From Streptomyces venezuelae (GTDB lineage: Bacteria; Actinomycetota; Actinomycetes; Streptomycetales; Streptomycetaceae), in contig NZ_CP029192.1 in the NCBI RefSeq assembly GCF_008642315.1, positions 8,494,001 to 8,558,000 on the forward strand: a DNA stretch of 64,000 nucleotides. Reading direction: 5' to 3'. The translations under genes and the position numbers were made by a program. Below the pieces are notes generated by a model that made no database searches, was not told the origin of the DNA, and saw only the letters and a list, made by a program, of their open reading frames with translations. Positions 1 to 64,000 of the stretch are shown here, piece after piece (positions within the stretch are counted from its first letter, which is position 1; the number at the start of each line of letters is the position of its first letter).

Positions 1-18
1 CTCTCGGGAGGGAAGATG

Positions 19-46
19 GGAAGGAAGGCTTGCAAGTTTTCCTTTC
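19..46. promoter_or_regulatory. probable MarR operator (imperfect palindrome)
   Basis: A 28-bp dyad centred between bases 32 and 33 has the core CTTGCAAG. Its two 14-base arms match at 11 positions. It lies about 20 bases upstream of the marR start at 66. MarR-family repressors usually bind such palindromes over their own promoter, so autorepression of the marR-MFS unit is inferred. Confidence 0.5.
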
Positions 47-65
47 CATCTCGTACCGTCGCCTC

Positions 66-509
66 ATGAGCGGACACCCTGGAGAGCCCACCCCGGAGCA
101 AGTCGCCGCCGACCTCACGCACGTCGTCGGACGTCTCGTACGGAAACTGCGCGGCGCGTCGCCCATGAACGGGCTCAGCCCCTCGCAGCGCTCCGTCCTC
201 GCACGCCTCGACCGGGGCGGCCCCACCACCACCGCGGAGCTCGCCCGTGCCGAGTTCGTGCGGCCGCAGTCGATGCGGATGACCGTGAGCGCCCTGGAAT
301 CCATGGAACTCATCGAGCGGGCACCCGATCCGAACGACGGGCGGCAGTCCGTCCTCTCCCTGACCGACCAGGGCCGCCATACCCTCGCCGACGGACGCGC
401 GGCCAAGCGAGGCTGGCTGTCGGAGGCGGTCTCCGAGGAGCTCGACCCGGCCGAGCGGCGTCAACTCGCCGACGCCGTCGCGCTGTTGGAGCGACTGGTG
501 CAGAAGTGA
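66..509 (+). CDS. MarR family transcriptional regulator
   Basis: A 147-residue cytoplasmic winged-helix regulator. The fold is visible as NGLSPSQRSVLARLDRGG, then the recognition helix region TTAELARAEFVRPQSMRMTV, then the beta-wing with the MarR signature DPNDGRQSVLSLTDQG. The ATG at 66 is preferred over one at 30 because the upstream one lies inside the operator-like palindrome. The last four bases overlap the GTG start of the MFS exporter, so the two are translationally coupled. It is probably a ligand-released repressor of that exporter. The ligand is unknown. Confidence 0.88.
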   Translation: MSGHPGEPTPEQVAADLTHVVGRLVRKLRGASPMNGLSPSQRSVLARLDRGGPTTTAELARAEFVRPQSMRMTVSALESMELIERAPDPNDGRQSVLSLTDQGRHTLADGRAAKRGWLSEAVSEELDPAERRQLADAVALLERLVQK

Positions 510-1909
510 ACGCCACGTCCTTCGCCCGGACGAAACGGCGCCCCGCGCGGGAACGGACCGGCTTCGGAGCGCGATTGACCGCGCCCCTGCTCCTCGGCTC
601 CCTGCTCAACCCACTCAACACCACGATGATCTCCACCGGCCTGGTGGCGATCGGTCACGACTTCGGCGTCGGCGCCTCCGACACCGCCTGGCTCGTCTCC
701 GTGCTCTACCTCGCGAGCGCCGTCGCCCAGCCCGTGCTCGGCAAGCTCGCCGACAGCATCGGCCCGCGCCGTGTCTTCCTCGGCGGACTCGTCCTCGTCG
801 TCGCGTCGGGCCTCATCGGAGCGCTCGCCCCCGCGTTCGGCTGGCTGCTCGGCTCCCGGGCGCTCCTCGGCATCGGCACGTCAGCCGCGTACCCCGCGGC
901 GATGGCCGTCCTGCGCGACGAGTCGACCCGGCTCGGCACCCCCACCCCGCGCACCGTGCTCGGCCGTCTCTCCTTCGCGGCGCTCGGCAGCGCGGCGATC
1001 GGCCCGACCCTCGGCGGCCTCCTCGTCGCGACCGCCGGCTGGCGCGCCGTCTTCGCCGTCAACGTGCCGGTCGCGGTCATCGCGTACGCCACCGCTCTGC
1101 GCTGGATACCCAAGGACACACCGCGGGACAGGGCGGCGGCCGGGCCGAAGGGGACGCTCGACCCGCTGGGCATCGTGCTCTTCACGGGTGCGCTGAGCTG
1201 CCTCGTCGTGTTCCTGCTCGACCTGCGCCACCCGATGTGGCCCCTGCTCGCCCCGGTCGTCCTGCTCTCCGCCCTGCTCACCCGGTGGCAGCTGCGCCAC
1301 CCGCATCCCTTCGTCGACCTGCGCATGCTCGGCGCCAACCACGCGCTAGCCCGCACCTACCTGCGGCACGGACTGAGCTACCTCGTCGTGTACTGCGTGA
1401 TGTACGGCTTCACCCAGTGGCTGGAGGAGGAGCGCGGCTACTCCTCGCTGCACACCGGACTCGTCATGCTGCCGATGTCCCTCGCCGCCCTGGCCTGTTC
1501 CCTGATCGGGGCGCGCACCAAGGGCATCCGCGCGCCGCTCACCGTCGCCGCCGTGCTCCTCGCAGCGGGCAGCGCACTGCTCCTCTTCACCACGGGGTCC
1601 ACGCCGCTCGCCGTCCTGCTCCTGGCCGGAGCCTGCTTCGGCATCCCGCAGGGGCTCATGGGCACCGGCAACCAGGCGGCCGTGCAACAGTTCGCGCCCG
1701 CCGAGGCCATCGGGTCCGCGGCGGGACTCCAGCGCACCGCGCAGTACATCGGCGCCATCACGGCCTCCGGCCTGATCGGTCTCGCCTACGGGCAGCGCGC
1801 CGACGACGGCGGGCTCCACCTCATGGCCGTGGTCGGCGCCGTCCTCGCCCTGGCCCTCGTCGTCCTGACCGTCACCGACCGCGCGCTGCGCCGCAGCCCG
1901 GCCGAGTAG
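506..1909 (+). CDS. MFS transporter, drug-exporter type
   Basis: A 467-residue integral membrane protein of the major facilitator superfamily. After a basic N-terminus, NPLNTTMISTGLVAIGHDF resembles the first helix of DHA-type antiporters. LGKLADSIGPRRVFLGG is the loop 2-3 motif (G-x-L-A-D-x-x-G-x-R-R) of MFS proteins, and GPTLGGLLV resembles the antiporter motif C. The GTG start overlaps the marR stop (GTGA), so it is co-expressed with its likely repressor. By family it is a proton-driven exporter of a small molecule. The substrate cannot be read from sequence. Confidence 0.87.
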   Translation: MNATSFARTKRRPARERTGFGARLTAPLLLGSLLNPLNTTMISTGLVAIGHDFGVGASDTAWLVSVLYLASAVAQPVLGKLADSIGPRRVFLGGLVLVVASGLIGALAPAFGWLLGSRALLGIGTSAAYPAAMAVLRDESTRLGTPTPRTVLGRLSFAALGSAAIGPTLGGLLVATAGWRAVFAVNVPVAVIAYATALRWIPKDTPRDRAAAGPKGTLDPLGIVLFTGALSCLVVFLLDLRHPMWPLLAPVVLLSALLTRWQLRHPHPFVDLRMLGANHALARTYLRHGLSYLVVYCVMYGFTQWLEEERGYSSLHTGLVMLPMSLAALACSLIGARTKGIRAPLTVAAVLLAAGSALLLFTTGSTPLAVLLLAGACFGIPQGLMGTGNQAAVQQFAPAEAIGSAAGLQRTAQYIGAITASGLIGLAYGQRADDGGLHLMAVVGAVLALALVVLTVTDRALRRSPAE

Positions 1910-1975
1910 GCGGCAGGCGCCACAGCCATCACGTACGCAAGCAACCAGCAGTACAGCCAGAGAAAGGCACCACCC

Positions 1976-2533
1976 ATGACCGCCACCGTCCTCGACCCCA
2001 CCACCGCCCTCATCCTCGTCGACCTCCAGAAAGGCATCACGGCGCTGCCCACCGCCCACCCTTCCCAGGAGATCGTCGAACGGTCCGCCGCCCTCGCCGC
2101 CGCCTTCCGCGAGCGTGGGCTGCCCGTGGTCCTGGTGCGGGTGACGGGCGGCGCCCCCGGCCGCACCGAGGGACCCGCGCGCGGCGGCGACGTGCCCGCG
2201 GACTGGGCGGACCTGGAGCCCGAACTGGGGCGCACGGACACGGACGTCGTCGTCACCAAGCACCAGTGGGGCGCCTTCTACGGCACCGACCTCGACCTGC
2301 AGCTGCGCCGCAGGGGCGTCACCCAGGTCGTGCTCGCGGGCATCGCGACGAGCATCGGCGTGGAGTCGACGGCCCGCGCGGCGCACGAGCACGGCTACCA
2401 CGTGACCGTCGCCGTCGACGCCGTCACCGACATGGACGCCGACGCCCACCGCAACAGCGTGGAGAAGATCTTCCCGCGGCTCGGCGAGACGGACACGGCC
2501 GAAGCGATCACCGAACTGCTCGGCCGCGGCTGA
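1976..2533 (+). CDS. isochorismatase-family hydrolase lacking the catalytic cysteine
   Basis: 185 residues with the Rossmann-like isochorismatase/cysteine-hydrolase fold. Asp16 (ALILVDLQKG) and Lys95 (VVVTKHQWGAF) of the usual Asp-Lys-Cys triad are present. The nucleophile motif reads AGIATSIGVESTARAA, with Gly128 where nicotinamidase-like hydrolases have Cys. Isochorismatases of the PhzD type also work without that Cys, so a vinyl-ether hydrolase role is possible, but the substrate is unknown. It lies 66 bases after the MFS gene on the same strand and probably belongs to the MarR-controlled unit. Confidence 0.8.
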   Translation: MTATVLDPTTALILVDLQKGITALPTAHPSQEIVERSAALAAAFRERGLPVVLVRVTGGAPGRTEGPARGGDVPADWADLEPELGRTDTDVVVTKHQWGAFYGTDLDLQLRRRGVTQVVLAGIATSIGVESTARAAHEHGYHVTVAVDAVTDMDADAHRNSVEKIFPRLGETDTAEAITELLGRG

Positions 2534-2551
2534 GCTCCGGTCCCGCGGGTC

Positions 2552-3340
2552 CTACGGCCGGTACACGTACGGCGTGGTCGTGCAGAGCGTGGCGAAGCCG
2601 AGCCGGTCCAGGATCGGGCGGCTGTCGTCGGAGGCGTCGACCTGGAGATAGCGGTAGCCGCGCTCGACGGCGATGCGGGCGCGATGGGCGACCGTCGCGC
2701 GGTAGATGCCCTTGCCGCGCCACCGCGGGTCGGTGCCGCCGCCCCACAGCCCGGCGAAGTCGGTGCCCGGCCGGAACTCCATGCGCGCGCCGCACACCGG
2801 CCGGTCGTCGGCCATCGCGACGACCGCGACGATGTCGTCCGGCGTCTCGGTGAGCTGGGCGAGCACCCGGCGGGCGAGGTGTTCGCTCAGCGCCGCGTCG
2901 CCCTCGCCGAAGGCGGCCAGATGCGCCTCTGCCATGAGGCGTACGCCTTCCGCGTCCGTCACCGGGACCAGCCGGATGCCGTCCGGCAGCTCGGGGCCCG
3001 CGGGCAGGGCGGCGGCCTCGGCGACCATCACGGTCTCCGTCGGCTCGGCCTCGAACCCGGCCGCGAGGAGGCGCTCGCCGAGGTCCGCCGGACGGTCGTA
3101 CGAGTGTTGCTTCCACTCGAACTCGCGCCCCGCGTCGGTGAAATGGCGCACCTGCTCCGCGATGACGGCGTCCGCGGTCGACGCGTCGACGTCGGTCCAC
3201 AGGACGCCGTTCCAGTCGTGCGCGGAGCCGGTGACGCGCACGACGTCCCCGGTGCGCTCGACCCGGGTGTCACCGCCCTCGCCCGTGGTGTCGTGCCGAA
3301 GCTGACGGTCGTACGCGGCCAGTACCGCTGCGTGATCCAT
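2552..3340 (-). CDS. GNAT family N-acetyltransferase
   Basis: 262 residues. The C-terminal half carries a GNAT acetyl-CoA-binding motif, GGGTDPRWRGKGIYRATVAH, followed by helix HRARIAVERGYRYLQVDAS and the usual end RPILDRLGFATLCTTTPYVY. The N-terminal half (about 120 residues) looks like a degenerate second GNAT-like domain, giving the two-domain layout common in Streptomyces. It is convergent with the isochorismatase-like gene. The acceptor substrate is not predictable. Confidence 0.82.
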   Translation of the reverse strand: MDHAAVLAAYDRQLRHDTTGEGGDTRVERTGDVVRVTGSAHDWNGVLWTDVDASTADAVIAEQVRHFTDAGREFEWKQHSYDRPADLGERLLAAGFEAEPTETVMVAEAAALPAGPELPDGIRLVPVTDAEGVRLMAEAHLAAFGEGDAALSEHLARRVLAQLTETPDDIVAVVAMADDRPVCGARMEFRPGTDFAGLWGGGTDPRWRGKGIYRATVAHRARIAVERGYRYLQVDASDDSRPILDRLGFATLCTTTPYVYRP

Positions 3341-3405
3341 GCGGTCACCTCAGCAGCGGGCCGGGGCGGCGGCAACCGGTTTTCCTCCGTCGCGACCGGC
3401 AGGCC

Positions 3406-4446
3406 CTAGGAGCGCCAGCGGCAGCGCAGGGCCGCCGTGGTGAAGCCGGGACCGAAGGCGATCGCCGCGCCGTACGCGCCGTCGTCCGGCGGGTCGGCGT
3501 GGGTGCGTTCCAGGACGCGCAGGATGCTCACGCCGCCGAGGTTGCCCTCGTGGCTGAGTGTGTCCGTGGAGTGCCGTGCAGCGTGCTCGTCCAGGCGCAG
3601 CGCGGCCGCCGTGTCGTCGATGATGCGCGGGCTGCCGGGGTGGATGACGGCGAAGTCGGGCCGCCGGGGCCCGAGCCAGTCCAGGAGGGGCGGCGTCACG
3701 TCGGTGACGGCGGCCAGGACCTGTTTGGTCGAGTCGAAGTGGATGCCGTCCTCGGCGATTCTGCCGCGCTGGCGTTCGAGGCTGTCCGGGAGGACGTACT
3801 CGAAGGTGTCGTCGACGGCCAGTCCGGGGCCCAGCGGTGCGTCGGTGACGACGGTCGCGGAGGCAGCGTCGCCGAACAGTGCTTTGTAGATCATCGACTC
3901 GACGGCGGTGTCGCTGTGGTGGTAGATGCTGGACAGCACCTCGGCGCCGACCACCAGGACCGTGCTGCCCGGCCGTGCGGAGAGGAGGTCGGCGGCGCGG
4001 GTCAGGGCCTGTGTGCCGCCCGGGCAGGCCACCGAGGTGAGTGCGACGCGGCGCACGTCGGGTCGGAGGCCGAGCCGCGTGACGAGGTGGATGTCCAGGT
4101 TCGGGACGGCCCAGCTCGTGGTGTGCGTGGTGACGACGGCGTCGATGTCGCGCGCGGTGAGACCGGCGCTGTCCAGGGCCCTGGCGCAGGCCCGTTCGGC
4201 CATGTCGAGCGCGTCGGAGAAGGCGACCCGGGCGCGCTCCCCGACGTCGGCGGTGCCGGACACGGTGGGGGAGTCGAGCGGACGCGTGAAGTGGCGGGTC
4301 TCGACGCCGCAGTTGCCGATGACGCGGAGTATGGCGCGCAGCCGTGGATGGTCGGCGTGGTGCGCGCTCACGTCGTCGGCTATCTCGGCCGTGGTGACCT
4401 TGTGGTCGCCGAAGACGGTCTGGGGTCGGAGTACGTGGGCAGTCAT
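3406..4446 (-). CDS. type III polyketide synthase (chalcone synthase-like)
   Basis: 346 residues of thiolase fold. The catalytic triad of type III PKS is visible: Cys141 in SVACPGGTQAL, His269 in FAVIHPGSPRIID and Asn302 in SHEGNLGGVSIL. The gatekeeper loop ALFGDAASATVV is also present. Such homodimeric enzymes condense malonyl-type extender units on a CoA or ACP starter and cyclise the chain to pyrones, resorcinols or naphthalenes. No tailoring gene is adjacent, so the product is unknown. It is somewhat shorter than RppA or Gcs-like enzymes. The XRE regulator lies 128 bases upstream on the same strand and is its likely controller. Confidence 0.88.
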   Translation of the reverse strand: MTAHVLRPQTVFGDHKVTTAEIADDVSAHHADHPRLRAILRVIGNCGVETRHFTRPLDSPTVSGTADVGERARVAFSDALDMAERACARALDSAGLTARDIDAVVTTHTTSWAVPNLDIHLVTRLGLRPDVRRVALTSVACPGGTQALTRAADLLSARPGSTVLVVGAEVLSSIYHHSDTAVESMIYKALFGDAASATVVTDAPLGPGLAVDDTFEYVLPDSLERQRGRIAEDGIHFDSTKQVLAAVTDVTPPLLDWLGPRRPDFAVIHPGSPRIIDDTAAALRLDEHAARHSTDTLSHEGNLGGVSILRVLERTHADPPDDGAYGAAIAFGPGFTTAALRCRWRS

Positions 4447-4574
4447 GAGGCGGCTCCCCGTGGATCGGCGGTGCGAGTGGGGATGTGGCCAAATTACTGC
4501 ACTGTGCCGGGAGTGCCCTGTTATGAGGCGCTAAGTCGAACGTAAGTACGATATGCCGACGCGTCCGCGTGCGG

Positions 4575-5396
4575 TCAGTCCGAGCGGAGAGTGGGCGCGC
4601 GCGATTGGATGCGCTGCGAGCCGCGGTGGAACACGAGGATCATCAGCCGGGAGCCGGGTGCCGTCAGGGGCTGCGCCGCGCACATGGTGACCCAGCCGGG
4701 GCCCTCCAAGGCGTGCATCAAGGGGCGCTCGTCGCCGTCGGGGTGGGGGTGGGAGTTGCCGGCGGCGTAGAGGTCCGCGGTCTCGGGGTCGGCCAGGATC
4801 TCCTTCTCGATCTGCCGCAGGATGTCGTCGTCGGGCCTGGTGGCGAGCGCGGCCCGCAGCTGTGGAAGCACCATCGGGGCCCACGCGGTGTGCCAGTTCA
4901 TCAGGGTCTCGCGGCCGCTCGGGTCCAGGAGCATCCAGCGCAGGGTGTTGCCGGGGACCCTGCCACCCGGGAACATCCCGGCGAAGGCGCTGTTGTACGC
5001 GAGCGTCTCCCAGGACGCGTCGGTCACGTAGGCCATGTGTCCGATCCCGTCGACCGCCTCCTGCCAGACGCCCGGGACCTCCTTGCCGGAGGAGAGGTGG
5101 AGCGGTCCCGGCGGGTCCTGCAGCAGTGCGTAACGGCAGAGGGACACCCACTCCTGCTCGTTCAGCCCGAACAGGCGTGCCACGTCGCGCAGCAGAGAGG
5201 TCGGCGGGTTGGGGTAATTGCCTGATTCGAGCCGGTGATACGTCCCGAACGTGCGGTGGAGCAGTTGGTCGACCTGGTGCTGCGACAGCCCGGGTGCGCG
5301 CCGTCCCTGGCCTGTCGGGCGGGCGAAGCCGTGCGATTCGGGGGCTATGAGGGCGCGTCGTTCGCGGAGCAGAGCGCGGAGCGCCGTCTTGTTCAT
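4575..5396 (-). CDS. XRE-family regulator with MmyB-like ligand-binding domain
   Basis: 273 residues from the ATG at 5396, chosen because GAGGGA sits at a suitable distance before it (an in-frame GTG lies at 5420). Residues about 1-85 hold a helix-turn-helix (LSQHQVDQLLHRTFGTYHRLESG). The rest matches the MmyB-like PAS-type ligand domain of actinobacterial regulators, with VWQEAVDGIGHMAYVTDASW, AYNSAFAGMFPGG and the C-terminal VTMCAAQPLTAPGSRLMILVFHR. Its position just upstream of the lone type III PKS suggests it switches that gene. Whether it activates or represses is not evident. Confidence 0.85.
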   Translation of the reverse strand: MNKTALRALLRERRALIAPESHGFARPTGQGRRAPGLSQHQVDQLLHRTFGTYHRLESGNYPNPPTSLLRDVARLFGLNEQEWVSLCRYALLQDPPGPLHLSSGKEVPGVWQEAVDGIGHMAYVTDASWETLAYNSAFAGMFPGGRVPGNTLRWMLLDPSGRETLMNWHTAWAPMVLPQLRAALATRPDDDILRQIEKEILADPETADLYAAGNSHPHPDGDERPLMHALEGPGWVTMCAAQPLTAPGSRLMILVFHRGSQRIQSRAPTLRSD

Positions 5397-5830
5397 GGTG
5401 GGTAATCCCTCTTGGTGCACGCCGAGTTGGAGCGTGATCAGTCTAAATATTCACATCGGCTTTGGTAGTAAACATTGCCCGAAGAAAACGATCAGTCGCT
5501 CGGGCATGATGGAGAGTGCGGGGTCACCGACCTGCAGGTTTGAACGTCGGATGACAGCCGTGCGCAACAGCGGGGCATCTTGTCCGGGGAGCTCGAGAAT
5601 GGCTGAAATTCCCCGGCATTGGGTACCCCCCAGGCCTACTGGGCCCGATGTGGGAAGCGTGTGGGACAACTGTTCGCATTCCGATCCGAGTGGTCGGAAT
5701 CGGAGCAGCGCAGGACCGCACGGCTCGGCTTCCTCCGCCGGTTCCGTAGGACCACCGGCTGCGGTCGGTGCCGTCACTCGCCATTACGTAGCGGCCACGG
5801 TACCGGCCGCCCGTGGTTGTTCCGGGCGCG
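5397..5830. other. intergenic region, promoter of the XRE regulator
   Basis: No convincing gene is seen in 434 bases. The part near 5440-5500 is unusually AT-rich for this genome and contains TAGACT on the minus strand (5440-5445), a possible -10 box for the XRE gene. The sequence GATCAGTC occurs twice (near 5437 and 5490). A 7-bp inverted repeat ATTCCGA/TCGGAAT with a 9-base spacer lies at 5678-5700. Confidence 0.4.
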
Positions 5831-6718
5831 TCAGGTGGCCGTGATGTGCTCCTCCGCCCGCGCCAGGATCTCCGAGACCCGCAGCCCGAACCGTACGTCG
5901 CACGGATGTGGTGTGCCCGTGGCCGCGGACTCGACGAGCGCGTCCACCGCCGCCCCGAACGCGTCGCCCGCGCCGTCCCACGGCGGAAGCGCCACCGTGC
6001 CGCTCTCCCCGCGCAGTTCCACGGCGATGCCCTCGCACTTCGGCGGGGCCGTCAGGCTCAGCGTCGCCGTGCTGGACGCGCCGCTCTCGTGCCGCAGGAT
6101 CAGGTGGACCGTGTCCCTGGGGCCCTCGGCAGCGGTCACGGCGGTCACGTCGCCGAGCACGGGCAGCAGCATCGACAGGGCGTGCGGGCCCACGTCCCAC
6201 AGGCCACCGCGGCTCGCGCGCCACGGTGACGAGAACGCGGCGCTGCCGTCCGGCGCGTAGAACGAGCCGTACCAGTCGGCGCGGCCGGTGAACCAGCCGC
6301 CCGTGGCGCTCTGTTCGGCCAGCCAGCGTGCCGAGGCGGCGGTGAAGCGCAGCGTGAAGAAGACCACGGAGGCGACGCCCGCCCGCTCGGCCGCCGCGGC
6401 GAGGTCCCGCGCGCCCGCCGTCGTCGTCGCCACCGGCTTGTCCAGGAGCAGGTGGCACCCGGCCGCCGCGGCCCGCGCGGCGAGCGGCGCCTGCACGTCG
6501 GGCGGCACGGCGAACGCCACGGCGTCACTCGCGGCGAACAGCTCGTCCACGTCCGCGTACGCCCTGGTGCCGTGTTCGGCGGCGAGCGCGGCCGCGGGCT
6601 CGGCGCGGCGGCCCCAGACGCCGACGAAGTCCACGCCGGGGTGACGGGACAGCGCGGGGGCGTGCGTGGCGGAGGCCCAGGGGCCGGTGCCGACCAGGCC
6701 GGTGCGGAGTCGGTTCAT
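5831..6718 (-). CDS. Gfo/Idh/MocA family oxidoreductase
   Basis: 295 residues from the ATG at 6718. The N-terminal Rossmann domain starts with RTGLVGTGPWASATHAPAL, the NAD(P)-binding glycine motif. DKPVATTTAGARDLA gives the conserved Lys-Pro of the family (E-K-P here D-K-P). The C-terminal alpha/beta domain has the loop WDVGPHALSMLLPVLG with the conserved Asp/His pair. Such enzymes oxidise or reduce sugars, inositols or related carbonyls. The gene stands alone, with the divergent MFS-TetR unit upstream. The substrate is not known. Confidence 0.86.
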   Translation of the reverse strand: MNRLRTGLVGTGPWASATHAPALSRHPGVDFVGVWGRRAEPAAALAAEHGTRAYADVDELFAASDAVAFAVPPDVQAPLAARAAAAGCHLLLDKPVATTTAGARDLAAAAERAGVASVVFFTLRFTAASARWLAEQSATGGWFTGRADWYGSFYAPDGSAAFSSPWRASRGGLWDVGPHALSMLLPVLGDVTAVTAAEGPRDTVHLILRHESGASSTATLSLTAPPKCEGIAVELRGESGTVALPPWDGAGDAFGAAVDALVESAATGTPHPCDVRFGLRVSEILARAEEHITAT

Positions 6719-6842
6719 GGGCCGCAGTATGACCGAAACCGCCGAGGGCGGACCGGTCGCGGCAGGGGGACGTGGTGGGCCGGGACGGTTCACGGCCACG
6801 GCCGGGCGAAACAAACCGTCCATGACCTTTTCGCATCCCGCT

Positions 6843-6885
6843 GGGTGAATTCCCATTCACCCACTACGGTGAATTTGAATTCACC
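6843..6885. promoter_or_regulatory. double inverted-repeat operator of the MFS-TetR unit
   Basis: Two related dyads occur in tandem. GGGTGAAT-N4-ATTCACCC spans 6843-6862 and GGTGAATT-N2-AATTCACC spans 6868-6885. Both have perfect 8-bp arms and the shared half-site GGTGAAT. They end 19 bases before the MFS start at 6905. The TetR encoded by the second gene of the unit is the obvious candidate ligand. Confidence 0.65.
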
Positions 6886-6904
6886 GCATCCCGGGGGAGA
6901 TGTC

Positions 6905-8383
6905 ATGGCGTCGGTTCCGGCACCCGGCGACGGGGGAGGGCTGCGCGCCCGGCTGACGGTCCCCGTGCTCGCCTTCGGCGGCATCCTCATGGCCGTCACG
7001 CAGACCGTCGTCGTCCCCCTGCTCCCCGATCTGCCCCGCCTGACGGACAGTTCACCCGGAGCCGTGTCCTGGCTGGTCACGGCGACCCTCCTCGCCGGCG
7101 CGGTCCTCACCCCCGTGCTCGGCCGGGCCGGCGACATGTACGGGAAGCGCCGCGTCCTGCTGCTCGCCCTCGGCCTCATGGCCGGGGGATCGGTGCTCTG
7201 CGCGCTCACGTCCGACATCCGGCAGCTGATCGCGGCGCGCGCCCTGCAGGGCGCGTCCGCCTCGGTGGTGCCGCTGTCCATCAGCATCCTGCGCGACGAA
7301 CTCCCGCCCCGGCGCACCGCTTCCGCCGTCGCCCTGATGAGCTCCACGGTCGGCATCGGCGCCGCGCTCGGGCTGCCGCTGGCCGCGCTCATCGTGCAGT
7401 ACGCCGACTGGCACGCCATGTTCTGGGCGACGGCCGCGCTGAGCACGGCAGGGCTGCTGCTCGCCCGGTGGGCCGTGCGGGAGTCCCCGGTGCGCTCCCC
7501 GGGGCGGTTCGACACGTGGGGCGCGGTCGGCCTCGCGGCCGGGCTCGTCTGTCTGCTGCTCGCGGTCTCGCAGGGCGGCCAGTGGGGGTGGGGGAGTGGC
7601 CCCGTCCTCGGACTCTTCGCGGCCGCGGTCGTCGTCCTGTCCCTCTGGTGGCGGATGCAGCTGCGCGCGAAGCAGCCACTGGTGGACCTGCGCCTGGCCG
7701 CGGGGCGACGCGTCGCCCTGCCGCACCTGACCGCGCTGCTCGCCGGATTCGCCTTCTACGCCAACTCGTTGGTGACCGCGCAGCTGGTGCAGGCGCCCGC
7801 CGTGAGCGGCTACGGCCTGGAGCTGTCGATCGTGGCGACCGGCCTGTGCCTGCTCCCCAACGGGGTCGTCATGCTGGCCCTCTCGCCGCTCTCGGCCCGC
7901 GTCTCCACGGCGCGGGGCCCCCGGGTGACCCTCGCCCTCGGCGGCGCGGTCATGGCGCTCGGCTATGCCGTACGCATCGTGGACAGCCGGGAGTTGTGGG
8001 TGATCGTGCTGGGCGCCGCGATCGTCTCGACCGGGACGACCTTCGCGTACTCGGCACTGCCCACGCTGATCCTGCGGGCGGTGCCGGTCGAGCAGACCGC
8101 GTCGGCGAACGGTGTGAACGTCCTGATGCGGACGATCGGTCAGAGCGTTTCGAGCGCGGCGGTCGCCGCGGTGCTCGTCCGGCACACCGCGTCCGCCGGA
8201 GGTACGGAGTTCCCCACGCTCGACGGCTACCAACTCGCCTTCACCCTGGCCGGTACGGTGGCGCTCATCGCCTGCGGCCTGGCCCTGGCCATACCCTCGG
8301 ACACGGCCGAGGCCCCACGGAACGGCCAGAGGCGTGCAGGCCGCGAGGGACCCGCACAGGAATCCGCTCTGGAAGGAAGCTGA
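6905..8383 (+). CDS. MFS transporter, DHA2-like exporter
   Basis: 492 residues, polytopic membrane protein. QTVVVPLLPDLPRLTDSSPG, LGRAGDMYGKRRVLLLALGL (loop 2-3 motif) and the helix 5 region STVGIGAALGLPLAALI identify a drug:proton antiporter-like MFS member. The ATG at 6905 follows GGGGGAGATGTC, a clear ribosome site. Two TetR-type operators precede it, and the tetR gene follows after 2 bases, giving a classic self-regulated export unit. The substrate is unknown. Confidence 0.86.
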   Translation: MASVPAPGDGGGLRARLTVPVLAFGGILMAVTQTVVVPLLPDLPRLTDSSPGAVSWLVTATLLAGAVLTPVLGRAGDMYGKRRVLLLALGLMAGGSVLCALTSDIRQLIAARALQGASASVVPLSISILRDELPPRRTASAVALMSSTVGIGAALGLPLAALIVQYADWHAMFWATAALSTAGLLLARWAVRESPVRSPGRFDTWGAVGLAAGLVCLLLAVSQGGQWGWGSGPVLGLFAAAVVVLSLWWRMQLRAKQPLVDLRLAAGRRVALPHLTALLAGFAFYANSLVTAQLVQAPAVSGYGLELSIVATGLCLLPNGVVMLALSPLSARVSTARGPRVTLALGGAVMALGYAVRIVDSRELWVIVLGAAIVSTGTTFAYSALPTLILRAVPVEQTASANGVNVLMRTIGQSVSSAAVAAVLVRHTASAGGTEFPTLDGYQLAFTLAGTVALIACGLALAIPSDTAEAPRNGQRRAGREGPAQESALEGS

Positions 8384-8385
8384 CC

Positions 8386-9075
8386 ATGGGGGAGGTTCGC
8401 ACGGAGACGGACGGACGGCTGGACGACGAGGCCGACGGCCGGGCGGAGGACGCGTCCCCGGCGACCGACACCCCCCGGGACACCGCCAGCCCTCGCGAGC
8501 GGCCCGAGCACGTTGCGTCCGTCGGGCGCCGGGACGCCGAGGCGAGCAAGGGGGCCATCATCCGTGCTGCCCGGTACCTGCTCGCCCGGCACGCGCACGG
8601 GGACATCACCCTCAAGGCCGTGGCCGACCGGGCCGGCGTCAGCGCCCCGTTGATCCTGAAGTACTTCGGGAACAAGGACGCCCTGTTCGGTCAGGTCATG
8701 TCGTTCGAGGCCGACGCCGACACGTTCCTCGACGCCCCCGTCGACGACCTCGCCCGCCACATGGTCCGGCACCTGCTCACCGGCCAGGCCGAGCGCGGCG
8801 CCGATCCGATCCTGCGCATCGTCTTCGCCCCGCTCCACGGAGAGCAGGGCGACATCCTGCGCGCCAACTTCCGCGCACAGGTGGCCCAGCGGCTGAGCGA
8901 GCGGCTGTCGGGGCCGGACGCGGGGCTGCGGGCCGAGCTCGCCGTGGGCATGCTGCTCGGCCTCGGCGTGATGTACGGCATCGCCCGGGGCCCGCACCTG
9001 CGTGCCACGGAGATCGACGAGATCACCGACCGGTACGCACCCGGGGTGCAGGCGCTGCTGACTCCTCCTCGCTGA
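8386..9075 (+). CDS. TetR family transcriptional regulator
   Basis: 229 residues. A long charged N-terminal extension (about 50 residues, rich in Glu/Asp/Arg) precedes the TetR DNA-binding domain GAIIRAARYLLARHAHGDITLKAVADRAGVSAPLILKYFGNKDALF. The ligand domain follows. The start at 8386 is 2 bases after the MFS stop, with GGAAGGAAG upstream. It is co-transcribed with the MFS gene and likely represses it through the two GGTGAAT dyads. The gene end overlaps the end of the convergent EamA gene by 53 bases. Confidence 0.88.
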   Translation: MGEVRTETDGRLDDEADGRAEDASPATDTPRDTASPRERPEHVASVGRRDAEASKGAIIRAARYLLARHAHGDITLKAVADRAGVSAPLILKYFGNKDALFGQVMSFEADADTFLDAPVDDLARHMVRHLLTGQAERGADPILRIVFAPLHGEQGDILRANFRAQVAQRLSERLSGPDAGLRAELAVGMLLGLGVMYGIARGPHLRATEIDEITDRYAPGVQALLTPPR

Positions 9076-10024
9076 GCCCCCTCCCCGGGGAGGGGGTCGG
9101 AGCGGCGTGCGGCGCCGAGTTCCGCGCTTCCCGTCCCGCTTCCTGTCCCGCGCGGGCTGCCCGTCCCCCTCGCCGTACGACCACCACCGCCGCGAGCCCG
9201 ACCGCCAGTCCCGCCACGGTCTGCGGCCCGAAGGGCTCGCCGAACATCAGCGCGCCCCACAGTGCGGTCACGGGCGCCATGAGGAACATCAGCGTGTTGA
9301 CCTGCGTGACCCCGGAGCGCCGCAGGATGAGCCAGTACAGGCCGTACCCGCCGAACGTAGAGAGCGCGACCAGCCACGCGATCGCACCCCAGAACGACGC
9401 CTCGGCCGGCGGCGTCGCGGCGCCGGACGCCAGCGCGAGGCCCGTGAAGACGACGGCGCTGGTGGCGCAGTGGACGGTCATGGCCACCGAAGGGGCGACC
9501 GGGCGGGGCGCACGCCGGTCGAGGAACGTCGCCGCCACCAGCGAGAGCATGCCGAGGAACGGTACGAGATAGGCCCAGGCAGGGGTGGCGCCGCCCTGCG
9601 AGAAGTCGGCGGCGGTGACGATGACGACCCCGGCCACACCGAGGCCGAGACCGGTCCACTGCGTGCGCGAGACGTACTGCCCGAGCAGCGGTCCGGCGAG
9701 GGCGCCCGCGACCAGGGGCTGGGTGCCGTCGATCAGGGCGGTCGTACCGCTGGAGACGCCGAGTTGGATCGCCAGGTACACGGTGAGGAGATAGCCGCTC
9801 TGCGACAGCGCGCCGACGGCCGCCTGCCGTCCGACGTCGCACGCCGTCAGGCCACGCCACGCCGCTCGGGACAGCAGCAGGGCGGCCAGCCCCAGGACAA
9901 CGGCCAACGGCAGGAAGCGCCACATCAGCACCGTCACGGCGGACGCGCTGCCCGCGCCCAGCTTGGCGCCGATGAACCCGGAGCTCCAGGTCAGCACGAA
10001 GGCGGTCGACAGCAGGAAGTTCAT
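9023..10024 (-). CDS. EamA/DMT-family transporter
   Basis: 333 residues from the ATG at 10024 (MNFLLSTAFVLTWSSGFIGA). This is the two-repeat EamA fold with about ten membrane segments. Each repeat starts with the characteristic W-x-S-x-F or related motif, and the second repeat contains VMTVHCATSAVVFTGLALA. The C-terminal 35 residues are a disordered Arg/Pro/Ser tail that overlaps the convergent tetR end. It is divergent from a second tetR across a compact region with three operator-like repeats, so control by that TetR is likely. The family exports metabolites or amino acids. Confidence 0.84.
   Translation of the reverse strand: MNFLLSTAFVLTWSSGFIGAKLGAGSASAVTVLMWRFLPLAVVLGLAALLLSRAAWRGLTACDVGRQAAVGALSQSGYLLTVYLAIQLGVSSGTTALIDGTQPLVAGALAGPLLGQYVSRTQWTGLGLGVAGVVIVTAADFSQGGATPAWAYLVPFLGMLSLVAATFLDRRAPRPVAPSVAMTVHCATSAVVFTGLALASGAATPPAEASFWGAIAWLVALSTFGGYGLYWLILRRSGVTQVNTLMFLMAPVTALWGALMFGEPFGPQTVAGLAVGLAAVVVVRRGGRAARAGQEAGREARNSAPHAAPTPSPGRGLSEEESAAPAPRVRTGR
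9077..9096. terminator. perfect 20-bp GC palindrome after tetR
   Basis: CCCCCTCCCC followed directly by GGGGAGGGGG starts 2 bases after the tetR stop. It lies inside the coding end of the convergent EamA gene. It has no T tail. It could act as a bidirectional pause or terminator, or simply encode the Ser/Pro/Gly-rich tail of EamA. Confidence 0.3.
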
Positions 10025-10080
10025 GGGGTTCTCCCGTCCCGGGCCTCCGATGCGGCACGGCAGCCCGTCGTGGGTGAGTA

Positions 10081-10149
10081 AACCAATCTGTCTACCTCTC
10101 CGATGGAGTATACAGATCGGTATAGGCGCCAGGTATACCGGTCGGTCTA
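10081..10149. promoter_or_regulatory. three operator-like repeats between EamA and tetR
   Basis: Related imperfect dyads occur at about 10081-10096 (AACCAATCTGTCTACC), 10109-10124 (TATACAGATCGGTATA) and 10134-10149 (TATACCGGTCGGTCTA). They share the half-site TATACCGRTC / GAYCTGTATA. The last one ends 2 bases before the tetR ATG. The array fits cooperative TetR binding over two divergent promoters. Confidence 0.6.
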
Positions 10150-10151
10150 CC

Positions 10152-10823
10152 ATGGGGTGCATGGGTGACCACACGCCGAATACCGAAGACGGCGCCGCCG
10201 CCGCGGCGCCGCACCGCATCGTCATGACGCCGGCTGCCCGCCGCGCCCTCGGTGCCGCCGGGCGCCTCTTCTACGAGCGCGGCATCCATGCCGTCGGCGT
10301 GGACCTGATCGCCGTCGAGGCCGGGGTCACGAAGAAGACCCTCTACGACCGCTTCGGCTCGAAGGAGCAGATCGTCGTGGAGTACCTGGCCGACCGCGAC
10401 GAACGCTGGCGGGCCTTCCTCGCCCCGTACGTCGAGGCCGCGGAGACGCCCCGTGCCCGGATTCTCGCCGTCTTCGACGCCCTGCGCGGCTGGGCCGAGG
10501 GGGTCGACGGGGTCGAGGGGCATCTGGCCAAGGGGTGCAGCATGGTCAACGCGCACGCCGAGATCAGTGACCCCGCCCACCCCGCGTACTCGATCATCGC
10601 CGGTCAGAAGGCCTGGATGCTCGGGCTGTTCACCGACCTCGCCGGGGGTGTCGCGTCGTCCGGGGCGGCGGCCGCGCGGCTCGGGCGCACGCTCATGCTG
10701 CTGCACGAGGGTGCGCTCGTCGCCCATGGCCTGCGCGTGTTCCCGGGCGCCATCGATCAGGCGCGCGGTGACGCCGAGGCGCTGCTGGACGCCGCTGCGG
10801 CGCGGGCGTCCGGGCATCGTTGA
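10152..10823 (+). CDS. TetR family transcriptional regulator
   Basis: 223 residues from the ATG at 10152 (a second in-frame ATG is at 10161). The HTH is visible in ALGAAGRLFYERGIHAVGVDLIAVEAGVTKKTLYDRFGSKEQIV. The ligand domain contains KGCSMVNAHAEI, similar to the TetR_C subgroup with a conserved GC motif near residue 120. It is divergent from the EamA exporter. With three operator-like dyads in between, it is inferred to repress both genes. Confidence 0.88.
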   Translation: MGCMGDHTPNTEDGAAAAAPHRIVMTPAARRALGAAGRLFYERGIHAVGVDLIAVEAGVTKKTLYDRFGSKEQIVVEYLADRDERWRAFLAPYVEAAETPRARILAVFDALRGWAEGVDGVEGHLAKGCSMVNAHAEISDPAHPAYSIIAGQKAWMLGLFTDLAGGVASSGAAAARLGRTLMLLHEGALVAHGLRVFPGAIDQARGDAEALLDAAAARASGHR

Positions 10824-11028
10824 CAAGTCTTTGCCCGTGGCCGGAATGATTCCTTCCGGCGGCACTCCCCATGGGGGAGGCCCCGGTGTGGGGCGGGGTG
10901 GAGGCTCGCACTGACACGAGTCACGGCTCTGCTGCCGGTAAAGCGCGGCCGAAATCGCCGGGGTGAGTGAAGTGTGCCGCCCGCAGGGGGCGTTGACCGT
11001 ACGCAAACGCAGGAGCACGCTGCACGCA

Positions 11029-11047
11029 TAGGTGCTAGTTACACCTA
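11029..11047. promoter_or_regulatory. inverted repeat before asnB
   Basis: TAGGTG-N7-CACCTA, with perfect 6-bp arms, lies 23 bases before the asnB start. It may be an operator or part of the core promoter. No neighbouring regulator is an obvious partner. The rest of 10824-11070 shows no gene. Confidence 0.3.
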
Positions 11048-11070
11048 GTTGGCGAGCGGAAGGAAAGCGC

Positions 11071-12912
11071 ATGTGCGGCATCACCGGCTGGGTCTCCTTC
11101 GACCGTGATCTGACGGCCGAGTCCACCACCCTGGACGCCATGACGGAGACGATGTCGTGCCGCGGCCCCGACGACCGCGGCACCTGGACCCACGGTCCCG
11201 CCGGACTCGGACACCGACGGCTCGCGATCATCGACCTGCCCGGCGGACGCCAGCCCATGGCCGTCGAGACACCGCAGGGCGCCGTCGCGCTCGTCTACTC
11301 CGGCGAGACGTACAACTTCACCGAGCTCCGCCGCGAACTGGCGGGACGCGGCCACCGTTTCACCACCGAGTCCGACACCGAGGTCGTCCTGCGCGGCTAT
11401 CTCGAATGGGGCGAGGCCCTCGCCGAGCGGCTCAACGGCATGTACGCCTTCGCGATCTGGGACGCCCGGCACGACAAGCTCGTCATGATCCGCGACCGCA
11501 TGGGCATCAAGCCCTTCTATTACTACGAGACGGCCGACGGCGTCCTGTTCGGTTCCGAGCCCAAGGCGATCCTCGCCAACCCGCTCGCCCGGCGCCGGGT
11601 CGCCCTGGACGGGCTCCGGGAAGTGTTCGCCCTGGTCAAGACGCCCGGTCACGCCGTGTGGGACGGCATGAGCGAGGTCGAGCCCGGCACCGTCGTCACG
11701 GTGGACCGCTCCGGTCTGCGCCGCCACGTGTACTGGTCCCTGGAGACACGCCCGCACACCGACGACCGCGACGCCACCGTCGCGAAGGTCCGCGGGCTCC
11801 TCGACGACATCGTGCGCCGTCAGCTCGTCTCGGACGTGCCGCGCTGCACGCTGCTCTCCGGCGGCCTCGACTCCTCGGCGATGACGGCGATCGCCGCCCG
11901 CCAACTGGCCGAGGCGGGCGAGACGGTCCGCAGTTTCGCCGTCGACTTCGTCGGTCAGGCCGACAACTTCGTCGCCGACGAACTGCGCGGCACCCCCGAC
12001 ACCCCCTACGTCCACGACGTCGCCAAGTCGGCCGGCACCGATCACCGCGACATCGTCCTGGACTCCCACGCCCTCGCCGACCCGGACGTGCGCGCCGAGA
12101 TGATCCGCGCGCGGGACATCCCCATGGGCTTCGGCGACATGGACGCCTCCCTCTACCTCCTCTTCCGCGCCATCCGCGAGCACTCCACGGTGGCGCTGTC
12201 CGGGGAGTCCGCGGACGAGGTCTTCGGCGGCTACCTGCAGTTCTTCGACGAGACGGCGCGCACGGCCGACACCTTCCCCTGGCTGGTCCGGTTCGCCGAC
12301 CACTTCGGGGACGACGCCGGCATCCTGCGCCCCGACCTGACCGCCGCGCTCGATCTGCCCGCCTTCGTCAAGGAGAGCTACGCGGGAGCCGTCACCGGCA
12401 TCCGCCGCCTGGAGGGCGAGAGCGACTTCGAGTTCCGGATGCGGAAGATCTCGTATCTGCACCTGACCCGGTTCGTCCGCGTCCTGCTCGACCGCAAGGA
12501 CCGCGCCAGCATGGCCGTCGGCCTGGAGGTGCGCGTGCCGTTCTGCGACCACCGGCTCGTGGAGTACGTCTACAACGCGCCCTGGGCGCTGAAGTCCTTC
12601 GACGGCAGGGAGAAGAGCCTGCTGCGCGAGGCGACCGCCGACGTGCTGCCGCGGTCGGTGTACGACCGGGTGAAGAGCCCGTACCCCTCCACGCAGGACC
12701 CGAAGTACGCCGTCGCGCTCCAGGGGCACGTCAAGGATCTGCTCGCGCGGCCCGGGCACCCCGTCTTCGACCTGGTGGACCGGGAGCAGGCCGCGCGGGC
12801 CGCCGGGCGCGAGGCGCCGCAGATCACCCAGGCCTCGCGGCGCGGCCTGGAACGGACGCTCGACCTGGCGCTCTGGCTGGACATGTACCGCCCGGAGATC
12901 GTTCTGACCTGA
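11071..12912 (+). CDS. asnB: asparagine synthetase (glutamine-hydrolysing)
   Basis: 613 residues from the ATG at 11071, which exposes the N-terminal nucleophile Cys2 (MCGITGWVSF) after Met removal. The class II glutaminase domain (residues 1 to about 200) contains GHRRLAIIDLPGGRQPM and the NGMYAFAIWD block. The synthetase domain has the ATP pyrophosphatase loop LLSGGLDSSAM and ALSGESADEVFGGY. It makes asparagine from aspartate, glutamine and ATP. The stop codon sits inside a CTGAC tandem repeat. It could be housekeeping or a dedicated amidotransferase, and no biosynthetic genes adjoin. Confidence 0.9.
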   Translation: MCGITGWVSFDRDLTAESTTLDAMTETMSCRGPDDRGTWTHGPAGLGHRRLAIIDLPGGRQPMAVETPQGAVALVYSGETYNFTELRRELAGRGHRFTTESDTEVVLRGYLEWGEALAERLNGMYAFAIWDARHDKLVMIRDRMGIKPFYYYETADGVLFGSEPKAILANPLARRRVALDGLREVFALVKTPGHAVWDGMSEVEPGTVVTVDRSGLRRHVYWSLETRPHTDDRDATVAKVRGLLDDIVRRQLVSDVPRCTLLSGGLDSSAMTAIAARQLAEAGETVRSFAVDFVGQADNFVADELRGTPDTPYVHDVAKSAGTDHRDIVLDSHALADPDVRAEMIRARDIPMGFGDMDASLYLLFRAIREHSTVALSGESADEVFGGYLQFFDETARTADTFPWLVRFADHFGDDAGILRPDLTAALDLPAFVKESYAGAVTGIRRLEGESDFEFRMRKISYLHLTRFVRVLLDRKDRASMAVGLEVRVPFCDHRLVEYVYNAPWALKSFDGREKSLLREATADVLPRSVYDRVKSPYPSTQDPKYAVALQGHVKDLLARPGHPVFDLVDREQAARAAGREAPQITQASRRGLERTLDLALWLDMYRPEIVLT

Positions 12913-12938
12913 CCTGACCTGACCTGACCTGACCTGAC
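12904..12938. repeat. (CTGAC)7 pentanucleotide repeat over the asnB stop
   Basis: Seven perfect copies of CTGAC run across the last codons and the TGA (12910-12912) of asnB. Because the unit is not a multiple of three, gain or loss of units before the stop would change the reading frame at the C-terminus. The effect is small because a stop recurs quickly in the repeat. Confidence 0.9.
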
Positions 12939-12958
12939 CCGCGCGTCGCTCTCCCCGG

Positions 12959-13243
12959 TCACCGGCCCTGCTGGTCCTCGGTGTCCGCCGAGGCGGCGAG
13001 GGTGTCGAGGAACCGTCGGAGCGCCGGTGTCCCGTCCGGGCCGAGGCCCCGCTGGACGGGCGGGACACAGGCCCCGCGCCGGGTGTCGGACGTCTGGCTC
13101 GGGCCGGACGACTCCTCGGTTCCGACGGTCACCGCGCGGCGGATGAACTCGTCCACCGGCACCCCGAGCCGGTCGGCATGGCGCAGGATCGCTGCGTACT
13201 CGTCGGGCGTGAACAAGACCTGCACAGGCTTGGCACCGTCCAT
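12959..13243 (-). CDS. small ribbon-helix-helix-like protein
   Basis: 94 residues from the ATG at 13243. The N-terminal KPVQVLFTPDEYAAILRHADRLGVPVDEFIRRAV fits the CopG/Arc-type ribbon-helix-helix pattern (beta strand, helix, turn, helix ending in IRRAV). The C-terminal half is polar and probably disordered. No strong ribosome site is seen and no toxin gene adjoins, so it is more likely a stand-alone DNA-binding protein than half of a toxin-antitoxin pair. Function is inferred from the pattern only. Confidence 0.55.
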   Translation of the reverse strand: MDGAKPVQVLFTPDEYAAILRHADRLGVPVDEFIRRAVTVGTEESSGPSQTSDTRRGACVPPVQRGLGPDGTPALRRFLDTLAASADTEDQQGR

Positions 13244-13505
13244 GGACGCATGATGCCGCCCGGGCGTATGTGACGCGCTGAGGTTGGCATATTCGACCTC
13301 GAAGGCGTGAAAACCGGGGAAGACGCACACATGAAGGCGGCGTGAAATGGATGTGACCCCGACCGGACGGGGGAATCGCGGTCGGGGCCACATCATGTTC
13401 AACGATAAACCATGCGGTGGAGTTCCGAGGTGAGGGCCCGATCCGTGTGAGCTGCGGCACTCGGTATGGGTGCCGACGGCGTCCGGACGACCCGCCCTCC
13501 GTCCC

Positions 13506-14261
13506 TCACCGGACGAGCATGATGATCGAAGCCGTGGTTCCCACGACCACGATGAAGGTGCGCATCGCCAGCGGCGGCAGCCTGCGCCCGTAGCGCGCGC
13601 CCACCAGGCCGCCCACCGTCGAACCGGCGGCGATCAGCCCGGCCGCCGTCCAGTCGACGTCCGCGACCACGATGAAGACGACGGCGGCGACGCCGTTGAC
13701 GATCGACGCGAGCACGTTCTTCGCGGCATTCAGCCGTTGCAGGTCGTCCAGGAGGAACGTGCCGAACAGGGCCATGAGCAGCACCCCCTGTGCCGCCCCG
13801 AAGTAGCCGCCGTAGACGCCGGTGGCGAGGACTCCGCACCACATCGGGATGCCGCCGTCCGTCTTGCCGCCGTCCTCGCGGTTCCGGAGCCTGCGGACGA
13901 GCCACGGCTGGAGCAGCACCAGGAGGCAGGCGCTCAGGATGAGCGCGGGGACCACCGCCTGGAAGGCGTCGTCGGGGAGCTCCAGGAGGAGCAGCGCGCC
14001 GATCAGGCCCCCGATGAGCGAGGCCGTGCCGAACCGCACCAGTCGCCTGAACTGGCCCTTCATCTCCCGGCGGTAGCCGTACGCGGCGCTCAGGGTGCCC
14101 GGCACGAGGCCGAGGTTGTTCGACACGTTGGCGAGCACCGGCGGGAAGCCGAAGGCCAGCAGCGTGGGGAAGGTGATGAGGGTGCCGGACCCGACCACCG
14201 CGTTGAGCCCGCCGGCCGCGATACCGGCGGCCCCTACGGCCAGCATTTCGAGCGCTTCCAC
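13506..14261 (-). CDS. TSUP family membrane exporter (TauE/SafE)
   Basis: 251 residues. The two homologous halves of the TSUP family are clear: GIAAGGLNAVVGSGTLITFPTLL near the N-terminus and TGVYGGYFGAAQGVLLMALF in the second half, with about eight hydrophobic segments. The GTG start at 14261 follows AAAGGTGAC. The family moves sulfite, sulfonates or other organic anions across the membrane. It is divergent from a LysR regulator 220 bases away, which probably controls it. Confidence 0.86.
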   Translation of the reverse strand: MEALEMLAVGAAGIAAGGLNAVVGSGTLITFPTLLAFGFPPVLANVSNNLGLVPGTLSAAYGYRREMKGQFRRLVRFGTASLIGGLIGALLLLELPDDAFQAVVPALILSACLLVLLQPWLVRRLRNREDGGKTDGGIPMWCGVLATGVYGGYFGAAQGVLLMALFGTFLLDDLQRLNAAKNVLASIVNGVAAVVFIVVADVDWTAAGLIAAGSTVGGLVGARYGRRLPPLAMRTFIVVVGTTASIIMLVR

Positions 14262-14270
14262 GCGTCACCT

Positions 14271-14297
14271 TTCCCGAAGTTCCCGAAGTTCCCGAAC
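14271..14297. repeat. three tandem copies of a 9-bp unit
   Basis: TTCCCGAAG, TTCCCGAAG and TTCCCGAAC follow each other directly upstream of the TSUP start, in its 5' leader or promoter. A weaker fourth copy follows after a gap. Confidence 0.8.
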
Positions 14298-14452
14298 TTC
14301 CGCACGTCCCGAAGCCCGGTGTTGCCGTTGTTCCACATGCTTTCGACGCGTGGCCGTGGCCCCCGGGTCGACGCCCGTCGCCGGGTCGCCGCCCGGGCCT
14401 TCATCGATCTTGGTGCACGGTCAAAACCCCAGTCAATCCTCGGGTTTCCTTG

Positions 14453-14469
14453 TATCCCCCCAAGGGATA
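14453..14469. promoter_or_regulatory. probable LysR autoregulatory site
   Basis: TATCCC-N5-GGGATA is a perfect 6-bp dyad of 17 bases with the T-N11-type spacing of LysR boxes. It ends 12 bases before the GTG start of the LysR gene, in the divergent region shared with the TSUP gene. Confidence 0.5.
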
Positions 14470-14481
14470 ACTTCATCCGCT

Positions 14482-15414
14482 GTGACCCTCGACGACCTTC
14501 GGATCTTCATCGCCGTGTGCCGCGCGGGCAGCCTCAGTGCCGTCGCCCGTGAGCTGTCCTGTACGCAGTCCGCCGTGAGCCAGCACGTCAAACGCCTGGA
14601 GCGGGAGCTCGGTGTGAGTCTTCTCGAGCGGCGGGCGCGGGGTGTCGTGCCCACCTCGGCCGGGCGGACCCTGCGGGCCGCCGCCTCGGACGGGATCGGC
14701 GGCATCGATCTCGCCGTGCGCCGCCTCAGGGAGCAGGTGCGCGGTGAGGGCGGGACGGTGCGGATCACCACCGGGGCCACCTCCGTGCGGCACTTCATGG
14801 CCGAGGCCGTCGTCGACTTCCGGGACCGCTACCCGCGCGTCGGCCTGGAGTTCCGGACCACGAGCTCCAGCCGCGGCTGTTTCGACGCGCTCGCCGCCGA
14901 CGACCTCGACCTCGCGTGGATCACCGTCGGGGAGCCCGTGCGCGGCATCGAGCAGCGGCCCGCCGTGGAACTGCCCTGGGTCCTCGCCGTACGCGCCGAC
15001 GACCCGCTCGCCGGGCGGCCGCGCGTCGAGCCCGCCGAACTGGCCGAGGGCCAGCTGATCACGCCACCGAACGGGTCGACATCCCGTGCCCGCCTCGATG
15101 CGCGGCTCGGCGAGCTGGACGTGGCGCTGCGGACGGTCACCAGCGTCGCCGACTGGGACACCGCCGTCCTCCTCGCGGAGCTGGGGCTCGGCCGGGCCGT
15201 CGTGCCGCTGCTGCCGGGCTGGCGTGCGTGCGGGCCTCCGGGCCTGCGTCTCGTGCCGGTGCCGGAGCTGCCGCCGCTGCCGGTGGGGTGGGCGGTGCGC
15301 CGATGGGACGCGCTGAGCCCGCTGGCGCGTGCCTTCGCCGACACCGTCGCCGACCACTGCGCACCGCCCGGGCAGGTGCCGGTTCAGGGCGCCAGTCTGG
15401 CGGCGCGTGTCTGA
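14482..15414 (+). CDS. LysR family transcriptional regulator
   Basis: 310 residues from the GTG at 14482, so that the protein starts at the canonical LysR N-terminus TLDDLRIFIAVCRAGSLSAVARELSCTQSAVSQHVKRLERELGVSLLERR. The substrate-binding domain follows from about residue 90 (GGTVRITTGATSVRHFMAEA). It is divergent from the TSUP exporter, with a dyad just before its own start, and is therefore probably an autorepressor and an effector-dependent switch for the exporter. The 3' end overlaps the end of the convergent sigma factor gene by 31 bases. Confidence 0.88.
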   Translation: MTLDDLRIFIAVCRAGSLSAVARELSCTQSAVSQHVKRLERELGVSLLERRARGVVPTSAGRTLRAAASDGIGGIDLAVRRLREQVRGEGGTVRITTGATSVRHFMAEAVVDFRDRYPRVGLEFRTTSSSRGCFDALAADDLDLAWITVGEPVRGIEQRPAVELPWVLAVRADDPLAGRPRVEPAELAEGQLITPPNGSTSRARLDARLGELDVALRTVTSVADWDTAVLLAELGLGRAVVPLLPGWRACGPPGLRLVPVPELPPLPVGWAVRRWDALSPLARAFADTVADHCAPPGQVPVQGASLAARV

Positions 15415-16616
15415 AGGTAGTGGGCCTCGGGGTGGCTGAGGGTGCCACGGGCCGCCGACCGGTAGGCGGCCCGGGCGCCTTCGGCGTCTCCGGCCCTCTC
15501 CAGAAGGTGGGCGCGGACGGCCTCGAGACGGTAGTGGCCCCTCAACGCGTCCTCGAACGACTTCAGTTCCTGGAGGCCGGCCCGCGGCCCGTGGACCATC
15601 GCGTAGGCGACGGCACGGCCCAGCTCGGCCATGGGCTCGGGGGCGAGGCGTACGAGAACGTCGTACAGGGCGAGGATCTGCGGCCAGTCGGTGGCGTCCG
15701 CGTCGGCCGCCTCGTCGTGCAGGGCAGCGATGGCCGCCTGCAACTGGTAGGCCCCGGGCGGCCCTTGGCCCAGAGCCTCCACGACCAGTGCCGTGCCCTC
15801 GGCGATCGCCCGCCGGTCCCAGAGAGCGCGGTCCTGCTCTTCGAGGGGGATCAGTTCGCCGTGCGGCCCGGTCCGCGCGGCGCTGCGCGCCTCGGTGAGC
15901 AGCATCAGCGCCAGCAGGCCCGTCACCGGTCCCTCGCGGGGCAGGAGGCGGCGTACCGAACGCGTGAGACGGATCGCCTCGCGGGCGAGGTCCGCTCGGT
16001 GCAGGGCGTCGCCGGAGGTGGCCGTATAGCCCTCGTTGAAGATCAGGTAGAGGACCTGGAGGACGACGGCGAGCCGCGCGTCGCGGTCCGCGGGGCCGGG
16101 CTGCCGGAAGGGCGCCCCCTTGATCTTCGCCTTCGCGCGGCTGATCCGCTGCGCCATGGTCGCCTCCGGCACCAGGTGCGCGCGGGCGATCTCGGCCGTG
16201 GTCAGGCCGCCGACGGCGCGCAGTGTCAGGGCGACCTGGGCCGCGGCAGTCAGCTCGGGACGACAGCACAGGAACAGCAGCGTGAGGGTGTCGTCGTCCG
16301 CGGGGGCGCGGCTCTCACCAGGCGGGGGAGCGGTGAACGCGTCCCGCGGGGTCAGCCGCGCCGCGTCCTCCTCGCGCCGCCGCCGTGCGTCGTCGGCGCG
16401 CAGCTGGTCCATGAGGCGCCGCGAGGCGACCTTGATCAGCCAGCCGCGTGGATTCTCCGGCACGCCCTGGTCGGGCCACTGCCGCGCGGCCGCGAGGAGC
16501 GCTTCCTGTACGGCGTCCTCGGCGGCGCCGAAGTGCCCGTACCGGCGGACGAGCGCGCCGAGGACCTGCGGCGCGTGCAGGCGCAGCAGGTCCTCGGTCC
16601 CGGTCGTGGGTCTCAC
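15384..16616 (-). CDS. ECF42-type RNA polymerase sigma factor
   Basis: 410 residues from a GTG at 16616, about twice the length of a minimal ECF sigma. Region 2 is at the N-terminus (VRRYGHFGAAEDAVQEALLAA, NPRGWLIKVASRRLMDQLR). Region 4 follows (ALTLRAVGGLTTAEIARAHLVPEATMAQRISRAKAKI). A 230-residue C-terminal extension of helical repeat type begins near VVLQVLYLIFNEGYTAT. This architecture, plus a DGPF-protein gene directly upstream, is the hallmark of group ECF42, in which the extension substitutes for an anti-sigma factor. Its target promoters are unknown. Confidence 0.87.
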   Translation of the reverse strand: MRPTTGTEDLLRLHAPQVLGALVRRYGHFGAAEDAVQEALLAAARQWPDQGVPENPRGWLIKVASRRLMDQLRADDARRRREEDAARLTPRDAFTAPPPGESRAPADDDTLTLLFLCCRPELTAAAQVALTLRAVGGLTTAEIARAHLVPEATMAQRISRAKAKIKGAPFRQPGPADRDARLAVVLQVLYLIFNEGYTATSGDALHRADLAREAIRLTRSVRRLLPREGPVTGLLALMLLTEARSAARTGPHGELIPLEEQDRALWDRRAIAEGTALVVEALGQGPPGAYQLQAAIAALHDEAADADATDWPQILALYDVLVRLAPEPMAELGRAVAYAMVHGPRAGLQELKSFEDALRGHYRLEAVRAHLLERAGDAEGARAAYRSAARGTLSHPEAHYLQTRAARLAP

Positions 16617-16653
16617 GGCGCGCTCGTACGTCTCACGGCGTGCCCGGTGCGTC

Positions 16654-17070
16654 TCAGCACTCGCCCCCCGAGGCGTCCGCGATGGGGCGGATCACCACTG
16701 GCGGCTCCACGAGTCCCTCCGGGCCCGGGCACTCGCTGATGCGCAGGGCGATCTCGGTGACCCGCTCCAGGCTCTCGCAGTCGAGCACCCAGTACCCGGC
16801 GAGAACCTCCTTCGTCTCGCCGTAGGGACCGTCCGTGATCACGGGGCGTCCGTCCTTGTCCCGGCTGACGAACCGGGTCTGCGAGGGCTCGGTGAGGCCC
16901 TGCGCGTCGACGAGCTCACCGGATTCGGCGAGGTCGTTGTTGAGCTCGCCCATGAAGGCGAACATCGCCTGCAGTTCCTTCTCGCTCCAGGTCGGGCTGG
17001 ACTCGGACGGCTTGCCGGACATCGCTTCGTAGTCGGCCTGCGAACCCTGGACCATCACCAGATACTTCAT
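16654..17070 (-). CDS. YCII-related DGPF-domain protein
   Basis: 138 residues from the ATG at 17070 (MKYLVMVQGSQADYE). The signature loop reads VITDGPYGETKEVLAGYWVL (DGPF-type motif with Tyr in the fourth place). It lies 37 bases upstream of the ECF42 sigma gene on the same strand, the standard pairing. Members are small dimeric ferredoxin-like-fold proteins of unknown reaction and are typical targets of their ECF42 partner. Confidence 0.87.
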   Translation of the reverse strand: MKYLVMVQGSQADYEAMSGKPSESSPTWSEKELQAMFAFMGELNNDLAESGELVDAQGLTEPSQTRFVSRDKDGRPVITDGPYGETKEVLAGYWVLDCESLERVTEIALRISECPGPEGLVEPPVVIRPIADASGGEC

Positions 17071-17208
17071 GACTTCGCTCCTCGGCTGCGCGGTCACCCC
17101 TCGCGGGCGACTCTCACAGGGGACGTCGGCGCACGCGACGCGTTCTCGACACCTCGCGGAAAGAATTTTACCGGCGGGCTGTGTTCCGCGGCGGATCCCG
17201 CAGCGGGG

Positions 17209-18738
17209 TCAGCCCATGTGCACCGGCGCCGCGCCCTCGCCCGTCTCCTGCTTGCGGGCGTTGACGGCCAGCGCGGTGACGGCGAGACCGGCCAGGAACA
17301 TGACGCCCGCGCCGACGAAGGCCAGCGTGTAGCCGTGGGTCAGGGCGTCGGCCGCCTCGGCCACCAGGCCGTGGTCCTTCGTGGCCAGGCCGCGGTAGAG
17401 GGAGGCAGCCGCGTCGGGCAGCCGGTCGTCGGCCGCCGAGGTGGAGACGGTCGCGAGGACGGCGAGGCCCAGGGCGCCGCCGATCTGCTGGGCGGTGTTC
17501 AGGAGCGCGGAGGCGATGCCCGTGTCCTGGTGCTCGACGCCGCTGACCGCGCCCAGCGTCATCGGGACGAAGCCCAGGCCCAGACCGAGGGCGGTGACGA
17601 ACATCGCGGGCATCAGGTGCCCGGTGTACGACGAGTCCGGCGTCAGGGTGGCGAACCAGAACATGCCGCCCGCCGCGACGAGCAGTCCCGGTCCGGCGAT
17701 GGCGCGCGGCGCGAGCCGCGTCACCAGCTTGGCGCTGAGCGCGGCGGCGACCCCCATGCCCAGGCTGAACGGCAGGTTGGCGAAGCCCGTCCGCACCGCG
17801 CTGTAGCCGAGGATCAGCTGCATGTAGAGGGTGAGGAAGTAGAAGGTGGCGATCATTCCCGCACCGATGAACAGCATCGTGGCGAACGACCCGGAGCGGT
17901 TGCGGTCCTTGAAGAGCCGCAGCGGCATCATCGGGTTCGCCGTCCGGCTCTGGATGACGAGGAAGGCGGCGAGCAGCACGGCGGCGACGGCGAAGCAGGA
18001 CAGGGTCAGGGCGTCGGTCCAGCCGTGTTCGCCGCCGCGGGTGATGCCGTAGACCAGGGCGATCAGGCCGCCCGTGCCGGTGACGGTGCCCGGCAGGTCG
18101 AGCCGCCCGGGGTGGCGCTCCGCCTCGACGAGCGTCTTCGTCCCGGCCAGCACGGCCAGGCCGATGGGGATGTTCACGAAGAACACCCACCGCCAGTCCA
18201 GGGCGTCGGTGAGGACGCCGCCGAGCAGCAGACCGACCGTGGCGCCGATGCCCGCCATGGCGGCGTAGACCCCCATCGCCTTGTTGCGCGGCTTGCCCTC
18301 GGGGAACGTCGTGGCGATCAGGGAGAGCGCGCTGGGCGCGGCGACGGCCGCGCCGACGCCCTGGAGGACGCGCGCGCCGATGAGCAGGCCCTCGTTCGGG
18401 GCGAGCCCGCCGAGCAGGGAGGCCAGCGTGAACAGGGCGATGCCCACCTGGAACATCAGCCTGCGGCCGAAGAGGTCACCGGCCCGGCCGCCGAGCAGCA
18501 GAAGACCGCCGAAGGCCAGCGCATAGGAGTTGACGATCCAGGCGAGATTCGCGTCGGACACGTCGAGCGCGGTCTGGATGCTCGGCAGCGCGATGTTGGT
18601 GATGGTGCCGTCGAGCACCACCATGAGCTGGGCCGCGGCGATGACGAACAGGGCAAGGCCGAGATGCCGGCCGCCGGGCGGCGCGGCGGCGGTGGCCGCG
18701 GGCGAGGGCGTGGTGACAGCCGTGCTGTCAGCAGACAT
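17209..18738 (-). CDS. MFS transporter, DHA2 (EmrB/QacA) family
   Basis: 509 residues with about 14 hydrophobic segments. AAQLMVVLDGTITNIALPSI is the motif D1 of DHA2 proteins, GGRAGDLFGRRLMFQVGIAL is the loop 2-3 motif, and AGIGATVGLLLGGVLTD is motif C. These identify a proton-coupled multidrug exporter. It follows the DGPF/ECF42 pair on the same strand but is upstream of it (138 bases). It is divergent from the monooxygenase-EF-G fusion operon. Confidence 0.88.
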   Translation of the reverse strand: MSADSTAVTTPSPAATAAAPPGGRHLGLALFVIAAAQLMVVLDGTITNIALPSIQTALDVSDANLAWIVNSYALAFGGLLLLGGRAGDLFGRRLMFQVGIALFTLASLLGGLAPNEGLLIGARVLQGVGAAVAAPSALSLIATTFPEGKPRNKAMGVYAAMAGIGATVGLLLGGVLTDALDWRWVFFVNIPIGLAVLAGTKTLVEAERHPGRLDLPGTVTGTGGLIALVYGITRGGEHGWTDALTLSCFAVAAVLLAAFLVIQSRTANPMMPLRLFKDRNRSGSFATMLFIGAGMIATFYFLTLYMQLILGYSAVRTGFANLPFSLGMGVAAALSAKLVTRLAPRAIAGPGLLVAAGGMFWFATLTPDSSYTGHLMPAMFVTALGLGLGFVPMTLGAVSGVEHQDTGIASALLNTAQQIGGALGLAVLATVSTSAADDRLPDAAASLYRGLATKDHGLVAEAADALTHGYTLAFVGAGVMFLAGLAVTALAVNARKQETGEGAAPVHMG

Positions 18739-19160
18739 GAAGGATCTCCAGGGCGAGACGTGGACACATTCCGCCGGAACGGCATTCAGACCTGGGAGGC
18801 CTTATTCCATTCCGGTGTGAAGGGCGACGGCGGCCGCCGCGAAGGGGCGGTGCGCCGTAGCGCAATCCGAGCGGTGCGCCGGTTCACATGCGGCCCGGCT
18901 CGGGACGAGTAAAAACACTAACACCCCAAAACCGCTGGTCGGGGCCGTGAAAAACAAATCTCGGCACATCTGTCGAACGGCTTGACTTTTCGCTCCCTTT
19001 CCTAGGCTGCCGACTTTTGATGACTTTATGGATTCCACTTGCATTTTCGCTGCGGCTGTGAGCAATGGAAAGGACGGTGGGGGTGCTTGCTGTGCTCACA
19101 CTTTTCACGAAAAGGCAACTCGCGCTAACGTGCACCCTCTGCATCGGAATGGGGGAGACA
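18739..19160. other. divergent intergenic region, AT-richer
   Basis: 422 bases without a convincing gene between the DHA2 exporter and the monooxygenase fusion. The stretch 18900-19030 is distinctly AT-richer than its surroundings and holds a candidate promoter at 18982-19008. The long leader (about 145 bases) after that promoter has no recognisable riboswitch. Confidence 0.5.
18982..19008 (+). promoter_or_regulatory. candidate sigma-70 type promoter for the monooxygenase operon
   Basis: TTGACT at 18982-18987 and TAGGCT at 19003-19008, with a 15-base spacer (short). It fits the HrdB-type -10 consensus TAGRRT loosely. Confidence 0.35.
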
Positions 19161-20408
19161 GTGGCCATCGACATCGGGGTGTTCCTGCCGTTGCTGTCTG
19201 CGGAAGGGCAGGGGCAGGCGGGGGAGTCCGTCGCCGCGGCCCGCAGGGCGGAGGAGCTCGGGTTCGAGTCCGTGTGGGCCGGCGGCCATCTGACGGGGTG
19301 CGTGCCCATGCTGGACCCGACGGTCACCCTCGCCATGGCCGCGGCGGCCACCACCCGCGTCAAGGTCGGCTACGGAGTCCTGACGGTCCCCGTCCACCCC
19401 GTCGCCCACCTCGCCCAGCAGCTCCAGAGCCTCCAATTCCTCTCCGAGGGGCGGCTGTTGGTCGGCGCCGACACCGGAGGGAGCGCCTGGGCGCAGTGGC
19501 GCGGCGGGTCGGCGGACTCGCCCGTGTGGGCGGCGGCCGGCGTGCCGTACGAAGAGCGGCACGAGCGGACGGACCAGGTGCTGGAACAGCTCAGAAGCCT
19601 GCTCGTCGCCGTCCCGGCCGAGGTCGGCGACGCCGCCGGGCTCGCTCTGCGGCCGCGCGTCAACTGGCCGCCGTTCCTCATCGGCGGCGAATCGGACGCG
19701 GACCTGCGGCGCGCGGTCCGGCACGGCGCCTGGTTCCCGAACCTCGCCTCTCCGGCGTACGTCGCCCGCGTGCTGTCCCGCCTGGCGCGACTGGGCGCCG
19801 AGTCGGGCCGCGTCGTCCGGCCCGCGGTGAGCGTCGCCGTCCCGTCCACCCTGCTCGCCCCCGGAACGCGCGCGCGACGCGAACCGCCCGCCCCGACGGT
19901 GCTCCGCCGCTACGGCATCGACGCCGAACGGGCGTCCGCGATGCCGGTCGACGGCACACCGGAGCGAGCCGCCGAGAAGATCGTCGAGTTCGCACGCGCA
20001 GGAGTCGACAGGCTCGTCCTCAGCTTTCCCGAGACCGACTGGCGCACCCAGTACGAACTGGCGGCCCAGGCGGCCGAGTTGGCGCGGCGCGAGCTTCCGG
20101 TGCGGCGGACCGCCACCGCCGGAAACCAGACCGGCTGCGGCGGATGGGCCAGGGTCACCCTCGACCTGGAACGCGAGCCGGCCGCGTACGCCTTCCTCAA
20201 CTCCCTCGGCACGGACGTCCTCGACGCGAGTCTCGCCACGGCCCTGGAGGAGGGGGTCCGGGAAGCGCTCGCAGGAGAGGCCCGTACCGTGCGGGTGCAC
20301 CGCGCCTGGGTGCACGAAGTCGACGCGAACGAGTGGGTGTTCCGCGAAGCGGGCCGCAGGGCCGTCACCGAGGCGCTGGCCGCGGAACGCGCGGGCGGGC
20401 AGCCGTGA
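19161..20408 (+). CDS. luciferase-like monooxygenase fused to an EF-G domain IV-like module
   Basis: 415 residues from the GTG at 19161 (GGGGGAG lies 3 bases upstream; an ATG is at 19149). Residues 1 to about 310 form an LLM-class flavin oxidoreductase: IDIGVFLPLL, ARRAEELGFESVWAGGH, LGSL-type block LQSLQFLSEGRLLVGA, and the end GVDRLVLSFPETDWRTQYELAA. The last ~100 residues do not belong to that family. GCGGWARVTLDLEREP, ASLATALEEGVREALAG and VHEVDANEWVFREAG read like elongation factor G domain IV (compare YHxVDSSExAFxxAG from general knowledge of EF-G). The stop overlaps the GTG of an MFS gene. The reaction is unknown. Confidence 0.72.
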   Translation: MAIDIGVFLPLLSAEGQGQAGESVAAARRAEELGFESVWAGGHLTGCVPMLDPTVTLAMAAAATTRVKVGYGVLTVPVHPVAHLAQQLQSLQFLSEGRLLVGADTGGSAWAQWRGGSADSPVWAAAGVPYEERHERTDQVLEQLRSLLVAVPAEVGDAAGLALRPRVNWPPFLIGGESDADLRRAVRHGAWFPNLASPAYVARVLSRLARLGAESGRVVRPAVSVAVPSTLLAPGTRARREPPAPTVLRRYGIDAERASAMPVDGTPERAAEKIVEFARAGVDRLVLSFPETDWRTQYELAAQAAELARRELPVRRTATAGNQTGCGGWARVTLDLEREPAAYAFLNSLGTDVLDASLATALEEGVREALAGEARTVRVHRAWVHEVDANEWVFREAGRRAVTEALAAERAGGQP

Positions 20409-21712
20409 CCGACCCGGCGCCGACCACCTCGCTGTGGAGCAACCGCAACTACCGCATCTTCGTCGTCATCCAGACGCTCTCCGCCCTCGGGGACTCGTTC
20501 TCGTTCGTGGCCATCCCGTTGCTGGTGCTGCACAGCACCGGATCGGTCGTCCAGATGGGCCTAGTCACCGGCCTGACCGGCGTCGCGTCCATCGTCACGG
20601 GCCTCTTCGCCGGTGTGATCGCCGACCGGTTCGACCGGCGCGGGCTCATGATGCTCTCCGACATGGCGCGCTGCCTGCTGTACGGGCTCATCCCGCTGGT
20701 CTGGCTCTTCGCCACTCCGATGTGGCTGATCTACACGGTCGTTCCGCTCACCGGCGGCTTCGCGATGCTCTTCCAGGTGACGTACGTGACGGTGGTGCCC
20801 GCCATCGTCGAGCCCGGCCAGATCATCAGGGCCAACGCCCACCTGTACGGCTCCTACGCGGTGGCGACGGTCGGTGGGCCCGCCCTCGCGGGCCTCGTCG
20901 CGGCGGCGTTCGGCCCCGTGGCCGCGCTAGGGATCGACGCCGTGACGTTCGCCGTGTCGGCCGCCGGGCTCCTCCTCGTCCAGCTGCGGCCGACCCCGCG
21001 GCCTGCCGGGAGTGAAGGACAGGGCGGCCCCGGACGGGGCGCCGAACGCGGGCGCGTGCGCGACGAGTTCCTCGCCGGCTTCCGCTTCCTGTGGGCGCAC
21101 CCCGTGCTGCGCCCGCTCACCGTGCTGCTGTCCCTGTTCATCTTCCTCACGCACGGCATGACCGACGTCATCATCTTCCGTGTCAAGGAGGACCTGGGCC
21201 ACGGCGACGGCACGGTGGGCTATGTGCTGAGCGCGGGCACCGTCGGCACGTTCCTCGCCTCCTTCCTCGTCGCGCGTCTGCGCAAAGGCCTGGGGTTCGG
21301 GCCGAGTTGGATCGGCGCCGTCACGCTCGCCGGTGTCGCCGTCGCCTGCCTCGGGCTGACCGGGAGCGTGCCGGTGATCGGCGCGCTCTCGGCGGCCATG
21401 CTGCTGGCCACCGGCGTCGCCGGGATCTGCTCCATGTCCCTGCGACAGGAGGTGACGCCGGGTCACCTGCTCGGGCGGGTCACCGCCGCGTTCTGGACCA
21501 CGCACTACTCGCTCGGTCCGCTCGGAGCGGCCGCCGTCACCGCGGCCGCGGCCGGGTTCGGGGTGGCCGAGGTGTGCCTGGCCGTCGGCGCGGGCGTGGT
21601 GTGCGTGGCGCTGAGCGGGACGCTGACGGGGATCGTGCGGGACCGGTCGCCGGAGGCGTCGCTCCGTACGGCGGAGGCGCAGTCGCCCGAGTCGGCGACG
21701 GAGACCGCCTGA
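20405..21712 (+). CDS. MFS transporter (enterobactin-exporter-like)
   Basis: 435 residues from a GTG that overlaps the fusion-gene stop (GTGA). LWSNRNYRIFVVIQTLSALGDSFSFVAIP is the usual start of the MFS_3 group, and GVIADRFDRRGLMMLSDMAR is its loop 2-3 motif with the Asp-Arg pair. About 12 membrane segments follow. Translational coupling makes it the transport partner of the upstream monooxygenase fusion, possibly exporting its product or a toxic substrate. Confidence 0.86.
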   Translation: MTDPAPTTSLWSNRNYRIFVVIQTLSALGDSFSFVAIPLLVLHSTGSVVQMGLVTGLTGVASIVTGLFAGVIADRFDRRGLMMLSDMARCLLYGLIPLVWLFATPMWLIYTVVPLTGGFAMLFQVTYVTVVPAIVEPGQIIRANAHLYGSYAVATVGGPALAGLVAAAFGPVAALGIDAVTFAVSAAGLLLVQLRPTPRPAGSEGQGGPGRGAERGRVRDEFLAGFRFLWAHPVLRPLTVLLSLFIFLTHGMTDVIIFRVKEDLGHGDGTVGYVLSAGTVGTFLASFLVARLRKGLGFGPSWIGAVTLAGVAVACLGLTGSVPVIGALSAAMLLATGVAGICSMSLRQEVTPGHLLGRVTAAFWTTHYSLGPLGAAAVTAAAAGFGVAEVCLAVGAGVVCVALSGTLTGIVRDRSPEASLRTAEAQSPESATETA

Positions 21713-21768
21713 CGCCCCGACTCCCGGGCGCCTACCCGGACGCCCCGACTCCCGGGCGCCTACCCGGA
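21713..21768. repeat. tandem 28-bp duplication between convergent genes
   Basis: Two identical 28-base copies (21713-21740 and 21741-21768) start right after the MFS stop. The second includes the stop codon and last codons of the convergent MMPL gene. Each copy contains CCGGG-N6-CCCGG, which could fold into a small hairpin, so the pair may serve as a terminator. Confidence 0.9.
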
Positions 21769-23928
21769 ACGCGTCGCGCCGCTGCCGGAGGCCTCCTCGT
21801 CCGACGACCGGGCCGCCCCGGCACGCTTGTCCCGCTGCTCGTCCCCGTGCCCCGGCCACCAGGCCGCGTGCCCGATGAGCGCCGTCAGCGCCGGGGTGAA
21901 GATCATCGCCATGACGAAGGCGGCGATGAGGATGCCGAAGGAGAGCGAGAAACCCATCTGGGAGAGCGTCGAGTTGCCCGCGAGCATCAGCGTCGCGAAC
22001 GTACCCGCGAGGATCACGCCGGCCGAGCCGATCGTCGGTCCCGAGTGGCGCACCGCCGTGCCCGCCGCGTCGTGCGGGGACCGTCCCTCACGGGCCTCCT
22101 CGCGCAGTCGCGACACCATGAGGATGTTGTAGTCCGTGCCGAGCGCCACCACGAACAAGTACATGATCACGGGCAGCATGAACATCAGGCCGGGCTGGCT
22201 GCCGATCTGCTGGAAGATCAGGGAGGTCGCGCCGAGCGTCGCGCCGAAGCCGAGTGCGACGGACAGCATCAGGTACCAGGGCGCGACCAGACTGCGCAGC
22301 AGCAGCCCGAGGATCACCATGATGGCGAGCGCGGCCACCGGGAAGACCACCGAATAGTCGCGGTCGACCGCCTTGTTGATGTCCACGTACACGGCCGTGG
22401 TGCCGCCGACCAGCGCCTCGGTGCCGGAGGGGGCGTCCTCGTGGGCGGCGGGGCGCAGCCGGTCCTTGACGGTCTCCAGGGCCTTGTCGGAGGCGGGCGG
22501 GTCCGAGAGGATCACGGAGTACGAGGCCGTCGTACGGTCCGGGCTCAGCCGCGGCGCCGCCACCTCGCCCACCCCGGAGACGTCGGCCAGCTGCTTGCGG
22601 AAGGCGGCGGCCCGCGCCTCGGTGACCGCCTCGTCGTTCGTGGAGGTGAGGTACACCGACGTCGGGTCGGTGCTGCCGGCCGGGAAGCCCTTCTGTAGGT
22701 CGTCCAGGGCGACCATCGACTCCTTGTCCTTGGGCAGTGAGGACCCCGCCAGGTCGAAGTTGGCCTTGTAGCCGAGCGCGCCGAGCGTGAGGGCGCCCAT
22801 GAACAGTGCGGACACCAGAGCCCAGAAGGCGGGTTTGCGGGCGATGGACGCGCCGAGCTTGGCGAACCCCGTGCCGTGCGGCTCCCGCTGCCAGGACTTC
22901 GACGGCCAGAAGACCTTCGTGCCGAGGAGCGACACCACGGCGGGGACGAGGGTGAGACCGGCGAGGAGCGTCACGAACACCGCGATGGCCAGGGCGGGGC
23001 CCATCGACCGCAGCATGCCGAGCGAGGACAGCGTCAGCGCGGCGAAGGCGACGATGACCGCGCCGGCCGCCGACGTGATCGCCTCGCCGACCCGCTCCAC
23101 GGCGTGCACCATGCCGCTCTTGGGATCCTCGCCCGCGCGCAGGGCCTCCCGGTAGCGGAAGAGCAGGAACAGGATGTAGTCCGTGCCGACGCCGAACAGG
23201 ACGACGGTCAGCAGCTCCTGGATGGAGGAGTCGGCCTTCATGTCGAAGGCCTTGTTGGCGGAGGCGATCAGACCGGTCGCCATCGGCGAGATCAGCCCGA
23301 TGAGGACGACGGGCAGCAGCGCGATGATGGGACTGCGGAAGATCACGAGCAGCAGCACGACGATGATCACGATCGTGCCGACGCCGACGAGCAGCCCCGC
23401 CTTCTTCGACGCGTCGCTCTCGTCGAGGGCCTGCGCCGCGGAGCCGGTGATCCCCGCGGAGAGGTCCGTGCCCTTCAACTCCGGCTTGAGGCCGTCCCGC
23501 AGATCCTTGACGGCGTCCTGCTGCGCGGTGTCCTCGGGGTTGGTGATCTTCGGCATGGCGACGACGGAGGTCTGCACCTGTTTGTTGGGCGAGACCTCGC
23601 CCGGCACGACGGCCTGCACCTCGGGGATCTTGCGGTTCTGCAGGTCCTTGGAGACGCGCGCCACGTCGGCGGAGTCGGCGGCCGTCAGCTTCCCGCCGTC
23701 GGAGCGCTGGAAGACGATGATCGCGCCGACGTTCTGCTGTTCGGGGAAGTCCTTCTCCTGGACGTCGGCGGCGCGAATGGACTCGTAGTGATCCGGAAGG
23801 AAACTCGCCTCGTCGCTGCTTGAAGTGAGCTTCGGCGCCAGCGAGATCACGGCACCGGCCGCGATCACCCACGCCACGATGATCCACCAGGGGCGGCGCA
23901 CCACGAATCGGCCCAGGCCAGAGAACAT
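21760..23928 (-). CDS. MMPL family RND transporter
   Basis: 722 residues. The layout is TM1 (PWWIIVAWVIAAGAVISLA), a large extracytoplasmic loop, a block of TM helices with the MMPL signature FGVGTDYILFLLFRYREAL, a second loop, and a second TM block with ALGTDYNILMVSRLREEAREG. Both Asp-Tyr motifs (GTDY) of the proton relay are present. Family members export lipids, siderophores or peptidic products. The gene ends inside a tandem duplication. It is downstream of lpdA on the same strand but 140 bases apart. Confidence 0.88.
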   Translation of the reverse strand: MFSGLGRFVVRRPWWIIVAWVIAAGAVISLAPKLTSSSDEASFLPDHYESIRAADVQEKDFPEQQNVGAIIVFQRSDGGKLTAADSADVARVSKDLQNRKIPEVQAVVPGEVSPNKQVQTSVVAMPKITNPEDTAQQDAVKDLRDGLKPELKGTDLSAGITGSAAQALDESDASKKAGLLVGVGTIVIIVVLLLVIFRSPIIALLPVVLIGLISPMATGLIASANKAFDMKADSSIQELLTVVLFGVGTDYILFLLFRYREALRAGEDPKSGMVHAVERVGEAITSAAGAVIVAFAALTLSSLGMLRSMGPALAIAVFVTLLAGLTLVPAVVSLLGTKVFWPSKSWQREPHGTGFAKLGASIARKPAFWALVSALFMGALTLGALGYKANFDLAGSSLPKDKESMVALDDLQKGFPAGSTDPTSVYLTSTNDEAVTEARAAAFRKQLADVSGVGEVAAPRLSPDRTTASYSVILSDPPASDKALETVKDRLRPAAHEDAPSGTEALVGGTTAVYVDINKAVDRDYSVVFPVAALAIMVILGLLLRSLVAPWYLMLSVALGFGATLGATSLIFQQIGSQPGLMFMLPVIMYLFVVALGTDYNILMVSRLREEAREGRSPHDAAGTAVRHSGPTIGSAGVILAGTFATLMLAGNSTLSQMGFSLSFGILIAAFVMAMIFTPALTALIGHAAWWPGHGDEQRDKRAGAARSSDEEASGSGATRSG

Positions 23929-24068
23929 CGGCTACTGCCTCTCCTCGCCCCCGAGGCAAACAGTCGTGTTCCGCCCAGGATCAACCGGAGCGGGCGCCCC
24001 CGCCACTCGTGTGACTCGTTTCCGGCCACTCGAGCGCACGCTGGGGCGCCCGTGGCGCCGCCGGCCGA

Positions 24069-25472
24069 TCAGAAGTTGATCATGTGCCCGGCCAGGCCGT
24101 GCACGGCTTCCTTGACGGCCTCGCCGAGGGTCGGGTGCGCATGGACGTTGCGCGCCACCTCGTGGACGGTGAGGTCCCACTGCTGGGCCAGAGTGAGCTC
24201 GGGCAGCAGCTCGGTGACGTCGGGGCCGATCAGGTGGGCGCCGATGATCTCGCCGTGCGTGTCGTCGCTGATGATCTTCACGAAGCCCACGGTGTCACCG
24301 AGACCGTGCGCCTTGCCGTTGGCCTGGAACGGGAACTTGGCGACCTTGACGTCGAAGCCCTTCTCCTTGGCCTGCGCCTCCGTCCAGCCGAAGCTGGCGA
24401 TCTGCGGCTGCGAGTACGTGGCGCGCGGGATCATCGGGTAGTCGAGTTCCATCGTCTCGGCGTCCGCGAGGGTCTCCGCGGCCACCACAGCCATGGCCTC
24501 GGCGGTGTGCGCGAGCATCAGCTTCGCGGTGACGTCGCCGATGGCGTAGATGTGCGGGACGTTCGTGCGGCAGCGGCCGTCGACCTCGATCGCGCCGCGC
24601 TCGGTGAGCGCCACGCCCGTCGCCTCCAGACCGAAGCCCGACACGTTCGGCGCGAAACCGATCGCCTGGAGCACCTTGTCCGCCTCAAGGATCTGCTGCT
24701 TGCCGTCCTTGCCCGTGACGGTGACGCGGACCTGCTCGCCGGACTCGTCGATCGACTCGACGCGCGTCGAGGTCAGCACGTCGATGCCGAGCTTGCGGTA
24801 CTGCTTCGCCAGCTCCTTGGAGACGTCCGCGTCCTCCAGCGGCGCGACCCGATCGAGGAACTCGACGATCGTGACCTTCACGCCGTAGTTGTGCAGGACG
24901 TACGCGAACTCGATGCCGATGGCGCCGGCGCCCGCGATCACGATGGAGCGCGGCAGCGAGTCGGCGAGGATCTGCTCCTCGTACGTGACCACGCGCTCGC
25001 TGCGGCTCGTGCCGGGAAGCAGCCGGGGCGTGGCACCCGTGGCGATGACGCAGTTCTCGAAGCCGATCGTGGCGGTCGTGCCGTCCGACTTCGCGACCTG
25101 CAGTGTGTTCGCGTCCAGGAACGTGCCCCGGCCGTCGAACTCCGTGATGCCGTTCTTCTTCATCAGGAAGTGGACGCCCTTGACCCGGCCGTCCGCGACC
25201 GTGCGGCTGCGGCTGAACGCCTCGCCGTAGTCGAAGGAGACCTGCCCGTCGACCTTGATGCCGTACGTCTTCTGCTCGTGGGTGAAGAGGTGGGCCAGCT
25301 CGGCGTTGCGCAGCAGGGCCTTCGTCGGGATACAGCCGACGTTGAGGCAGACACCGCCCCAGTACTTCTCCTCGACGACCGCGACCCGCTTGCCCAGCTG
25401 GGCGGCGCGGATGGCGGCCACATAGCCGCCGGGTCCTGCTCCGAGTACGACGACGTCGAAGCGGTCTTCCAT
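24069..25472 (-). CDS. lpdA: dihydrolipoyl dehydrogenase (E3)
   Basis: 467 residues from the ATG at 25472. The FAD motif [21 protein letters not shown] and the redox disulphide Cys42/Cys47 ([16 protein letters not shown]) are present. [19 protein letters not shown] gives the NAD motif, and [19 protein letters not shown] gives the C-terminal catalytic His-Glu dyad. The flavoenzyme reoxidises dihydrolipoamide in the pyruvate, 2-oxoglutarate and branched-chain dehydrogenase complexes. The redox motif matches actinobacterial E3 proteins. This is the clearest core-metabolism gene in the window. Confidence 0.93.
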
Positions 25473-25643
25473 GGGGAGGTCCTCTCTGGGTGGTACGGAT
25501 CCGGTGGTGCGGATGGCTCTGCCCCGATCATCCGTCATGCGCGGGCCCGGACGTGCGGCGGGTGAGGCAGACCACAGGGCTCGCCCCGCATCTGCCCTGG
25601 GCCGGAGCCGGGCACACCCGCCGGTCCGAGCCGCAACGGAAGG

Positions 25644-25672
25644 TTGACCCGGAGCGACCCACGTCCCACAAT
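25644..25672 (+). promoter_or_regulatory. promoter of the tauD leader
   Basis: TTGACC (25644-25649), a 17-base spacer and CACAAT (25667-25672). A start point 7-8 bases further falls on the A of the leader-peptide ATG at 25680, so the message would be leaderless. Confidence 0.45.
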
Positions 25673-25679
25673 GACGATC

Positions 25680-25757
25680 ATGATCCAGCACCTGACCGCC
25701 GCCGTACGGACGTTCAACGTCCCTTGGCGGCGCGGGTGCGAGCGATCGGGCCGCTAG
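25680..25757 (+). CDS. putative 25-residue leader peptide upstream of tauD
   Basis: The peptide reads [20 protein letters not shown] followed by ERSGR, with a single Cys near the end, and stops 64 bases before tauD. The predicted transcript begins at its ATG (leaderless). Small peptides with an HLTA-type start and a late Cys are a known pattern upstream of sulfur genes in actinomycetes, where ribosome stalling on Cys codons reports sulfur status. This assignment is inferred from position and composition only. No clear anti-terminator fold was worked out in 25758-25821. Confidence 0.4.
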
Positions 25758-25821
25758 CTGTACGGAGCCGTGCTCCGCGCCACCCTGCCCGTCCGCTCCC
25801 GTATCCGAAGGATCAGACCCG

Positions 25822-26778
25822 ATGACTACAGACCCGACGACTGTCGTACCCCAGCCCCGCACCACCGCGGCCCTGCGTGAGGCGCGCGTTCCCGCCGACG
25901 GCATGTACGAGGGCCGCCGCACCCTGCGCCGCCTGCCCGAGAACTGGCAGGAGCGCCCCTACGAACTCCTCGACGTCGTGCCCCAGGGCCGCGTCATAGG
26001 CGCCGAGATCCGCGGCGTCGACCTGGCCCGCCCGCTGACGGCGGCCCTGCGCGAGGAGCTCAACCGCGCCCTGCTGGAGTGGAAGGTCCTGTTCTTCCGC
26101 GGGGCCCGCATCACCTCCGAGCAGCAGCGCGCCTTCGCCCTCAACTGGGGCGACCTGGAGACCAATCCGCTGCTCGCCCGCGGCGCCGCCGACGACGTCG
26201 TCCGCTTCGACAAGGGCGGCAGCGCCACTCCCACGTACGAGAACGTCTGGCACGCGGACGTCACCTTCCGCGAACGTCCCGCGTTGGGCGCCGTGTTGCA
26301 GCTGCACGAGGTGCCGCCGTTCGGCGGCGACACGATGTGGGCGGACATGGCGGCGGCGTACGACAACCTGCCCGACACCGTGAAGGCGCGCATCGACGGC
26401 GCCCGCGCCGTGCACGACTTCATCCCCGGATTCGCCCGTTTCTACGGCCCGGACCGGCTCGCCCCGCTCCAGGACCGCTTCCCGCCCGTCACCCACCCCG
26501 TGGTGCGCACGCACCCCGAGACCGGGCGGCGCATGCTCTTCGTGAACACGTCCTTCACCACGCACATCGTCGGCATGGAACGCGAGGAGAGCGACCGGCT
26601 CCTCGGCTACCTCGTGCGGCAGGCCCATGTGCCGGAGTACCAGGTGCGGTTCCACTGGCAGGCGGGCGACGTCGCCTTCTGGGACAACCGCGCCACGCAG
26701 CACTACGCCGTCGACGACTACGCCCCGCACCGGAGGGTCGCGGAGCGCGTCGCGATCGCGGGCGACCTGCCGTACTGA
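25822..26778 (+). CDS. TauD/TfdA family 2-oxoglutarate dioxygenase
   Basis: 318 residues. The iron-binding facial triad is visible: His144 and Asp146 in [18 protein letters not shown] and His294 in [14 protein letters not shown]. Arg304/305 follow for 2-oxoglutarate binding. The family hydroxylates sulfonates or sulfates (taurine, alkyl sulfates) to release sulfite or sulfate, or acts on phenoxy acids. No sulfonate ABC transporter is adjacent. A probable Cys-containing leader peptide precedes it, which favours a sulfur-scavenging role. The neighbour lpdA is divergent. Confidence 0.88.
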
Positions 26779-26816
26779 GCCGAGCCGGGGCCCGCTGACA
26801 AGGGCGGGGCCGGGGC

Positions 26817-27323
26817 TCAGACCCCGAGCCTCGCCTCCCAGCGGATCTCGCCGTCCTGGACCACATCCGTGGCGGCGAGCCCCGCCGACCTCGCCACGGC
26901 CGCGGAGGCCGCGTGGTCGGGATGGACGTGCGCGACGACTGTACGCACGTGCCGTCGCGCCAGCCACTCCACGAGGCCACGAGCCGCCTCCGACGCGAAA
27001 CCGCGCCCCTGCCACGGCGTCCCGACCACCCAGGCGATCTCCGCGAGGCCCTCCGGAGTGACCGTCGCCTGCACCGTCCCGACCAGGCCCGGACGGTCCT
27101 CGGCACGGAGCCGCAGCACCCAGTTGCACCAGGAGACGCCCGGATCGGGGGAACCGGCGAGCATCCGGCGATAACGGGCGCGCAGCGCCTCGACGTCGTC
27201 GGGCGCGCCGCCGATGAACGTGTGCAGCGCGGGGTCGCCGAGCACGGCGGCCATCTCGTCGGCGTGCTCGACGCGCAGCGGTACGAGGTCGAGCCGGTCC
27301 GTGCGGAAATCGGTGGGGATCAT
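26817..27323 (-). CDS. GNAT family N-acetyltransferase
   Basis: 168 residues from the ATG at 27323. This is the RimJ-like layout: FRTDRLDLVPLRVEHADEM at the N-terminus, then AEIAWVVGTPWQGRGFASEAARGLVEWL with the acetyl-CoA loop Q-G-R-G-F-A, then HPDHAASAAVARSAGL. It is convergent with tauD and divergent from the CoA-transferase. The acceptor is unknown. Confidence 0.87.
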   Translation of the reverse strand: MIPTDFRTDRLDLVPLRVEHADEMAAVLGDPALHTFIGGAPDDVEALRARYRRMLAGSPDPGVSWCNWVLRLRAEDRPGLVGTVQATVTPEGLAEIAWVVGTPWQGRGFASEAARGLVEWLARRHVRTVVAHVHPDHAASAAVARSAGLAATDVVQDGEIRWEARLGV

Positions 27324-27403
27324 GGGTGCATTGTGCCGATCCCGTCCGCGCCACGCCGCACGCGTATACGAATAGGTGAACTCGACCGAACTGGGAGCAG
27401 CTG

Positions 27404-28624
27404 ATGACACACACCCCCGGCACGCACGGCGGCGCCCTCGCCGGAGTCAAGGTGCTCGACCTGTCCCGCGTCCTCGCCGGACCCTACTGCGCCCAGCTGC
27501 TCGCCGACCACGGGGCCGACGTCATCAAGGTCGAACCGCCCGCCGGGGACGAAACCCGCGGCTGGGGCCCGCCGTTCGTCGCGCCCGACACCTCCGCCTA
27601 CTACCGGAACCTCAACCGCGGCAAGAAGAACGTCGTCGTCGACCTGTCCGTGCCCGAGGGGCGCGACATCCTCGACACGCTCCTGCTCGGCACCGACGTG
27701 CTCGTGGAGAACTTCAAGGCGGGCACCCTCGCCAAATGGGGTTACCCGGACGACGAGTTGCGCCGCCGGTTCCCCGCCCTCGTCCACTGCCGCATCACCG
27801 GCTTCGGGACCGACGGACCACTCGGCGGCCGGCCCGGCTACGACGCGGTCCTCCAGGCCTACGGCGGCCTCATGAGCGTCAACGGCGAGACGGACGGACC
27901 GGCGATGCGTGTCGGCGTGCCGGTCGTCGACCAGGTCACCGGCATCCTCGCCTTCTCCGGCATCCTGCTGGCCCTGCACGAACGCCACCGCTCCGGACAG
28001 GGCCAGCTCGTCGACTGCACACTCCTGGACACCGTGATCAGCCTCCTCCACCCGCACTCCGCGTCGTGGCTCGCCGACGGCGGCGTGCCGCGCCGCACCG
28101 GCTCCGCGCACCCCAGCATCGCGCCCTACGACGCCTTCGACGCGGCCGACGGGCCGCTCTTCGTCGCGGTCGGCAACGACCGGCAGTTCGGGGCGCTCAC
28201 GGACGTCCTCGACGTGCCCGAGCTGGCCAGGGACCCGCGCTTTTGCACCAACCCGGACCGCGTGCGCCACCAGCGGGAGCTGCGCGCCGAGTTGGAGAAG
28301 GCCATCGCGGTCCGCCCCCGCGCCGAGCTCACCGCGCTCCTCACGGCGCGCGGCATCCCGGCCTCGCCCGTCCACGACGTCGCCGAGGCGCTCACCGCAC
28401 CCCAGGTGCGCCACCGCGGCCTCGTCGTCGAGGACGGCGACTACCGCGGTCTCGCCTCGCCCGTCTCCCTGTCCCGCACACCCGCCGAGGTGCGGGCCGA
28501 GGTGCGGGGCGCGGGGGCGGACACGCGGGAGGTGCTCGCGGCCCGGGGGTTCGACGAGGAGGCGATCGAAGGAGCGGTCGTACGTGGGGTGGTACGGGCG
28601 CCTGCCATCAAGGACGACGCGTGA
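27404..28624 (+). CDS. family III CoA-transferase (CaiB/BaiF)
   Basis: 406 residues. The N-terminal LAGVKVLDLSRVLAGPYCAQLLADHGADVIKVEPP is the family hallmark. DLSVPEGRDILDTLLLGTDVLVENFKAGTLAKWGY and GFGTDGPLGGRPGYDAVLQA follow. The enzyme moves CoA between acyl-CoA and a free acid, or racemises acyl-CoAs. No acyl-CoA dehydrogenase or other partner is adjacent, so the substrate is open. The YunG-like gene follows 30 bases downstream on the same strand. Confidence 0.9.
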   Translation: MTHTPGTHGGALAGVKVLDLSRVLAGPYCAQLLADHGADVIKVEPPAGDETRGWGPPFVAPDTSAYYRNLNRGKKNVVVDLSVPEGRDILDTLLLGTDVLVENFKAGTLAKWGYPDDELRRRFPALVHCRITGFGTDGPLGGRPGYDAVLQAYGGLMSVNGETDGPAMRVGVPVVDQVTGILAFSGILLALHERHRSGQGQLVDCTLLDTVISLLHPHSASWLADGGVPRRTGSAHPSIAPYDAFDAADGPLFVAVGNDRQFGALTDVLDVPELARDPRFCTNPDRVRHQRELRAELEKAIAVRPRAELTALLTARGIPASPVHDVAEALTAPQVRHRGLVVEDGDYRGLASPVSLSRTPAEVRAEVRGAGADTREVLAARGFDEEAIEGAVVRGVVRAPAIKDDA

Positions 28625-28654
28625 TTGTCAGTGGCGGGTGCGAGGGTGTCCGGC

Positions 28655-29077
28655 ATGACACCACTGCGACTCACCGACATCGAGGCGGCGCTGCGGGACA
28701 GTTGGGGTGCGGACACGGCCGATCCCCGCTCCGGTGAGCCCTGGCTGCCGGGCAACCCCGAGCGGGACCAGTGCGGCGTCACCGCGCTCGTCCTGAACGA
28801 CCTGCTGGGCGGCGAGCTGATATGCGCCGAGGTCCACGTCGACGGGGCACGCACGGGGTACCACTGGTGGAACCGGCTGGACTCGGGGTTCGACATCGAC
28901 CTGACCGGCGACCAGTTCCTGCCGGGCGAGTCCCTCACCGAGGGCGTCGCCGTCACCCGGCCGCCGGAGATCCGCTTCTGCCGCGAGGAGTACGAACTGC
29001 TGCGCACCCGCGTGCTCCACAGGCTCGCCGAAAGGGGCAACGGCGTGCGGTCGGCGCCCACTCACGCCACGTCGTAG
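28655..29077 (+). CDS. YunG-like hypothetical protein
   Basis: 140 residues from the ATG at 28655 (GAGGG upstream). NPERDQCGVTALVLNDLLGGELICAEVHVDG and the later GYHWWNRLDSGFDIDLTGDQF match the pattern of YunG-family proteins, whose fold suggests a papain-like arrangement (Cys in QCGVTAL, His in GYHWWN, Asp in DIDLT). The reaction is unknown. It overlaps the end of the convergent cupin gene by 16 bases. Confidence 0.75.
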   Translation: MTPLRLTDIEAALRDSWGADTADPRSGEPWLPGNPERDQCGVTALVLNDLLGGELICAEVHVDGARTGYHWWNRLDSGFDIDLTGDQFLPGESLTEGVAVTRPPEIRFCREEYELLRTRVLHRLAERGNGVRSAPTHATS

Positions 29078-29814
29078 ACGTCCAGCCGTCCGCACATCCC
29101 GAACCGGCCGCGGGCCGCGGGCTGTTCGGCCCGCACCGTGGCCCGCGCGAGATAGTCGGCGTCGCCGCGCTCCAGCCGGTCGAGCTGGGCGCCGGTCGCC
29201 TCCGCGGCGGCGGCCGCACCCGCACGCCAGCGCTCCCGCCAGGCCGCCGCCAGCGGCCGGACCAGGGCGACGGCGGCGCGGTGGAAGGCGGTCAGCGGCT
29301 CCGGGTCCCCCGCCTCGGTCGCCTCGACGAGCGCGGTGAACCCCTCGACGGCCAGGTCGCGTCGGTGCCGGGCCGCGGCGGCGAGCTCGGCGTCGCTTCC
29401 TTCGGCGGGCAGGGCGACGGCGGCGCGGTAGGTCTCCGGGGCGGCGAGCAGCGGCGGCGGCAGCGTCAGGACGGCGTCGCCGGCCTCGGGGAGTCCGCAG
29501 TTCTGCATGAGGACGTCGATGGTCAGTCCGCCGTCGTTGACCAGGCGGTGGATGGTGCCGGGGGTGAACCACACCAGGGCGCCGGGAGAGAGGGGGGTCT
29601 CCTGGAAACCGTCCGCGGTGAGGGTCTGCACGGCGCCGCTCCCGCCGGTGACCGCGTACCCCTCCGAACAGGTCAGGTGCAGATGGGGAGTTCCGCCGCG
29701 CCTGCCGTCGACGGCAGGCCAGTCGTAGACGCTGAGCCGGGAGACCCCGATGCCGCCGGGGAGTCCTTCGTACGGGACGGGCATGGCCCGCGTTCGGTGC
29801 GGTTGGTTCACCAT
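29062..29814 (-). CDS. cupin-domain protein
   Basis: 250 residues from the ATG at 29814. The N-terminal 130 residues form a cupin: TPHLHLTCSEGYAVTGGSG (first metal motif with His-x-His and Glu) and SPGALVWFTPGTIHRLVN (second motif with His). The C-terminal half is an Ala/Arg-rich helical region of unknown role. It may bind or isomerise a sugar-like ligand. The SSI gene lies upstream on the same strand but is separated by a strong hairpin. Confidence 0.75.
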   Translation of the reverse strand: MVNQPHRTRAMPVPYEGLPGGIGVSRLSVYDWPAVDGRRGGTPHLHLTCSEGYAVTGGSGAVQTLTADGFQETPLSPGALVWFTPGTIHRLVNDGGLTIDVLMQNCGLPEAGDAVLTLPPPLLAAPETYRAAVALPAEGSDAELAAAARHRRDLAVEGFTALVEATEAGDPEPLTAFHRAAVALVRPLAAAWRERWRAGAAAAAEATGAQLDRLERGDADYLARATVRAEQPAARGRFGMCGRLDVYDVA

Positions 29815-29860
29815 GGACTCCTCGCGACGTCGCCGGGGGCTGGTACCGGTGGAAACACTA

Positions 29861-29892
29861 CGGCCCCCGGTGTCGCCCGACACCGGGGGCCG
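29861..29892 (-). terminator. terminator of the SSI-like gene
   Basis: A perfect 15-bp inverted repeat CGGCCCCCGGTGTCG / CGACACCGGGGGCCG with a 2-base centre lies 77 bases beyond the SSI stop. It is followed on the minus strand by TAGTGTTTCC. Confidence 0.75.
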
Positions 29893-29968
29893 CCCCGCGT
29901 CCCGGCCGCCTTCCCCCACGAAAGGTCACCGGGACTTCCCCTGAGTGTGGTCAGGGTCTGTGATCCCG

Positions 29969-30409
29969 TCAGAAGGTCAGTGCCGCACCCTCCCCGAGAC
30001 CCGCCTTCATCGTGCACTGGTTGGCGAAGGTGCTGGTCCAGTTGACGTGCTTGCCGTTCCAGACACCGGCGACGGACACGGTGACCGGACGCCACTCCTT
30101 GGTACAGATGGCGTCGGACGAGGCGCCGACGAGCTGGGTGAACTGCCCGTTGACCTTGGCGAGTTCGGCGCAGGCCGCGGCCGCCGACGGGTGGGTGCCG
30201 CCGGGCCGGGGTGTACAGGTGAGCGTCACGGCGCGCTCCACCGCCGCGGATTCGGCGTTCTCGCCCTGGCCGACCGTCAGCACGAGGGCGGACGGTGCGT
30301 AGAGGCTCTCCGTCTTCGGGGCCTCGGCCTGCGCGGTGCCTGCCGTCGCGGCGAGGACGCAGGTGGCCGCCGCCGCGGCTGCTCCCACGGCCTTGAGGGT
30401 GCGACGCAT
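29969..30409 (-). CDS. secreted subtilisin-inhibitor-like protease inhibitor
   Basis: 146 residues. A signal peptide (basic MRRTLK, hydrophobic core, cleavage near TAQAEA) is followed by the SSI fold, which starts at LYAPSALVLTVGQGE. Four Cys (65, 80, 102, 132) fit the two conserved disulphides. The reactive loop reads AICTKEWRPV, placing Lys104 at P1 where the classical SSI has Met, so trypsin-like specificity is expected. Streptomycetes use these inhibitors to restrain secreted proteases around differentiation. A strong hairpin ends the transcript. Confidence 0.92.
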   Translation of the reverse strand: MRRTLKAVGAAAAAATCVLAATAGTAQAEAPKTESLYAPSALVLTVGQGENAESAAVERAVTLTCTPRPGGTHPSAAAACAELAKVNGQFTQLVGASSDAICTKEWRPVTVSVAGVWNGKHVNWTSTFANQCTMKAGLGEGAALTF

Positions 30410-30731
30410 GGTGAACTCTCCTTCGATCGATGCGGTTGGTGACTGCGGTGAGGAGTCTTGCCGGTGCGGAGAGTGATTGCCATACGGATGGTCGATTTCC
30501 GGATGTGGCGTTCCAGTGAGCGGTGACCGTACGCTCGTTCGGGCAGCTCAGGGGTGGTGGGAGCGGTTCCGTGTCACCTGTCCAGCATGTGGACGAAAGG
30601 CAATGGTATAACCAAGAACCAACCGCTGACCTGCGGAAACGTAAAATTGGTTCTTGCTTCGACTACTTGCATCGTCCGGAAATCATCGCTGATTCGCCCG
30701 TCATCCATACGAATCCTTGGCATTTCGGCGG
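30410..30731. other. intergenic region upstream of the SSI-like gene
   Basis: 322 bases without a gene. The sequence 30595-30720 is much AT-richer than the genome norm and contains a perfect 10-bp inverted repeat (listed separately). The promoter of the SSI gene should lie here, but no clear -35/-10 pair was found. Confidence 0.5.
30613..30656. repeat. perfect 10-bp inverted repeat, 24-base spacer
   Basis: CAAGAACCAA (30613-30622) and TTGGTTCTTG (30647-30656) are exact reverse complements. The loop is too long for a terminator. Two regulator half-sites or a structured leader are the alternatives. It lies between the ammonia-lyase stop and the SSI start. Confidence 0.7.
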
Positions 30732-31922
30732 CTACAGCCCTGGATTGGCGGCTGCTCCCTCGGTGCTGATGAGGACGACGGTCGCGTCGGACCCGACCCC
30801 CAGTGCGGCGCGGCGTTCGGCACCGCCGGTTCCCGTGAGGGCGGCGCGCACTCCGGCGAGTGAGGCGGCGCCGCACGGTCCCGCGGAGACGCCCAGCTCC
30901 GCCAAGTCGCGAACGGCGGACATGCTCTCGGCGTCGGTGACGGCGACGGCCGCGTCCAGGCCGTCGCGGAGCACCGGCCACGCCAGCGAGGAAGGCGTCC
31001 CGCAGTTCAGCCCGGCCATCGCCGTGACACCTGCCGGTACGCGCGTGAACCGACCGGCGCGGAGACTCGCCAGGACACAAGCGGCGCCCACGGGTTCCAC
31101 CGCCAGCAGCGCGGTCTCCATGCCGCGGCCGCTGCGGAGACCGGCAGTCGCCCCGCTGCGGAGACCGACAGTCGCCCTGCTGCGGTAATGCGTGACCGCC
31201 GCCTGGGCGAACGACCCCACACCCACGGGCACGGCGACCAGGGCGGGCGACTCCGCGCCCGCCGCCTCCAGTTGCGCGTCGACCTCGGCGAACAGGGTCG
31301 CGTACCCCTCGACGACCAGTGCCGGAATCTCCTCGTACCCGTCCCACGCCATGTCCTGGACGAGCACCGCGTCCGGCGCGGCCGCCGCGGCCCGCGCGTC
31401 GCGCACCGCCGCGTCGTACGAACCGGCCACCGCCGTGACCTCGGCGCCCTCACCCTCGATGGCGGCCACGGCGGCCGGATGCACCCCATCTGGCACGAAG
31501 ACATGTGCACGCCTGCCCAGTTGCCGGGCCATCCGGGCCACGGCACGGCCGTGGTTGCCGTCGGTCGCGGTGACGAACCGGAGTGTTCGCGCGCCGCCGG
31601 GCCCCGGTGCGCGGTGCGCGTCGCGCGCGAGGATCCGGTCGATCGCCCAGGACGCGCCGAGCGCCTTGAAGGCGGGCAGGCCGAACCGCGAGGACTCGTC
31701 CTTCACGAAGACCCTGGCCACCGTCAACTCAGCGGCGAGCAAGGGGAGTTCATGCAGGGTCGTGGAGGCGTACCGGGGCAGTGACGCGTGGAACGCGCGG
31801 GCGTCCGGCGAGGGGGCGGCGCAGGTCCACGCGCGCGCGGCGGGCCGTGCGTACCAGGGGAGGGGCGAGGGAAGCGGAGCGGGAAGTCGGGCCGCGCTGA
31901 GGTCGTTCTCCTGATCCGTCAC
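30732..31922 (-). CDS. diaminopropionate ammonia-lyase-like PLP enzyme
   Basis: 396 residues of fold type II PLP enzymes. VFVKDESSRFGLPAFKALGA holds the Schiff-base Lys86, and VTATDGNHGRAVARMARQLG is the pyridoxal-phosphate Asn motif, both in the form typical of diaminopropionate ammonia-lyase. PALVAVPVGVGSFAQA is the glycine-rich phosphate loop. It deaminates 2,3-diaminopropionate to pyruvate, or acts as a related dehydratase. An in-frame 24-bp tandem repeat inserts GLRSGATA-type residues after the glycine loop. The DUF3093 gene lies 15 bases upstream on the same strand. Confidence 0.85.
   Translation of the reverse strand: MTDQENDLSAARLPAPLPSPLPWYARPAARAWTCAAPSPDARAFHASLPRYASTTLHELPLLAAELTVARVFVKDESSRFGLPAFKALGASWAIDRILARDAHRAPGPGGARTLRFVTATDGNHGRAVARMARQLGRRAHVFVPDGVHPAAVAAIEGEGAEVTAVAGSYDAAVRDARAAAAAPDAVLVQDMAWDGYEEIPALVVEGYATLFAEVDAQLEAAGAESPALVAVPVGVGSFAQAAVTHYRSRATVGLRSGATAGLRSGRGMETALLAVEPVGAACVLASLRAGRFTRVPAGVTAMAGLNCGTPSSLAWPVLRDGLDAAVAVTDAESMSAVRDLAELGVSAGPCGAASLAGVRAALTGTGGAERRAALGVGSDATVVLISTEGAAANPGL
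31131..31178. repeat. 24-bp tandem repeat inside the ammonia-lyase gene
   Basis: Two near-identical 24-base units (31131-31154 and 31155-31178, two differences), plus the start of a third, encode the repeated peptide SGATAGLR/SRATVGLR. The unit keeps the reading frame, so length variants would add or remove eight residues. Confidence 0.85.
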
Positions 31923-31937
31923 GGCACCAGCGTGCGG

Positions 31938-32381
31938 TCACCCCCGGGAGAAGGCCAGCACGGCCGCCAGGTTCATCGGCTGTCGCGTCGACACATAGAC
32001 GTACGGCGCGCCGCCCCAGGCGGTGGGCAGTTCGATGCGGAGCGCGGTGGGGACGTAGGAGCGCAGGAGCAGCAGCGCGTACGGGTTCGCCCTGGCCGTG
32101 CGCCACTCGAAGGCCTCCCGCTCGTCGAGGATCTCCGTCGCACCGAGCGCCTCGATGGGGATGACCCGCTTGCCGACGACGAGGGACCCCGGCGTCACCA
32201 GGATGCGCACCCTGCCGTGCAGGTGCACGAGTGTGGCGGACACCGCGATGCCTAGGGCGGCCGCGACCGCCGCGGCGAGCGCGCCGAAGGGGATCGCCGC
32301 CACGGCAAGACCCACTCCGCCGAGGGCGACGAGACCCCACCAGGAGCGGGGGACGCTCAGCCGCTCTTCGTAGATGTGCAT
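31938..32381 (-). CDS. DUF3093 membrane protein
   Basis: 147 residues from the ATG at 32381. YEERLSVPRSWWGLVALGG is the diagnostic start of DUF3093. Two hydrophobic helices are followed by a PH-like domain with VRILVTPGSLVVGKRVIPIEALG and LLRSYVPTALRIEL. Function is unknown, though the family is near-universal in actinobacteria. Here it precedes the ammonia-lyase gene by 15 bases. Its first bases overlap the start of the divergent hypothetical gene. Confidence 0.85.
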   Translation of the reverse strand: MHIYEERLSVPRSWWGLVALGGVGLAVAAIPFGALAAAVAAALGIAVSATLVHLHGRVRILVTPGSLVVGKRVIPIEALGATEILDEREAFEWRTARANPYALLLLRSYVPTALRIELPTAWGGAPYVYVSTRQPMNLAAVLAFSRG

Positions 32382-32786
32382 GACCGCATCCTGGCAGGCA
32401 ACCGCTACGACTACGACACCGGGCACGACGCGCTGGTCAAGGCGGTGCGGGGTGTGGTGGTCGGTTCCTGCCGGGGCGGGGTGATGGCGCTGAACGACGA
32501 TCCGGCGCCGGAGCTGAGCACGCTGTACGTCGACCCACAGTGGCTGCGGAATGAGCTCGGCGCGGAACCCCGGCCGGAGAGGGGGATCTCGAAACTTGGG
32601 CAGGCGCGGGGTGTGTTCGTGAGCGTGCCCGCCGGTGAGACGTCCGCCGAAGTCACCGTCCCCACCCTCAAGGGCGAGGTGAGCGAGCCGGAGGAGTCCC
32701 TCAAGGCCCAGCTCTACGTCTACGACACGGGATGGCGGCCGCAGCCGGGCCCGGTGATCACGGGCACGGTCCGCGACGCGTCGTAG
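32376..32786 (+). CDS. hypothetical protein, possibly 5'-truncated
   Basis: 136 residues from a GTG at 32376 that overlaps the divergent DUF3093 start. An alternative ATG at 32484 gives 100 residues. Third-position GC is high throughout, including the part before 32484, so the frame looks coding. No family was recognised. It begins abruptly in what looks like mid-domain (YDYDTGHDALVKAVRGVVVG) and ends in beta-rich ESLKAQLYVYDTGW, without signal peptide or ribosome site. It may be the 3' part of a longer gene whose start was lost. Confidence 0.45.
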   Translation: MHDRILAGNRYDYDTGHDALVKAVRGVVVGSCRGGVMALNDDPAPELSTLYVDPQWLRNELGAEPRPERGISKLGQARGVFVSVPAGETSAEVTVPTLKGEVSEPEESLKAQLYVYDTGWRPQPGPVITGTVRDAS

Positions 32787-32798
32787 CGCAGGCGGCGC

Positions 32799-33764
32799 TC
32801 AAGCTGTCTGCTCCTGCTCCGGGGTGACCTTCGCAGGGTGGGGCTCGTCGGCCGGTTCGGCGGCGAGCCTCGCCTCGGCCAGCGCGTGCGCACGGTCGAG
32901 GGCCTCCTCGGCGGCGCAGGGCACGTCGGGGCGTACGCCCGTGCCTTCCCAGTTGGTGCCCGACACGGGGTTGACGGCCCGGCCCACCGGGATCGTCGCC
33001 TCCAGGTGCGGATGCACGGTCCAGCCCTCGCGCGGATGCGCGCCGCCGGCCGTCGTCTCCCCGACCACGACGGCCCGGCCCAACTGCTGGAGGTCGTAGG
33101 CGAGTTCCTCGGCGGCGGAGAACGTGCGGGCGCTCGTCAGGACGTAGAGTGGCTTGCTGCCGCCGAAGCGCGCGTTCGGCACGTGCGCAGGGCTCCAGGA
33201 CTGTTCGAGGCGGTCGCCGTCGCGCCAGTACATGGAGTTCAGGTGGGTGCGTCCGTCCAACAGGTGAGCGCAGACGAAGGCGACGGTGTCCGGGTCCCCG
33301 CCGGTGTTGGCCCGCAGGTCGAGTATGAGGGCGTCGGCGGGTGCGACGAGGGTGAGCGCGGCCCCCAGCGGCTCGGCGGACCATGACAGCGGGAACAGGG
33401 CAGGAGCCAGTCCGAGCAGGGCGACGCCGCCCCCGAGCAGCTCCACGCGGGGCGCGCCGCCCAGGGTGGAGTCGAACTCCTCGCGCATCCTCGCCAGAGT
33501 GGCCGCACCCTGCTCGGTGGGCACCGGGCCGGCGTGGTGCTTGAGGCGCAGGTGGAGGTCGCCGTTGAGGGACTGGAGGTCCGCCGTGACCAGACCGGCC
33601 AGCGCGGCGGAGTCCTCGACGTCGTACGCGCCGTCGGCGAGGCGGCGTCTCAGCAGGGCGGCGAGCTGCTCGGCGGTCTCGGGGAACACGTAGTGATCCA
33701 GCAGGAGTTGACCGGTCGCTTCGATGATGGGGGCGACGTCGAGGTGGTGCGTGGCAGTCGTCAT
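32799..33764 (-). CDS. S41 family peptidase, IRBP/tail-specific protease-like
   Basis: 321 residues from the ATG at 33764, no signal peptide, so cytoplasmic. A helical N-terminal domain (DHYVFPETAEQLAALLRRRL, LNGDLHLRLKHH) precedes the S41 core: ALILDLRANTGGDPDTVAFV, then YVLTSARTFSAAEELAYDLQ with the catalytic Ser, then VGETTAGGAHP. This matches the retinol-binding-protein-like S41 subgroup common in soil bacteria, whose substrates are unknown. The divergent ArsR-like gene and the dyad in front of it are the likely control. Confidence 0.86.
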   Translation of the reverse strand: MTTATHHLDVAPIIEATGQLLLDHYVFPETAEQLAALLRRRLADGAYDVEDSAALAGLVTADLQSLNGDLHLRLKHHAGPVPTEQGAATLARMREEFDSTLGGAPRVELLGGGVALLGLAPALFPLSWSAEPLGAALTLVAPADALILDLRANTGGDPDTVAFVCAHLLDGRTHLNSMYWRDGDRLEQSWSPAHVPNARFGGSKPLYVLTSARTFSAAEELAYDLQQLGRAVVVGETTAGGAHPREGWTVHPHLEATIPVGRAVNPVSGTNWEGTGVRPDVPCAAEEALDRAHALAEARLAAEPADEPHPAKVTPEQEQTA

Positions 33765-33795
33765 GGCAGGGGAGTACAGCAGGACTCTTTCCAAA

Positions 33796-33822
33796 GCGTC
33801 AAGAAGATTGGACACTTGACGC
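33796..33822. promoter_or_regulatory. probable ArsR-type operator
   Basis: GCGTCAAG-N11-CTTGACGC, a perfect 8-bp dyad, ends on the base before the ATG of the ArsR-like gene. It lies between that gene and the divergent S41 peptidase (start at 33764). Binding there would block both the start of its own message and probably the peptidase promoter. Confidence 0.65.
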
Positions 33823-34350
33823 ATGCCCGAGCAGCAACAGCAGTCCCCACCGCAACCAGTCCTCGCGATCGAGTCACCGGAACAGCATGCCGCGCTGGCG
33901 CATCCCATGCGGCAGCGCCTGCTCTTCCTGCTCGGCCACCGCCCCGCCACCATCAGCCAGTTGGCCGCACGGCTCGGCACGGGCAAGGGCAATGTGGCCC
34001 ACCACCTGAAGGTGCTGCGGACCGCCGGGCTCGTCCACGTCGCCGAGACCCGCAAGGTCAGAGGCGGCACCGAGCAGTACTACCAGCGGGTGGGCGAGCG
34101 CATGGACGTCGCCGAACCGCGGGCCGAGGGGACGGCGGCGATGCTCGGAGCCGTGGCCCACGAACTCGGCAGGTCCGAGCGGACGACACTGTCCCTGCGC
34201 CACGTCCGCCTCAGCCCGGACAAGGCACGCCAACTCGGCGAGACCCTGGCCCGGTTGGTCGACGAGACCGAGGAGGACGCGGCGGGGGAGCCGGTGCACG
34301 GCGTGCTGGTGGCGCTGTACGAGCACGCGCAGCCGTCGGACGCGGACTGA
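33823..34350 (+). CDS. ArsR-like winged-helix regulator
   Basis: 175 residues. HAALAHPMRQRLLFLLGHRPATISQLAARLGTGKGNVAHHLKVLRTAGLVHVAETRKVRGGTEQYY is a complete ArsR-type winged helix with the wing Gly-Gly-Thr. No metal-binding Cys motif is present, so it is not a metal sensor of the classical kind. The C-terminal helix block (LRHVRLSPDKARQLGETLARL) probably dimerises. It is divergent from the S41 peptidase across a perfect operator-like dyad, and the GNAT gene follows 37 bases downstream. Confidence 0.88.
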   Translation: MPEQQQQSPPQPVLAIESPEQHAALAHPMRQRLLFLLGHRPATISQLAARLGTGKGNVAHHLKVLRTAGLVHVAETRKVRGGTEQYYQRVGERMDVAEPRAEGTAAMLGAVAHELGRSERTTLSLRHVRLSPDKARQLGETLARLVDETEEDAAGEPVHGVLVALYEHAQPSDAD

Positions 34351-34387
34351 CCCGGGCACGCTCGGCAAGGCTCACTACAGTTCTCCC

Positions 34388-34885
34388 ATGCCCGGCCCCG
34401 AGACACGCCCCGACCTGCAACTCCTCCGCGCCGACCACGTGCCCGCGCTGCGCGCCTTCGAGGAGACCAACCGCGCCTACTTCGCGGCCTCCGTCCCCGA
34501 CCGAGGAGACGCCTTCTTCCGCGACTTCGACGCGACGTGCCGCGCCCGTCTTGCCGAGCAGGCCATGGGTGACTGCTTCTTCCACGTCCTGGTGGGCGAC
34601 GGCGGGGAGATCCTCGGGCGGGTCAACCTGGTCGACGTGGCGGACGGCGGTGCCGAGCTCGGCTACCGGATCGCGGAGAAGGCCGCCGGGCAGGGGCTGG
34701 CCACCTGGGCCGTCCGGCAGCTGTGCGGCCTCGCCGGCACCGCGTACGGTCTCACCGGGCTGCGCGCCGCGACGACGCTCGACAACCCCGCCTCGCAGAC
34801 CGTGCTCACGCGGGCCGGCTTCGTACCGGTCGGAAACATCCGCCTCGACGGCCGCCCGGGGATCAGCTACGCCCTGACGCTCTGA
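34388..34885 (+). CDS. GNAT family N-acetyltransferase
   Basis: 165 residues. LQLLRADHVPALRAFEETNRAYF at the start and GAELGYRIAEKAAGQGLATWAVRQL with the acetyl-CoA loop A-G-Q-G-L-A identify a RimI/RimJ-type acetyltransferase. LDNPASQTVLTRAGFVPVG is the usual C-terminal block. It lies 37 bases downstream of the ArsR-like gene and may be co-transcribed with it. The acceptor is unknown. Confidence 0.86.
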   Translation: MPGPETRPDLQLLRADHVPALRAFEETNRAYFAASVPDRGDAFFRDFDATCRARLAEQAMGDCFFHVLVGDGGEILGRVNLVDVADGGAELGYRIAEKAAGQGLATWAVRQLCGLAGTAYGLTGLRAATTLDNPASQTVLTRAGFVPVGNIRLDGRPGISYALTL

Positions 34886-34931
34886 GGCCTGCGGGGCGGG
34901 CCCTGCCGTGCCGAGGGTCGCGCGGGCGGGG

Positions 34932-35765
34932 TCAAGCCGTGCGCGGCCGCGACTCGTGGAGCCGCGTGTGATACCGGCCCTCCGACTCGTATCCCTCGGG
35001 ATCCTCACCCGCGAGGACCACCTGCCGCACGGCGTCACGCTGCTCCTCGGGGCTGGTGAAGAGCCGCTGCGTGTAGGTCCGCGACGAGTCGGTGACGGTG
35101 TCGAGGCCGTGTGCCGCGAGAGTCTCGGTGATGCGCCCGTAAGGCACCGTACGCAACACGAACGCGCTGACCCAGACCGGCAGCCGTGCACAGTCGAGCA
35201 GCGCGTCGAAGGTGTGGTGCGAGATGTAGCCGATGCCCCCGGTGACCGTGATCAGACCGGTGCGGGCCATCGCGCGACGCAGCCCGGAGCTGGGCGGATG
35301 CCGCTCCAGGTTCTCCGCGTACGCCTCGTCCAGCAGGCCCGCGTCCAGGGCGTAGCGCGTCGCGTTCGCCGCCATGTCGAGACCGATGACCGGGGTGGCG
35401 TCGGAGCGCCGACGCGAGGCGTAGAAGTCCTTGTCGCGCTCGATCATCTCCGCCGGAGTCAGCGCGGCGGCCTCCTCACCGGTGTAATGCGCGTACAGGT
35501 CGGCGAGCGTCAGGTCGTGGTTGAGCAGCGCCGCGTTGATGCCGTACGAGCAGCACAGGTCGAGGACGGTCACCGGGCCTCCGTCGCAGGCCGCCCGGGC
35601 GCGCAGATCACGGGTGCGGCGGAAGACCGACTGGGCGTGCTGCGGTATCTCGTACGCGAAGGGTGCCAGCGTCCGGAAGTACGCACGCGGGTCCGGCTGG
35701 TCGTAGATGTCGTCGAACCGGGTCTTGCCCGACGCATTGCTTGTCCTGTGCCGGTCTGCGGCCAT
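34932..35765 (-). CDS. SAM-dependent methyltransferase-like protein
   Basis: 277 residues from the ATG at 35765. The Rossmann motif I reads VTVLDLCCSYGINAALLNHD (D-L-C-C-S-Y-G). PVIGLDMAANATRYALDAGLLDEAYAENLE corresponds to motif II. The N-terminal DDIYDQPDPRAYFRTLAPFAYEIPQHA and later SHHTFDALLDCARLPVWVSAFVLRTV are conserved in a bacterial group of unknown substrate. It is divergent from a second methyltransferase gene 151 bases away. Confidence 0.8.
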   Translation of the reverse strand: MAADRHRTSNASGKTRFDDIYDQPDPRAYFRTLAPFAYEIPQHAQSVFRRTRDLRARAACDGGPVTVLDLCCSYGINAALLNHDLTLADLYAHYTGEEAAALTPAEMIERDKDFYASRRRSDATPVIGLDMAANATRYALDAGLLDEAYAENLERHPPSSGLRRAMARTGLITVTGGIGYISHHTFDALLDCARLPVWVSAFVLRTVPYGRITETLAAHGLDTVTDSSRTYTQRLFTSPEEQRDAVRQVVLAGEDPEGYESEGRYHTRLHESRPRTA

Positions 35766-35916
35766 GGGGCACCTCCGGGAGCGAGGAAAGGGTCTGGGGC
35801 AGACGTGCACTCCTACCGGACCCTCGCCACCCCCGATAGACCTCGTGGCGGTATCCGGCCACGGCACCACCCCGCCGCGGACCCGGCCCACCGCCCCGCT
35901 GACTACCCTGGAGACG

Positions 35917-36666
35917 ATGTTCTCCTCCCAGGGTCCCACGCTGCGCGAGCTCGCCGTTCAGGCGTTGTCGTCCACCGAGCACGGGTACGATCTGCTCGCC
36001 CCCAAGTTCGACCGCACACCCTTCCGTACGCCTGGCCGATTCCTGGCGGCGACGACCGCCGCGCTGCGCCCCCTCGGCCCCTTCGACGCGGGCCTCGACG
36101 TGTGCTGCGGAACCGGCGCGGGCGTCGAGGCGCTGCTGCCGCTGTGCCGGGAGCGGGTCACCGGGGTGGACTTCAGCGCGGGCATGCTGGCCGCCGCAGA
36201 GGAAGCGGTGCCGGGCGACGCCGGCGGCCCGGGCGGGCCCACGGTCGACTGGGTACGGGCCGATGCCCGCGCCCTCCCGTCCTGCGGCGGCTTCGACGCC
36301 GGCTTCGACGTCGCCGTCAGCTTCGGCGCGTTCGGCCACTTCCTGCCCGCCGAGCGCCCCGCCCTGTTCGCAGGCGTACACCGGGCGCTGCGCCCGGGCG
36401 GCCTCTTCGCGTTCCCCATCGGCGCCCCGCAGCCCTTCACGTCGCCCTGGTACTGGGCGCTGCTCGGCTTCGACGGCGTGATGCGCGCCCGCAACCTCGT
36501 GCGGCGCCCGCCGTTCGTCATGTACTACCGGACCTTCCCGCTCGGCGGGGTGCGCGAGGACCTCGCGGACGCGGGCTTCGACGTGCGTCTGCTGCCGCTG
36601 GAGGATTTCGGTCGCCGCCCGGACGGCAGCCCGAACTGGCGCCTGGTCGTGTCACAAAAGCGGTAG
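35917..36666 (+). CDS. class I SAM-dependent methyltransferase
   Basis: 249 residues from the ATG at 35917. HGYDLLAPKFDRTPFRTPGRFL leads to motif I GLDVCCGTGAGVEALLPL. VTGVDFSAGMLAAAEEAV is motif II with the acidic ribose-binding Asp. AGVHRALRPGGLFAFPIGAP is the post-III block. It probably methylates a small molecule, but the substrate is unknown. It is divergent from another methyltransferase, and the NTF2-like gene follows 62 bases downstream. Confidence 0.87.
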   Translation: MFSSQGPTLRELAVQALSSTEHGYDLLAPKFDRTPFRTPGRFLAATTAALRPLGPFDAGLDVCCGTGAGVEALLPLCRERVTGVDFSAGMLAAAEEAVPGDAGGPGGPTVDWVRADARALPSCGGFDAGFDVAVSFGAFGHFLPAERPALFAGVHRALRPGGLFAFPIGAPQPFTSPWYWALLGFDGVMRARNLVRRPPFVMYYRTFPLGGVREDLADAGFDVRLLPLEDFGRRPDGSPNWRLVVSQKR

Positions 36667-36728
36667 CACCTCCGTCTCCACGGTGAGACCGCGCCTCCGT
36701 GTGCGTGGCCCGGACGAGGAGGCACGAC

Positions 36729-37178
36729 ATGCCGGCAGACCTGGCAGCCAGGAACAAGGACACCTTCGGCCGTCTGCACGCGGCGATGAACAGCCGCGAC
36801 AAGGAGGCCGTCGACCACGCGGTCGACGAGTTCTTCGCGCCGGACGTACGGATCGGGACGCCGGCGCCGACCGGGACGGCGGGGAAGCAGGCGATGAAGG
36901 ACGTGTGGGGGCTCCTGCTGCGGGCCTTTCCCGATCTGCACGTCGCCGTCCAGGACGTGATCGCCGAGGGGGACAAGGTCGTGTGCAGGAACACGGTGAC
37001 CGGCACCCATCAAGGGCCCTATCTGGGTGTCGCGGCCACCGGGAAGTCCGTCAGCTACGAGGAGATCGTGATCGCCCGCTTCGTCGACGGGCGGGTGGCC
37101 GAGACCTGGGCGGTCGTCGACGTCCTGTCGGTCATGCGCCAGATCGGCGCGATGTCCGGCCGGGGCGGGACGGCCTGA
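36729..37178 (+). CDS. SnoaL-like/NTF2-fold protein
   Basis: 149 residues from the ATG at 36729 (GAGGAGG upstream). Features of SnoaL-type ester cyclases are VDEFFAPDVRIGTPAPTGT, FPDLHVAVQDVIAEGDKVVCRNTVTGTHQGPYLGVAATGKSV and the final IVIARFVDGRVAETWAVVDV. The NTF2-like cone fold serves polyketide cyclisation as well as many unrelated roles. It follows a methyltransferase on the same strand. No polyketide synthase is close, so a tailoring role is only a possibility. Confidence 0.84.
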   Translation: MPADLAARNKDTFGRLHAAMNSRDKEAVDHAVDEFFAPDVRIGTPAPTGTAGKQAMKDVWGLLLRAFPDLHVAVQDVIAEGDKVVCRNTVTGTHQGPYLGVAATGKSVSYEEIVIARFVDGRVAETWAVVDVLSVMRQIGAMSGRGGTA

Positions 37179-37198
37179 GGCGGTGCCGACGGCGGGCG

Positions 37199-37675
37199 CT
37201 ACGCCTTGCCGTCGGCGGCCGCCCGCAGCGCCGCCACGTCCAGCTTCTTCATGCCGAGCATCGCCTGCATGGCGCGCCGGGCCCGCTCTGCGTCCGGGTC
37301 GGTGAGGAGCTCGTTGAGCACCGTGGGGACGACCTGCCAGGACAGGCCGAACCTGTCCTTCAGCCATCCGCAGGGGCCCTCCTCGCCGCCCTCGGAGAGC
37401 CTGGACCAGTAGTGGTCGACCTCGGCTTGGTCGGCGCAGAGGATCTGGAAGGAGACGGCCTCGTTGAACGTGAAGTCGGGCCCGCCGTTGAGCGCCGTGT
37501 AGGGCCGCCCGTCGAGGACGAACTCCACGGTCAGGACGGTGCCCGCCGGGCGCGGGCCGCCTTCGCCGTAGTACGAGATGCTCGTGATCTCCGAGTTGGG
37601 GAAGACCGAGACGTAGAAGTTCGCCGCCTCCTCGCCCCGCAGGTCGAACCAGAGGCTTGGCGTGATCGTGGGCAT
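37199..37675 (-). CDS. VOC family protein (PhnB-like)
   Basis: 158 residues. TPSLWFDLRGEEAANFYVSVFPNSEI and the middle block GTVLTVEFVLDGRPYTALNGGPDFTFNEAVSF are the standard form of PhnB/3-demethylubiquinone-methyltransferase-like vicinal oxygen chelate proteins. CGWLKDRFGLSWQVVPTVL and the end ARRAMQAMLGMKKLDVAAL complete it. No metal-ligand set strong enough to name a reaction is evident. It is convergent with the SnoaL-like gene. Confidence 0.87.
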   Translation of the reverse strand: MPTITPSLWFDLRGEEAANFYVSVFPNSEITSISYYGEGGPRPAGTVLTVEFVLDGRPYTALNGGPDFTFNEAVSFQILCADQAEVDHYWSRLSEGGEEGPCGWLKDRFGLSWQVVPTVLNELLTDPDAERARRAMQAMLGMKKLDVAALRAAADGKA

Positions 37676-37775
37676 GGCACTCTCCTGATGTGTGCGCGGC
37701 GGTCCCGTCCGCTTTTCCTGTCTGCCTAGGTGGACCGTCGCACCGCCCGGAACTCATCGCCACACGGCGAACCGG

Positions 37776-38558
37776 TCACTCGCCTCCGCGTACCTGCGGC
37801 TCCCGCTCCAGCACGATGCCGAAGTGCTGCTCGTACGCGGCGAGGACCTCCGCCTCCGTGGCCAGTTCGATGGTGTCGCGCTCGCCGCCCGCGGTCGTCG
37901 TCAGGGTGCGCCCGCTCAACGTGACGCGGCCGCCTTCGGTGAGGCGGGAGCAGACGAGCGACCGCGTGAAGTGCGAATCGGGCGAGGTGCGGTGGTACCA
38001 GGCGCCTGCCCTGAAGTCGGCCAGCGCGCGCGGCCTCGGCTCGGCCAGGTACTGCCGCTTGCCGTCCCTGACGACGTCCAGGTCGCCGTCCGGAGTCTCC
38101 GTGATGCGGAAGGTGCCCGCCGGGTCCGCCTGCTCGCCCCGGTCCGCGTAGGCGAGCGGCCGTTCGCTGTGGGCACCGAAGCCGACGTCCGCGAGCCAGT
38201 CGCCGCCGTCCTCCGTGCGCACGCGCAGGGCGAGGTGGTCGAAGGGGATGCCGAGCTCCCCGGCGTCGTCGTACACCCGGGCCTGCAACAGCGTGACGTC
38301 GAAGCCGAGGGCCTTGAGGAGCGCGGCGAAAGCGCCGTTGAGTTCGTAGCAGAAGCCGCCCCTGCGGGCGTCCACGACCTTGCTCACCAGCGCCTTGTCG
38401 GTGAGCTCGATGTCCTGGCCGAGGTGGATCGAGAGGTTCTCGAAGGGAACGCTGCGCAGATGCGCCAGATGCAGGTCGCGGAGGGCCCGCGAGGTCGGGG
38501 CGGCGGGGCGCTCGGCGCCGATGCGCCGCAGGTAGGCGTCGATCTGTTCGGTGTCCAT
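37776..38558 (-). CDS. nat: arylamine N-acetyltransferase
   Basis: 260 residues from the ATG at 38558. The Cys-His-Asp triad of NAT enzymes is complete: Cys70 in RRGGFCYELNGAF, His108 in GIPFDHLALRV and Asp124 in DWLADVGFG. VPFENLSIHLGQDIEL is the conserved N-terminal block. It transfers acetyl or other acyl groups from CoA to aromatic amines and hydrazines, and can form amides in natural-product pathways. It is a single gene, with a hairpin upstream of its start at 38596-38630. Confidence 0.92.
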   Translation of the reverse strand: MDTEQIDAYLRRIGAERPAAPTSRALRDLHLAHLRSVPFENLSIHLGQDIELTDKALVSKVVDARRGGFCYELNGAFAALLKALGFDVTLLQARVYDDAGELGIPFDHLALRVRTEDGGDWLADVGFGAHSERPLAYADRGEQADPAGTFRITETPDGDLDVVRDGKRQYLAEPRPRALADFRAGAWYHRTSPDSHFTRSLVCSRLTEGGRVTLSGRTLTTTAGGERDTIELATEAEVLAAYEQHFGIVLEREPQVRGGE

Positions 38559-38595
38559 GCGCACCAGTGTGGTGGGGGTGCGGTGCCGCGGCCAC

Positions 38596-38630
38596 GGACC
38601 CCGGACGGCATCGGCGCCGTCCGGGGGTCC
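38596..38630. terminator. strong GC hairpin upstream of nat
   Basis: GGACCCCGGACGGC and GCCGTCCGGGGGTCC pair over 14 positions with one bulge. The hairpin sits between the nat start (minus strand) and the epoxide hydrolase leader (plus strand). It could insulate the divergent promoters or lie in the nat 5' leader. There is no T tail. Confidence 0.4.
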
Positions 38631-38776
38631 TAGGACTTCCGTAGGACGGCGAGAGCGCCGTCGGGAGCGGGTGCCAATTCACCGGTGGCGCACGGTCGTA
38701 CGTGTGTATGATCGCCGACGACGCACGCGCCGCACCCGGCGCGAAGCGGCACGAGAGACGCATGGAGGTGAGCCCG

Positions 38777-38851
38777 ATGACCGCGCGACACAGCACGCAG
38801 CACCCCGTCCGGGCCCTCCTGCCCGCGGCCCGCGTCCGCGACCTCGTCTGA
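38777..38851 (+). CDS. 24-residue small ORF with strong ribosome site
   Basis: GGAGGTGA lies 6-7 bases before an ATG that opens a 24-codon frame ending RVRDLV. The next gene, epoxide hydrolase, starts 102 bases downstream. TATGAT at 38707-38712 may be the -10 box. The ribosome site is better than that of most genes here, so translation is likely. A regulatory upstream peptide is the simplest reading. No family was recognised. The rest of 38559-38953 shows no other gene. Confidence 0.4.
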   Translation: MTARHSTQHPVRALLPAARVRDLV

Positions 38852-38953
38852 CGTCCCACGCCGGACACCCTGCATCGCAGACGCGACGCCCCCGCCAGGA
38901 GAGCCCCCCGCGACCGAACGTCGCATCCTCCTGAGCAAAGGAACCGCTCCACC

Positions 38954-40111
38954 GTGAACGCTACGCCCTTTCAGGTCTCCGTCCCCGACGACGTCCTCGA
39001 CGACCTGCGCACCCGCCTGCGCCGCACCCTCTACACCGCGGCCTCCGACTCCACCTACTGGGCCGCGGGCACCGACCCCCGCTACCTGAGCGAACTCGTC
39101 TCCTACTGGGCGGACGGCTTCGACTGGCGCGCCGCCGAGGCCGCGCTCAACACCTTCCCGCACCGCGTCGCCGAGATCGCGGGCGCCCGTGTGCACTTCG
39201 TGCACCTGCGCGGCGTACGGCCCGATGGCGCCCCCGCGCCGCTGCCGCTGGTCCTCAGCCACGGCTGGCCGAGCAGCTACGTCGAGATGCTGCCCCTCGC
39301 GCGGCGGCTCGCCGACCCGGGGAGCCACGGCGGCGACCCCGCCGACGCGTTCGACGTCGTCGTGCCGTCCCTGCCCGGCTTCCTCCACTCCGGGCTGCCC
39401 GAAGGGCCGTTCACCCGCAGGGGCGTCGCCGGGATCTGGCACGAGCTGATGACCCGCATCCTCGGCCACGCGCGCTTCGGCGCCTTCGGCGGGGACATCG
39501 GGGGCGGCGTCACCCAGTGGCTGGGCGCCCGCTACCCGGACCACGTCGTCGGCGTGCACGTCACCTCCGCGGTGCTCCCCGCGGACTTCGACACGCGGCC
39601 GCCGACCCCCGAGGAGCAGGCCTACCTCGACCACCTGGACGCGTACGACGCCGAGGACCAGGGCTACAGCGAGATCATGTGCACCCGCCCCGACACGCTC
39701 GCCGCCGCGCTGCGGGACTCACCGGCGGGACTGCTCGCCTGGATCGTCGACAAATACCGGGACTGGAGCGACTGCGACGGCGACCTGGAGGCGCGATGGG
39801 ACAAGGACACCGTGCTGACCGTCGCCACCCTCTACTGGGCCACCGGCAGCATCGGCTCGTCCTTCCGGCAGTACTACGACTACGTACGGCACCACACCCC
39901 CGTGCGCTCCATCACCGTGCCGGGGGCCATCACCCTCAGCCACGAACCGGCGTTCGCGCACTACCCGAAGAGCCTCGCCGAGCGCGTCTTCACCGACCTG
40001 CGGCACTGGAGCACCCCGGGGCGCGGCGGTCACTTCATGGCGCACGAGGAACCCGAGCAGGTCGCCCGTGAACTGCGCGAGTTCTTCCGCCCCTTGCGGC
40101 CCGCGGACTGA
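38954..40111 (+). CDS. epoxide hydrolase, alpha/beta fold with EHN domain
   Basis: 385 residues from the GTG at 38954. The N-terminal EHN lid domain (PFQVSVPDDVLDDLRTRLRRT, LSELVSYWADGFDWRAAEAAL) precedes the hydrolase core. HGWPSS is the oxyanion motif, and GAFGGDIGGGVTQWL places the nucleophile at Asp181. SKSLAERVFTDLRHW-type and GRGGHFMAHEEPEQVARELREF (catalytic His) close the protein. It opens epoxides to diols through an ester intermediate. A translated small ORF may precede it. Confidence 0.88.
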   Translation: MNATPFQVSVPDDVLDDLRTRLRRTLYTAASDSTYWAAGTDPRYLSELVSYWADGFDWRAAEAALNTFPHRVAEIAGARVHFVHLRGVRPDGAPAPLPLVLSHGWPSSYVEMLPLARRLADPGSHGGDPADAFDVVVPSLPGFLHSGLPEGPFTRRGVAGIWHELMTRILGHARFGAFGGDIGGGVTQWLGARYPDHVVGVHVTSAVLPADFDTRPPTPEEQAYLDHLDAYDAEDQGYSEIMCTRPDTLAAALRDSPAGLLAWIVDKYRDWSDCDGDLEARWDKDTVLTVATLYWATGSIGSSFRQYYDYVRHHTPVRSITVPGAITLSHEPAFAHYPKSLAERVFTDLRHWSTPGRGGHFMAHEEPEQVARELREFFRPLRPAD

Positions 40112-40170
40112 CGGACAGCCGGACTGACGGACCGCGGGGCTGGCGGCGGAAGAACTCGCGTGGGTTTCCG

Positions 40171-42282
40171 TCAGCGGCCGCCCTTCTTGCTGACGGCGCA
40201 GGTGGCCGTGGCCGTCTTGTGCGGGTCGCTGACCGAGCGGGCGGTCAGGGTGAGGCGGCCCTTCGCGTGGGCTTTCGCCGTCGCGGAGACGGCGACGTCC
40301 ACGTCGACCGTGGAGCCCGCCCTGGCCGTGGCCAGCTCGCTGGGCAGCCAGGCGGACCAGCCGCGGCCCGAGGCCTCGGCGGAGAGCCGGTAGACGTCGG
40401 AGTCGAGATAGCGTGCGGCGTTCTCGGGGTGCTCACCCGGCGGGTCGGCGAGGGCGCGGCCCGTGTTGGTCAGCGGGAAGGTGCAGGTCGCGCGGCCCTT
40501 CACGGGGTTGCCCGAGGCCTCGCCGCGGTGCAGCGCGGCCCCGCGGCGCTGCGGGCCCGCACCGTCGAGCGACTTCACGGCGATCGTGTACGACAGCACG
40601 CCCGCGCGGTCGCGCCGGATGTCGCTGACGTAGAAGTGCAGACGGTTGGCGCGGTCGACGTACTCGTAGGAGCTGCCGGAGTCCGTTCCCGCGTGGAAGA
40701 GGGCGTCGCTGAGCTGCCGGTAGTCGCCCATGGTGATCTTCTGCTCGGTGCCGTCGGGGCGGGTGAAGTCCACCATGTCGATGTCCTCGGGGTGGGCGTC
40801 GACCACCCAGGCGAACGGGGCGCGGTCCTGGTTCTTGGTCTTCGTGATCAGCACGCCGTTGTCCGGGGTGAAGGAGTCCATGCCCATCCGGTCCACGACC
40901 TCGACCGTGTAGTTCTCGTAGCCGCCGCCGTCGCACAGGGGGTCGGTGGCGCGGTCGCAGGCGGGGGAGAGGTCGCGGGACATGGCGATGTTGACGCCGG
41001 ACAGGCCCCGCTCGCCGGGCGGCGCGGACCGGGCGGTGACCTTGGCGACGACCACGCCGGACTCGTCGAGCGCGTCGCGGTCCAGGCGCAGCACGTTCTT
41101 CTCGTCGACGATGCCGAGCTTCAGCTTGTCGCGCAGGATGTGCTGGGAGCCCATCGAACCGCCCTCGGTGGCCGGGATCTTCCAGCGGGTGTGCGGTCCG
41201 CCGGGGCCGTTGAACGAGCCGCGCGAGAGCATGCTCCAGATGCCGGTGTAGGCGCGGCTCAGGGGCTTGCCGTAGGGGTTGTTGTAGTTGTCGCCGATGC
41301 CCAGTATGTGGCTGAGCTCATGGGCGTACACCCCCATGCCCGAGCTCTCGGCCTGGGTCGACGAGCCGGTGACGGCGTTCGGCCAGATACGGGCGGCGGC
41401 CTGCCAGGAGGTCCACGGCACGTAGCGCGTCGTGGCGGCGTTGCCGCCGGAGAGGATGGGGGACGGCGGGCCCCACGTGCCCGGCACCTGACCCTCCGAG
41501 CCGAACTTCATCTGGCCGAACTCCTGCCAGGTGGAGGACTCGTCCTGCCCGGCGGTGAGATAGAAGACGAAGTCGTACTTCGCCGCCTCGGCCTCGCCGA
41601 CCTGCGCGATCCAGGCCGCCTTGCCGTTGGCGCGGATGTCCTTGCCGCACGTGCTGTCGACGGGGCAGGCGCCCGGATTCATGCCGGGCTCGATGCCGTA
41701 CTGGAAGGACTTGAACGGCATCCGGTACACACCGAAGGCCTTGAGGTCGACGCCGACGCGGCCGCCGGAGTCCTCCATCCAGTACTCGTTGATGGTGTGG
41801 CCGCGGTTGAGGGCGCCGGGCTTGTTGAGGAAGTCCTCGTAGAACTGCGGGAGACGGTCGCGTGGGACGTCGGAGGCGGTGCTCTGCGGATTGCCGAAGA
41901 CGGTCGACCCGGCGGGCCTGCTGAGGGTGAACTCCTCGTCGGGATAGTCGAGGAGGACGAGAGCGCCCTTGAACGTCCGGTCGGTGGGCTCGATGTCGGG
42001 GTTCGCCCAGTCGGTGCCGGGCACGGAGCGGTACTCGTTCCAGGTCATGTCGTCGGGATTGCGCCAGTTCTGCGGGTCGATGGGCCGCACCAGGGACGGC
42101 CGGCCGCGGTCGGCGGCGCGCTCGGTGGCGTCGGGCGTCGCGCGGGCGGTCCCCACGGCGGCCGTCGCCATGGCGGCGAGGACGGCGACCAGGACGGTGG
42201 CGCGACGCGCCGGGCGGCGACGCGGACGGGTGGTGGCGGATCCAGGGACGGTACGTCTGGGGCGTCTGTGACGGAGGAACAT
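40171..42282 (-). CDS. secreted M6-family metalloprotease (immune inhibitor A-like)
   Basis: 703 residues. A long Arg-rich N-region and hydrophobic core (ATVLVAVLAAMATAAVG) form a Sec or Tat-like signal peptide. The zinc site HELSHILGIGDNY begins at His321, giving HExxHxxGxxD. The domain continues to about residue 560, followed by a beta-sandwich C-terminal region (ASGRGWSAWLPSELATARAGSTVDVDVAVSATA) resembling NEW3/NPCBM-type modules. It is an extracellular protease of the InhA type. The start at 42282 follows GAGGTGAGCC. Confidence 0.88.
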   Translation of the reverse strand: MFLRHRRPRRTVPGSATTRPRRRPARRATVLVAVLAAMATAAVGTARATPDATERAADRGRPSLVRPIDPQNWRNPDDMTWNEYRSVPGTDWANPDIEPTDRTFKGALVLLDYPDEEFTLSRPAGSTVFGNPQSTASDVPRDRLPQFYEDFLNKPGALNRGHTINEYWMEDSGGRVGVDLKAFGVYRMPFKSFQYGIEPGMNPGACPVDSTCGKDIRANGKAAWIAQVGEAEAAKYDFVFYLTAGQDESSTWQEFGQMKFGSEGQVPGTWGPPSPILSGGNAATTRYVPWTSWQAAARIWPNAVTGSSTQAESSGMGVYAHELSHILGIGDNYNNPYGKPLSRAYTGIWSMLSRGSFNGPGGPHTRWKIPATEGGSMGSQHILRDKLKLGIVDEKNVLRLDRDALDESGVVVAKVTARSAPPGERGLSGVNIAMSRDLSPACDRATDPLCDGGGYENYTVEVVDRMGMDSFTPDNGVLITKTKNQDRAPFAWVVDAHPEDIDMVDFTRPDGTEQKITMGDYRQLSDALFHAGTDSGSSYEYVDRANRLHFYVSDIRRDRAGVLSYTIAVKSLDGAGPQRRGAALHRGEASGNPVKGRATCTFPLTNTGRALADPPGEHPENAARYLDSDVYRLSAEASGRGWSAWLPSELATARAGSTVDVDVAVSATAKAHAKGRLTLTARSVSDPHKTATATCAVSKKGGR

Positions 42283-42529
42283 GGCTCACCTCGTGCCTCT
42301 TGCCGGAAGAAAAAGGGACAAGTGCGTGACAAGCCGTTCGAGTGGTGCGTCAACCGCTGCCAAGGTAGGCCGCCCGAAGCGGTGATGCCAGAGTGCCTCC
42401 AGGGCGCCCCGAGACGGGTTCCGCGTCGGCGGCGGGGCGTCAAGTGCCCTCGCGGCGGGCAGGATTGGTGCTCCCACCCGGCGGCCGCCCACCGGACCGT
42501 CCGGCGTCTCCCCGCGGAAGGAGCCGACC

Positions 42530-43966
42530 ATGGCAACGAAGCCGACCATGGCGGGCGACCGGCACGGCCACCCCATGTCCCGCACCGGCACCGAGGCCGT
42601 GGCCCTCTACGAACAGGCGCTGGAACACCTCCTGTTCTTCCGCGCCGACGTGGCCGACACGTCCCGGCAGCTGCTCGCCGCCGCGCCCCGCTCGGTCATG
42701 GGCCACGTACTCGCCGCCCACCTCGGCCTGCTCGGCACCGAGGAGAAGGAGGCCGCCGACGCCCGCGCCGTGTTCGAACGCTTCAAGGAGCATGTGCACC
42801 GGGGCGAGATGACACCGCGCGAGCGGATGCACGTCGCCGCCGCCACCTCCTGGCTCAGGGGCGACCTCCACCAGGCGGGCCGGGTGCTCGGCGAGATCTC
42901 CGTGGAGTACCCGCGCGACGTGCTGGCGCTGGCCGTCGGCCACCAGATCGACTTCTTCACCGGCAACGCGGGGCGCCTGCGCGACCGCATCGGCGGCGCC
43001 CTGTCCGCCTGGGACGCGTCGGACCCGCAGTACGGCCCCGTCCTCGGCATGTACGCCTTCGGGCTCGAGGAGTCGGGCCACTACGAACAGGCGCGGGAGA
43101 TCGGACTCGCCGCCGTCGAGCGCAGGCCGCACGACGTCTGGGGCATCCACGCCGTGGTGCACACCTACGAGATGCAGGGCCGGTTCGCCGACGGCATCCG
43201 CTACCTCGACGCCCGCACCGCGGACTGGGCGACCGGCAACTACCTCAATGTGCACAACTGGTGGCACTACTGCCTCTACGCCCTCGAGGCCGGCGACACC
43301 ACGCGCGTCCTGGAGATCTACGACGCGGCCCTGCACCACGCGGAGTCGACGGGAGCGGCGATGGAACTCCTGGACGCGGCCGCCCTGTTGTGGCGGCTGC
43401 GGCTGGCCGGGCAGGACACGGGGGACCGATGGGGGCCGCTCGCCGACGCCTGGGCCGCCCGTCACGACGGCGCGTACTACGCCTTCAACGACGTGCACGC
43501 GGTGATGGCGTACGTCGGCGCGGGCCGTAGCGCGGACGCCGAACGGCTGGTGCGCGCGCGTGAGCGGTACGTCGCGTGCGGCGGCTCCGGCGTGTCCAAC
43601 CACGCCATGACCGCGGACATCGGGCTGCCCGTGTGCCGCGCGTTGATCGCGTACGGGGAAGCCCACTACGACCGGGCCGTGGACCTCCTGCTCCCCGTAC
43701 GGCACCGCCTGGGCGAATACGGAGGGAGTCATGCCCAGCGCGACGCCGTGCACAAGACGCTGCTGGAGGCAGCGCTGCGCGCCGGCCGCCACGAGCTGTC
43801 CCGCACCCTGCTGAGCGAGCGCATCAGCCTGCGCCCGGTCTGCCCGTACAACTGGCTGGCCCAGGCCCGCCTCGCCGACGCGCTGGGCGAGGACGCGCGG
43901 GCCGCGGTGGCCCGCGCCAGGGCGGACGAGCAGGCGGCGGACGGCGCGGCGGTCCTCGAACGCTGA
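42530..43966 (+). CDS. tetratricopeptide repeat protein, TTC38 family
   Basis: 478 residues, cytoplasmic. A series of about eight helical TPR-like repeats (for example HVLAAHLGLLGTEEKEAADARAVF, GMYAFGLEESGHYEQAREIGLAAVERRP, HAVVHTYEMQGRFADGIRYLD). The conserved NYLNVHNWWHYCLYALEAGD is typical of the TTC38 group. No enzymatic motif is seen, and the group has no established bacterial function. It is divergent from the M6 protease. AAGGAG precedes the ATG. Confidence 0.82.
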   Translation: MATKPTMAGDRHGHPMSRTGTEAVALYEQALEHLLFFRADVADTSRQLLAAAPRSVMGHVLAAHLGLLGTEEKEAADARAVFERFKEHVHRGEMTPRERMHVAAATSWLRGDLHQAGRVLGEISVEYPRDVLALAVGHQIDFFTGNAGRLRDRIGGALSAWDASDPQYGPVLGMYAFGLEESGHYEQAREIGLAAVERRPHDVWGIHAVVHTYEMQGRFADGIRYLDARTADWATGNYLNVHNWWHYCLYALEAGDTTRVLEIYDAALHHAESTGAAMELLDAAALLWRLRLAGQDTGDRWGPLADAWAARHDGAYYAFNDVHAVMAYVGAGRSADAERLVRARERYVACGGSGVSNHAMTADIGLPVCRALIAYGEAHYDRAVDLLLPVRHRLGEYGGSHAQRDAVHKTLLEAALRAGRHELSRTLLSERISLRPVCPYNWLAQARLADALGEDARAAVARARADEQAADGAAVLER

Positions 43967-44362
43967 CGCGCGGACGGCTCGGGCGAGCCACAGCGGCGAA
44001 TTCCGGCCACCGGCCGTATCTGTCGCCTCGCCGCGCAGATGTGTGTGTAGTGCAGGTATGCGGGCCGAGCTGCGGCGCGGCACAAGGGGAGTCGCATATT
44101 CCGCGCCAATGGTGAAGAAACCGTTGACACGTGACTGCACCCTGTGGCCTAGAAAGCGAGATCCGCTCTCCTCCCAGGGGATGACACTCCGCGCGACGCA
44201 GTACAGCGAGCGTGGGTCGATAGTCCGGCTCGCAGGCGGACTTGCTCACCTCAAAGGGCGGTGAAGATTGAGGGGAAATCCTGCTGGACCCCCTGACGTG
44301 TGGCGATCGCCTCGGCAGTGGGTCATCCATGCCTGCCGAACCCGACGGGAGTCCCCTTCGCC
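43967..44362. other. intergenic region upstream of the second MMPL gene
   Basis: 396 bases without a convincing gene. TTGACA (44124-44129) followed by TAGAAA (44150-44155) is a possible promoter, but the 20-base spacer is longer than normal. The leader of about 200 bases to the MMPL start has no recognised riboswitch. Confidence 0.4.
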
Positions 44363-46582
44363 GTGGCTACGTTCCTGTACAAACTAGGCCGCCTTGCCTT
44401 CCGGCGGCGCCGCTACGTGGCGCTGCTGTGGGTCGTGGCCCTGGCGGGGGCCATCTTCGCCTCCTCGGCGGCTCCCGCCCCGCCCGAGGACTCCTTCTCC
44501 ATGCCGGGAACGGAGTCGCAGAAGGCCTTCGACCGCCTTGAGGAGCACTTCCCCGACGCCAGCGCCGACGGAGCAAGCGCCCGCGTCGTGATCCGCGCCC
44601 CCAAGGGCGAGAAGCTCACCGAGGGGCAGCAGAAGAGCGAGGTCGACCGGCTCGTCGACACCATAGGCAAGGGCCCGCAGGTGTCGAGCGTCGACGACCC
44701 CTTCAAGGCCAACGCCGTCAGCAAGGACGGCACCACCGCCTACGCCTCGGTCACCTACAAGGTCACCGCCTCCGAGCTCACCGACAAGGCCAGGGACGCC
44801 CTGACCGCGGCGACCGACAAGACCCGCGACGCGGGCTTCACGGTCGAGACCGGCGGTGACGCCGTCATGGCCGAGCAGGAGATGGGCGGCAGCGCCGAAC
44901 TCATCGGCATCGCCATCTCCGCGGTCGTCCTGATCCTCACCTTCGGTTCGCTGGTCGCCGCGGGCATGCCGCTCCTGACCGCGATCATCGGCGTCGGCAT
45001 CGGCATCTCCGGCATCGCGGCGCTCGGCAGCACCCTCGACCTCTCCGCCACGACGTCCACGCTCGCGATGATGATCGGCCTCGCCGTCGGCATCGACTAC
45101 GCCCTCTTCATCGTCTCCCGCTACCGAGCGGAGATAGCCGAGGGCCGCGAACCGGAGGAAGCCGCGGGCCGGGCCACCGGAACCGCCGGATCCGCCGTCG
45201 TGTTCGCCGGCCTCACCGTGGTCGTCGCCCTCTCGGGCCTCGCGATCGTCAACATCCCGATCCTCACCAAGATGGGTCTGGCCGCAGCGGGCACCGTCGT
45301 GATCGCCGTCCTCATCGCGCTCACCATGATCCCCGCGCTGCTCGGCTTCGCGGGCCGCAAGGTGCTGCGCCGCAAGGACCGCAAGAAGTCCGCGAGCGAA
45401 CTGTCCGACCCGAACGCCAAGCCGAAGCTCGGCACCCGCTGGGCGCGCTTCGTCCTGCGCCACCCGCTCTCCGTGCTCCTGGTCGCCGTCCTCGGCCTCG
45501 GTGCCGTGGCCGTGCCCGCCGCGAGCCTGGAGCTCGGCCTGCCCGACGAGGGCTCGTCCGCGCCGGACACCACGCAGCGCAAGGCGTACGACATGCTGTC
45601 CCAGTCCTTCGGCGCCGGCTTCAACGGCCCGCTGATGGTCACGGTCAGCAAGGACTCCGGCGTCGCCGACGCGGCCAAGACCGTCGGCGACTCGATCGCC
45701 AAGATCGACGGTGTCGCCGCCGTGACCCCCGCCCAGGCCAACAAGGCGGGCGACACCGCGATCCTGAACGTGATCCCGAAGACGGGCCCGAGCGACCACG
45801 ACACCGAGGAACTGGTCAAGTCGATCCGGTCGACCGCCGACGGCATCGGCGACGACACAGGCTCCGAGATCCTGGTCACCGGCCAGACCGCGATGACCAT
45901 CGACTTCTCGCAGACGCTCGACGACGCACTCCTGCCCTACCTCGGCCTGGTCGTCGGACTCGCCTTCCTGCTCCTGATGCTGGTGTTCCGCTCCGTCCTG
46001 GTCCCGCTCAAGGCGGCCCTCGGCTTCCTGCTCTCGGTGGCCGCCGCGCTCGGCGCCGTGGTCGCGGTCTTCCAGTGGGGCTGGCTCGCCGACATCGTGG
46101 GCGTCGACCAGCCGGGCCCGATCATGAGCATGATGCCGATCTTCATGATCGGTGTGGTCTTCGGTCTGGCGATGGACTACGAGGTCTTCCTCGTGACCCG
46201 GATGCGCGAGGCGTACGTCCACGGGGCGCGCCCCGGCGAGTCGGTCGTGACCGGCTTCACCCACGGCGGACGGGTCGTGGCCGCGGCCGCGATCATCATG
46301 ATCAGCGTCTTCTCCGGCTTCATCATGGAGAACGACGACATGATCAAGATGATGGGCTTCGGCCTGGCCATCGCCGTCCTCTTCGACGCCTTCGTCGTCC
46401 GCATGGCGATCGTGCCCGCCGTCCTCGCGCTGCTCGGCAAGTCCGCCTGGTGGCTGCCGCGCTGGCTGGACAAGGCGCTGCCGAACGTGGACGTGGAGGG
46501 CGAGAAGCTCCACAGGAACCTCGGCGACACCCCGGCGCCCGACGCCGAGACCGACCGGGAACTGGCCCCCGCGGGCCGCTGA
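44363..46582 (+). CDS. MMPL family RND transporter
   Basis: 739 residues from the GTG at 44363, which gives the usual start ATFLYKLGRLAFRRRRYVALLW (an earlier in-frame start at 44300 has no support). Two blocks of membrane helices flank large outer loops. The proton-relay motifs are present in both halves: AVGIDYALFIVSRYRAEIAEG and FGLAMDYEVFLVTRMREAY. Family members export lipids or natural products. No operon partner is evident. It is convergent with the DUF3048 gene across an 18-bp perfect hairpin. Confidence 0.88.
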   Translation: MATFLYKLGRLAFRRRRYVALLWVVALAGAIFASSAAPAPPEDSFSMPGTESQKAFDRLEEHFPDASADGASARVVIRAPKGEKLTEGQQKSEVDRLVDTIGKGPQVSSVDDPFKANAVSKDGTTAYASVTYKVTASELTDKARDALTAATDKTRDAGFTVETGGDAVMAEQEMGGSAELIGIAISAVVLILTFGSLVAAGMPLLTAIIGVGIGISGIAALGSTLDLSATTSTLAMMIGLAVGIDYALFIVSRYRAEIAEGREPEEAAGRATGTAGSAVVFAGLTVVVALSGLAIVNIPILTKMGLAAAGTVVIAVLIALTMIPALLGFAGRKVLRRKDRKKSASELSDPNAKPKLGTRWARFVLRHPLSVLLVAVLGLGAVAVPAASLELGLPDEGSSAPDTTQRKAYDMLSQSFGAGFNGPLMVTVSKDSGVADAAKTVGDSIAKIDGVAAVTPAQANKAGDTAILNVIPKTGPSDHDTEELVKSIRSTADGIGDDTGSEILVTGQTAMTIDFSQTLDDALLPYLGLVVGLAFLLLMLVFRSVLVPLKAALGFLLSVAAALGAVVAVFQWGWLADIVGVDQPGPIMSMMPIFMIGVVFGLAMDYEVFLVTRMREAYVHGARPGESVVTGFTHGGRVVAAAAIIMISVFSGFIMENDDMIKMMGFGLAIAVLFDAFVVRMAIVPAVLALLGKSAWWLPRWLDKALPNVDVEGEKLHRNLGDTPAPDAETDRELAPAGR

Positions 46583-46600
46583 CCCACCGCGGTCCTCGCT

Positions 46601-46654
46601 GAGCGGGCCGGTCGGGACACCCCACAAGTGGGGGGAGTCCCGACCGGCCCGCTC
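46601..46654. terminator. bidirectional terminator, perfect 18-bp stem
   Basis: GAGCGGGCCGGTCGGGAC (46601-46618) and its exact reverse complement (46637-46654) flank an inner CCCCAC/GTGGGG pairing. It lies between the convergent MMPL and DUF3048 stops. Confidence 0.85.
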
Positions 46655-46681
46655 GGTCGTTCCCGGGGCGCGGCCCGGCAG

Positions 46682-47677
46682 TCAGCGGCGGTCCGCGTAG
46701 ACCATCCAGACCTGGCCGGGGGCGAAGGGCATCGGCTCACCGTTCGGCCGGGTGAACGTGGTGCCCCCCGTCGCCGTGGAACGCTCCCAGCGCGTCGCGT
46801 ACCGCTTGCCGTTGCGCAGCACCGTCGCCTTTCCGCGGCCGACCGTCTCGATGTACGGCGTCACCGCCCCGTTGACGTCCTTGAAGCGCGACGGACGCAT
46901 GTTCACGTACTGGATCACGATGGTGCGGGCACCGAGCTGCCGCCCCGACGAACTGCGGGCCGGGGCGCCGTCGAAGGACGCGAGCCAGCGGCCCTGCCGC
47001 GGCGACCAGCGGAAGGTGTGGCTCGCGGACGCGTACCTGACGGTCCGCGCGGCGGTGCGGGCGCCGCCCGCCGGAGCCGGGCCGAACCGGAAGCCGATGT
47101 CGGCCGGACGGGTGGCCCGCGGCGCCGAGCGCAGCAGGGCCTTCGGGCGGACGAAGAGGTTGTGCGGCGCGGGGCGCCCGCTGTGGCGGAAGTACGCGCC
47201 CGGCACGCGGCCGTGCGAGCGCGCGTACAGCGGCGAGTTCCGCAGCACCTTCTGCAGGGCGCTGCGCACCCCGGAGTAGGCGAGAGCGGGCCGCCCGAAC
47301 TGGCGCAGCAGCTCGATGTCCGACTCGCGCGCACTGCGCACCGGCCCGACGGCCTTCGGCAGTTTGCTGGAGTACACGCCCATCAGACGGCTCATGCCGC
47401 CCTCGACCTTCTCCACGTAGACGATGTCCGCGCGGTCGAGACCGGTGTGCGGCCGGGCGCGGCGCGCGTTGTCGAACTTCACGGCGAGGACCGGGTTCTG
47501 CCGTGCCGACTGTCCGGTGAAGGGCGAGGTGGTCCGGGGCGCCGGGGCGTCCTCGGGGGAGGGGGCGCTCGCGTACGAGGGGGCTCCCACGGTGAGCGAG
47601 GCGGTGGCGACCAGCGCGAGCACTTTCGCGCCGATGCGGGTGCGGCGGGTGGCCCGGGCTCTCGATGCTGCCTTCAA
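46682..47677 (-). CDS. DUF3048 domain secreted protein
   Basis: 331 residues from a TTG at 47677, supported by GGAG five bases upstream. A signal peptide (RRTRIGAKVLALVATASLTVG, cleavage near SYASA) is followed by a DUF3048 domain: PVLAVKFDNARRARPHTGLDRADIVYVEKVEGGMSRLMGVY, GPVRSARESDIELLRQFG, and the C-terminal GTTFTRPNGEPMPFAPGQVWMVY. This YerB-like family is of unknown, probably cell-envelope, function. It is convergent with the MMPL gene. Confidence 0.87.
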   Translation of the reverse strand: MKAASRARATRRTRIGAKVLALVATASLTVGAPSYASAPSPEDAPAPRTTSPFTGQSARQNPVLAVKFDNARRARPHTGLDRADIVYVEKVEGGMSRLMGVYSSKLPKAVGPVRSARESDIELLRQFGRPALAYSGVRSALQKVLRNSPLYARSHGRVPGAYFRHSGRPAPHNLFVRPKALLRSAPRATRPADIGFRFGPAPAGGARTAARTVRYASASHTFRWSPRQGRWLASFDGAPARSSSGRQLGARTIVIQYVNMRPSRFKDVNGAVTPYIETVGRGKATVLRNGKRYATRWERSTATGGTTFTRPNGEPMPFAPGQVWMVYADRR

Positions 47678-47850
47678 GGCGTCTCCATTCGTGGCGGGGC
47701 GGCAGCCGCAGATGTACCTCGGCCGCCGGTAGGGCCAATCACGCCTGGGCCATCCACCGACGCCCGGTCACTCTTTTCGGGGGACGGCCCGCGTGGCGCC
47801 GCCCCGAACGGCGCTGCGGACGTGCCGGGCCGTGCGCGTCGGAGAGAATC

Positions 47851-48636
47851 ATGGGCATGGCAGCGCTGAACGAGATCCTCCCCGTCGAAGCCGTGTCCCT
47901 CGACGTCCCCGCGGCCGACTGGCGCGAGGCCGTCCGGCGCGCCGGTGACCTGATGGTCGCGACGGGCGCCGCCACGGACACGTACACCGCGGAGATGATC
48001 GAGAACGTCCAGGAGAACGGGCCGTACATCGTCATCGCGCCCGGCCTTGCGTTCGCACACGCCAGACCCTCGCCCGCCGTGCTGCGCACCGGCATGTCCT
48101 GGGTGCGGCTCGCGGCCCCCGTCGAGTTCGGCCACGAGACGAACGACCCCGTCGAGCTCGTCGTCGGCCTCGCCGCGCGCGACGCCTCCGAACACACGGC
48201 GGCGATGGGCGCGCTCGCCCGGCTGCTCGCCGACCCCGACACGGCGAGAGCCCTGCGCGAGGCACCCACCCCGCAGGCCGTGCACGCCATCCTCGGCGGG
48301 GGCGGGAGAGCGGAGCAGGCGCCGCGGAAGGGGGCCGCGCGCGGCGGGGACCTGCACAAGATCCTGACCGTGTGCGGCAACGGCGTCGGCACGAGCCTGT
48401 TCCTCAAGCAGACCGTCGAGGGCGTCCTGGACCGCTGGGGATGGGACCGGTACGTCACCGTCGAGGCGACCGACACCATCTCGGCCAAGGGCAAGGCGAA
48501 CGAGGCCGTCGCCATCCTCACCTCGCGGGAGATCGCAAGGACCCTCGGTGACGTGGGCGTTCCGGTGAAGGTCGTCGAGGACTTCACCAGCGCCACGGAG
48601 GCCGACCGCGTCCTGAGGGACACCTACGACGTCTGA
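47851..48636 (+). CDS. ascorbate-type PTS EIIA-EIIB fusion protein
   Basis: 261 residues from the ATG at 47851 (GGAGAGAATC upstream). The EIIA domain (1 to about 150) carries the phosphorylated His70 in APGLAFAHARPS. After an Ala/Gly/Arg linker, the EIIB domain starts at HKILTVCGNGVGTSLFLK, with Cys175 as phosphoryl acceptor. It passes phosphate from HPr to the sugar during uptake by the EIIC encoded 56 bases downstream. The substrate is inferred as L-ascorbate or a similar acid sugar from the EIIC family. IIA and IIB are separate proteins in enterobacteria. Confidence 0.88.
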   Translation: MGMAALNEILPVEAVSLDVPAADWREAVRRAGDLMVATGAATDTYTAEMIENVQENGPYIVIAPGLAFAHARPSPAVLRTGMSWVRLAAPVEFGHETNDPVELVVGLAARDASEHTAAMGALARLLADPDTARALREAPTPQAVHAILGGGGRAEQAPRKGAARGGDLHKILTVCGNGVGTSLFLKQTVEGVLDRWGWDRYVTVEATDTISAKGKANEAVAILTSREIARTLGDVGVPVKVVEDFTSATEADRVLRDTYDV

Positions 48637-48692
48637 CCGGACGCCGCGGACGCCGTGGCACCGGCGGACCGGGCAAGGAGAGAGAACCCACC

Positions 48693-50267
48693 ATGGACTG
48701 GCTCGTGTCGATCGCCGAGTTTCTCGTCAACGAGATCCTCAGCCAACCCGCCTATCTCATCGGCCTCATCACGGCCGCGGGCCTCATCGCGCTGAAGAAG
48801 TCGGCAGGGCAGATCGTCGGCGGAGCCATCAAGGCGACGCTCGGCTTCCTGCTCATCGGAGCCGGCGCCACCCTCGTCGTCGGCGCCCTCGCCCCGCTCG
48901 GCGAGATGATCCAGGGAGCCACCGGGGCGCACGGCGTGATCCCCACCAACGAGGCGATCGTCGGCATCGCCCAGGAGCAGTACGGCGCCCGCGTCGCCTG
49001 GCTGATGATCCTCGGCTTCGCCATCAGTCTGCTCCTCGCCCGCTTCACCCCGTTGCGCTACGTCTTCTTGACGGGCCATCACATGCTGTTCATGGCCACC
49101 CTGCTGACCATGGTCCTGGCCATCGCGGGCCAGTCCTCGTGGGTCGTGGTCGTCGTCGGAGGCGTCCTGCTCGGCATCCTGCTGGTCTCCCTGCCCGCCT
49201 TCGCGCACCCCTGGACCAAGCGCGTCACCGGCAACGACAGTGTGGCGATCGGACACTTCGGGACGGCCGGGTACATCGCCGCGGGCGCGACGGGGCAGCT
49301 GGTGGGCCGCCGCAGCCGCAGCACCGAGGAGATGGACCTCCCCGAAGGCCTGCGCTTCCTGCGCGACTCGATGGTCGCGACCGCCCTGTCCATGGTGCTG
49401 ATCTACCTGATCATGTCGCTGGTCTTCCTGGCCAAGGTGGGCAAGGAGGAGGCGTTCAAAGCCTTCGGGGAGAGCGGGGCGGCGGGTGCGAGCGGCGTCG
49501 GCGACTACGTCATGCAGTCCGTCATGCAGGGCCTCCAGTTCGGCATCGCCGTAGCCGTGATCCTCTTCGGCGTCCGGACGATCCTCGGCGAACTCGTCCC
49601 GGCCTTCCAGGGCATCGCCCAGAAACTGGTGCCCGGCGCGGTGCCGTCGCTCGACGCGCCCATCGTCTTCCCCTACGCGCAGAACGCCGTCCTCGTCGGC
49701 TTCATCTCCAGCTTCGTCGGCGGCCTCGTCAGCCTCGGCCTGCTCGCCTGGATCTTCCATCCCGCCTTCGGGCTCGCGCTCGTCCTGCCCGGCCTGGTCC
49801 CGCACTTCTTCACCGGCGGCGCCGCCGGCGTCTACGGCAACGCGACCGGCGGCCGCCGGGGTGCGGCCGTCGGCGCCTTCGTCAACGGCGTCCTCATCAC
49901 GTTCCTGCCCGCACTCCTCCTGAAGGTCCTCGGCGCATTCGGGGACGAGAACACGACCTTCGGCGACGCCGACTTCGGGTGGTTCGGCACGCTCGTCGGC
50001 TACGCGGCGAAAACGGGGGAGACCGGCGGCATCGTCCTGATGCTGCTGACCGGTGCGGCCGTGCTCGTCGGCGCCATCGTCGTCCAGAAGCGGGTCGTGG
50101 AGACCGGCTGGGACCCCGGCGCCCGCCGCGACGCCCTGCTGCCGCCGGACCAACCCCGCGCCACGGAGAACGCCCCGGCGGCCGACGGCGCACCGATCTC
50201 CTACGCGAAGATCGCACCCCCGCGCGGAGCACCGAAGCCGCCCCCGCCGCCGGACACCGGAGCCTGA
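48693..50267 (+). CDS. PTS ascorbate-type transporter EIIC (UlaA-like)
   Basis: 524 residues. About ten to twelve membrane helices are seen, beginning MDWLVSIAEFLVNEILSQPAYLIGLITAAGLIALKK, the UlaA start. LTGHHMLFMATLL, GHFGTAGYIAAGATGQLVG and APIVFPYAQNAVLVGFISSF are conserved UlaA blocks. The C-terminal 50 residues are a Pro/Ala-rich cytoplasmic tail absent from short homologues. It works with the IIA-IIB fusion. No ascorbate-catabolic gene (lactonase, decarboxylase, epimerase) lies in the window. Confidence 0.9.
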   Translation: MDWLVSIAEFLVNEILSQPAYLIGLITAAGLIALKKSAGQIVGGAIKATLGFLLIGAGATLVVGALAPLGEMIQGATGAHGVIPTNEAIVGIAQEQYGARVAWLMILGFAISLLLARFTPLRYVFLTGHHMLFMATLLTMVLAIAGQSSWVVVVVGGVLLGILLVSLPAFAHPWTKRVTGNDSVAIGHFGTAGYIAAGATGQLVGRRSRSTEEMDLPEGLRFLRDSMVATALSMVLIYLIMSLVFLAKVGKEEAFKAFGESGAAGASGVGDYVMQSVMQGLQFGIAVAVILFGVRTILGELVPAFQGIAQKLVPGAVPSLDAPIVFPYAQNAVLVGFISSFVGGLVSLGLLAWIFHPAFGLALVLPGLVPHFFTGGAAGVYGNATGGRRGAAVGAFVNGVLITFLPALLLKVLGAFGDENTTFGDADFGWFGTLVGYAAKTGETGGIVLMLLTGAAVLVGAIVVQKRVVETGWDPGARRDALLPPDQPRATENAPAADGAPISYAKIAPPRGAPKPPPPPDTGA

Positions 50268-50412
50268 ACGTCCGCAGGCCCGCGCCCGGGCCCCGTCCGA
50301 CCCGTCACAGCTGCTGAACAGGGGCGTACGCGACGGTGTGCGCGCTCGTGCTTGCCACCGACGCGACCGGCGCGCAAGTTGTCAGCACGTCTGATGCGCA
50401 CTAATGTCGCCA

Positions 50413-50573
50413 CGCCTTGGTGAACGGGAAATCCGGTGTGATGCCGGTGCGGCCCTCGCCACTGTGATCGGGAAGTCCGGCTCCAGCCCTCGCGGCAGCC
50501 ACTGGGTACGCACGTACCCGGGAAGGCGGAGTCCGGTCGGTACGACCCGTCAGCCAGGAGACCGGCCAAGGCG
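50413..50573 (+). promoter_or_regulatory. adenosylcobalamin riboswitch
   Basis: The outer P1 stem is exact: CGCCTTGG (50413-50420) pairs with CCAAGGCG (50566-50573). Inside lie the conserved cobalamin elements ATCCGGTGTGATGCCGGTGC, GGCCCTCGCCACTGTGA, AGCCACTGG, GGGAAGGC and the B12 box AGCCAGGAGACCGGCC (50552-50567). It ends 41 bases before cbiM, so cobalamin is expected to shut off the cobalt transporter genes. Confidence 0.93.
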
Positions 50574-50614
50574 CGTTGTCCATCCACGAGGTGCTGGAGA
50601 GGGTCTGCCGAGCC

Positions 50615-51388
50615 ATGCACATAGCCGAGGGTTTCCTCCCACCGGCGCACGCGATCGCCTGGGGCGTAGCGTCCGCGCCGTTCGTCGTCCACGGAGTCCG
50701 CTCCCTGACCCGTGAAGTCAAGGAACACCCGGAGAGCACGCTGCTCCTCGGCGCCTCCGGGGCCTTCACTTTTGTCCTTTCCGCCCTGAAGATCCCTTCC
50801 GTGACGGGCAGTTGCTCACACCCGACGGGGACCGGGCTCGGGGCGATCCTGTTCCGGCCGCCGATCATGACGGTGCTCGGAACGATCACCCTGCTCTTCC
50901 AGGCGCTGCTGCTCGCCCACGGCGGGCTCACCACCCTGGGCGCCAACGTCTTCTCCATGGCGATCGTCGGGCCCTGGGCGGGATACGCCGTCTACCGGCT
51001 CCTCAAGCGGTACGACGTGCCGCTCATGGTCGCCGTGTTCTTCGGCGCGTTCGTCGCCGACCTGTCCACGTACTGCGTCACCAGCGTCCAGCTGGCCCTG
51101 GCGTTCCCCGACCCCAGCAGCGGCTTCCTGGGCGCCCTGGGCAAGTTCGGCGGCATCTTCGCCGTCACGCAGATCCCGCTCGCGGTCAGCGAAGGCCTGC
51201 TCACCGTCCTCGTGATGCGGCTGCTCGTGCAGTCGAGCAAGGGCGAACTCACCCGCCTCGGCGTGCTGTTGCAGCGCAAGCAGCCGACCGTGACGTCCGA
51301 GCCCACGGAGTCGGCCGAGCCCACGGAGTCGGCCGAGCCCAAGGGGTCGACCAAGCCGACCGAGACGCAGACGGGGGCCAGTGCCTGA
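50615..51388 (+). CDS. cbiM: cobalt ECF transporter substrate-specific component
   Basis: 257 residues from the ATG at 50615, which gives the canonical metal-binding N-terminus [10 protein letters not shown] (His2 coordinates Co2+ with the N-terminal amine). [25 protein letters not shown] and [20 protein letters not shown] are conserved CbiM blocks, and about seven membrane helices are present. A polar C-terminal tail contains three SEPTE-type repeats. It is the first gene of a four-gene operon under a cobalamin riboswitch and forms the Co2+ channel with CbiN. Confidence 0.93.
51299..51352. repeat. 18-bp tandem repeat in the cbiM tail
   Basis: Two identical units (51299-51316, 51317-51334) and a third diverged copy (51335-51352) encode repeats of EPTESA. 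The unit keeps the frame. Confidence 0.85.
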
Positions 51389-51789
51389 TGAGCCGTAATG
51401 CCAAGATCAACACTGTGCTGCTCCTCATCGTGGCCGCACTCGCCGTGCTGCCCCTCGCGCTCGGACTCGGCGACGACGAGGAGGAGCCGTTCGCCGGCGC
51501 CGACGCCCAGGCGGAGACGGCGATCACCGAGATCAAGCCGGACTACGAGCCGTGGTTCTCGCCGCTGTACGAACCCCCGTCCGGCGAGGTCGAGTCGGCG
51601 CTCTTCGCCCTCCAGGCGGCCCTCGGAGCGGGCGTCCTCGCCTACTACTTCGGGCTCCGCAAGGGCCGCAAGCAGGGCGCGGAACAGGCACGCGCCGAGC
51701 AGGCACACGCCGAGACGCGGGCCGAGTCCTCCGGGGAGCGGGAGCCGGTCGTCGCGGACGGCGGCCAGGCCGAGACCGAGCAGGTCTGA
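51388..51789 (+). CDS. cbiN: cobalt transporter component CbiN
   Basis: 133 residues. The ATG overlaps the cbiM stop (TGATG), so translation is coupled. Layout: first membrane helix INTVLLLIVAALAVLPLALGLG, an extracytoplasmic loop with EEEPFAGADAQAETAITEIKPDYEPWFSPLYEPPSGEVES, and a second helix LFALQAALGAGVLAYYFGLRKG. A charged C-terminal extension of about 40 residues makes it longer than typical CbiN (about 95-100). It associates with CbiM for Co2+ uptake. Confidence 0.9.
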   Translation: MSRNAKINTVLLLIVAALAVLPLALGLGDDEEEPFAGADAQAETAITEIKPDYEPWFSPLYEPPSGEVESALFALQAALGAGVLAYYFGLRKGRKQGAEQARAEQAHAETRAESSGEREPVVADGGQAETEQV

Positions 51790-51795
51790 CCCGGC

Positions 51796-52545
51796 GTGCT
51801 GCCCATCGACGCGGCGGCGCACAGCAGTCGCTGGCGCCGCCGCCACCCCGTGGACAAGGCCGTGCTGGGACTCGGCCTCACCGTTCTCGCCGTCTCGCTG
51901 CCGCCCTGGCCGGGCGCCGTCCTGGTGCTGGCCGCCGCACTCGTCCTGCTGCTCGGCCCCGCGGGCGTCCCGCCCCGCAAACTGTGGCGCGCCTACCGTG
52001 TGCCGCTCGGCTTCTGCGTCAGCGGCGCGCTCACCCTGCTCGTCCAAGTGGGCGGCCCCGACGGGTTCGTGACGTTCGCGGAAGGCGGCCCGGCGCGTGC
52101 GGGCGGACTGCTTCTGCGGACCTCCGCGGCCTCGCTCGGCGTGCTCCTGTTCGCCTTCACGACCCCCATGTCCGACCTGCTGCCGCGCCTCGTGAAGGCG
52201 GGCGTGCCCGCACCCGTCGTGGACGTGGCACTCGTCACGTACCGGATGAGCTTCCTGCTCCTGGACTCCATGAGCCGCATCCGGCAGGCGCAGGCCGCGC
52301 GTCTCGGCCACACCACCCGCGCCGCCACCTGGCGCTCGCTCGCCGGTCTCGGCGCCACCGCGTTCGTGCGCGCCTTCGACCGGGCGAGCCGCCTGCAGGC
52401 CGGTCTCGCCGGGCGCGGCTACGACGGCACCCTGCGTGTCCTCGTGCCCGAGGCCCGGATCTCCCGCCCGTTCATCGCGGCGGGTGCGGCACTTCTCGTG
52501 GGCCTGGCGGCCCTCACCCTCGTACTGGAAAGGTTCCTCCCATGA
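51796..52545 (+). CDS. cbiQ: cobalt ECF transporter T component
   Basis: 249 residues from a GTG at 51796. Membrane helices are followed by the coupling motifs of T components: SRIRQAQAARLGHTTRA (first Ala-Arg-Gly-type) and SRLQAGLAGRGYDGTLRVL (second A-R-G motif). These transmit ATPase movement to CbiM. It is 6 bases after cbiN and its stop overlaps cbiO by four bases. Confidence 0.9.
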   Translation: MLPIDAAAHSSRWRRRHPVDKAVLGLGLTVLAVSLPPWPGAVLVLAAALVLLLGPAGVPPRKLWRAYRVPLGFCVSGALTLLVQVGGPDGFVTFAEGGPARAGGLLLRTSAASLGVLLFAFTTPMSDLLPRLVKAGVPAPVVDVALVTYRMSFLLLDSMSRIRQAQAARLGHTTRAATWRSLAGLGATAFVRAFDRASRLQAGLAGRGYDGTLRVLVPEARISRPFIAAGAALLVGLAALTLVLERFLP

Positions 52546-53441
52546 GCGAGCCGAGGGCTCTGCGTGAGCCGGACGCTCCCGCAGGACCGCACGCGTCCCT
52601 CGTCGCCCTGCGCGCGGCGGCCTACGCGTACGAGGACGGGCCCACCGTCCTCAGCGGCCTGGACTTCGACGTCGTCGACGGGCGCGCGCTCGCGCTGCTG
52701 GGGCGCAACGGCAGCGGCAAGACGACCCTCATGCGTCTGCTCAGCGGCGGACTGCGCCCCGCCGAGGGAAGCCTGAGTCTTGAGGGGACCCCGGTCACGT
52801 ACGACCGCAAGGGCCTGACTCGACTGCGCACCACCGTGCAGCTGGTCGTCCAGGACCCGGACGACCAGCTGTTCGCCGCGTCGGTCGAGCAGGACGTGTC
52901 GTTCGGCCCGCTCAACCTCGGCCTGCCCGACCCGGAGGTCCGGACCCGGGTCGCCGAAGCGCTCGCCGCCCTCGACATCACCCGGCTCGCCGACCGGCCC
53001 ACCCACCTGCTCTCCTACGGCCAGCGGAAGCGGACCGCCATCGCCGGAGCCGTCGCGATGCGCCCCCGCGTCCTCATCCTCGACGAGCCGACCGCCGGGC
53101 TCGACCCGGACGGCCAGGAACGCCTGCTCGACACCCTGCAAGGACTGCGGGACACCGGTACGACCGTGGTCATGGCGACCCACGACGTGGACCTGGCCCT
53201 GCGCTGGGCGGACGACGTGGCGCTGCTCACCCCCTCCGGCGTACGGACGGGGCCGGCCGCGCAGATGCTGGCCCGCCGCGACCTCCTCGTCCAGGCCGGC
53301 CTGCACCTGCCGTGGGGCATCGCGGTCGGCGAACTCCTCCGGGCCCACGGCCTGCCGACCGGCACGCCCGAAGGCCCGCGCACGGCCGAGGAGTTGGCGG
53401 CACTGGTGGCGGGACGGGCAGGTGGGGCGGACGAGGCCTGA
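52542..53441 (+). CDS. cbiO: cobalt ECF transporter ATPase
   Basis: 299 residues. Walker A GRNGSGKTTLMRLLSGG, Q-loop region TVQLVVQDPDDQLFAASVEQDVSFGP (the Q-D-P-D-D-Q-L-F form typical of CbiO/EcfA), signature LLSYGQRKRTAIAG, Walker B PRVLILDEPTAGLDPDGQ and switch MATHDVDLAL are all present. It is the only ATPase in the operon, so a homodimer is expected. It overlaps the cbiQ end (ATGA). This is the last gene under the cobalamin riboswitch. Confidence 0.93.
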   Translation: MSEPRALREPDAPAGPHASLVALRAAAYAYEDGPTVLSGLDFDVVDGRALALLGRNGSGKTTLMRLLSGGLRPAEGSLSLEGTPVTYDRKGLTRLRTTVQLVVQDPDDQLFAASVEQDVSFGPLNLGLPDPEVRTRVAEALAALDITRLADRPTHLLSYGQRKRTAIAGAVAMRPRVLILDEPTAGLDPDGQERLLDTLQGLRDTGTTVVMATHDVDLALRWADDVALLTPSGVRTGPAAQMLARRDLLVQAGLHLPWGIAVGELLRAHGLPTGTPEGPRTAEELAALVAGRAGGADEA

Positions 53442-53464
53442 CCGCTGTGCGGGGTGCCGGTGCC

Positions 53465-54322
53465 TCAGCAGTGCCGGTACACGTATCCGTCCTCGCCCCT
53501 CGGCCGGACATCACGGTCGCGCAAGGTGACGGAGAGCTTCTTGCCCCAGGCGCGGCACGCCGCGTCGAAGTCCTTCGTCACGTACTCGATGTCGAAGACC
53601 CTCCCGTCGTACGCGGACGTGAAGTCGGGGCACTCCTTGTAGTGGGCGCACTCCTCGGTCACCGCGAAGTCGAAGCCGATCCGCTTCCGGTGGTCCAGCA
53701 GGTCGGTGGTGTTCTTCTGCGCGATGGCCAGGCCCTGGCTGTGGGCGCGCCGGGCGAGGAGCCGGGCGAAGGCGGCCGCGTCATCGGTGGTGAGCAGGCC
53801 GTCGGAGCGTTCGTAGGAGTCGAGGTTGTCGGGCTCCACCGCGTCGAAGCCCGCCTCGGCGCACCCGTCGATCCACTCCCCGACGATCTCGGCGAGCGCT
53901 TCGCGCTTCTTGGGCGTGGAGATGTCGAGGAGCGGCTCCTGCCAGTCCTCGTCGACGACCGTCCGCCCGTCCTTGTCGCGGAGGACGAGATCGCTGTGCT
54001 CGCGCTGCCACCAGCGCGCCGCCTGCTTGCCGGGCTGGGCCTGGAAGGCGTTGACGTAACAGATGTTGTAGAGGCCCGGGGCCGGGTCGGCGGTGCGGTC
54101 ACGCGAGACGGCGCGCACCTTCGCGGGGGGCTTGTAGGGGCCGCCCAGCTGATAGTCGAAGGTCGCGTTCACGGGCGGCTGTCGCACGTCGTCCTCGCCG
54201 GATCCGGCGGACGTGCCGGATCCGGCGGTCGAGCACCCGACGAGGAGCGCGAGCAGCAGCGCGCCGCCCATCCCCGTCCGCAGGGTGCGGTTCTTGCTGC
54301 TGTGCCACTTTGTTCCGTTCAC
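53465..54322 (-). CDS. GH114-like secreted lipoprotein (alpha-1,4 polygalactosaminidase type)
   Basis: 285 residues. The N-terminus has a lipoprotein signal with lipobox LALLVGCS. The domain reads PVNATFDYQLGGPYKPP, LYNICYVNAFQAQPGK, LDISTPKKREALAEIVGEWIDGCAEAGFDAVEPDNLDSYE and LAIAQKNTTDLLDHRKRIGFDFAVTEECA. This is the TIM-barrel order of the GH114/TM1410 group. It is probably membrane-anchored and acts on a galactosamine-containing polysaccharide, by family. It is convergent with cbiO. Confidence 0.85.
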   Translation of the reverse strand: MNGTKWHSSKNRTLRTGMGGALLLALLVGCSTAGSGTSAGSGEDDVRQPPVNATFDYQLGGPYKPPAKVRAVSRDRTADPAPGLYNICYVNAFQAQPGKQAARWWQREHSDLVLRDKDGRTVVDEDWQEPLLDISTPKKREALAEIVGEWIDGCAEAGFDAVEPDNLDSYERSDGLLTTDDAAAFARLLARRAHSQGLAIAQKNTTDLLDHRKRIGFDFAVTEECAHYKECPDFTSAYDGRVFDIEYVTKDFDAACRAWGKKLSVTLRDRDVRPRGEDGYVYRHC

Positions 54323-54347
54323 CCGATCATGATCGCAGCACGCGCGG

Positions 54348-55235
54348 TCAGGACAGTTTCAGGGCCGCCGCCGTCTGCTTCGCCATCCCGGCCTCGCCGA
54401 GCGCGTTGGGGTGTACGGGCACGAAGTTCGTGCCGAAGAGGACCGGCTCGATCCACCGCTGCCCCGCCGGGCGGCACGCGTCGTGGGCGTCGGACGCGGC
54501 GGCCATGTCGACGAACGTCGTGCCGGTCTCCGCGGCGGCCCGCTGTGCGGCGCCGTTCAAGTGCGCCTGCAGGTCACGGAGGTACGGCACGTCCCCGTCG
54601 GCGATGGGCATCTTGGCGAAGCAGCCCGGTACGGCCTTCGCGGGAGTGATCCACGGGTAGCCGAGGATCGCGACCTTCGCCCGCGGGGACTTGGCCTTGA
54701 TCTGGTTCAGGGAGTTCTTGATCGCCGGGTACGTCGTCGCGTCGATCTGGTCCTTGAACTTGTTGCCGTGGAGGTCCTTGCAGGGGCTGCCCTTGCCGCC
54801 CGAGAGGATGCCCGCGCTGCCGCAGGCGAGGATCGCGTTGATGAACGTGCTGTTGTCGTTGCCGCCGATGGTGAGCGTCACCAGTTCCGTGTCGCTCCTC
54901 AGCGCGTCGAACTGCGGGGCCACGCCCGGGTACTGGGACACGGTGAAGTGCTTCGTCTGCGCGCCGCCGCAGGTCACGTCGGTGAGGCGGGCGCCGAGGG
55001 AGCGGGCGAGGAGGTGCGGGTAGTTCAGCGAGGTGCGGGCGCACAGGAGAGGGGCGCCCGGGTCGAGGGGCAGCACGCCCGACCCGGCGCTGTAGCTGTC
55101 GCCGAGGGCGACGTAGCGCAGCGGGTCACCGGTGCCGGGAGCGGCGACGGCCGGCCCCGCGCCGAGGCCGAGAGCGGCGATTCCCGTGACGGCGGCGAGG
55201 GCCGCCACCGAGCGCTGCGGTCTGGGCATACGCAT
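54348..55235 (-). CDS. secreted SGNH/GDSL lipase-esterase
   Basis: 295 residues from the ATG at 55235 (GGAGGAG upstream). Signal peptide to about residue 32 (AVAAP). SGNH blocks: Ser47 in YVALGDSYSAGSG, the Gly block DVTCGGAQTKHF, the Asn block LTIGGNDNSTFINA, and the Asp/His block VPVHPNALGEAGM. Six Cys fit the disulphide-rich Streptomyces lipases of this type. It hydrolyses acyl esters outside the cell. The GH114 gene lies 25 bases downstream. An inverted repeat sits 48 bases upstream of the start. Confidence 0.91.
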   Translation of the reverse strand: MRMPRPQRSVAALAAVTGIAALGLGAGPAVAAPGTGDPLRYVALGDSYSAGSGVLPLDPGAPLLCARTSLNYPHLLARSLGARLTDVTCGGAQTKHFTVSQYPGVAPQFDALRSDTELVTLTIGGNDNSTFINAILACGSAGILSGGKGSPCKDLHGNKFKDQIDATTYPAIKNSLNQIKAKSPRAKVAILGYPWITPAKAVPGCFAKMPIADGDVPYLRDLQAHLNGAAQRAAAETGTTFVDMAAASDAHDACRPAGQRWIEPVLFGTNFVPVHPNALGEAGMAKQTAAALKLS

Positions 55236-55282
55236 GAGGGTTCTCCTCCGGGGGAGAGGGCGTGGGGGGTGGAGCTCGTGCA

Positions 55283-55313
55283 ACGTAGTTCACGATCTTG
55301 CAACTCACTACGT
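55283..55313. promoter_or_regulatory. inverted repeat upstream of the lipase gene
   Basis: ACGTAGT (55283-55289) and ACTACGT (55307-55313) are exact reverse complements with a 17-base spacer that contains CTTGCAA. Position (-48 to -78 from the start) fits an operator for the minus-strand lipase promoter. Confidence 0.4.
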
Positions 55314-55377
55314 GTGCGCATGCGCATCCCCGCCCGGAGTCTTGGCACGTCGGTGACAACCACACGAACGGCCCGAT

Positions 55378-55420
55378 GCCCAGGGGGCGAGCAGCGGGTC
55401 AGCGCTGTTCGCTCCTGGGC
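55378..55420 (-). terminator. hairpin downstream of the hemerythrin gene
   Basis: GCCCAGG... to ...CCTGGGC can fold into a stem of about 18 pairs with two irregularities and a loop near GGTCAG. It lies 55 bases after the hemerythrin stop and before the lipase promoter region. Confidence 0.55.
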
Positions 55421-55474
55421 ACCGGGCCGGTGCGGTGCCGGACGCCCCGACCGGGCGCCCGGGAGGCGGCGGAG

Positions 55475-55966
55475 TCAGTCCTTGAGGATGCGGCGGATGT
55501 TGTCGGCGCTGCCGCACTCCGCCGCCAGCTGCTTCTCGCGCTCCGCGAGGAAGGCGGTGCCGAGCTCCTCGCGCCGTTCCATGGGGACGTTCTCGCGGGC
55601 GCCGTTGAGGATGGTGCGCTCCTCCTCGTCCGTGTGGTGGTTCACGGCCTCGACGAGGTCCTCCAGCTTCTCATCCCACTCGTCCGAGCCGACGTCCTCG
55701 ACCTCCAGCAGGTCGAGCAGCGCCTTGTTGCCCTCCTCGTGCTCCTCCTCGCCGTGCTCGACCTCTTCGTCGTCGATGTTCTTGAACCGGCGGAGCGCCG
55801 GATAGACCTCCGCCTCCTCGGCCAGGGCGTGGGCGATGAGCAGGTCGGCGAACTCGCTCAGCGCCGCCGCCCGGTCGGCCTCCACACTGCGCATCCTGCG
55901 GAAGAGGTCCTCCATCGTGCGGTGGTCCTGGAGGATCAGCTCGACGACGTCCTTCGTCGGTGCCAT
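55475..55966 (-). CDS. hemerythrin domain protein
   Basis: 163 residues. A four-helix HHE domain with DHRTMEDLFRRMRSVE, LLIAHALAEEAEVYPAL, HGEEEHEEGNKALLDL and VNHHTDEEERTILNGA supplies the His/Glu ligands of a di-iron site. Such cytoplasmic proteins bind oxygen or nitric oxide, or serve in stress responses. It lies among other small stress-type genes (PRC-barrel, DUF6131). A hairpin follows the stop. Confidence 0.88.
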   Translation of the reverse strand: MAPTKDVVELILQDHRTMEDLFRRMRSVEADRAAALSEFADLLIAHALAEEAEVYPALRRFKNIDDEEVEHGEEEHEEGNKALLDLLEVEDVGSDEWDEKLEDLVEAVNHHTDEEERTILNGARENVPMERREELGTAFLAEREKQLAAECGSADNIRRILKD

Positions 55967-56014
55967 CGGGGTCTGCCTTTCTCGAGGTCGCGGTTCCCGG
56001 GGTCCGGGTGGGCG

Positions 56015-56350
56015 TTACGGGAGCCGTGTACCCCGTCCGCGGGGATCACTGTCGTCCACGAGCCGTTCGATGAGCCGCTCCACCTCGCCCGCGTTGAGGT
56101 GGAGGAGCAGCGCGTCCTCCGGCGTGCCCGGGGCGGCGGGCGCGACGACGAGCCGCACGTGCTCGCCGGACGCTTCCGGGGGCGGGGCGGTGAAGGACGG
56201 GGGGAGCGAGGTCCGCCAGGAGATCAGGGCGTCGCGCAGGCGGCCGTGCGGCGAGGAGGTGTCGCGTGCGGTCCAGCGCGTGGTGACGGCGTCGAGGCCG
56301 TCGGCCCGCGGGGTGGTGGTGGCTTCGGTGCGTGCTGTGCTGTTGGCCAT
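56015..56350 (-). CDS. hypothetical protein
   Basis: 111 residues from the ATG at 56350 (AGGA upstream). The N-terminal 50 residues are Thr/Ala/Arg-rich and low complexity. The C-terminal half (EHVRLVVAPAAPGTPEDALLLHLNAGEVERLIERLVDDS) looks like a small alpha/beta domain. No family was recognised. It sits between a VOC gene and the hemerythrin gene on the same strand and may be co-transcribed. Confidence 0.6.
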   Translation of the reverse strand: MANSTARTEATTTPRADGLDAVTTRWTARDTSSPHGRLRDALISWRTSLPPSFTAPPPEASGEHVRLVVAPAAPGTPEDALLLHLNAGEVERLIERLVDDSDPRGRGTRLP

Positions 56351-56413
56351 GGGGTCATCCTGGCCATGCCTTGCGGTCTTCGCCTCCGGTCGGCCGCAGA
56401 GGGAGTAGCGGCG

Positions 56414-56794
56414 TCACACGGGCCGCACCCTCCTGTGCAGGAGGCAGAACTCGTTGCCCTCGGGGTCCGCGAGGACGTGCCAGCTCTCGGAGCCGGACTG
56501 GCCGACGTCGGCGCGGGTGGCGCCGAGGGCGAGCAGCCGCTCCAGCTCGGCGTCCTGGTCGCGGTCGGTGGCGTTGACGTCGATGTGGAGCCTGAGCTTG
56601 CCGTTGCGGGGGTCCTGCGTGGGGCCGATGACGAGCGTCGGCTGCGGGCCGCCGAAGCCGCTCTCGGGACCGATCTCGATGCTCCCGTCGTCCTCCCTTC
56701 CCAGCTCGATGTAGCCGAGGGCGTCGCGCCAGAACGCGGCCAGTCGTTCGGGGTCGGCCGCGTCGATGACCAGTTCAGTGATTCGGCATGCCAT
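56414..56794 (-). CDS. VOC family (glyoxalase-like) protein
   Basis: 126 residues from the ATG at 56794. ITELVIDAADPERLAAFWRDALGY, then RLHIDVNATDRDQDAELERLLALGATRAD, then WHVLADPEGNEFCLLHRR form the glyoxalase-like VOC_6 pattern common in actinobacteria. The role is unknown: enzymes, or binding proteins for small toxic compounds. It is the first of three same-strand genes leading to hemerythrin. Confidence 0.87.
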   Translation of the reverse strand: MACRITELVIDAADPERLAAFWRDALGYIELGREDDGSIEIGPESGFGGPQPTLVIGPTQDPRNGKLRLHIDVNATDRDQDAELERLLALGATRADVGQSGSESWHVLADPEGNEFCLLHRRVRPV

Positions 56795-56936
56795 GGGCGG
56801 CACCCTACTGTCGCCGCCCGTCGGAGCAGCACTGTTTTTACCGGGCTTCGCGGGGCAACCGAGGGGGTGCAAGAGCTGTGCGGACACCGCGCAGCGGAAA
56901 ACAGCTATTGAGCCAGCGCTCTTTGGAGGCCCGATC

Positions 56937-57065
56937 ATGCTGAAGGCCATTGCAGACGTTCTCCGAGCCATTGGCGGAGCCATCGCCACGGTGGTCACTC
57001 TGCCGTTCCGTGCGGTCGCACGACTCTTCGGCGGTGCTTCCGACACGGCGCACGGTCACCACTGA
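56937..57065 (+). CDS. LPFR-motif small protein
   Basis: 42 residues, beginning MLKAIADVLRAIGGAIATVV and continuing into TLPFRAVARLFGG, the LPFR motif that names this small protein family in streptomycetes. It is amphipathic or membrane-associated and ends in a His-rich tail. TTTGGAGGCCCGATC before the ATG is an excellent ribosome site. A perfect 22-bp hairpin follows 30 bases after the stop. Function is unknown. Confidence 0.85.
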   Translation: MLKAIADVLRAIGGAIATVVTLPFRAVARLFGGASDTAHGHH

Positions 57066-57095
57066 ACGTAAGCCGCAAAAACTGTTTCAGCACAG

Positions 57096-57143
57096 AACAT
57101 GGGAAGGGGGCCCGGGCTACTGCCCGGGCCCCCTTCCCATGTT
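57096..57143. terminator. rho-independent terminator, perfect 22-bp stem
   Basis: The arms 57096-57117 and 57122-57143 are exact reverse complements around the loop TACT, followed on the plus strand by TCCTTTTT. It ends the LPFR gene and probably also the convergent DUF6131 gene (stop at 57180). Confidence 0.93.
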
Positions 57144-57179
57144 TCCTTTTTCCCGCTGCTGCGTATCTACCGCGCCCGG

Positions 57180-57335
57180 TTACCAGTAGTGCTTTCGGCC
57201 GCCCACCGAGTGTCCGACAGCACCGAGGACCCAAAGAACCGCACCGATGACAAGAAGTGCGACGCCGATGGTCCAAAGGATGGAAATACCGGTCAACAGA
57301 CCGATGACGAGCAGAATGAGACCGAGTGCGATCAT
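57180..57335 (-). CDS. DUF6131-like small membrane protein
   Basis: 51 residues, starting MIALGLILLVIGLLTGISIL and continuing with WTIGVALLVIGAVLWVLGAVG, two closely spaced hydrophobic helices, then a polar end GGRKHYW. GGAGGATC precedes the ATG at 57335. This matches the DUF6131 type of tiny actinobacterial membrane proteins. It lies 40 bases downstream of the PRC-barrel gene on the same strand and shares a terminator with the LPFR gene. Function is unknown. Confidence 0.82.
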   Translation of the reverse strand: MIALGLILLVIGLLTGISILWTIGVALLVIGAVLWVLGAVGHSVGGRKHYW

Positions 57336-57375
57336 GGATCCTCCAACCCTCGGAACGATTAAAGTGTACGCCTGA

Positions 57376-57723
57376 TCAGTGACCCGAGCCGTAATAGCCG
57401 CCGAGCTGATCGCGGTAGGCCGGGTCGCCGAGGTGCTTTTCCTTGTCGAACTCGGGAGCGTTCTTGATCTGCTCCTTCGTGAGCGATACCAGGATGCGCC
57501 GCTCTTCGTTGTCGATCGCCGTCACGGTGCTGGCGGGGAGGAGAACCTCCTTGCCGAAGATCCAGACACCGGTGTCGACGACGATGTACTGGTTGGCGAC
57601 CTCGTCGGAGTGCTTGTCGACCTTGCCGATGTGGCCGTCCGCCGCCTCGACCTTGTAACCGGTCAGGTCGCTGTCGGGGCCGTGCCCGGCGGTCGGAACG
57701 TAGCTCCACATTTCGTTGTTCAT
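57376..57723 (-). CDS. PRC-barrel domain protein
   Basis: 115 residues. LTGYKVEAADGHIGKVDKHSDEVANQYIVVDTGVWIFGKEVLLPASTVTAID is a PRC-barrel. The C-terminal NAPEFDKEKHLGDPAYRDQLGGYYG is the conserved tail of stress-induced PRC-barrel proteins. AAGGAG precedes the ATG. It probably belongs to a general stress set with the downstream DUF6131 gene. Molecular partner unknown. Confidence 0.88.
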   Translation of the reverse strand: MNNEMWSYVPTAGHGPDSDLTGYKVEAADGHIGKVDKHSDEVANQYIVVDTGVWIFGKEVLLPASTVTAIDNEERRILVSLTKEQIKNAPEFDKEKHLGDPAYRDQLGGYYGSGH

Positions 57724-57853
57724 TCAGGACTCCTTGATCGATACCTGAAACGCAGGATGCTTAATATCGGAGGGAGTCACAATGATCAACCGCTCCTGGA
57801 CTCCGGGTGTCCTGAGGCGGCCCAGTCAAACCTTGCGAGCGAAATAAAAAAAG

Positions 57854-57893
57854 CCCGCCCCGCCCGGACCGATCGTGGTCCTGGCGGGGCGGG
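57854..57893 (-). terminator. rho-independent terminator of the LPMO gene
   Basis: A long GC stem (GGACC/GGTCC around loop GATCGT, extended by CCCGCCCCGCC/GGCGGGGCGGG with two single-base bulges) is followed on the minus strand by CTTTTTTTAT. It starts 35 bases after the LPMO stop. Confidence 0.88.
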
Positions 57894-57927
57894 GTGAGCG
57901 TTCTCTGCCGCTCACATCGGCTGAGTG

Positions 57928-58443
57928 TCAGCCTTTGATGTTCACGTCGATACAGGCGTAGAACGCGTTCGACGTGTCCGCGATGTTCCACACGGCGAGA
58001 ACCTTCTGCTTGCCGGTGAGTCCGCCGAAGTCGACCTTGTGCGTGACGGTCTCGCCGGGCTTGGCGCCACCGTCGTCGACCTCCGCGATCTTGTTGCCGC
58101 CGACGAAGTACTGCCAGGTACTGGTGCTGTGACGGGCCGTCAGCTTCCAGCTGAACTCCTGGGACGAGCCCACGTCGGTGGTCTGCCAGCCCTTGCTGTC
58201 GTCGTCGAGCTCGGCGAACCGCTCGTTGCCTCCGCTGCACGTCGTCTGGCCCTTGGGGCCCTCGACGCTCTGCGGCTCGTGGGTGATCTCGCCGCACGCC
58301 ACGGTTCCGGCCGCGCACTGCGCCTGCCGGCTCGGGGGCGAGTTGACGTAGCCGTGGGCGCCGGCCGGGGAGACCGTGGTCAGGACGAGGACGGGCGCGA
58401 ACGCCGCACCGAGGACCGCCGCCACTTTCCGCTTCGCATGCAT
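57928..58443 (-). CDS. secreted AA10 lytic polysaccharide monooxygenase
   Basis: 171 residues from the ATG at 58443 (AGAGGGAGCAGAG upstream). The signal peptide is cut before His30 (SPAGA|HGYVNSPPSRQ), so the mature protein starts with His, the first ligand of the copper histidine brace. His105 in LTARHSTSTWQYFVGG is the second. QCAAGTVACGEI and TTCSGGNERF supply disulphide Cys. It oxidatively cleaves chitin or cellulose. There is no added carbohydrate-binding module, so it is a single-domain enzyme. A strong terminator follows. Confidence 0.94.
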   Translation of the reverse strand: MHAKRKVAAVLGAAFAPVLVLTTVSPAGAHGYVNSPPSRQAQCAAGTVACGEITHEPQSVEGPKGQTTCSGGNERFAELDDDSKGWQTTDVGSSQEFSWKLTARHSTSTWQYFVGGNKIAEVDDGGAKPGETVTHKVDFGGLTGKQKVLAVWNIADTSNAFYACIDVNIKG

Positions 58444-58539
58444 CTCTGCTCCCTCTGGGGGTGGGGGGATGAGGGGGAAGAGCAACCGGGCGCCTCGGTC
58501 GACTCATTGGCCTAGACCTTACTGATTGTCGGGATTCCG

Positions 58540-59460
58540 TCAACCCTTCAACTGATGTTCGTGGGTCGGGTGTTGCGCGTGGGACCACTCGTGGGCCAGG
58601 TCGGTGAAGGCGCGCGCGGCGGCGGTCCGGTAGCCGTTCTCGCGGTGCAGCAGGGTGACGGTGCGGGCGGGCAGGGCGGGGTCGAGCGGGACGGTGTGCA
58701 GGTCGGGGCGGTTCCGGGTGAGGGCGTCGGGCAGGACCGTGGCCAGCGGGGAGTGCCGGACGATCTCGGTGAGGGCGTTGATCGAGGTGGCCTCCACGGC
58801 GACGTCCGGCCGTACCGCGTGCCGTGCGAGATGGGCGTCGATGTGCACGCGGGTCGCGAAGTCGCCGGTGAGCAGGGTGAGTCGGGCGGCGCCGAGCTCG
58901 TCGAGCGGCAGGGGGGCGGTGCGCCCGGCGAGCGGGTGCGGATCGCCCACCACGAGGCTGAGGCTCTCGGTGAACAGGTCCGCCGCGGCAAGACCCGGCA
59001 GGTGGGCGCCGTGGAAGGCGATGCCGAGGTCGAGCTCGTCCGCGAGCAGGGCGGGTTCGATGCGCTCCTGGGGCAGTTCCCGCAGGGACAGGGTGATCCC
59101 GGGGTGGCGGGCTTGGAGCAGGGCGGTCAGCGGGCCGACGAGATAGGCGGTGAAGGTGGGTGTGACGGCCAGGCGCAGGGTCCCGCGGGACAGGTTCGTC
59201 ACGTCGTGCACGGCCCGTTCGGCCGCCGCCAGGTCCTGGAGGGCGCGCCGGGCGTGGGGGAGGTAGGCGGCGCCGGCGTCGGTGAGGCGCACCGCGCGGC
59301 CGCTGCGGTCCAGGAGCGGCACGCCCACCGCGCGCTCCAGCTGACGGATCTGCTGCGACAGCGTCGGCTGGGAGATGTGCAGCTCCTCGGCCGCCCGCGT
59401 GAAGTTGCCGTGCTCGGCGACGGCGAGCAGATAGCGGAGGTGACGGAGTTCAGGGGCCAT
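58540..59460 (-). CDS. cynR: LysR-type regulator of the cyanate operon
   Basis: 306 residues from the ATG at 59460. ELRHLRYLLAVAEHGNFTRAAEELHISQPTLSQQIRQLERAVGVPLLDRSGRAVRLTDAG is a LysR HTH domain. The effector domain follows (GTLRLAVTPTFTAYLVGPLTALL, ELPQERIEPALLADELDLGIAF). Its divergent placement next to carbonic anhydrase and cyanase genes makes it the CynR counterpart, expected to activate cynTS with cyanate. The -10 box TATAGT ends 7 bases before the ATG, so its message may be leaderless. Confidence 0.9.
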   Translation of the reverse strand: MAPELRHLRYLLAVAEHGNFTRAAEELHISQPTLSQQIRQLERAVGVPLLDRSGRAVRLTDAGAAYLPHARRALQDLAAAERAVHDVTNLSRGTLRLAVTPTFTAYLVGPLTALLQARHPGITLSLRELPQERIEPALLADELDLGIAFHGAHLPGLAAADLFTESLSLVVGDPHPLAGRTAPLPLDELGAARLTLLTGDFATRVHIDAHLARHAVRPDVAVEATSINALTEIVRHSPLATVLPDALTRNRPDLHTVPLDPALPARTVTLLHRENGYRTAAARAFTDLAHEWSHAQHPTHEHQLKG

Positions 59461-59468
59461 GCCCTCGA

Positions 59469-59519
59469 CTATAGATGGCATCGATGGAAGTCATGGCTAC
59501 TGCGTCTTGGACACTATAG
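59469..59519. promoter_or_regulatory. cynR/cynT divergent control region
   Basis: The palindrome CTATAG occurs twice, at 59469-59474 and 59514-59519, 45 bases apart. Read on the minus strand the first provides TATAGT as -10 box for cynR. Read on the plus strand the second provides TATAGG for cynT. The segment between includes GGCATCGATGG and should hold the CynR boxes. Confidence 0.45.
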
Positions 59520-59540
59520 GTGCAGGTCATGCAGGGTTGT

Positions 59541-59585
59541 CCTCACGAACCCCAAGAGCCTCACGAACCTCAAGAGCCTCACGAG
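59541..59585. repeat. 18-bp tandem repeat in the cynT leader
   Basis: CCTCACGAACCCCAAGAG, CCTCACGAACCTCAAGAG and half of a third unit lie between the predicted start of transcription and the cynT GTG. If translation began at the upstream GTG (59520), they would encode a PHEPQE repeat. Confidence 0.85.
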
Positions 59586-59597
59586 ACGGGAGTGACC

Positions 59598-60209
59598 GTG
59601 CAAGATTCCACGCAAGACCTCGCAGCCGGGCTCAGACGCTTCCAGCAGGACGTCTTCCCGGCCAAGGCGGAGCTGTTCGCGGGCCTGGCCGCCCGCCACG
59701 CCCCGGACACGCTGTTCATCGGCTGCTCGGACGCCCGCGTCGTGCCCGAGCTGATCACCCAGCGCGAGCCGGGCGAACTGTTCGTCATCCGCACCGCGGG
59801 CAACCTCGTACCGGCGCACGCTCCGTTCGCCGCCGACGGGGTCGCCGCCGGTGTCGAGTACGCGGTGGCCGTGCTCGGTGTCACCGACATCGTGGTGTGC
59901 GGCCACTCGGCGTGCGGCGCGATGACGGCCCTCGCTGAAGGGCACGACCTCAGCGGCGCCCCGGCCGTCGCCGAATGGCTGCGCCACGCGGACGACGCCG
60001 TCGCCCGCACCCCCGACTCCGTGACCTCGGCGGACCGCGTGCCGGCCCTGGTGCGCGAGAACGTACGCGCCCAGCTGACCCGCCTGACCACTCACCCCTC
60101 CGTCGCCCGCGCCCTGGCCCGCGACGAGCTGACCCTGCACGGCTGGGTCTACGACATCGCCACCGGTTCCGTCGAGAACCTCACGGCGTCCGTGGCTACG
60201 GCGGCGTGA
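59598..60209 (+). CDS. cynT: beta-class carbonic anhydrase of the cyanate operon
   Basis: 203 residues from the GTG at 59598, chosen because GGGAG lies about 5 bases before it and the upstream part is a tandem repeat. Zinc ligands and catalytic dyad of beta carbonic anhydrases are visible: Cys and Asp-Arg in [12 protein letters not shown], then [14 protein letters not shown] with His and Cys. [10 protein letters not shown] is also conserved. It returns CO2 to bicarbonate, which cyanase needs as co-substrate. cynS follows after 110 bases. Confidence 0.9.
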
Positions 60210-60223
60210 CACCCCTTCGCACA

Positions 60224-60271
60224 GAACCCCGAATCCCGGAACCCCGAATCCCGGAACCCCCCCGAATCCCG
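60224..60271. repeat. 15-bp tandem repeat between cynT and cynS
   Basis: GAACCCCGAATCCCG occurs at 60224-60238 and 60239-60253 exactly, and again at 60254-60271 with three extra C. It lies in the 110-base gap of the operon. Confidence 0.88.
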
Positions 60272-60319
60272 GAGCTCCGCATCGCGGAAGCCCCGGACCG
60301 CCCCCGAAAGGACATCCTC

Positions 60320-60790
60320 ATGATCCACGCCCAGTTCGACCCCGCCGCCCGCCAGGACCTCGCAGTCCGTGCTGTCGAGGCCAAGGTGCGCGAGGACCTG
60401 TCCTGGCAGCAGATCGCCGACGCGACGGGCCTCTCCGTCGCCTTCGTCACCGCCGCCGTGCTCGGCCAGCACGCACTGCCCGCACCCGCCGCGAAGGCCG
60501 TCGCCGAGCTCCTCGGTCTGGACGACGAGGCGGCGGAGCTGCTGCGGACGATCCCGACCCGCGGCTCCATCCCCGGCGGCATCCCGACCGACCCGACGAT
60601 CTACCGCTTCTACGAGATGCTCCAGGTGTACGGCACCACGCTGAAGGCCCTGGTCCACGAGCAGTTCGGCGACGGCATCATCAGCGCGATCAACTTCAAG
60701 CTGGACGTGCGGAAGGTCGCCGACCCCGAGGGCGGTGAGCGCGCTGTGATCACTCTGGACGGCAAGTACCTGCCCACCAAGCCGTTCTGA
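60320..60790 (+). CDS. cynS: cyanate hydratase (cyanase)
   Basis: 156 residues from the ATG at 60320 (GAAAGGA upstream). Length and numbering match the E. coli enzyme. The catalytic Arg96 and Glu99 lie in [12 protein letters not shown] and Ser122 in [14 protein letters not shown]. The N-terminal helical domain [23 protein letters not shown] resembles an HTH fold, as in all cyanases. It converts cyanate plus bicarbonate to CO2 and carbamate, which decays to ammonia, so it gives detoxification and nitrogen gain. It is under divergent cynR. Confidence 0.95.
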
Positions 60791-60812
60791 CCCGTAACCC
60801 GTAACCCCTGAT

Positions 60813-60844
<32 letters not shown>

Positions 60845-60848
60845 GACC

Positions 60849-60883
60849 CGGCGGGCCCGGCCGCGTGACGGCCGGGCCCGCCG
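60849..60883 (+). terminator. hairpin terminator of cynTS
   Basis: A perfect 15-bp stem (inner part GCGGGCCCGGCCG / CGGCCGGGCCCGC) with loop CGTGA lies 58 bases after cynS. There is no T run, which is usual for streptomycete terminators. Confidence 0.75.
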
Positions 60884-60933
60884 CGTGCCTACGATGCGGG
60901 CGGGCGGGCAACGCGGGACGGACGGAGTGACGA

Positions 60934-61692
60934 GTGACGCAGACCGACGACGTGATCCTCCTGGTGCGCGACGTGCTGGGCGACGCCGACCTCGTGGGCG
61001 TCTACCCGCACGGCTCGGCCGTCCTCGGCGGCCTGCGCCCACACAGCGACCTCGACCTGTTCGTCGTCGTCCGGCGCCGCACCACCGCGGGGCAGCGCCA
61101 GGCCCTGACCGACGGACTGCTCGCTCTCAGCGGCGCCCCGGGCGAGACCCCGCGCCCCGTCGAGCTGACCGTCGCCGTCCAGGGCGACATCCGCCCCTGG
61201 ACGTACCCGCCCCGCAGCGAATTCCAGTACGGGGAGTGGCTGCGCGAGGCGTACCTGCGCGGCCGGACGCCGGAACCCGGACCCGACCCGGACCTCGCGC
61301 TCCTGCTCACGATGGTGCTCCGGGGGAGGACGGCTCTGCTGGGACCGTCCCCGGACCACGTCCTCGACCCGGTCCCGCGCGAAGACGTCACCCGCGCGAT
61401 GGTCGCCGGCGTCCCCGACCTGCTCGCCGAGCTGGACACCGACACCCGCAACGTCCTGCTGACCCTCGCCCGCATCTGGACGACCCTGGCGACGGGGGAC
61501 ATCATCTCCAAGGACGCGGCGGCCGACTGGGTCCTCGCCCGTGTTCCGGCCGAGCACCGGCCTGTTCTGGCCCGTGCCCGCGCCGTCTACCTCGGCCTCG
61601 ACGAGGAGCGCTGGGACGACCTCCTCCCGCAGGTGAAGCCGCATGCCCAGTACGTCGTCCGGGAGATCGAGCGGCTGTCCCCGCAGGCTTGA
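60934..61692 (+). CDS. AadA-like aminoglycoside nucleotidyltransferase
   Basis: 252 residues from the GTG at 60934. The nucleotidyltransferase motif GSAVLGGLRPHSDLDLFVVV places the metal-binding Asp39 and Asp41. The C-terminal helical domain has NVLLTLARIWTTLATGDIISKDAAADWVL, the signature region of ANT(3'')/(9) enzymes, and VPAEHRPVLARARAVYLG. By family it adenylates streptomycin or spectinomycin. In streptomycetes many such genes are chromosomal with unproven resistance. Base composition matches its neighbours, so no sign of recent transfer. Confidence 0.82.
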   Translation: MTQTDDVILLVRDVLGDADLVGVYPHGSAVLGGLRPHSDLDLFVVVRRRTTAGQRQALTDGLLALSGAPGETPRPVELTVAVQGDIRPWTYPPRSEFQYGEWLREAYLRGRTPEPGPDPDLALLLTMVLRGRTALLGPSPDHVLDPVPREDVTRAMVAGVPDLLAELDTDTRNVLLTLARIWTTLATGDIISKDAAADWVLARVPAEHRPVLARARAVYLGLDEERWDDLLPQVKPHAQYVVREIERLSPQA

Positions 61693-61792
61693 GCTCACCT
61701 GAACCCGACGTATCCCAGGGCGAGTTCATGTTCTGAGCCGCTCCCACACCATTGACATCCGACGCGCCCCCGGTGAAGCTCCAAGTCGCCCG

Positions 61793-61806
61793 TGTTAACG
61801 CTAACA
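61793..61806. promoter_or_regulatory. LacI-type operator of the sugar ABC operon
   Basis: TGTTAACGCTAACA, a 14-base dyad with central CG and one mismatch, is of the kind bound by LacI-family sugar regulators. It lies 33 bases before the binding-protein start. TTGACA at 61752-61757 may be the -35 box. Confidence 0.6.
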
Positions 61807-61838
61807 ACGGGCGGCAGGCACACCTGAGGGAGTCATCC

Positions 61839-63125
61839 ATGTCAGGTAGTCGTCACCCGTCGATGGACCGCCGCACCCTGCTCGTGGCCGCCGCGGCCGG
61901 AGCCCTCGCGACCGCCTGCGCCACCGCTGAGGGACTGCCCTCGGGCGAGGTGGCCGTACTCGGCGACAGCACCGCCTGGGAGAAGCCCATGACCGCCGCG
62001 GGGGCGGCCATGAAATCCGTCGCGGCGCTGCGCCTGGTGCCCGAGGTCAACCCGTCCCTCGAATCGTTCGAGCAGATCGTGCGGTCCTCGCTGCGCACCA
62101 ACAAGACGCCGGACCTGCTCAAGTACTGGTCCGGCTACCGGCTCCAGGACCTGGCCCGCACCGGCGGCATCGAGGATCTGACGGGTCAGTGGGACAAGGC
62201 TCTCGCCAGGGGCTGGGTGGATCCCTCGCTGCGGGAGGCGTTCACCTACCGGCGGCGGGTGTACGGCCTCCCGATGAACCTCGCCTACTGGGTGATCTTC
62301 TACAACCCGCGGGTCTTCCACGAGCACGGCATCGGGGCCCCGGAGACCTGGGACGAGTTCCTCGGCGCGTGCGGGCGCCTGAAGAAGGCGGGCATCACAC
62401 CGCTGCACGGCACCGCGGCCGACCGGTGGCCCTCCTTCATCTGGTTCCAGGAGATCCTCAGCCGCCAGGACCCGCTGTTCTACCGGGACTTGATGAACGG
62501 CCGTGCGCGGTACACCGATCCGCGGGCCGAACGCGCGCTGCGCACCATCGCCTCCTTCTTCGACAAGGACTGGTTCACTCCCATGGACCTGAGCCACACC
62601 GACGCGGCCGCCGCCCTGGTGCGCGGCACGGTGGGCATGGTCGCCTGTGGCACCTGGCTCGGCTCGACGCTCGCGGCTGCGGGCGGCAAACCGGGCAACA
62701 ACGTCGGGGCGTTCGTACTGCCGATGGCGGACCCGGGGGCCCGCCCCAGCGTCGTCTTCGAGTCCAGCGCGCTCGTCGCCACCGTCAAGGGCGCCGACCA
62801 CGACGAGGCCGTCGGGGCCACCGGGTCCTGGCTGCACCCCGCGGTCATGCGGGCCTTCTCCGGGGCGCTCCAGGACGGCTGCCCCAACCCGAAGGTCGCA
62901 CCCGCCAACCCCGTCATCAAAGGCCTCGCCGAGAAGGTGCGCGGCGACGAGCTGTGGCTCCTCAACCGCTTCTGGGAACAGGGCCCGCCCGAACTCGTCG
63001 AGGCGACCGTCGACGACCTCGCCGGATTCCTCCTGAACCCGTCCTCGTACCGCAAGACGCTGCGCACCATGCAGGACCGTGCCGACGACGCCTGGCGGGT
63101 ATGGCGGGAGGCGGAGGAGACATGA
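61839..63125 (+). CDS. sugar ABC transporter substrate-binding lipoprotein (CUT1)
   Basis: 428 residues from the ATG at 61839 (GAGGGAG upstream). The N-terminus DRRTLLVAAAAGALATACAT is a twin-Arg type lipoprotein signal ending in a lipobox Cys. The solute-binding domain has NKTPDLLKYWSGYRLQDLA, VYGLPMNLAYWVIFYNPRVF, ETWDEFLGACGRLKKAGITP and GTVGMVACGTWL, the usual order in extracellular family 1 proteins for oligosaccharides. It overlaps the permease start (ATGA). A LacI-type operator lies upstream. The sugar is unknown. Confidence 0.9.
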   Translation: MSGSRHPSMDRRTLLVAAAAGALATACATAEGLPSGEVAVLGDSTAWEKPMTAAGAAMKSVAALRLVPEVNPSLESFEQIVRSSLRTNKTPDLLKYWSGYRLQDLARTGGIEDLTGQWDKALARGWVDPSLREAFTYRRRVYGLPMNLAYWVIFYNPRVFHEHGIGAPETWDEFLGACGRLKKAGITPLHGTAADRWPSFIWFQEILSRQDPLFYRDLMNGRARYTDPRAERALRTIASFFDKDWFTPMDLSHTDAAAALVRGTVGMVACGTWLGSTLAAAGGKPGNNVGAFVLPMADPGARPSVVFESSALVATVKGADHDEAVGATGSWLHPAVMRAFSGALQDGCPNPKVAPANPVIKGLAEKVRGDELWLLNRFWEQGPPELVEATVDDLAGFLLNPSSYRKTLRTMQDRADDAWRVWREAEET

Positions 63126-64000
63126 CAGGAACCGCGACCCCGGCACACGGCGCGACGAAGCCCGTTCGCATACGCCGCAGGGTGCCCGCCCGCACCCCGC
63201 ACCAGGCCGCGAAGGCGGGCGGCGGCAGGCTCGGCGGCCCCCTCGCCGCCCTGCCCTGGGCGCTGCCCGCCTTCGCCCTCGTCGGTGTCCTGCTCGTCTA
63301 TCCGTTCTTCCGCAGTGTCTACGGAAGCTTCTTTGAGGACAACGGCTTCACGAGCAGCTTCACCGGTCTCGACAACTACGCCCGGCTCGCCGACGACCCG
63401 ATCTTCGGCCGGTCGGTCCTCAACACCCTGATGTGGGTGGCCGGGACACTGCTGCTGCCCGTCCTCGCCGGACTCCTCATCGCCGTCGCCACCCACCGCA
63501 TGCGGTTCGGCGGCGTCGCGCAGCTGATCATCGTGCTGCCGTTCGCGATCTCGGGAGCGGCCACCGCCGTGCTGTGGAACTTCATGCTGACGTCCGACGG
63601 AGCGGTCAACCAGATGCTGCGCGGAGTCGGCCTGGACGGCTGGACGCAGACCTGGCTCCTGGAGTGGCCGCAGAACACTCTCGCCATGATCGTCGCCAGT
63701 ACCTGGCAGGCCACCGGCCTGAACGTCGTCCTCTTCGCGATCGGCCTGCGCGCCATCCCGCGCGAGACCGTCGAGGCCGCCGAACTGGACGGCGCGAGCG
63801 GCTGGCGCATGTTCCGGCACATCACCCTGCCCGGACTGCGCGCCGTGACCGTCGTGGTGGTCGGCATGGCCATCGTGAACAGCCTCAAGGCGTTCGACAT
63901 GATCTGGATCCTCACCAAGGGCGGCCCGTCCCGCTCCTCGGAGACCCTCGCGCTGAGCATGTACCGCGAGACGTTCCGGCTGTTCCACGTGGGCTACGGC
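63122..64000 (+). CDS. sugar ABC transporter permease, MalF/UgpA type (partial)
   Basis: The gene starts at 63122 (overlapping the upstream stop) and runs off the window after 293 codons. A basic cytoplasmic N-terminus is followed by membrane helices (LPWALPAFALVGVLLVYPFF, TLMWVAGTLLLPVLAGLLIA). The EAA loop reads ETVEAAELDGASGWRMFRHI, the site of contact with the ATPase. Only the last helix and end are missing. A second permease is expected just downstream. Confidence 0.9.
   Translation, partial: MTGTATPAHGATKPVRIRRRVPARTPHQAAKAGGGRLGGPLAALPWALPAFALVGVLLVYPFFRSVYGSFFEDNGFTSSFTGLDNYARLADDPIFGRSVLNTLMWVAGTLLLPVLAGLLIAVATHRMRFGGVAQLIIVLPFAISGAATAVLWNFMLTSDGAVNQMLRGVGLDGWTQTWLLEWPQNTLAMIVASTWQATGLNVVLFAIGLRAIPRETVEAAELDGASGWRMFRHITLPGLRAVTVVVVGMAIVNSLKAFDMIWILTKGGPSRSSETLALSMYRETFRLFHVGYG

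Follow-up and report, generated by a model that had tools for sequence, protein, structure and literature searches.

An EF-G domain IV-like module fused to a luciferase-like oxidoreductase and coupled to an exporter gene in Streptomyces venezuelae

Why would a domain of elongation factor G (EF-G) stand at the end of a redox enzyme, with an exporter gene beginning on its stop codon? A gene of Streptomyces venezuelae raises this question within the window, by which we mean the whole 64,000-nucleotide stretch of DNA analysed here (positions 8,494,001-8,558,000 of an 8.94-Mb single-contig genome). An earlier note, made from the letters alone, had proposed a self-protection or biosynthetic unit in which a monooxygenase carries a ribosome- or translation-like domain beside an efflux pump, and as a whole that interpretation is partly supported. 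Our preferred reading, with a probability of roughly 0.55, is that a detached and rebuilt EF-G domain IV serves as a small binding module on a luciferase-like monooxygenase (LLM) class oxidoreductase and positions its reaction, with enzyme and exporter together modifying and exporting a small molecule.

A rare fusion gene and its overlapping transporter

The 415-residue fusion protein is read from an intact single frame that opens with GTG at 19161, just downstream of GGGGGAG, and closes with a stop codon at 20406-20408; translation could also begin at an in-frame ATG at 19149. The N-terminal and C-terminal parts have GC3 values of 0.92 and 0.89. The features are collected in Table 1.

Table 1. 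Features of the fusion gene and its transporter partner (positions in the window).
Feature	Position	Strand	Evidence
Two-domain protein, 415 aa: LLM oxidoreductase + EF-G domain IV-like module	19161..20408	+	Pfam, homologue search, AF2
LLM (PF00296) domain, residues 1-312	19161..20096	+	PF00296 E 5.3e-31; Foldseek PDB matches
EF-G domain IV-like module, residues 313-415	20097..20405	+	Pfam, PDB profile search, AF2, HMM, hhalign
Tip loop I, QTGCGGW (residues 323-329); Cys326 replaces GGxGQ of EF-G	20127..20147	+	Domain alignment
Tip loop II, HEVDA (residues 385-389); aligns with HEVDS of EF-G	20313..20327	+	Domain alignment
GTGA: MFS start overlaps fusion stop	20405..20408	+	Sequence; equal 4-base overlap in L221, L222
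MFS transporter, 435 aa; nearest NCBIfam TIGR00900 (H+ antiporter), under its cut-off	20405..21712	+	MFS_1 E 3.4e-28

Up to about residue 310 the protein is the normal luciferase-like monooxygenase that had been described. Pfam PF00296 (Bac_luciferase) covers residues 6-226 at 108.6 bits, above its gathering cut-off of 27.9, and NCBIfam points to LLM families, of which TIGR03619 is nearest (E 1.6e-24, under its cut-off); among the 25 of 35 NCBIfam matches listed, the protein falls below every cut-off. When the whole-protein AF2 model was compared with the PDB by Foldseek, all 50 matches listed of 1656 were LLM-type flavin or F420 enzymes, a fold similarity that predicts an FMN- or F420-type LLM oxidoreductase. 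The window protein shares the whole barrel with this class and retains 16 of the 18 positions at which 28 unfused kin show 90% conservation or more. It differs by its C-terminal module, by its sub-cut-off NCBIfam scores and at position 104, where Gly has become Asp in 10 of 12 fusions (G104 is kept in P0013 and P0014). LLM proteins lacking the module exist at 39-48% identity, and those that were aligned end before it (e.g., P0015, 48%). Unfused kin at two loci (L225, L226) adjoin ketosynthase-like, N-acetyltransferase-like and FAD-monooxygenase-like genes, named by eye. LimB of S. roseosporus is also a Streptomyces LLM monooxygenase, likened here by description; it is of the MsnO8 type, and the accessible part of its report describes an N-terminal domain that is enough for activity and a protein substrate, with no link to EF-G in that part (PMC10709465).

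A search of 5.8 billion proteins with the fusion returned 43 matches, which included the window's own frame (P0002) and 12 further proteins with the same C-terminal module (P0003-P0014; eight Streptomyces-named), so the fusion does occur in relatives. Compared with the window, their C-terminal parts are 67.6-84.5% and their N-terminal parts 52-83% identical; the annotation of P0012 omits the first 100 residues, and the P0011 module contains a shifted stretch. Among the genus genomes, 7/392 match the fusion at E 1e-40 and three of them (G000, G081, G163) reach into the module; the layout is rare in the genus (3/392 genomes). A pattern scan over genome contigs from 84,980 species, a method limited to close relatives, gave three fusion loci, all in Streptomyces. 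The fusion matched 13 plasmid records, none covering 80% of the query, and the matches listed lie within residues 19-297.

In three pairs of fusion genes, dN/dS of the enzyme part and the module was 0.32 and 0.21 (window vs. L011), 0.42 and 0.39 (window vs. L012) and 0.42 and 0.39 (L011 vs. L012), values that indicate purifying selection on both parts (0.21-0.42). The L012 frame is broken at about residues 57-85, and L013 has a shifted stretch in the module and a broken MFS frame, perhaps assembly errors. Two of the fused proteins (P0013, P0014) have lost H43, G102 and P165 of the enzyme part, which are kept in 27-28 of the 28 unfused kin; relative to the window, their LLM part is 52-53% and their module 74-75% identical. 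Loss of such residues in the enzyme part while the module is as similar as elsewhere suggests that the module has a role of its own. Three short Streptomyces-named proteins (P0046-P0048) resemble deletion remnants of the fusion gene, P0046 having lost most of the barrel with the module intact. They suggest repeated loss; we draw no conclusion from them, because a protein search sees in-frame remnants only.

The product of the downstream gene matches PF07690 (MFS_1) at 99 bits, above the gathering cut-off of 33.4, and the H+ antiporter model TIGR00900 at E 6.4e-56 with 190.3 bits, below the cut-off of 319.6. The 4-base GTGA overlap between fusion stop and MFS start recurs in all three resolved loci (window, L221, L222), which bears out the proposed coupling of the exporter. 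As for the MFS neighbour being conserved, this holds at those three loci, but relatives of the exporter also stand without the fusion. Such relatives occur at E 1e-110 in 26/256 genus genomes, and the three nearest fusion-free ones (G123, G179, G205; 64-71% identity) have no gene like the window LLM within 3.8-8 kb upstream and 7-9 kb downstream, which we count against the binding-module reading. The gene order LysR, sigma factor, YCII, MFS-DHA2, fusion, MFS, MMPL, lpdA is common to the window and L011, and parts of it are also found in L012 and L013. By eye, the genes beside the fusion gene carry no biosynthetic cluster signature, a further point against that reading of the fusion as a binding module on a biosynthetic or detoxifying enzyme.

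Homology of the C-terminal module to EF-G domain IV

The resemblance of the last ~100 residues to EF-G domain IV is faint at the level of single family models. PF03764 (EFG_IV) meets residues 325-407 of the window protein at E 0.014 and 15.6 bits, under the Pfam cut-off of 24; seven of nine other fusions scanned gave 13.2-19.0 bits, and P0005 and P0013 gave no match. NCBIfam elongation factor G models match the same residues at E 0.001. A profile of 12 module sequences found 19 PDB sequences at E up to 10 (best E 0.13), of which 17 were EF-G (one an L9/EF-G chimera), one TetQ and one a sigma factor; taken alone, this search is weak evidence.

Comparisons with controls were clearer. An HMM of 32 EF-G domains scored 8/8 fusion modules at 21.1-29.9 bits, against 6.9 bits for the best of 2100 shuffles (14 domains x 150; 468 were reported at all) and 3.2 bits for the best of 67 reversed domains. 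When the eight fusion domains were aligned with the 32 EF-G domains by hhalign, the result was 96.46% (pairwise E 9.7e-10; 31% identity across 86 columns), compared with 0.23% for reversed EF-G and 0.38% for LLM barrels; over all sets, reversed EF-G controls gave 0.10-0.41%. These hhalign sets, like the tree below, hold 8 of the 13 fusion rows, the window included. With a 40-row alignment that contained 12 fusions, AF2 reached pLDDT 85.1 and pTM 0.87 (76-96 in ten-residue blocks of 311-410); the single-sequence model was poor (pLDDT 41.8). The predicted module has strands at 314-321, 329-336 and 344-347, a helix at 356-370, a strand at 376-384 and a helix at 391-410, i.e., beta-beta-beta-alpha-beta-alpha, which we take to be the order of EF-G domain IV. 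A BFVD structure search with the whole model gave no clear match to the module. Profile comparison and structure prediction on the whole protein, checks of the kind that had been proposed, both agree with the resemblance, and together indicate that residues 313-415 are homologous to EF-G domain IV.

The module shares with EF-G domain IV this strand and helix order and the loop II motif HxVD (7/8 fusions). It differs in that GxGQ is replaced, a Cys is gained and the stretch between the first helix and the fourth strand is shorter. Neither a GTPase nor any other EF-G domain was found in the fusion protein, either by Pfam or in the listed 25 of its 35 NCBIfam matches.

Free-standing relatives, their neighbours and their tips

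The module is not a one-off fusion. Over 395 related genomes, a module profile found three fusions and EF-G-length frames and, with better scores than these, small open frames. A second profile (A4), made from 20 small free-standing proteins plus the window module, matches 384/384 genus genomes because it picks up frames of EF-G length too (E 1e-15 to 1e-22 as a rule); many of its listed matches outside the free-standing proteins are frames of ~690-760 residues, the length of EF-G. All 21 of its rows match EFG_IV at E up to 1 (best 1.2e-10, 41.7 bits vs. the cut-off of 24).

Among the matches listed are at least 59 free-standing domain IV proteins (63 rows minus the fusions L011-L013 and an EF-G piece, L166), which a regular expression sorts into 26 of type A, 15 of type B, 12 of type C and 6 of type D. 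Three type D proteins belong to genomes of other genera (G520, G621, G652); the remaining 56 are spread over at least 53/384 genus genomes, or at least 56/384 with the three fusion genomes. PF03764 scores lie over the cut-off in L044 (41.7 bits), L059 and L171 (35.1), L163 (55.8) and L168 (26.9) and under it in L155 (19.8) and L164 (15.9). In one open frame (L163:4567-5403) two copies stand in tandem (E 2.5e-15 and 1.6e-23); in L169 and L170 the second copy fell short of significance. Six free-standing pairs had dN/dS of 0.23-0.40. By hhalign, types A-D align with EF-G at 97.8-99.6%, and the fusions with types A, B and D at 97.7-98.8% but with type C at 19% only. The fused module is related to this family of free-standing proteins, which is centred on Streptomyces.

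The window's genome itself also carries a type C protein of 129 aa (C1:505,394-505,780; L230:4995-5381), for which Pfam gave nothing at E 0.1. As a query it matched 19/251 genus genomes at E 1e-10, and in 12 of these the match reached E 1e-37 or lower. One query each of types B and C (n=2) matched six Streptomyces plasmid records, annotated as 'hypothetical protein', and two unannotated places in multi-megabase Embleya and Nonomuraea records; one type A protein had no match in phages. In two plasmids (L227, L229), a viomycin and an aminoglycoside phosphotransferase gene are found 3.7 and 2.9 kb, respectively, from the domain IV gene; the third plasmid locus that was opened has no such gene. 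In the S. cyaneofuscatus plasmid copy (L227), the long annotated frame of 284 codons seems to have an overcalled start, because the usual one, MTTETRTFPPR, lies inside it.

Neighbours differ by type (gene calls were made with a simple script, and one or two representatives supplied the family names). In 16/26 type A loci (L044, L045, L048 and 13 others), the domain IV gene follows a methylmalonyl-CoA mutase-type gene at a distance of 10-87 bases, with DUF3817 and MarR genes beyond. Type B lies 62-69 bases downstream of a dimethylargininase gene in 7/15 loci (L055:4858-6105, L058, L059, L060, L063, L181, L184), preceded in four of these (L055, L059, L063, L181) by a formyltransferase gene. We rejected a translation operon for type B, as this formyltransferase scores under the fmt cut-off. 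No type C locus shares an immediate neighbour with another (0/12). Two other type B loci (L054, L188) have a common neighbour family 28 and 53 bases from the domain IV gene; at L188 this neighbour matches a model of O-acetyl-ADP-ribose deacetylase (macro domain). At L164:4509-5448, the domain IV gene is 58 bases from an F420-dependent PPOX-class oxidoreductase-like gene (sub-cut-off) on the same strand.

In a quick maximum-likelihood tree of 99 domains and 133 columns, 44 of whose 96 inner branches are open, all 32 EF-Gs fall on one side of a branch (SH-aLRT 98). Support is 97 for type A, 95 for B, 99 for C and 99 for the eight fusions; type D does not hold together. A branch (81) sets type A and EF-G apart from all other domains, so the tree fits one or several detachments; if the root is put within EF-G, free-standing and fused domains group together. 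The free-standing row nearest to the fusions is the tandem L163 (87), flagged as a long-branch join. An EF-G-like paralogue of ~680-710 residues with the motif HVKQ.GGAGQFAHVV, present in some Streptomyces and one other genome of the class (L032, L034, L036, L040, L128, L132), forms its own clade in this tree (99).

The tip of the domain has been rebuilt. Loop I reads GxGQ in 32/32 EF-Gs and in 0/67 of the free-standing and fused domains aligned, and a Cys stands at its tip in 57/59 free-standing and 8/8 fused domains and in no EF-G (0/32). The loop II His, presumably the counterpart of E. coli H583, is kept in 43/59 free-standing proteins and 7/8 fusions, and the loop II Asp in 47/59 and 8/8; type C has the His in 1/12 and the Asp in 0/12. 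The EF-G segment GxLAGYP is absent from type A and the fusions. Since the tip Cys is missing in 2/59 and the His in 16/59 free-standing proteins, a single catalytic centre for all types is unlikely on these alignments.

Possible roles of the fused module

How might these parts work together? In the preferred reading, domain IV would have been detached from the GTPase and the other EF-G domains, its tip remodelled with Cys in loop I and mostly His and Asp in loop II, and the resulting module joined to an FMN- or F420-type LLM oxidoreductase. Around Cys326, His385 and Asp388 the module would form a tip that binds a ligand or macromolecule and positions the LLM reaction; the redox-modified small molecule would then be exported by the co-translated MFS protein. 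Such an LLM and MFS pairing could serve detoxification or tailoring.

An alternative that we consider unlikely has the module still docking at the ribosomal decoding site or close to it. In that case the free-standing proteins would protect the A site or serve as stress factors, and the fusion would either carry its enzyme to the ribosome or, jointly with the exporter, protect its own cell from an inhibitor of the A site. The His kept at the tip of most fused and free-standing domains would fit docking, as the E. coli EF-G replacement H583K stalls translocation according to the accessible part of its report (PMC4490557), and so would the two plasmid genes near phosphotransferase genes, but the domains have lost GxGQ throughout, type A and the fusions also GxLAGYP, and type C mostly the His (11/12) and wholly the Asp (12/12). 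There is no G domain, and no translation gene was recognised among the neighbours scanned. Translocation and classical ribosomal protection need the GTPase in those families, so neither is expected of the fusion. According to the accessible part of one study, domain IV is an innovation that belongs to the EF2 family, and its tip loops are the means by which Tet proteins dislodge tetracycline, a precedent for docking (PMC4342817). Ribosomal protection proteins of the Tet(M)/Tet(O)/OtrA type have a full EF-G domain structure that the fusion lacks. We did not favour descent from such proteins. The A4 profile, which matches every genus genome, misses a GTPase of the window's own genome (L003; matched by PF03764, with no A4 match at E 1 or E 1e-4) that we take to be protection-protein-like. 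Of the ribosome- or translation-like domain that had been claimed, the homology stands, and nothing ties the module to the ribosome. Targeting of the ribosome is possible; a self-protection role for fusion and exporter would be a guess.

It is doubtful, too, that the module is a structural or dimerisation appendage without a ligand, whose conservation reflects folding of the LLM part. Module dN/dS (0.21-0.39) near that of the enzyme part (0.32-0.42) in the three pairs would be expected of an appendage, as would the existence of module-free LLM proteins at 39-48% identity. Yet the enzyme part diverges in P0013 and P0014 while the module is conserved, the free-standing kin are under constraint without any LLM domain, and the tip Cys is conserved.

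We regard as rather improbable a broader proposal, in which the EF-G decoding-site domain, detached from its GTPase by actinomycetes, became widespread as an effector, alone, in tandem and fused to an enzyme, with a Cys/His tip that still acts at the ribosome or on tRNA; in the window it would carry the LLM there, beside a coupled exporter. Chance resemblance, a frameshift or an assembly or gene-joining artefact is scarcely credible: although the Pfam EFG_IV match is sub-threshold and the high-GC DNA leaves 5/6 frames open across this stretch, the 12 other fused proteins, purifying selection, the shuffle and reverse controls and syntenic loci in other genomes rule against it.

The domains themselves are known, but the free-standing family and the fusion architecture are apparently unreported. 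Among the papers listed by searches of 5.39 million open-access articles, judged by title and start of abstract and with most subscription papers outside the set, we found no description of a free-standing EF-G domain IV protein or an LLM fusion, nor of a system with the LLM, domain IV and MFS layout, in line with the earlier note. In the sources consulted, domain IV appears only within complete translational GTPases. A GTPase-free family on chromosomes and plasmids, with several types and two further architectures, would show domain IV to be a module that can evolve independently. Should the fused module bind ribosomes, it would represent a new way of bringing an enzyme or protection factor to the decoding site; otherwise it would be a clear example of a translation domain turned to other chemistry.
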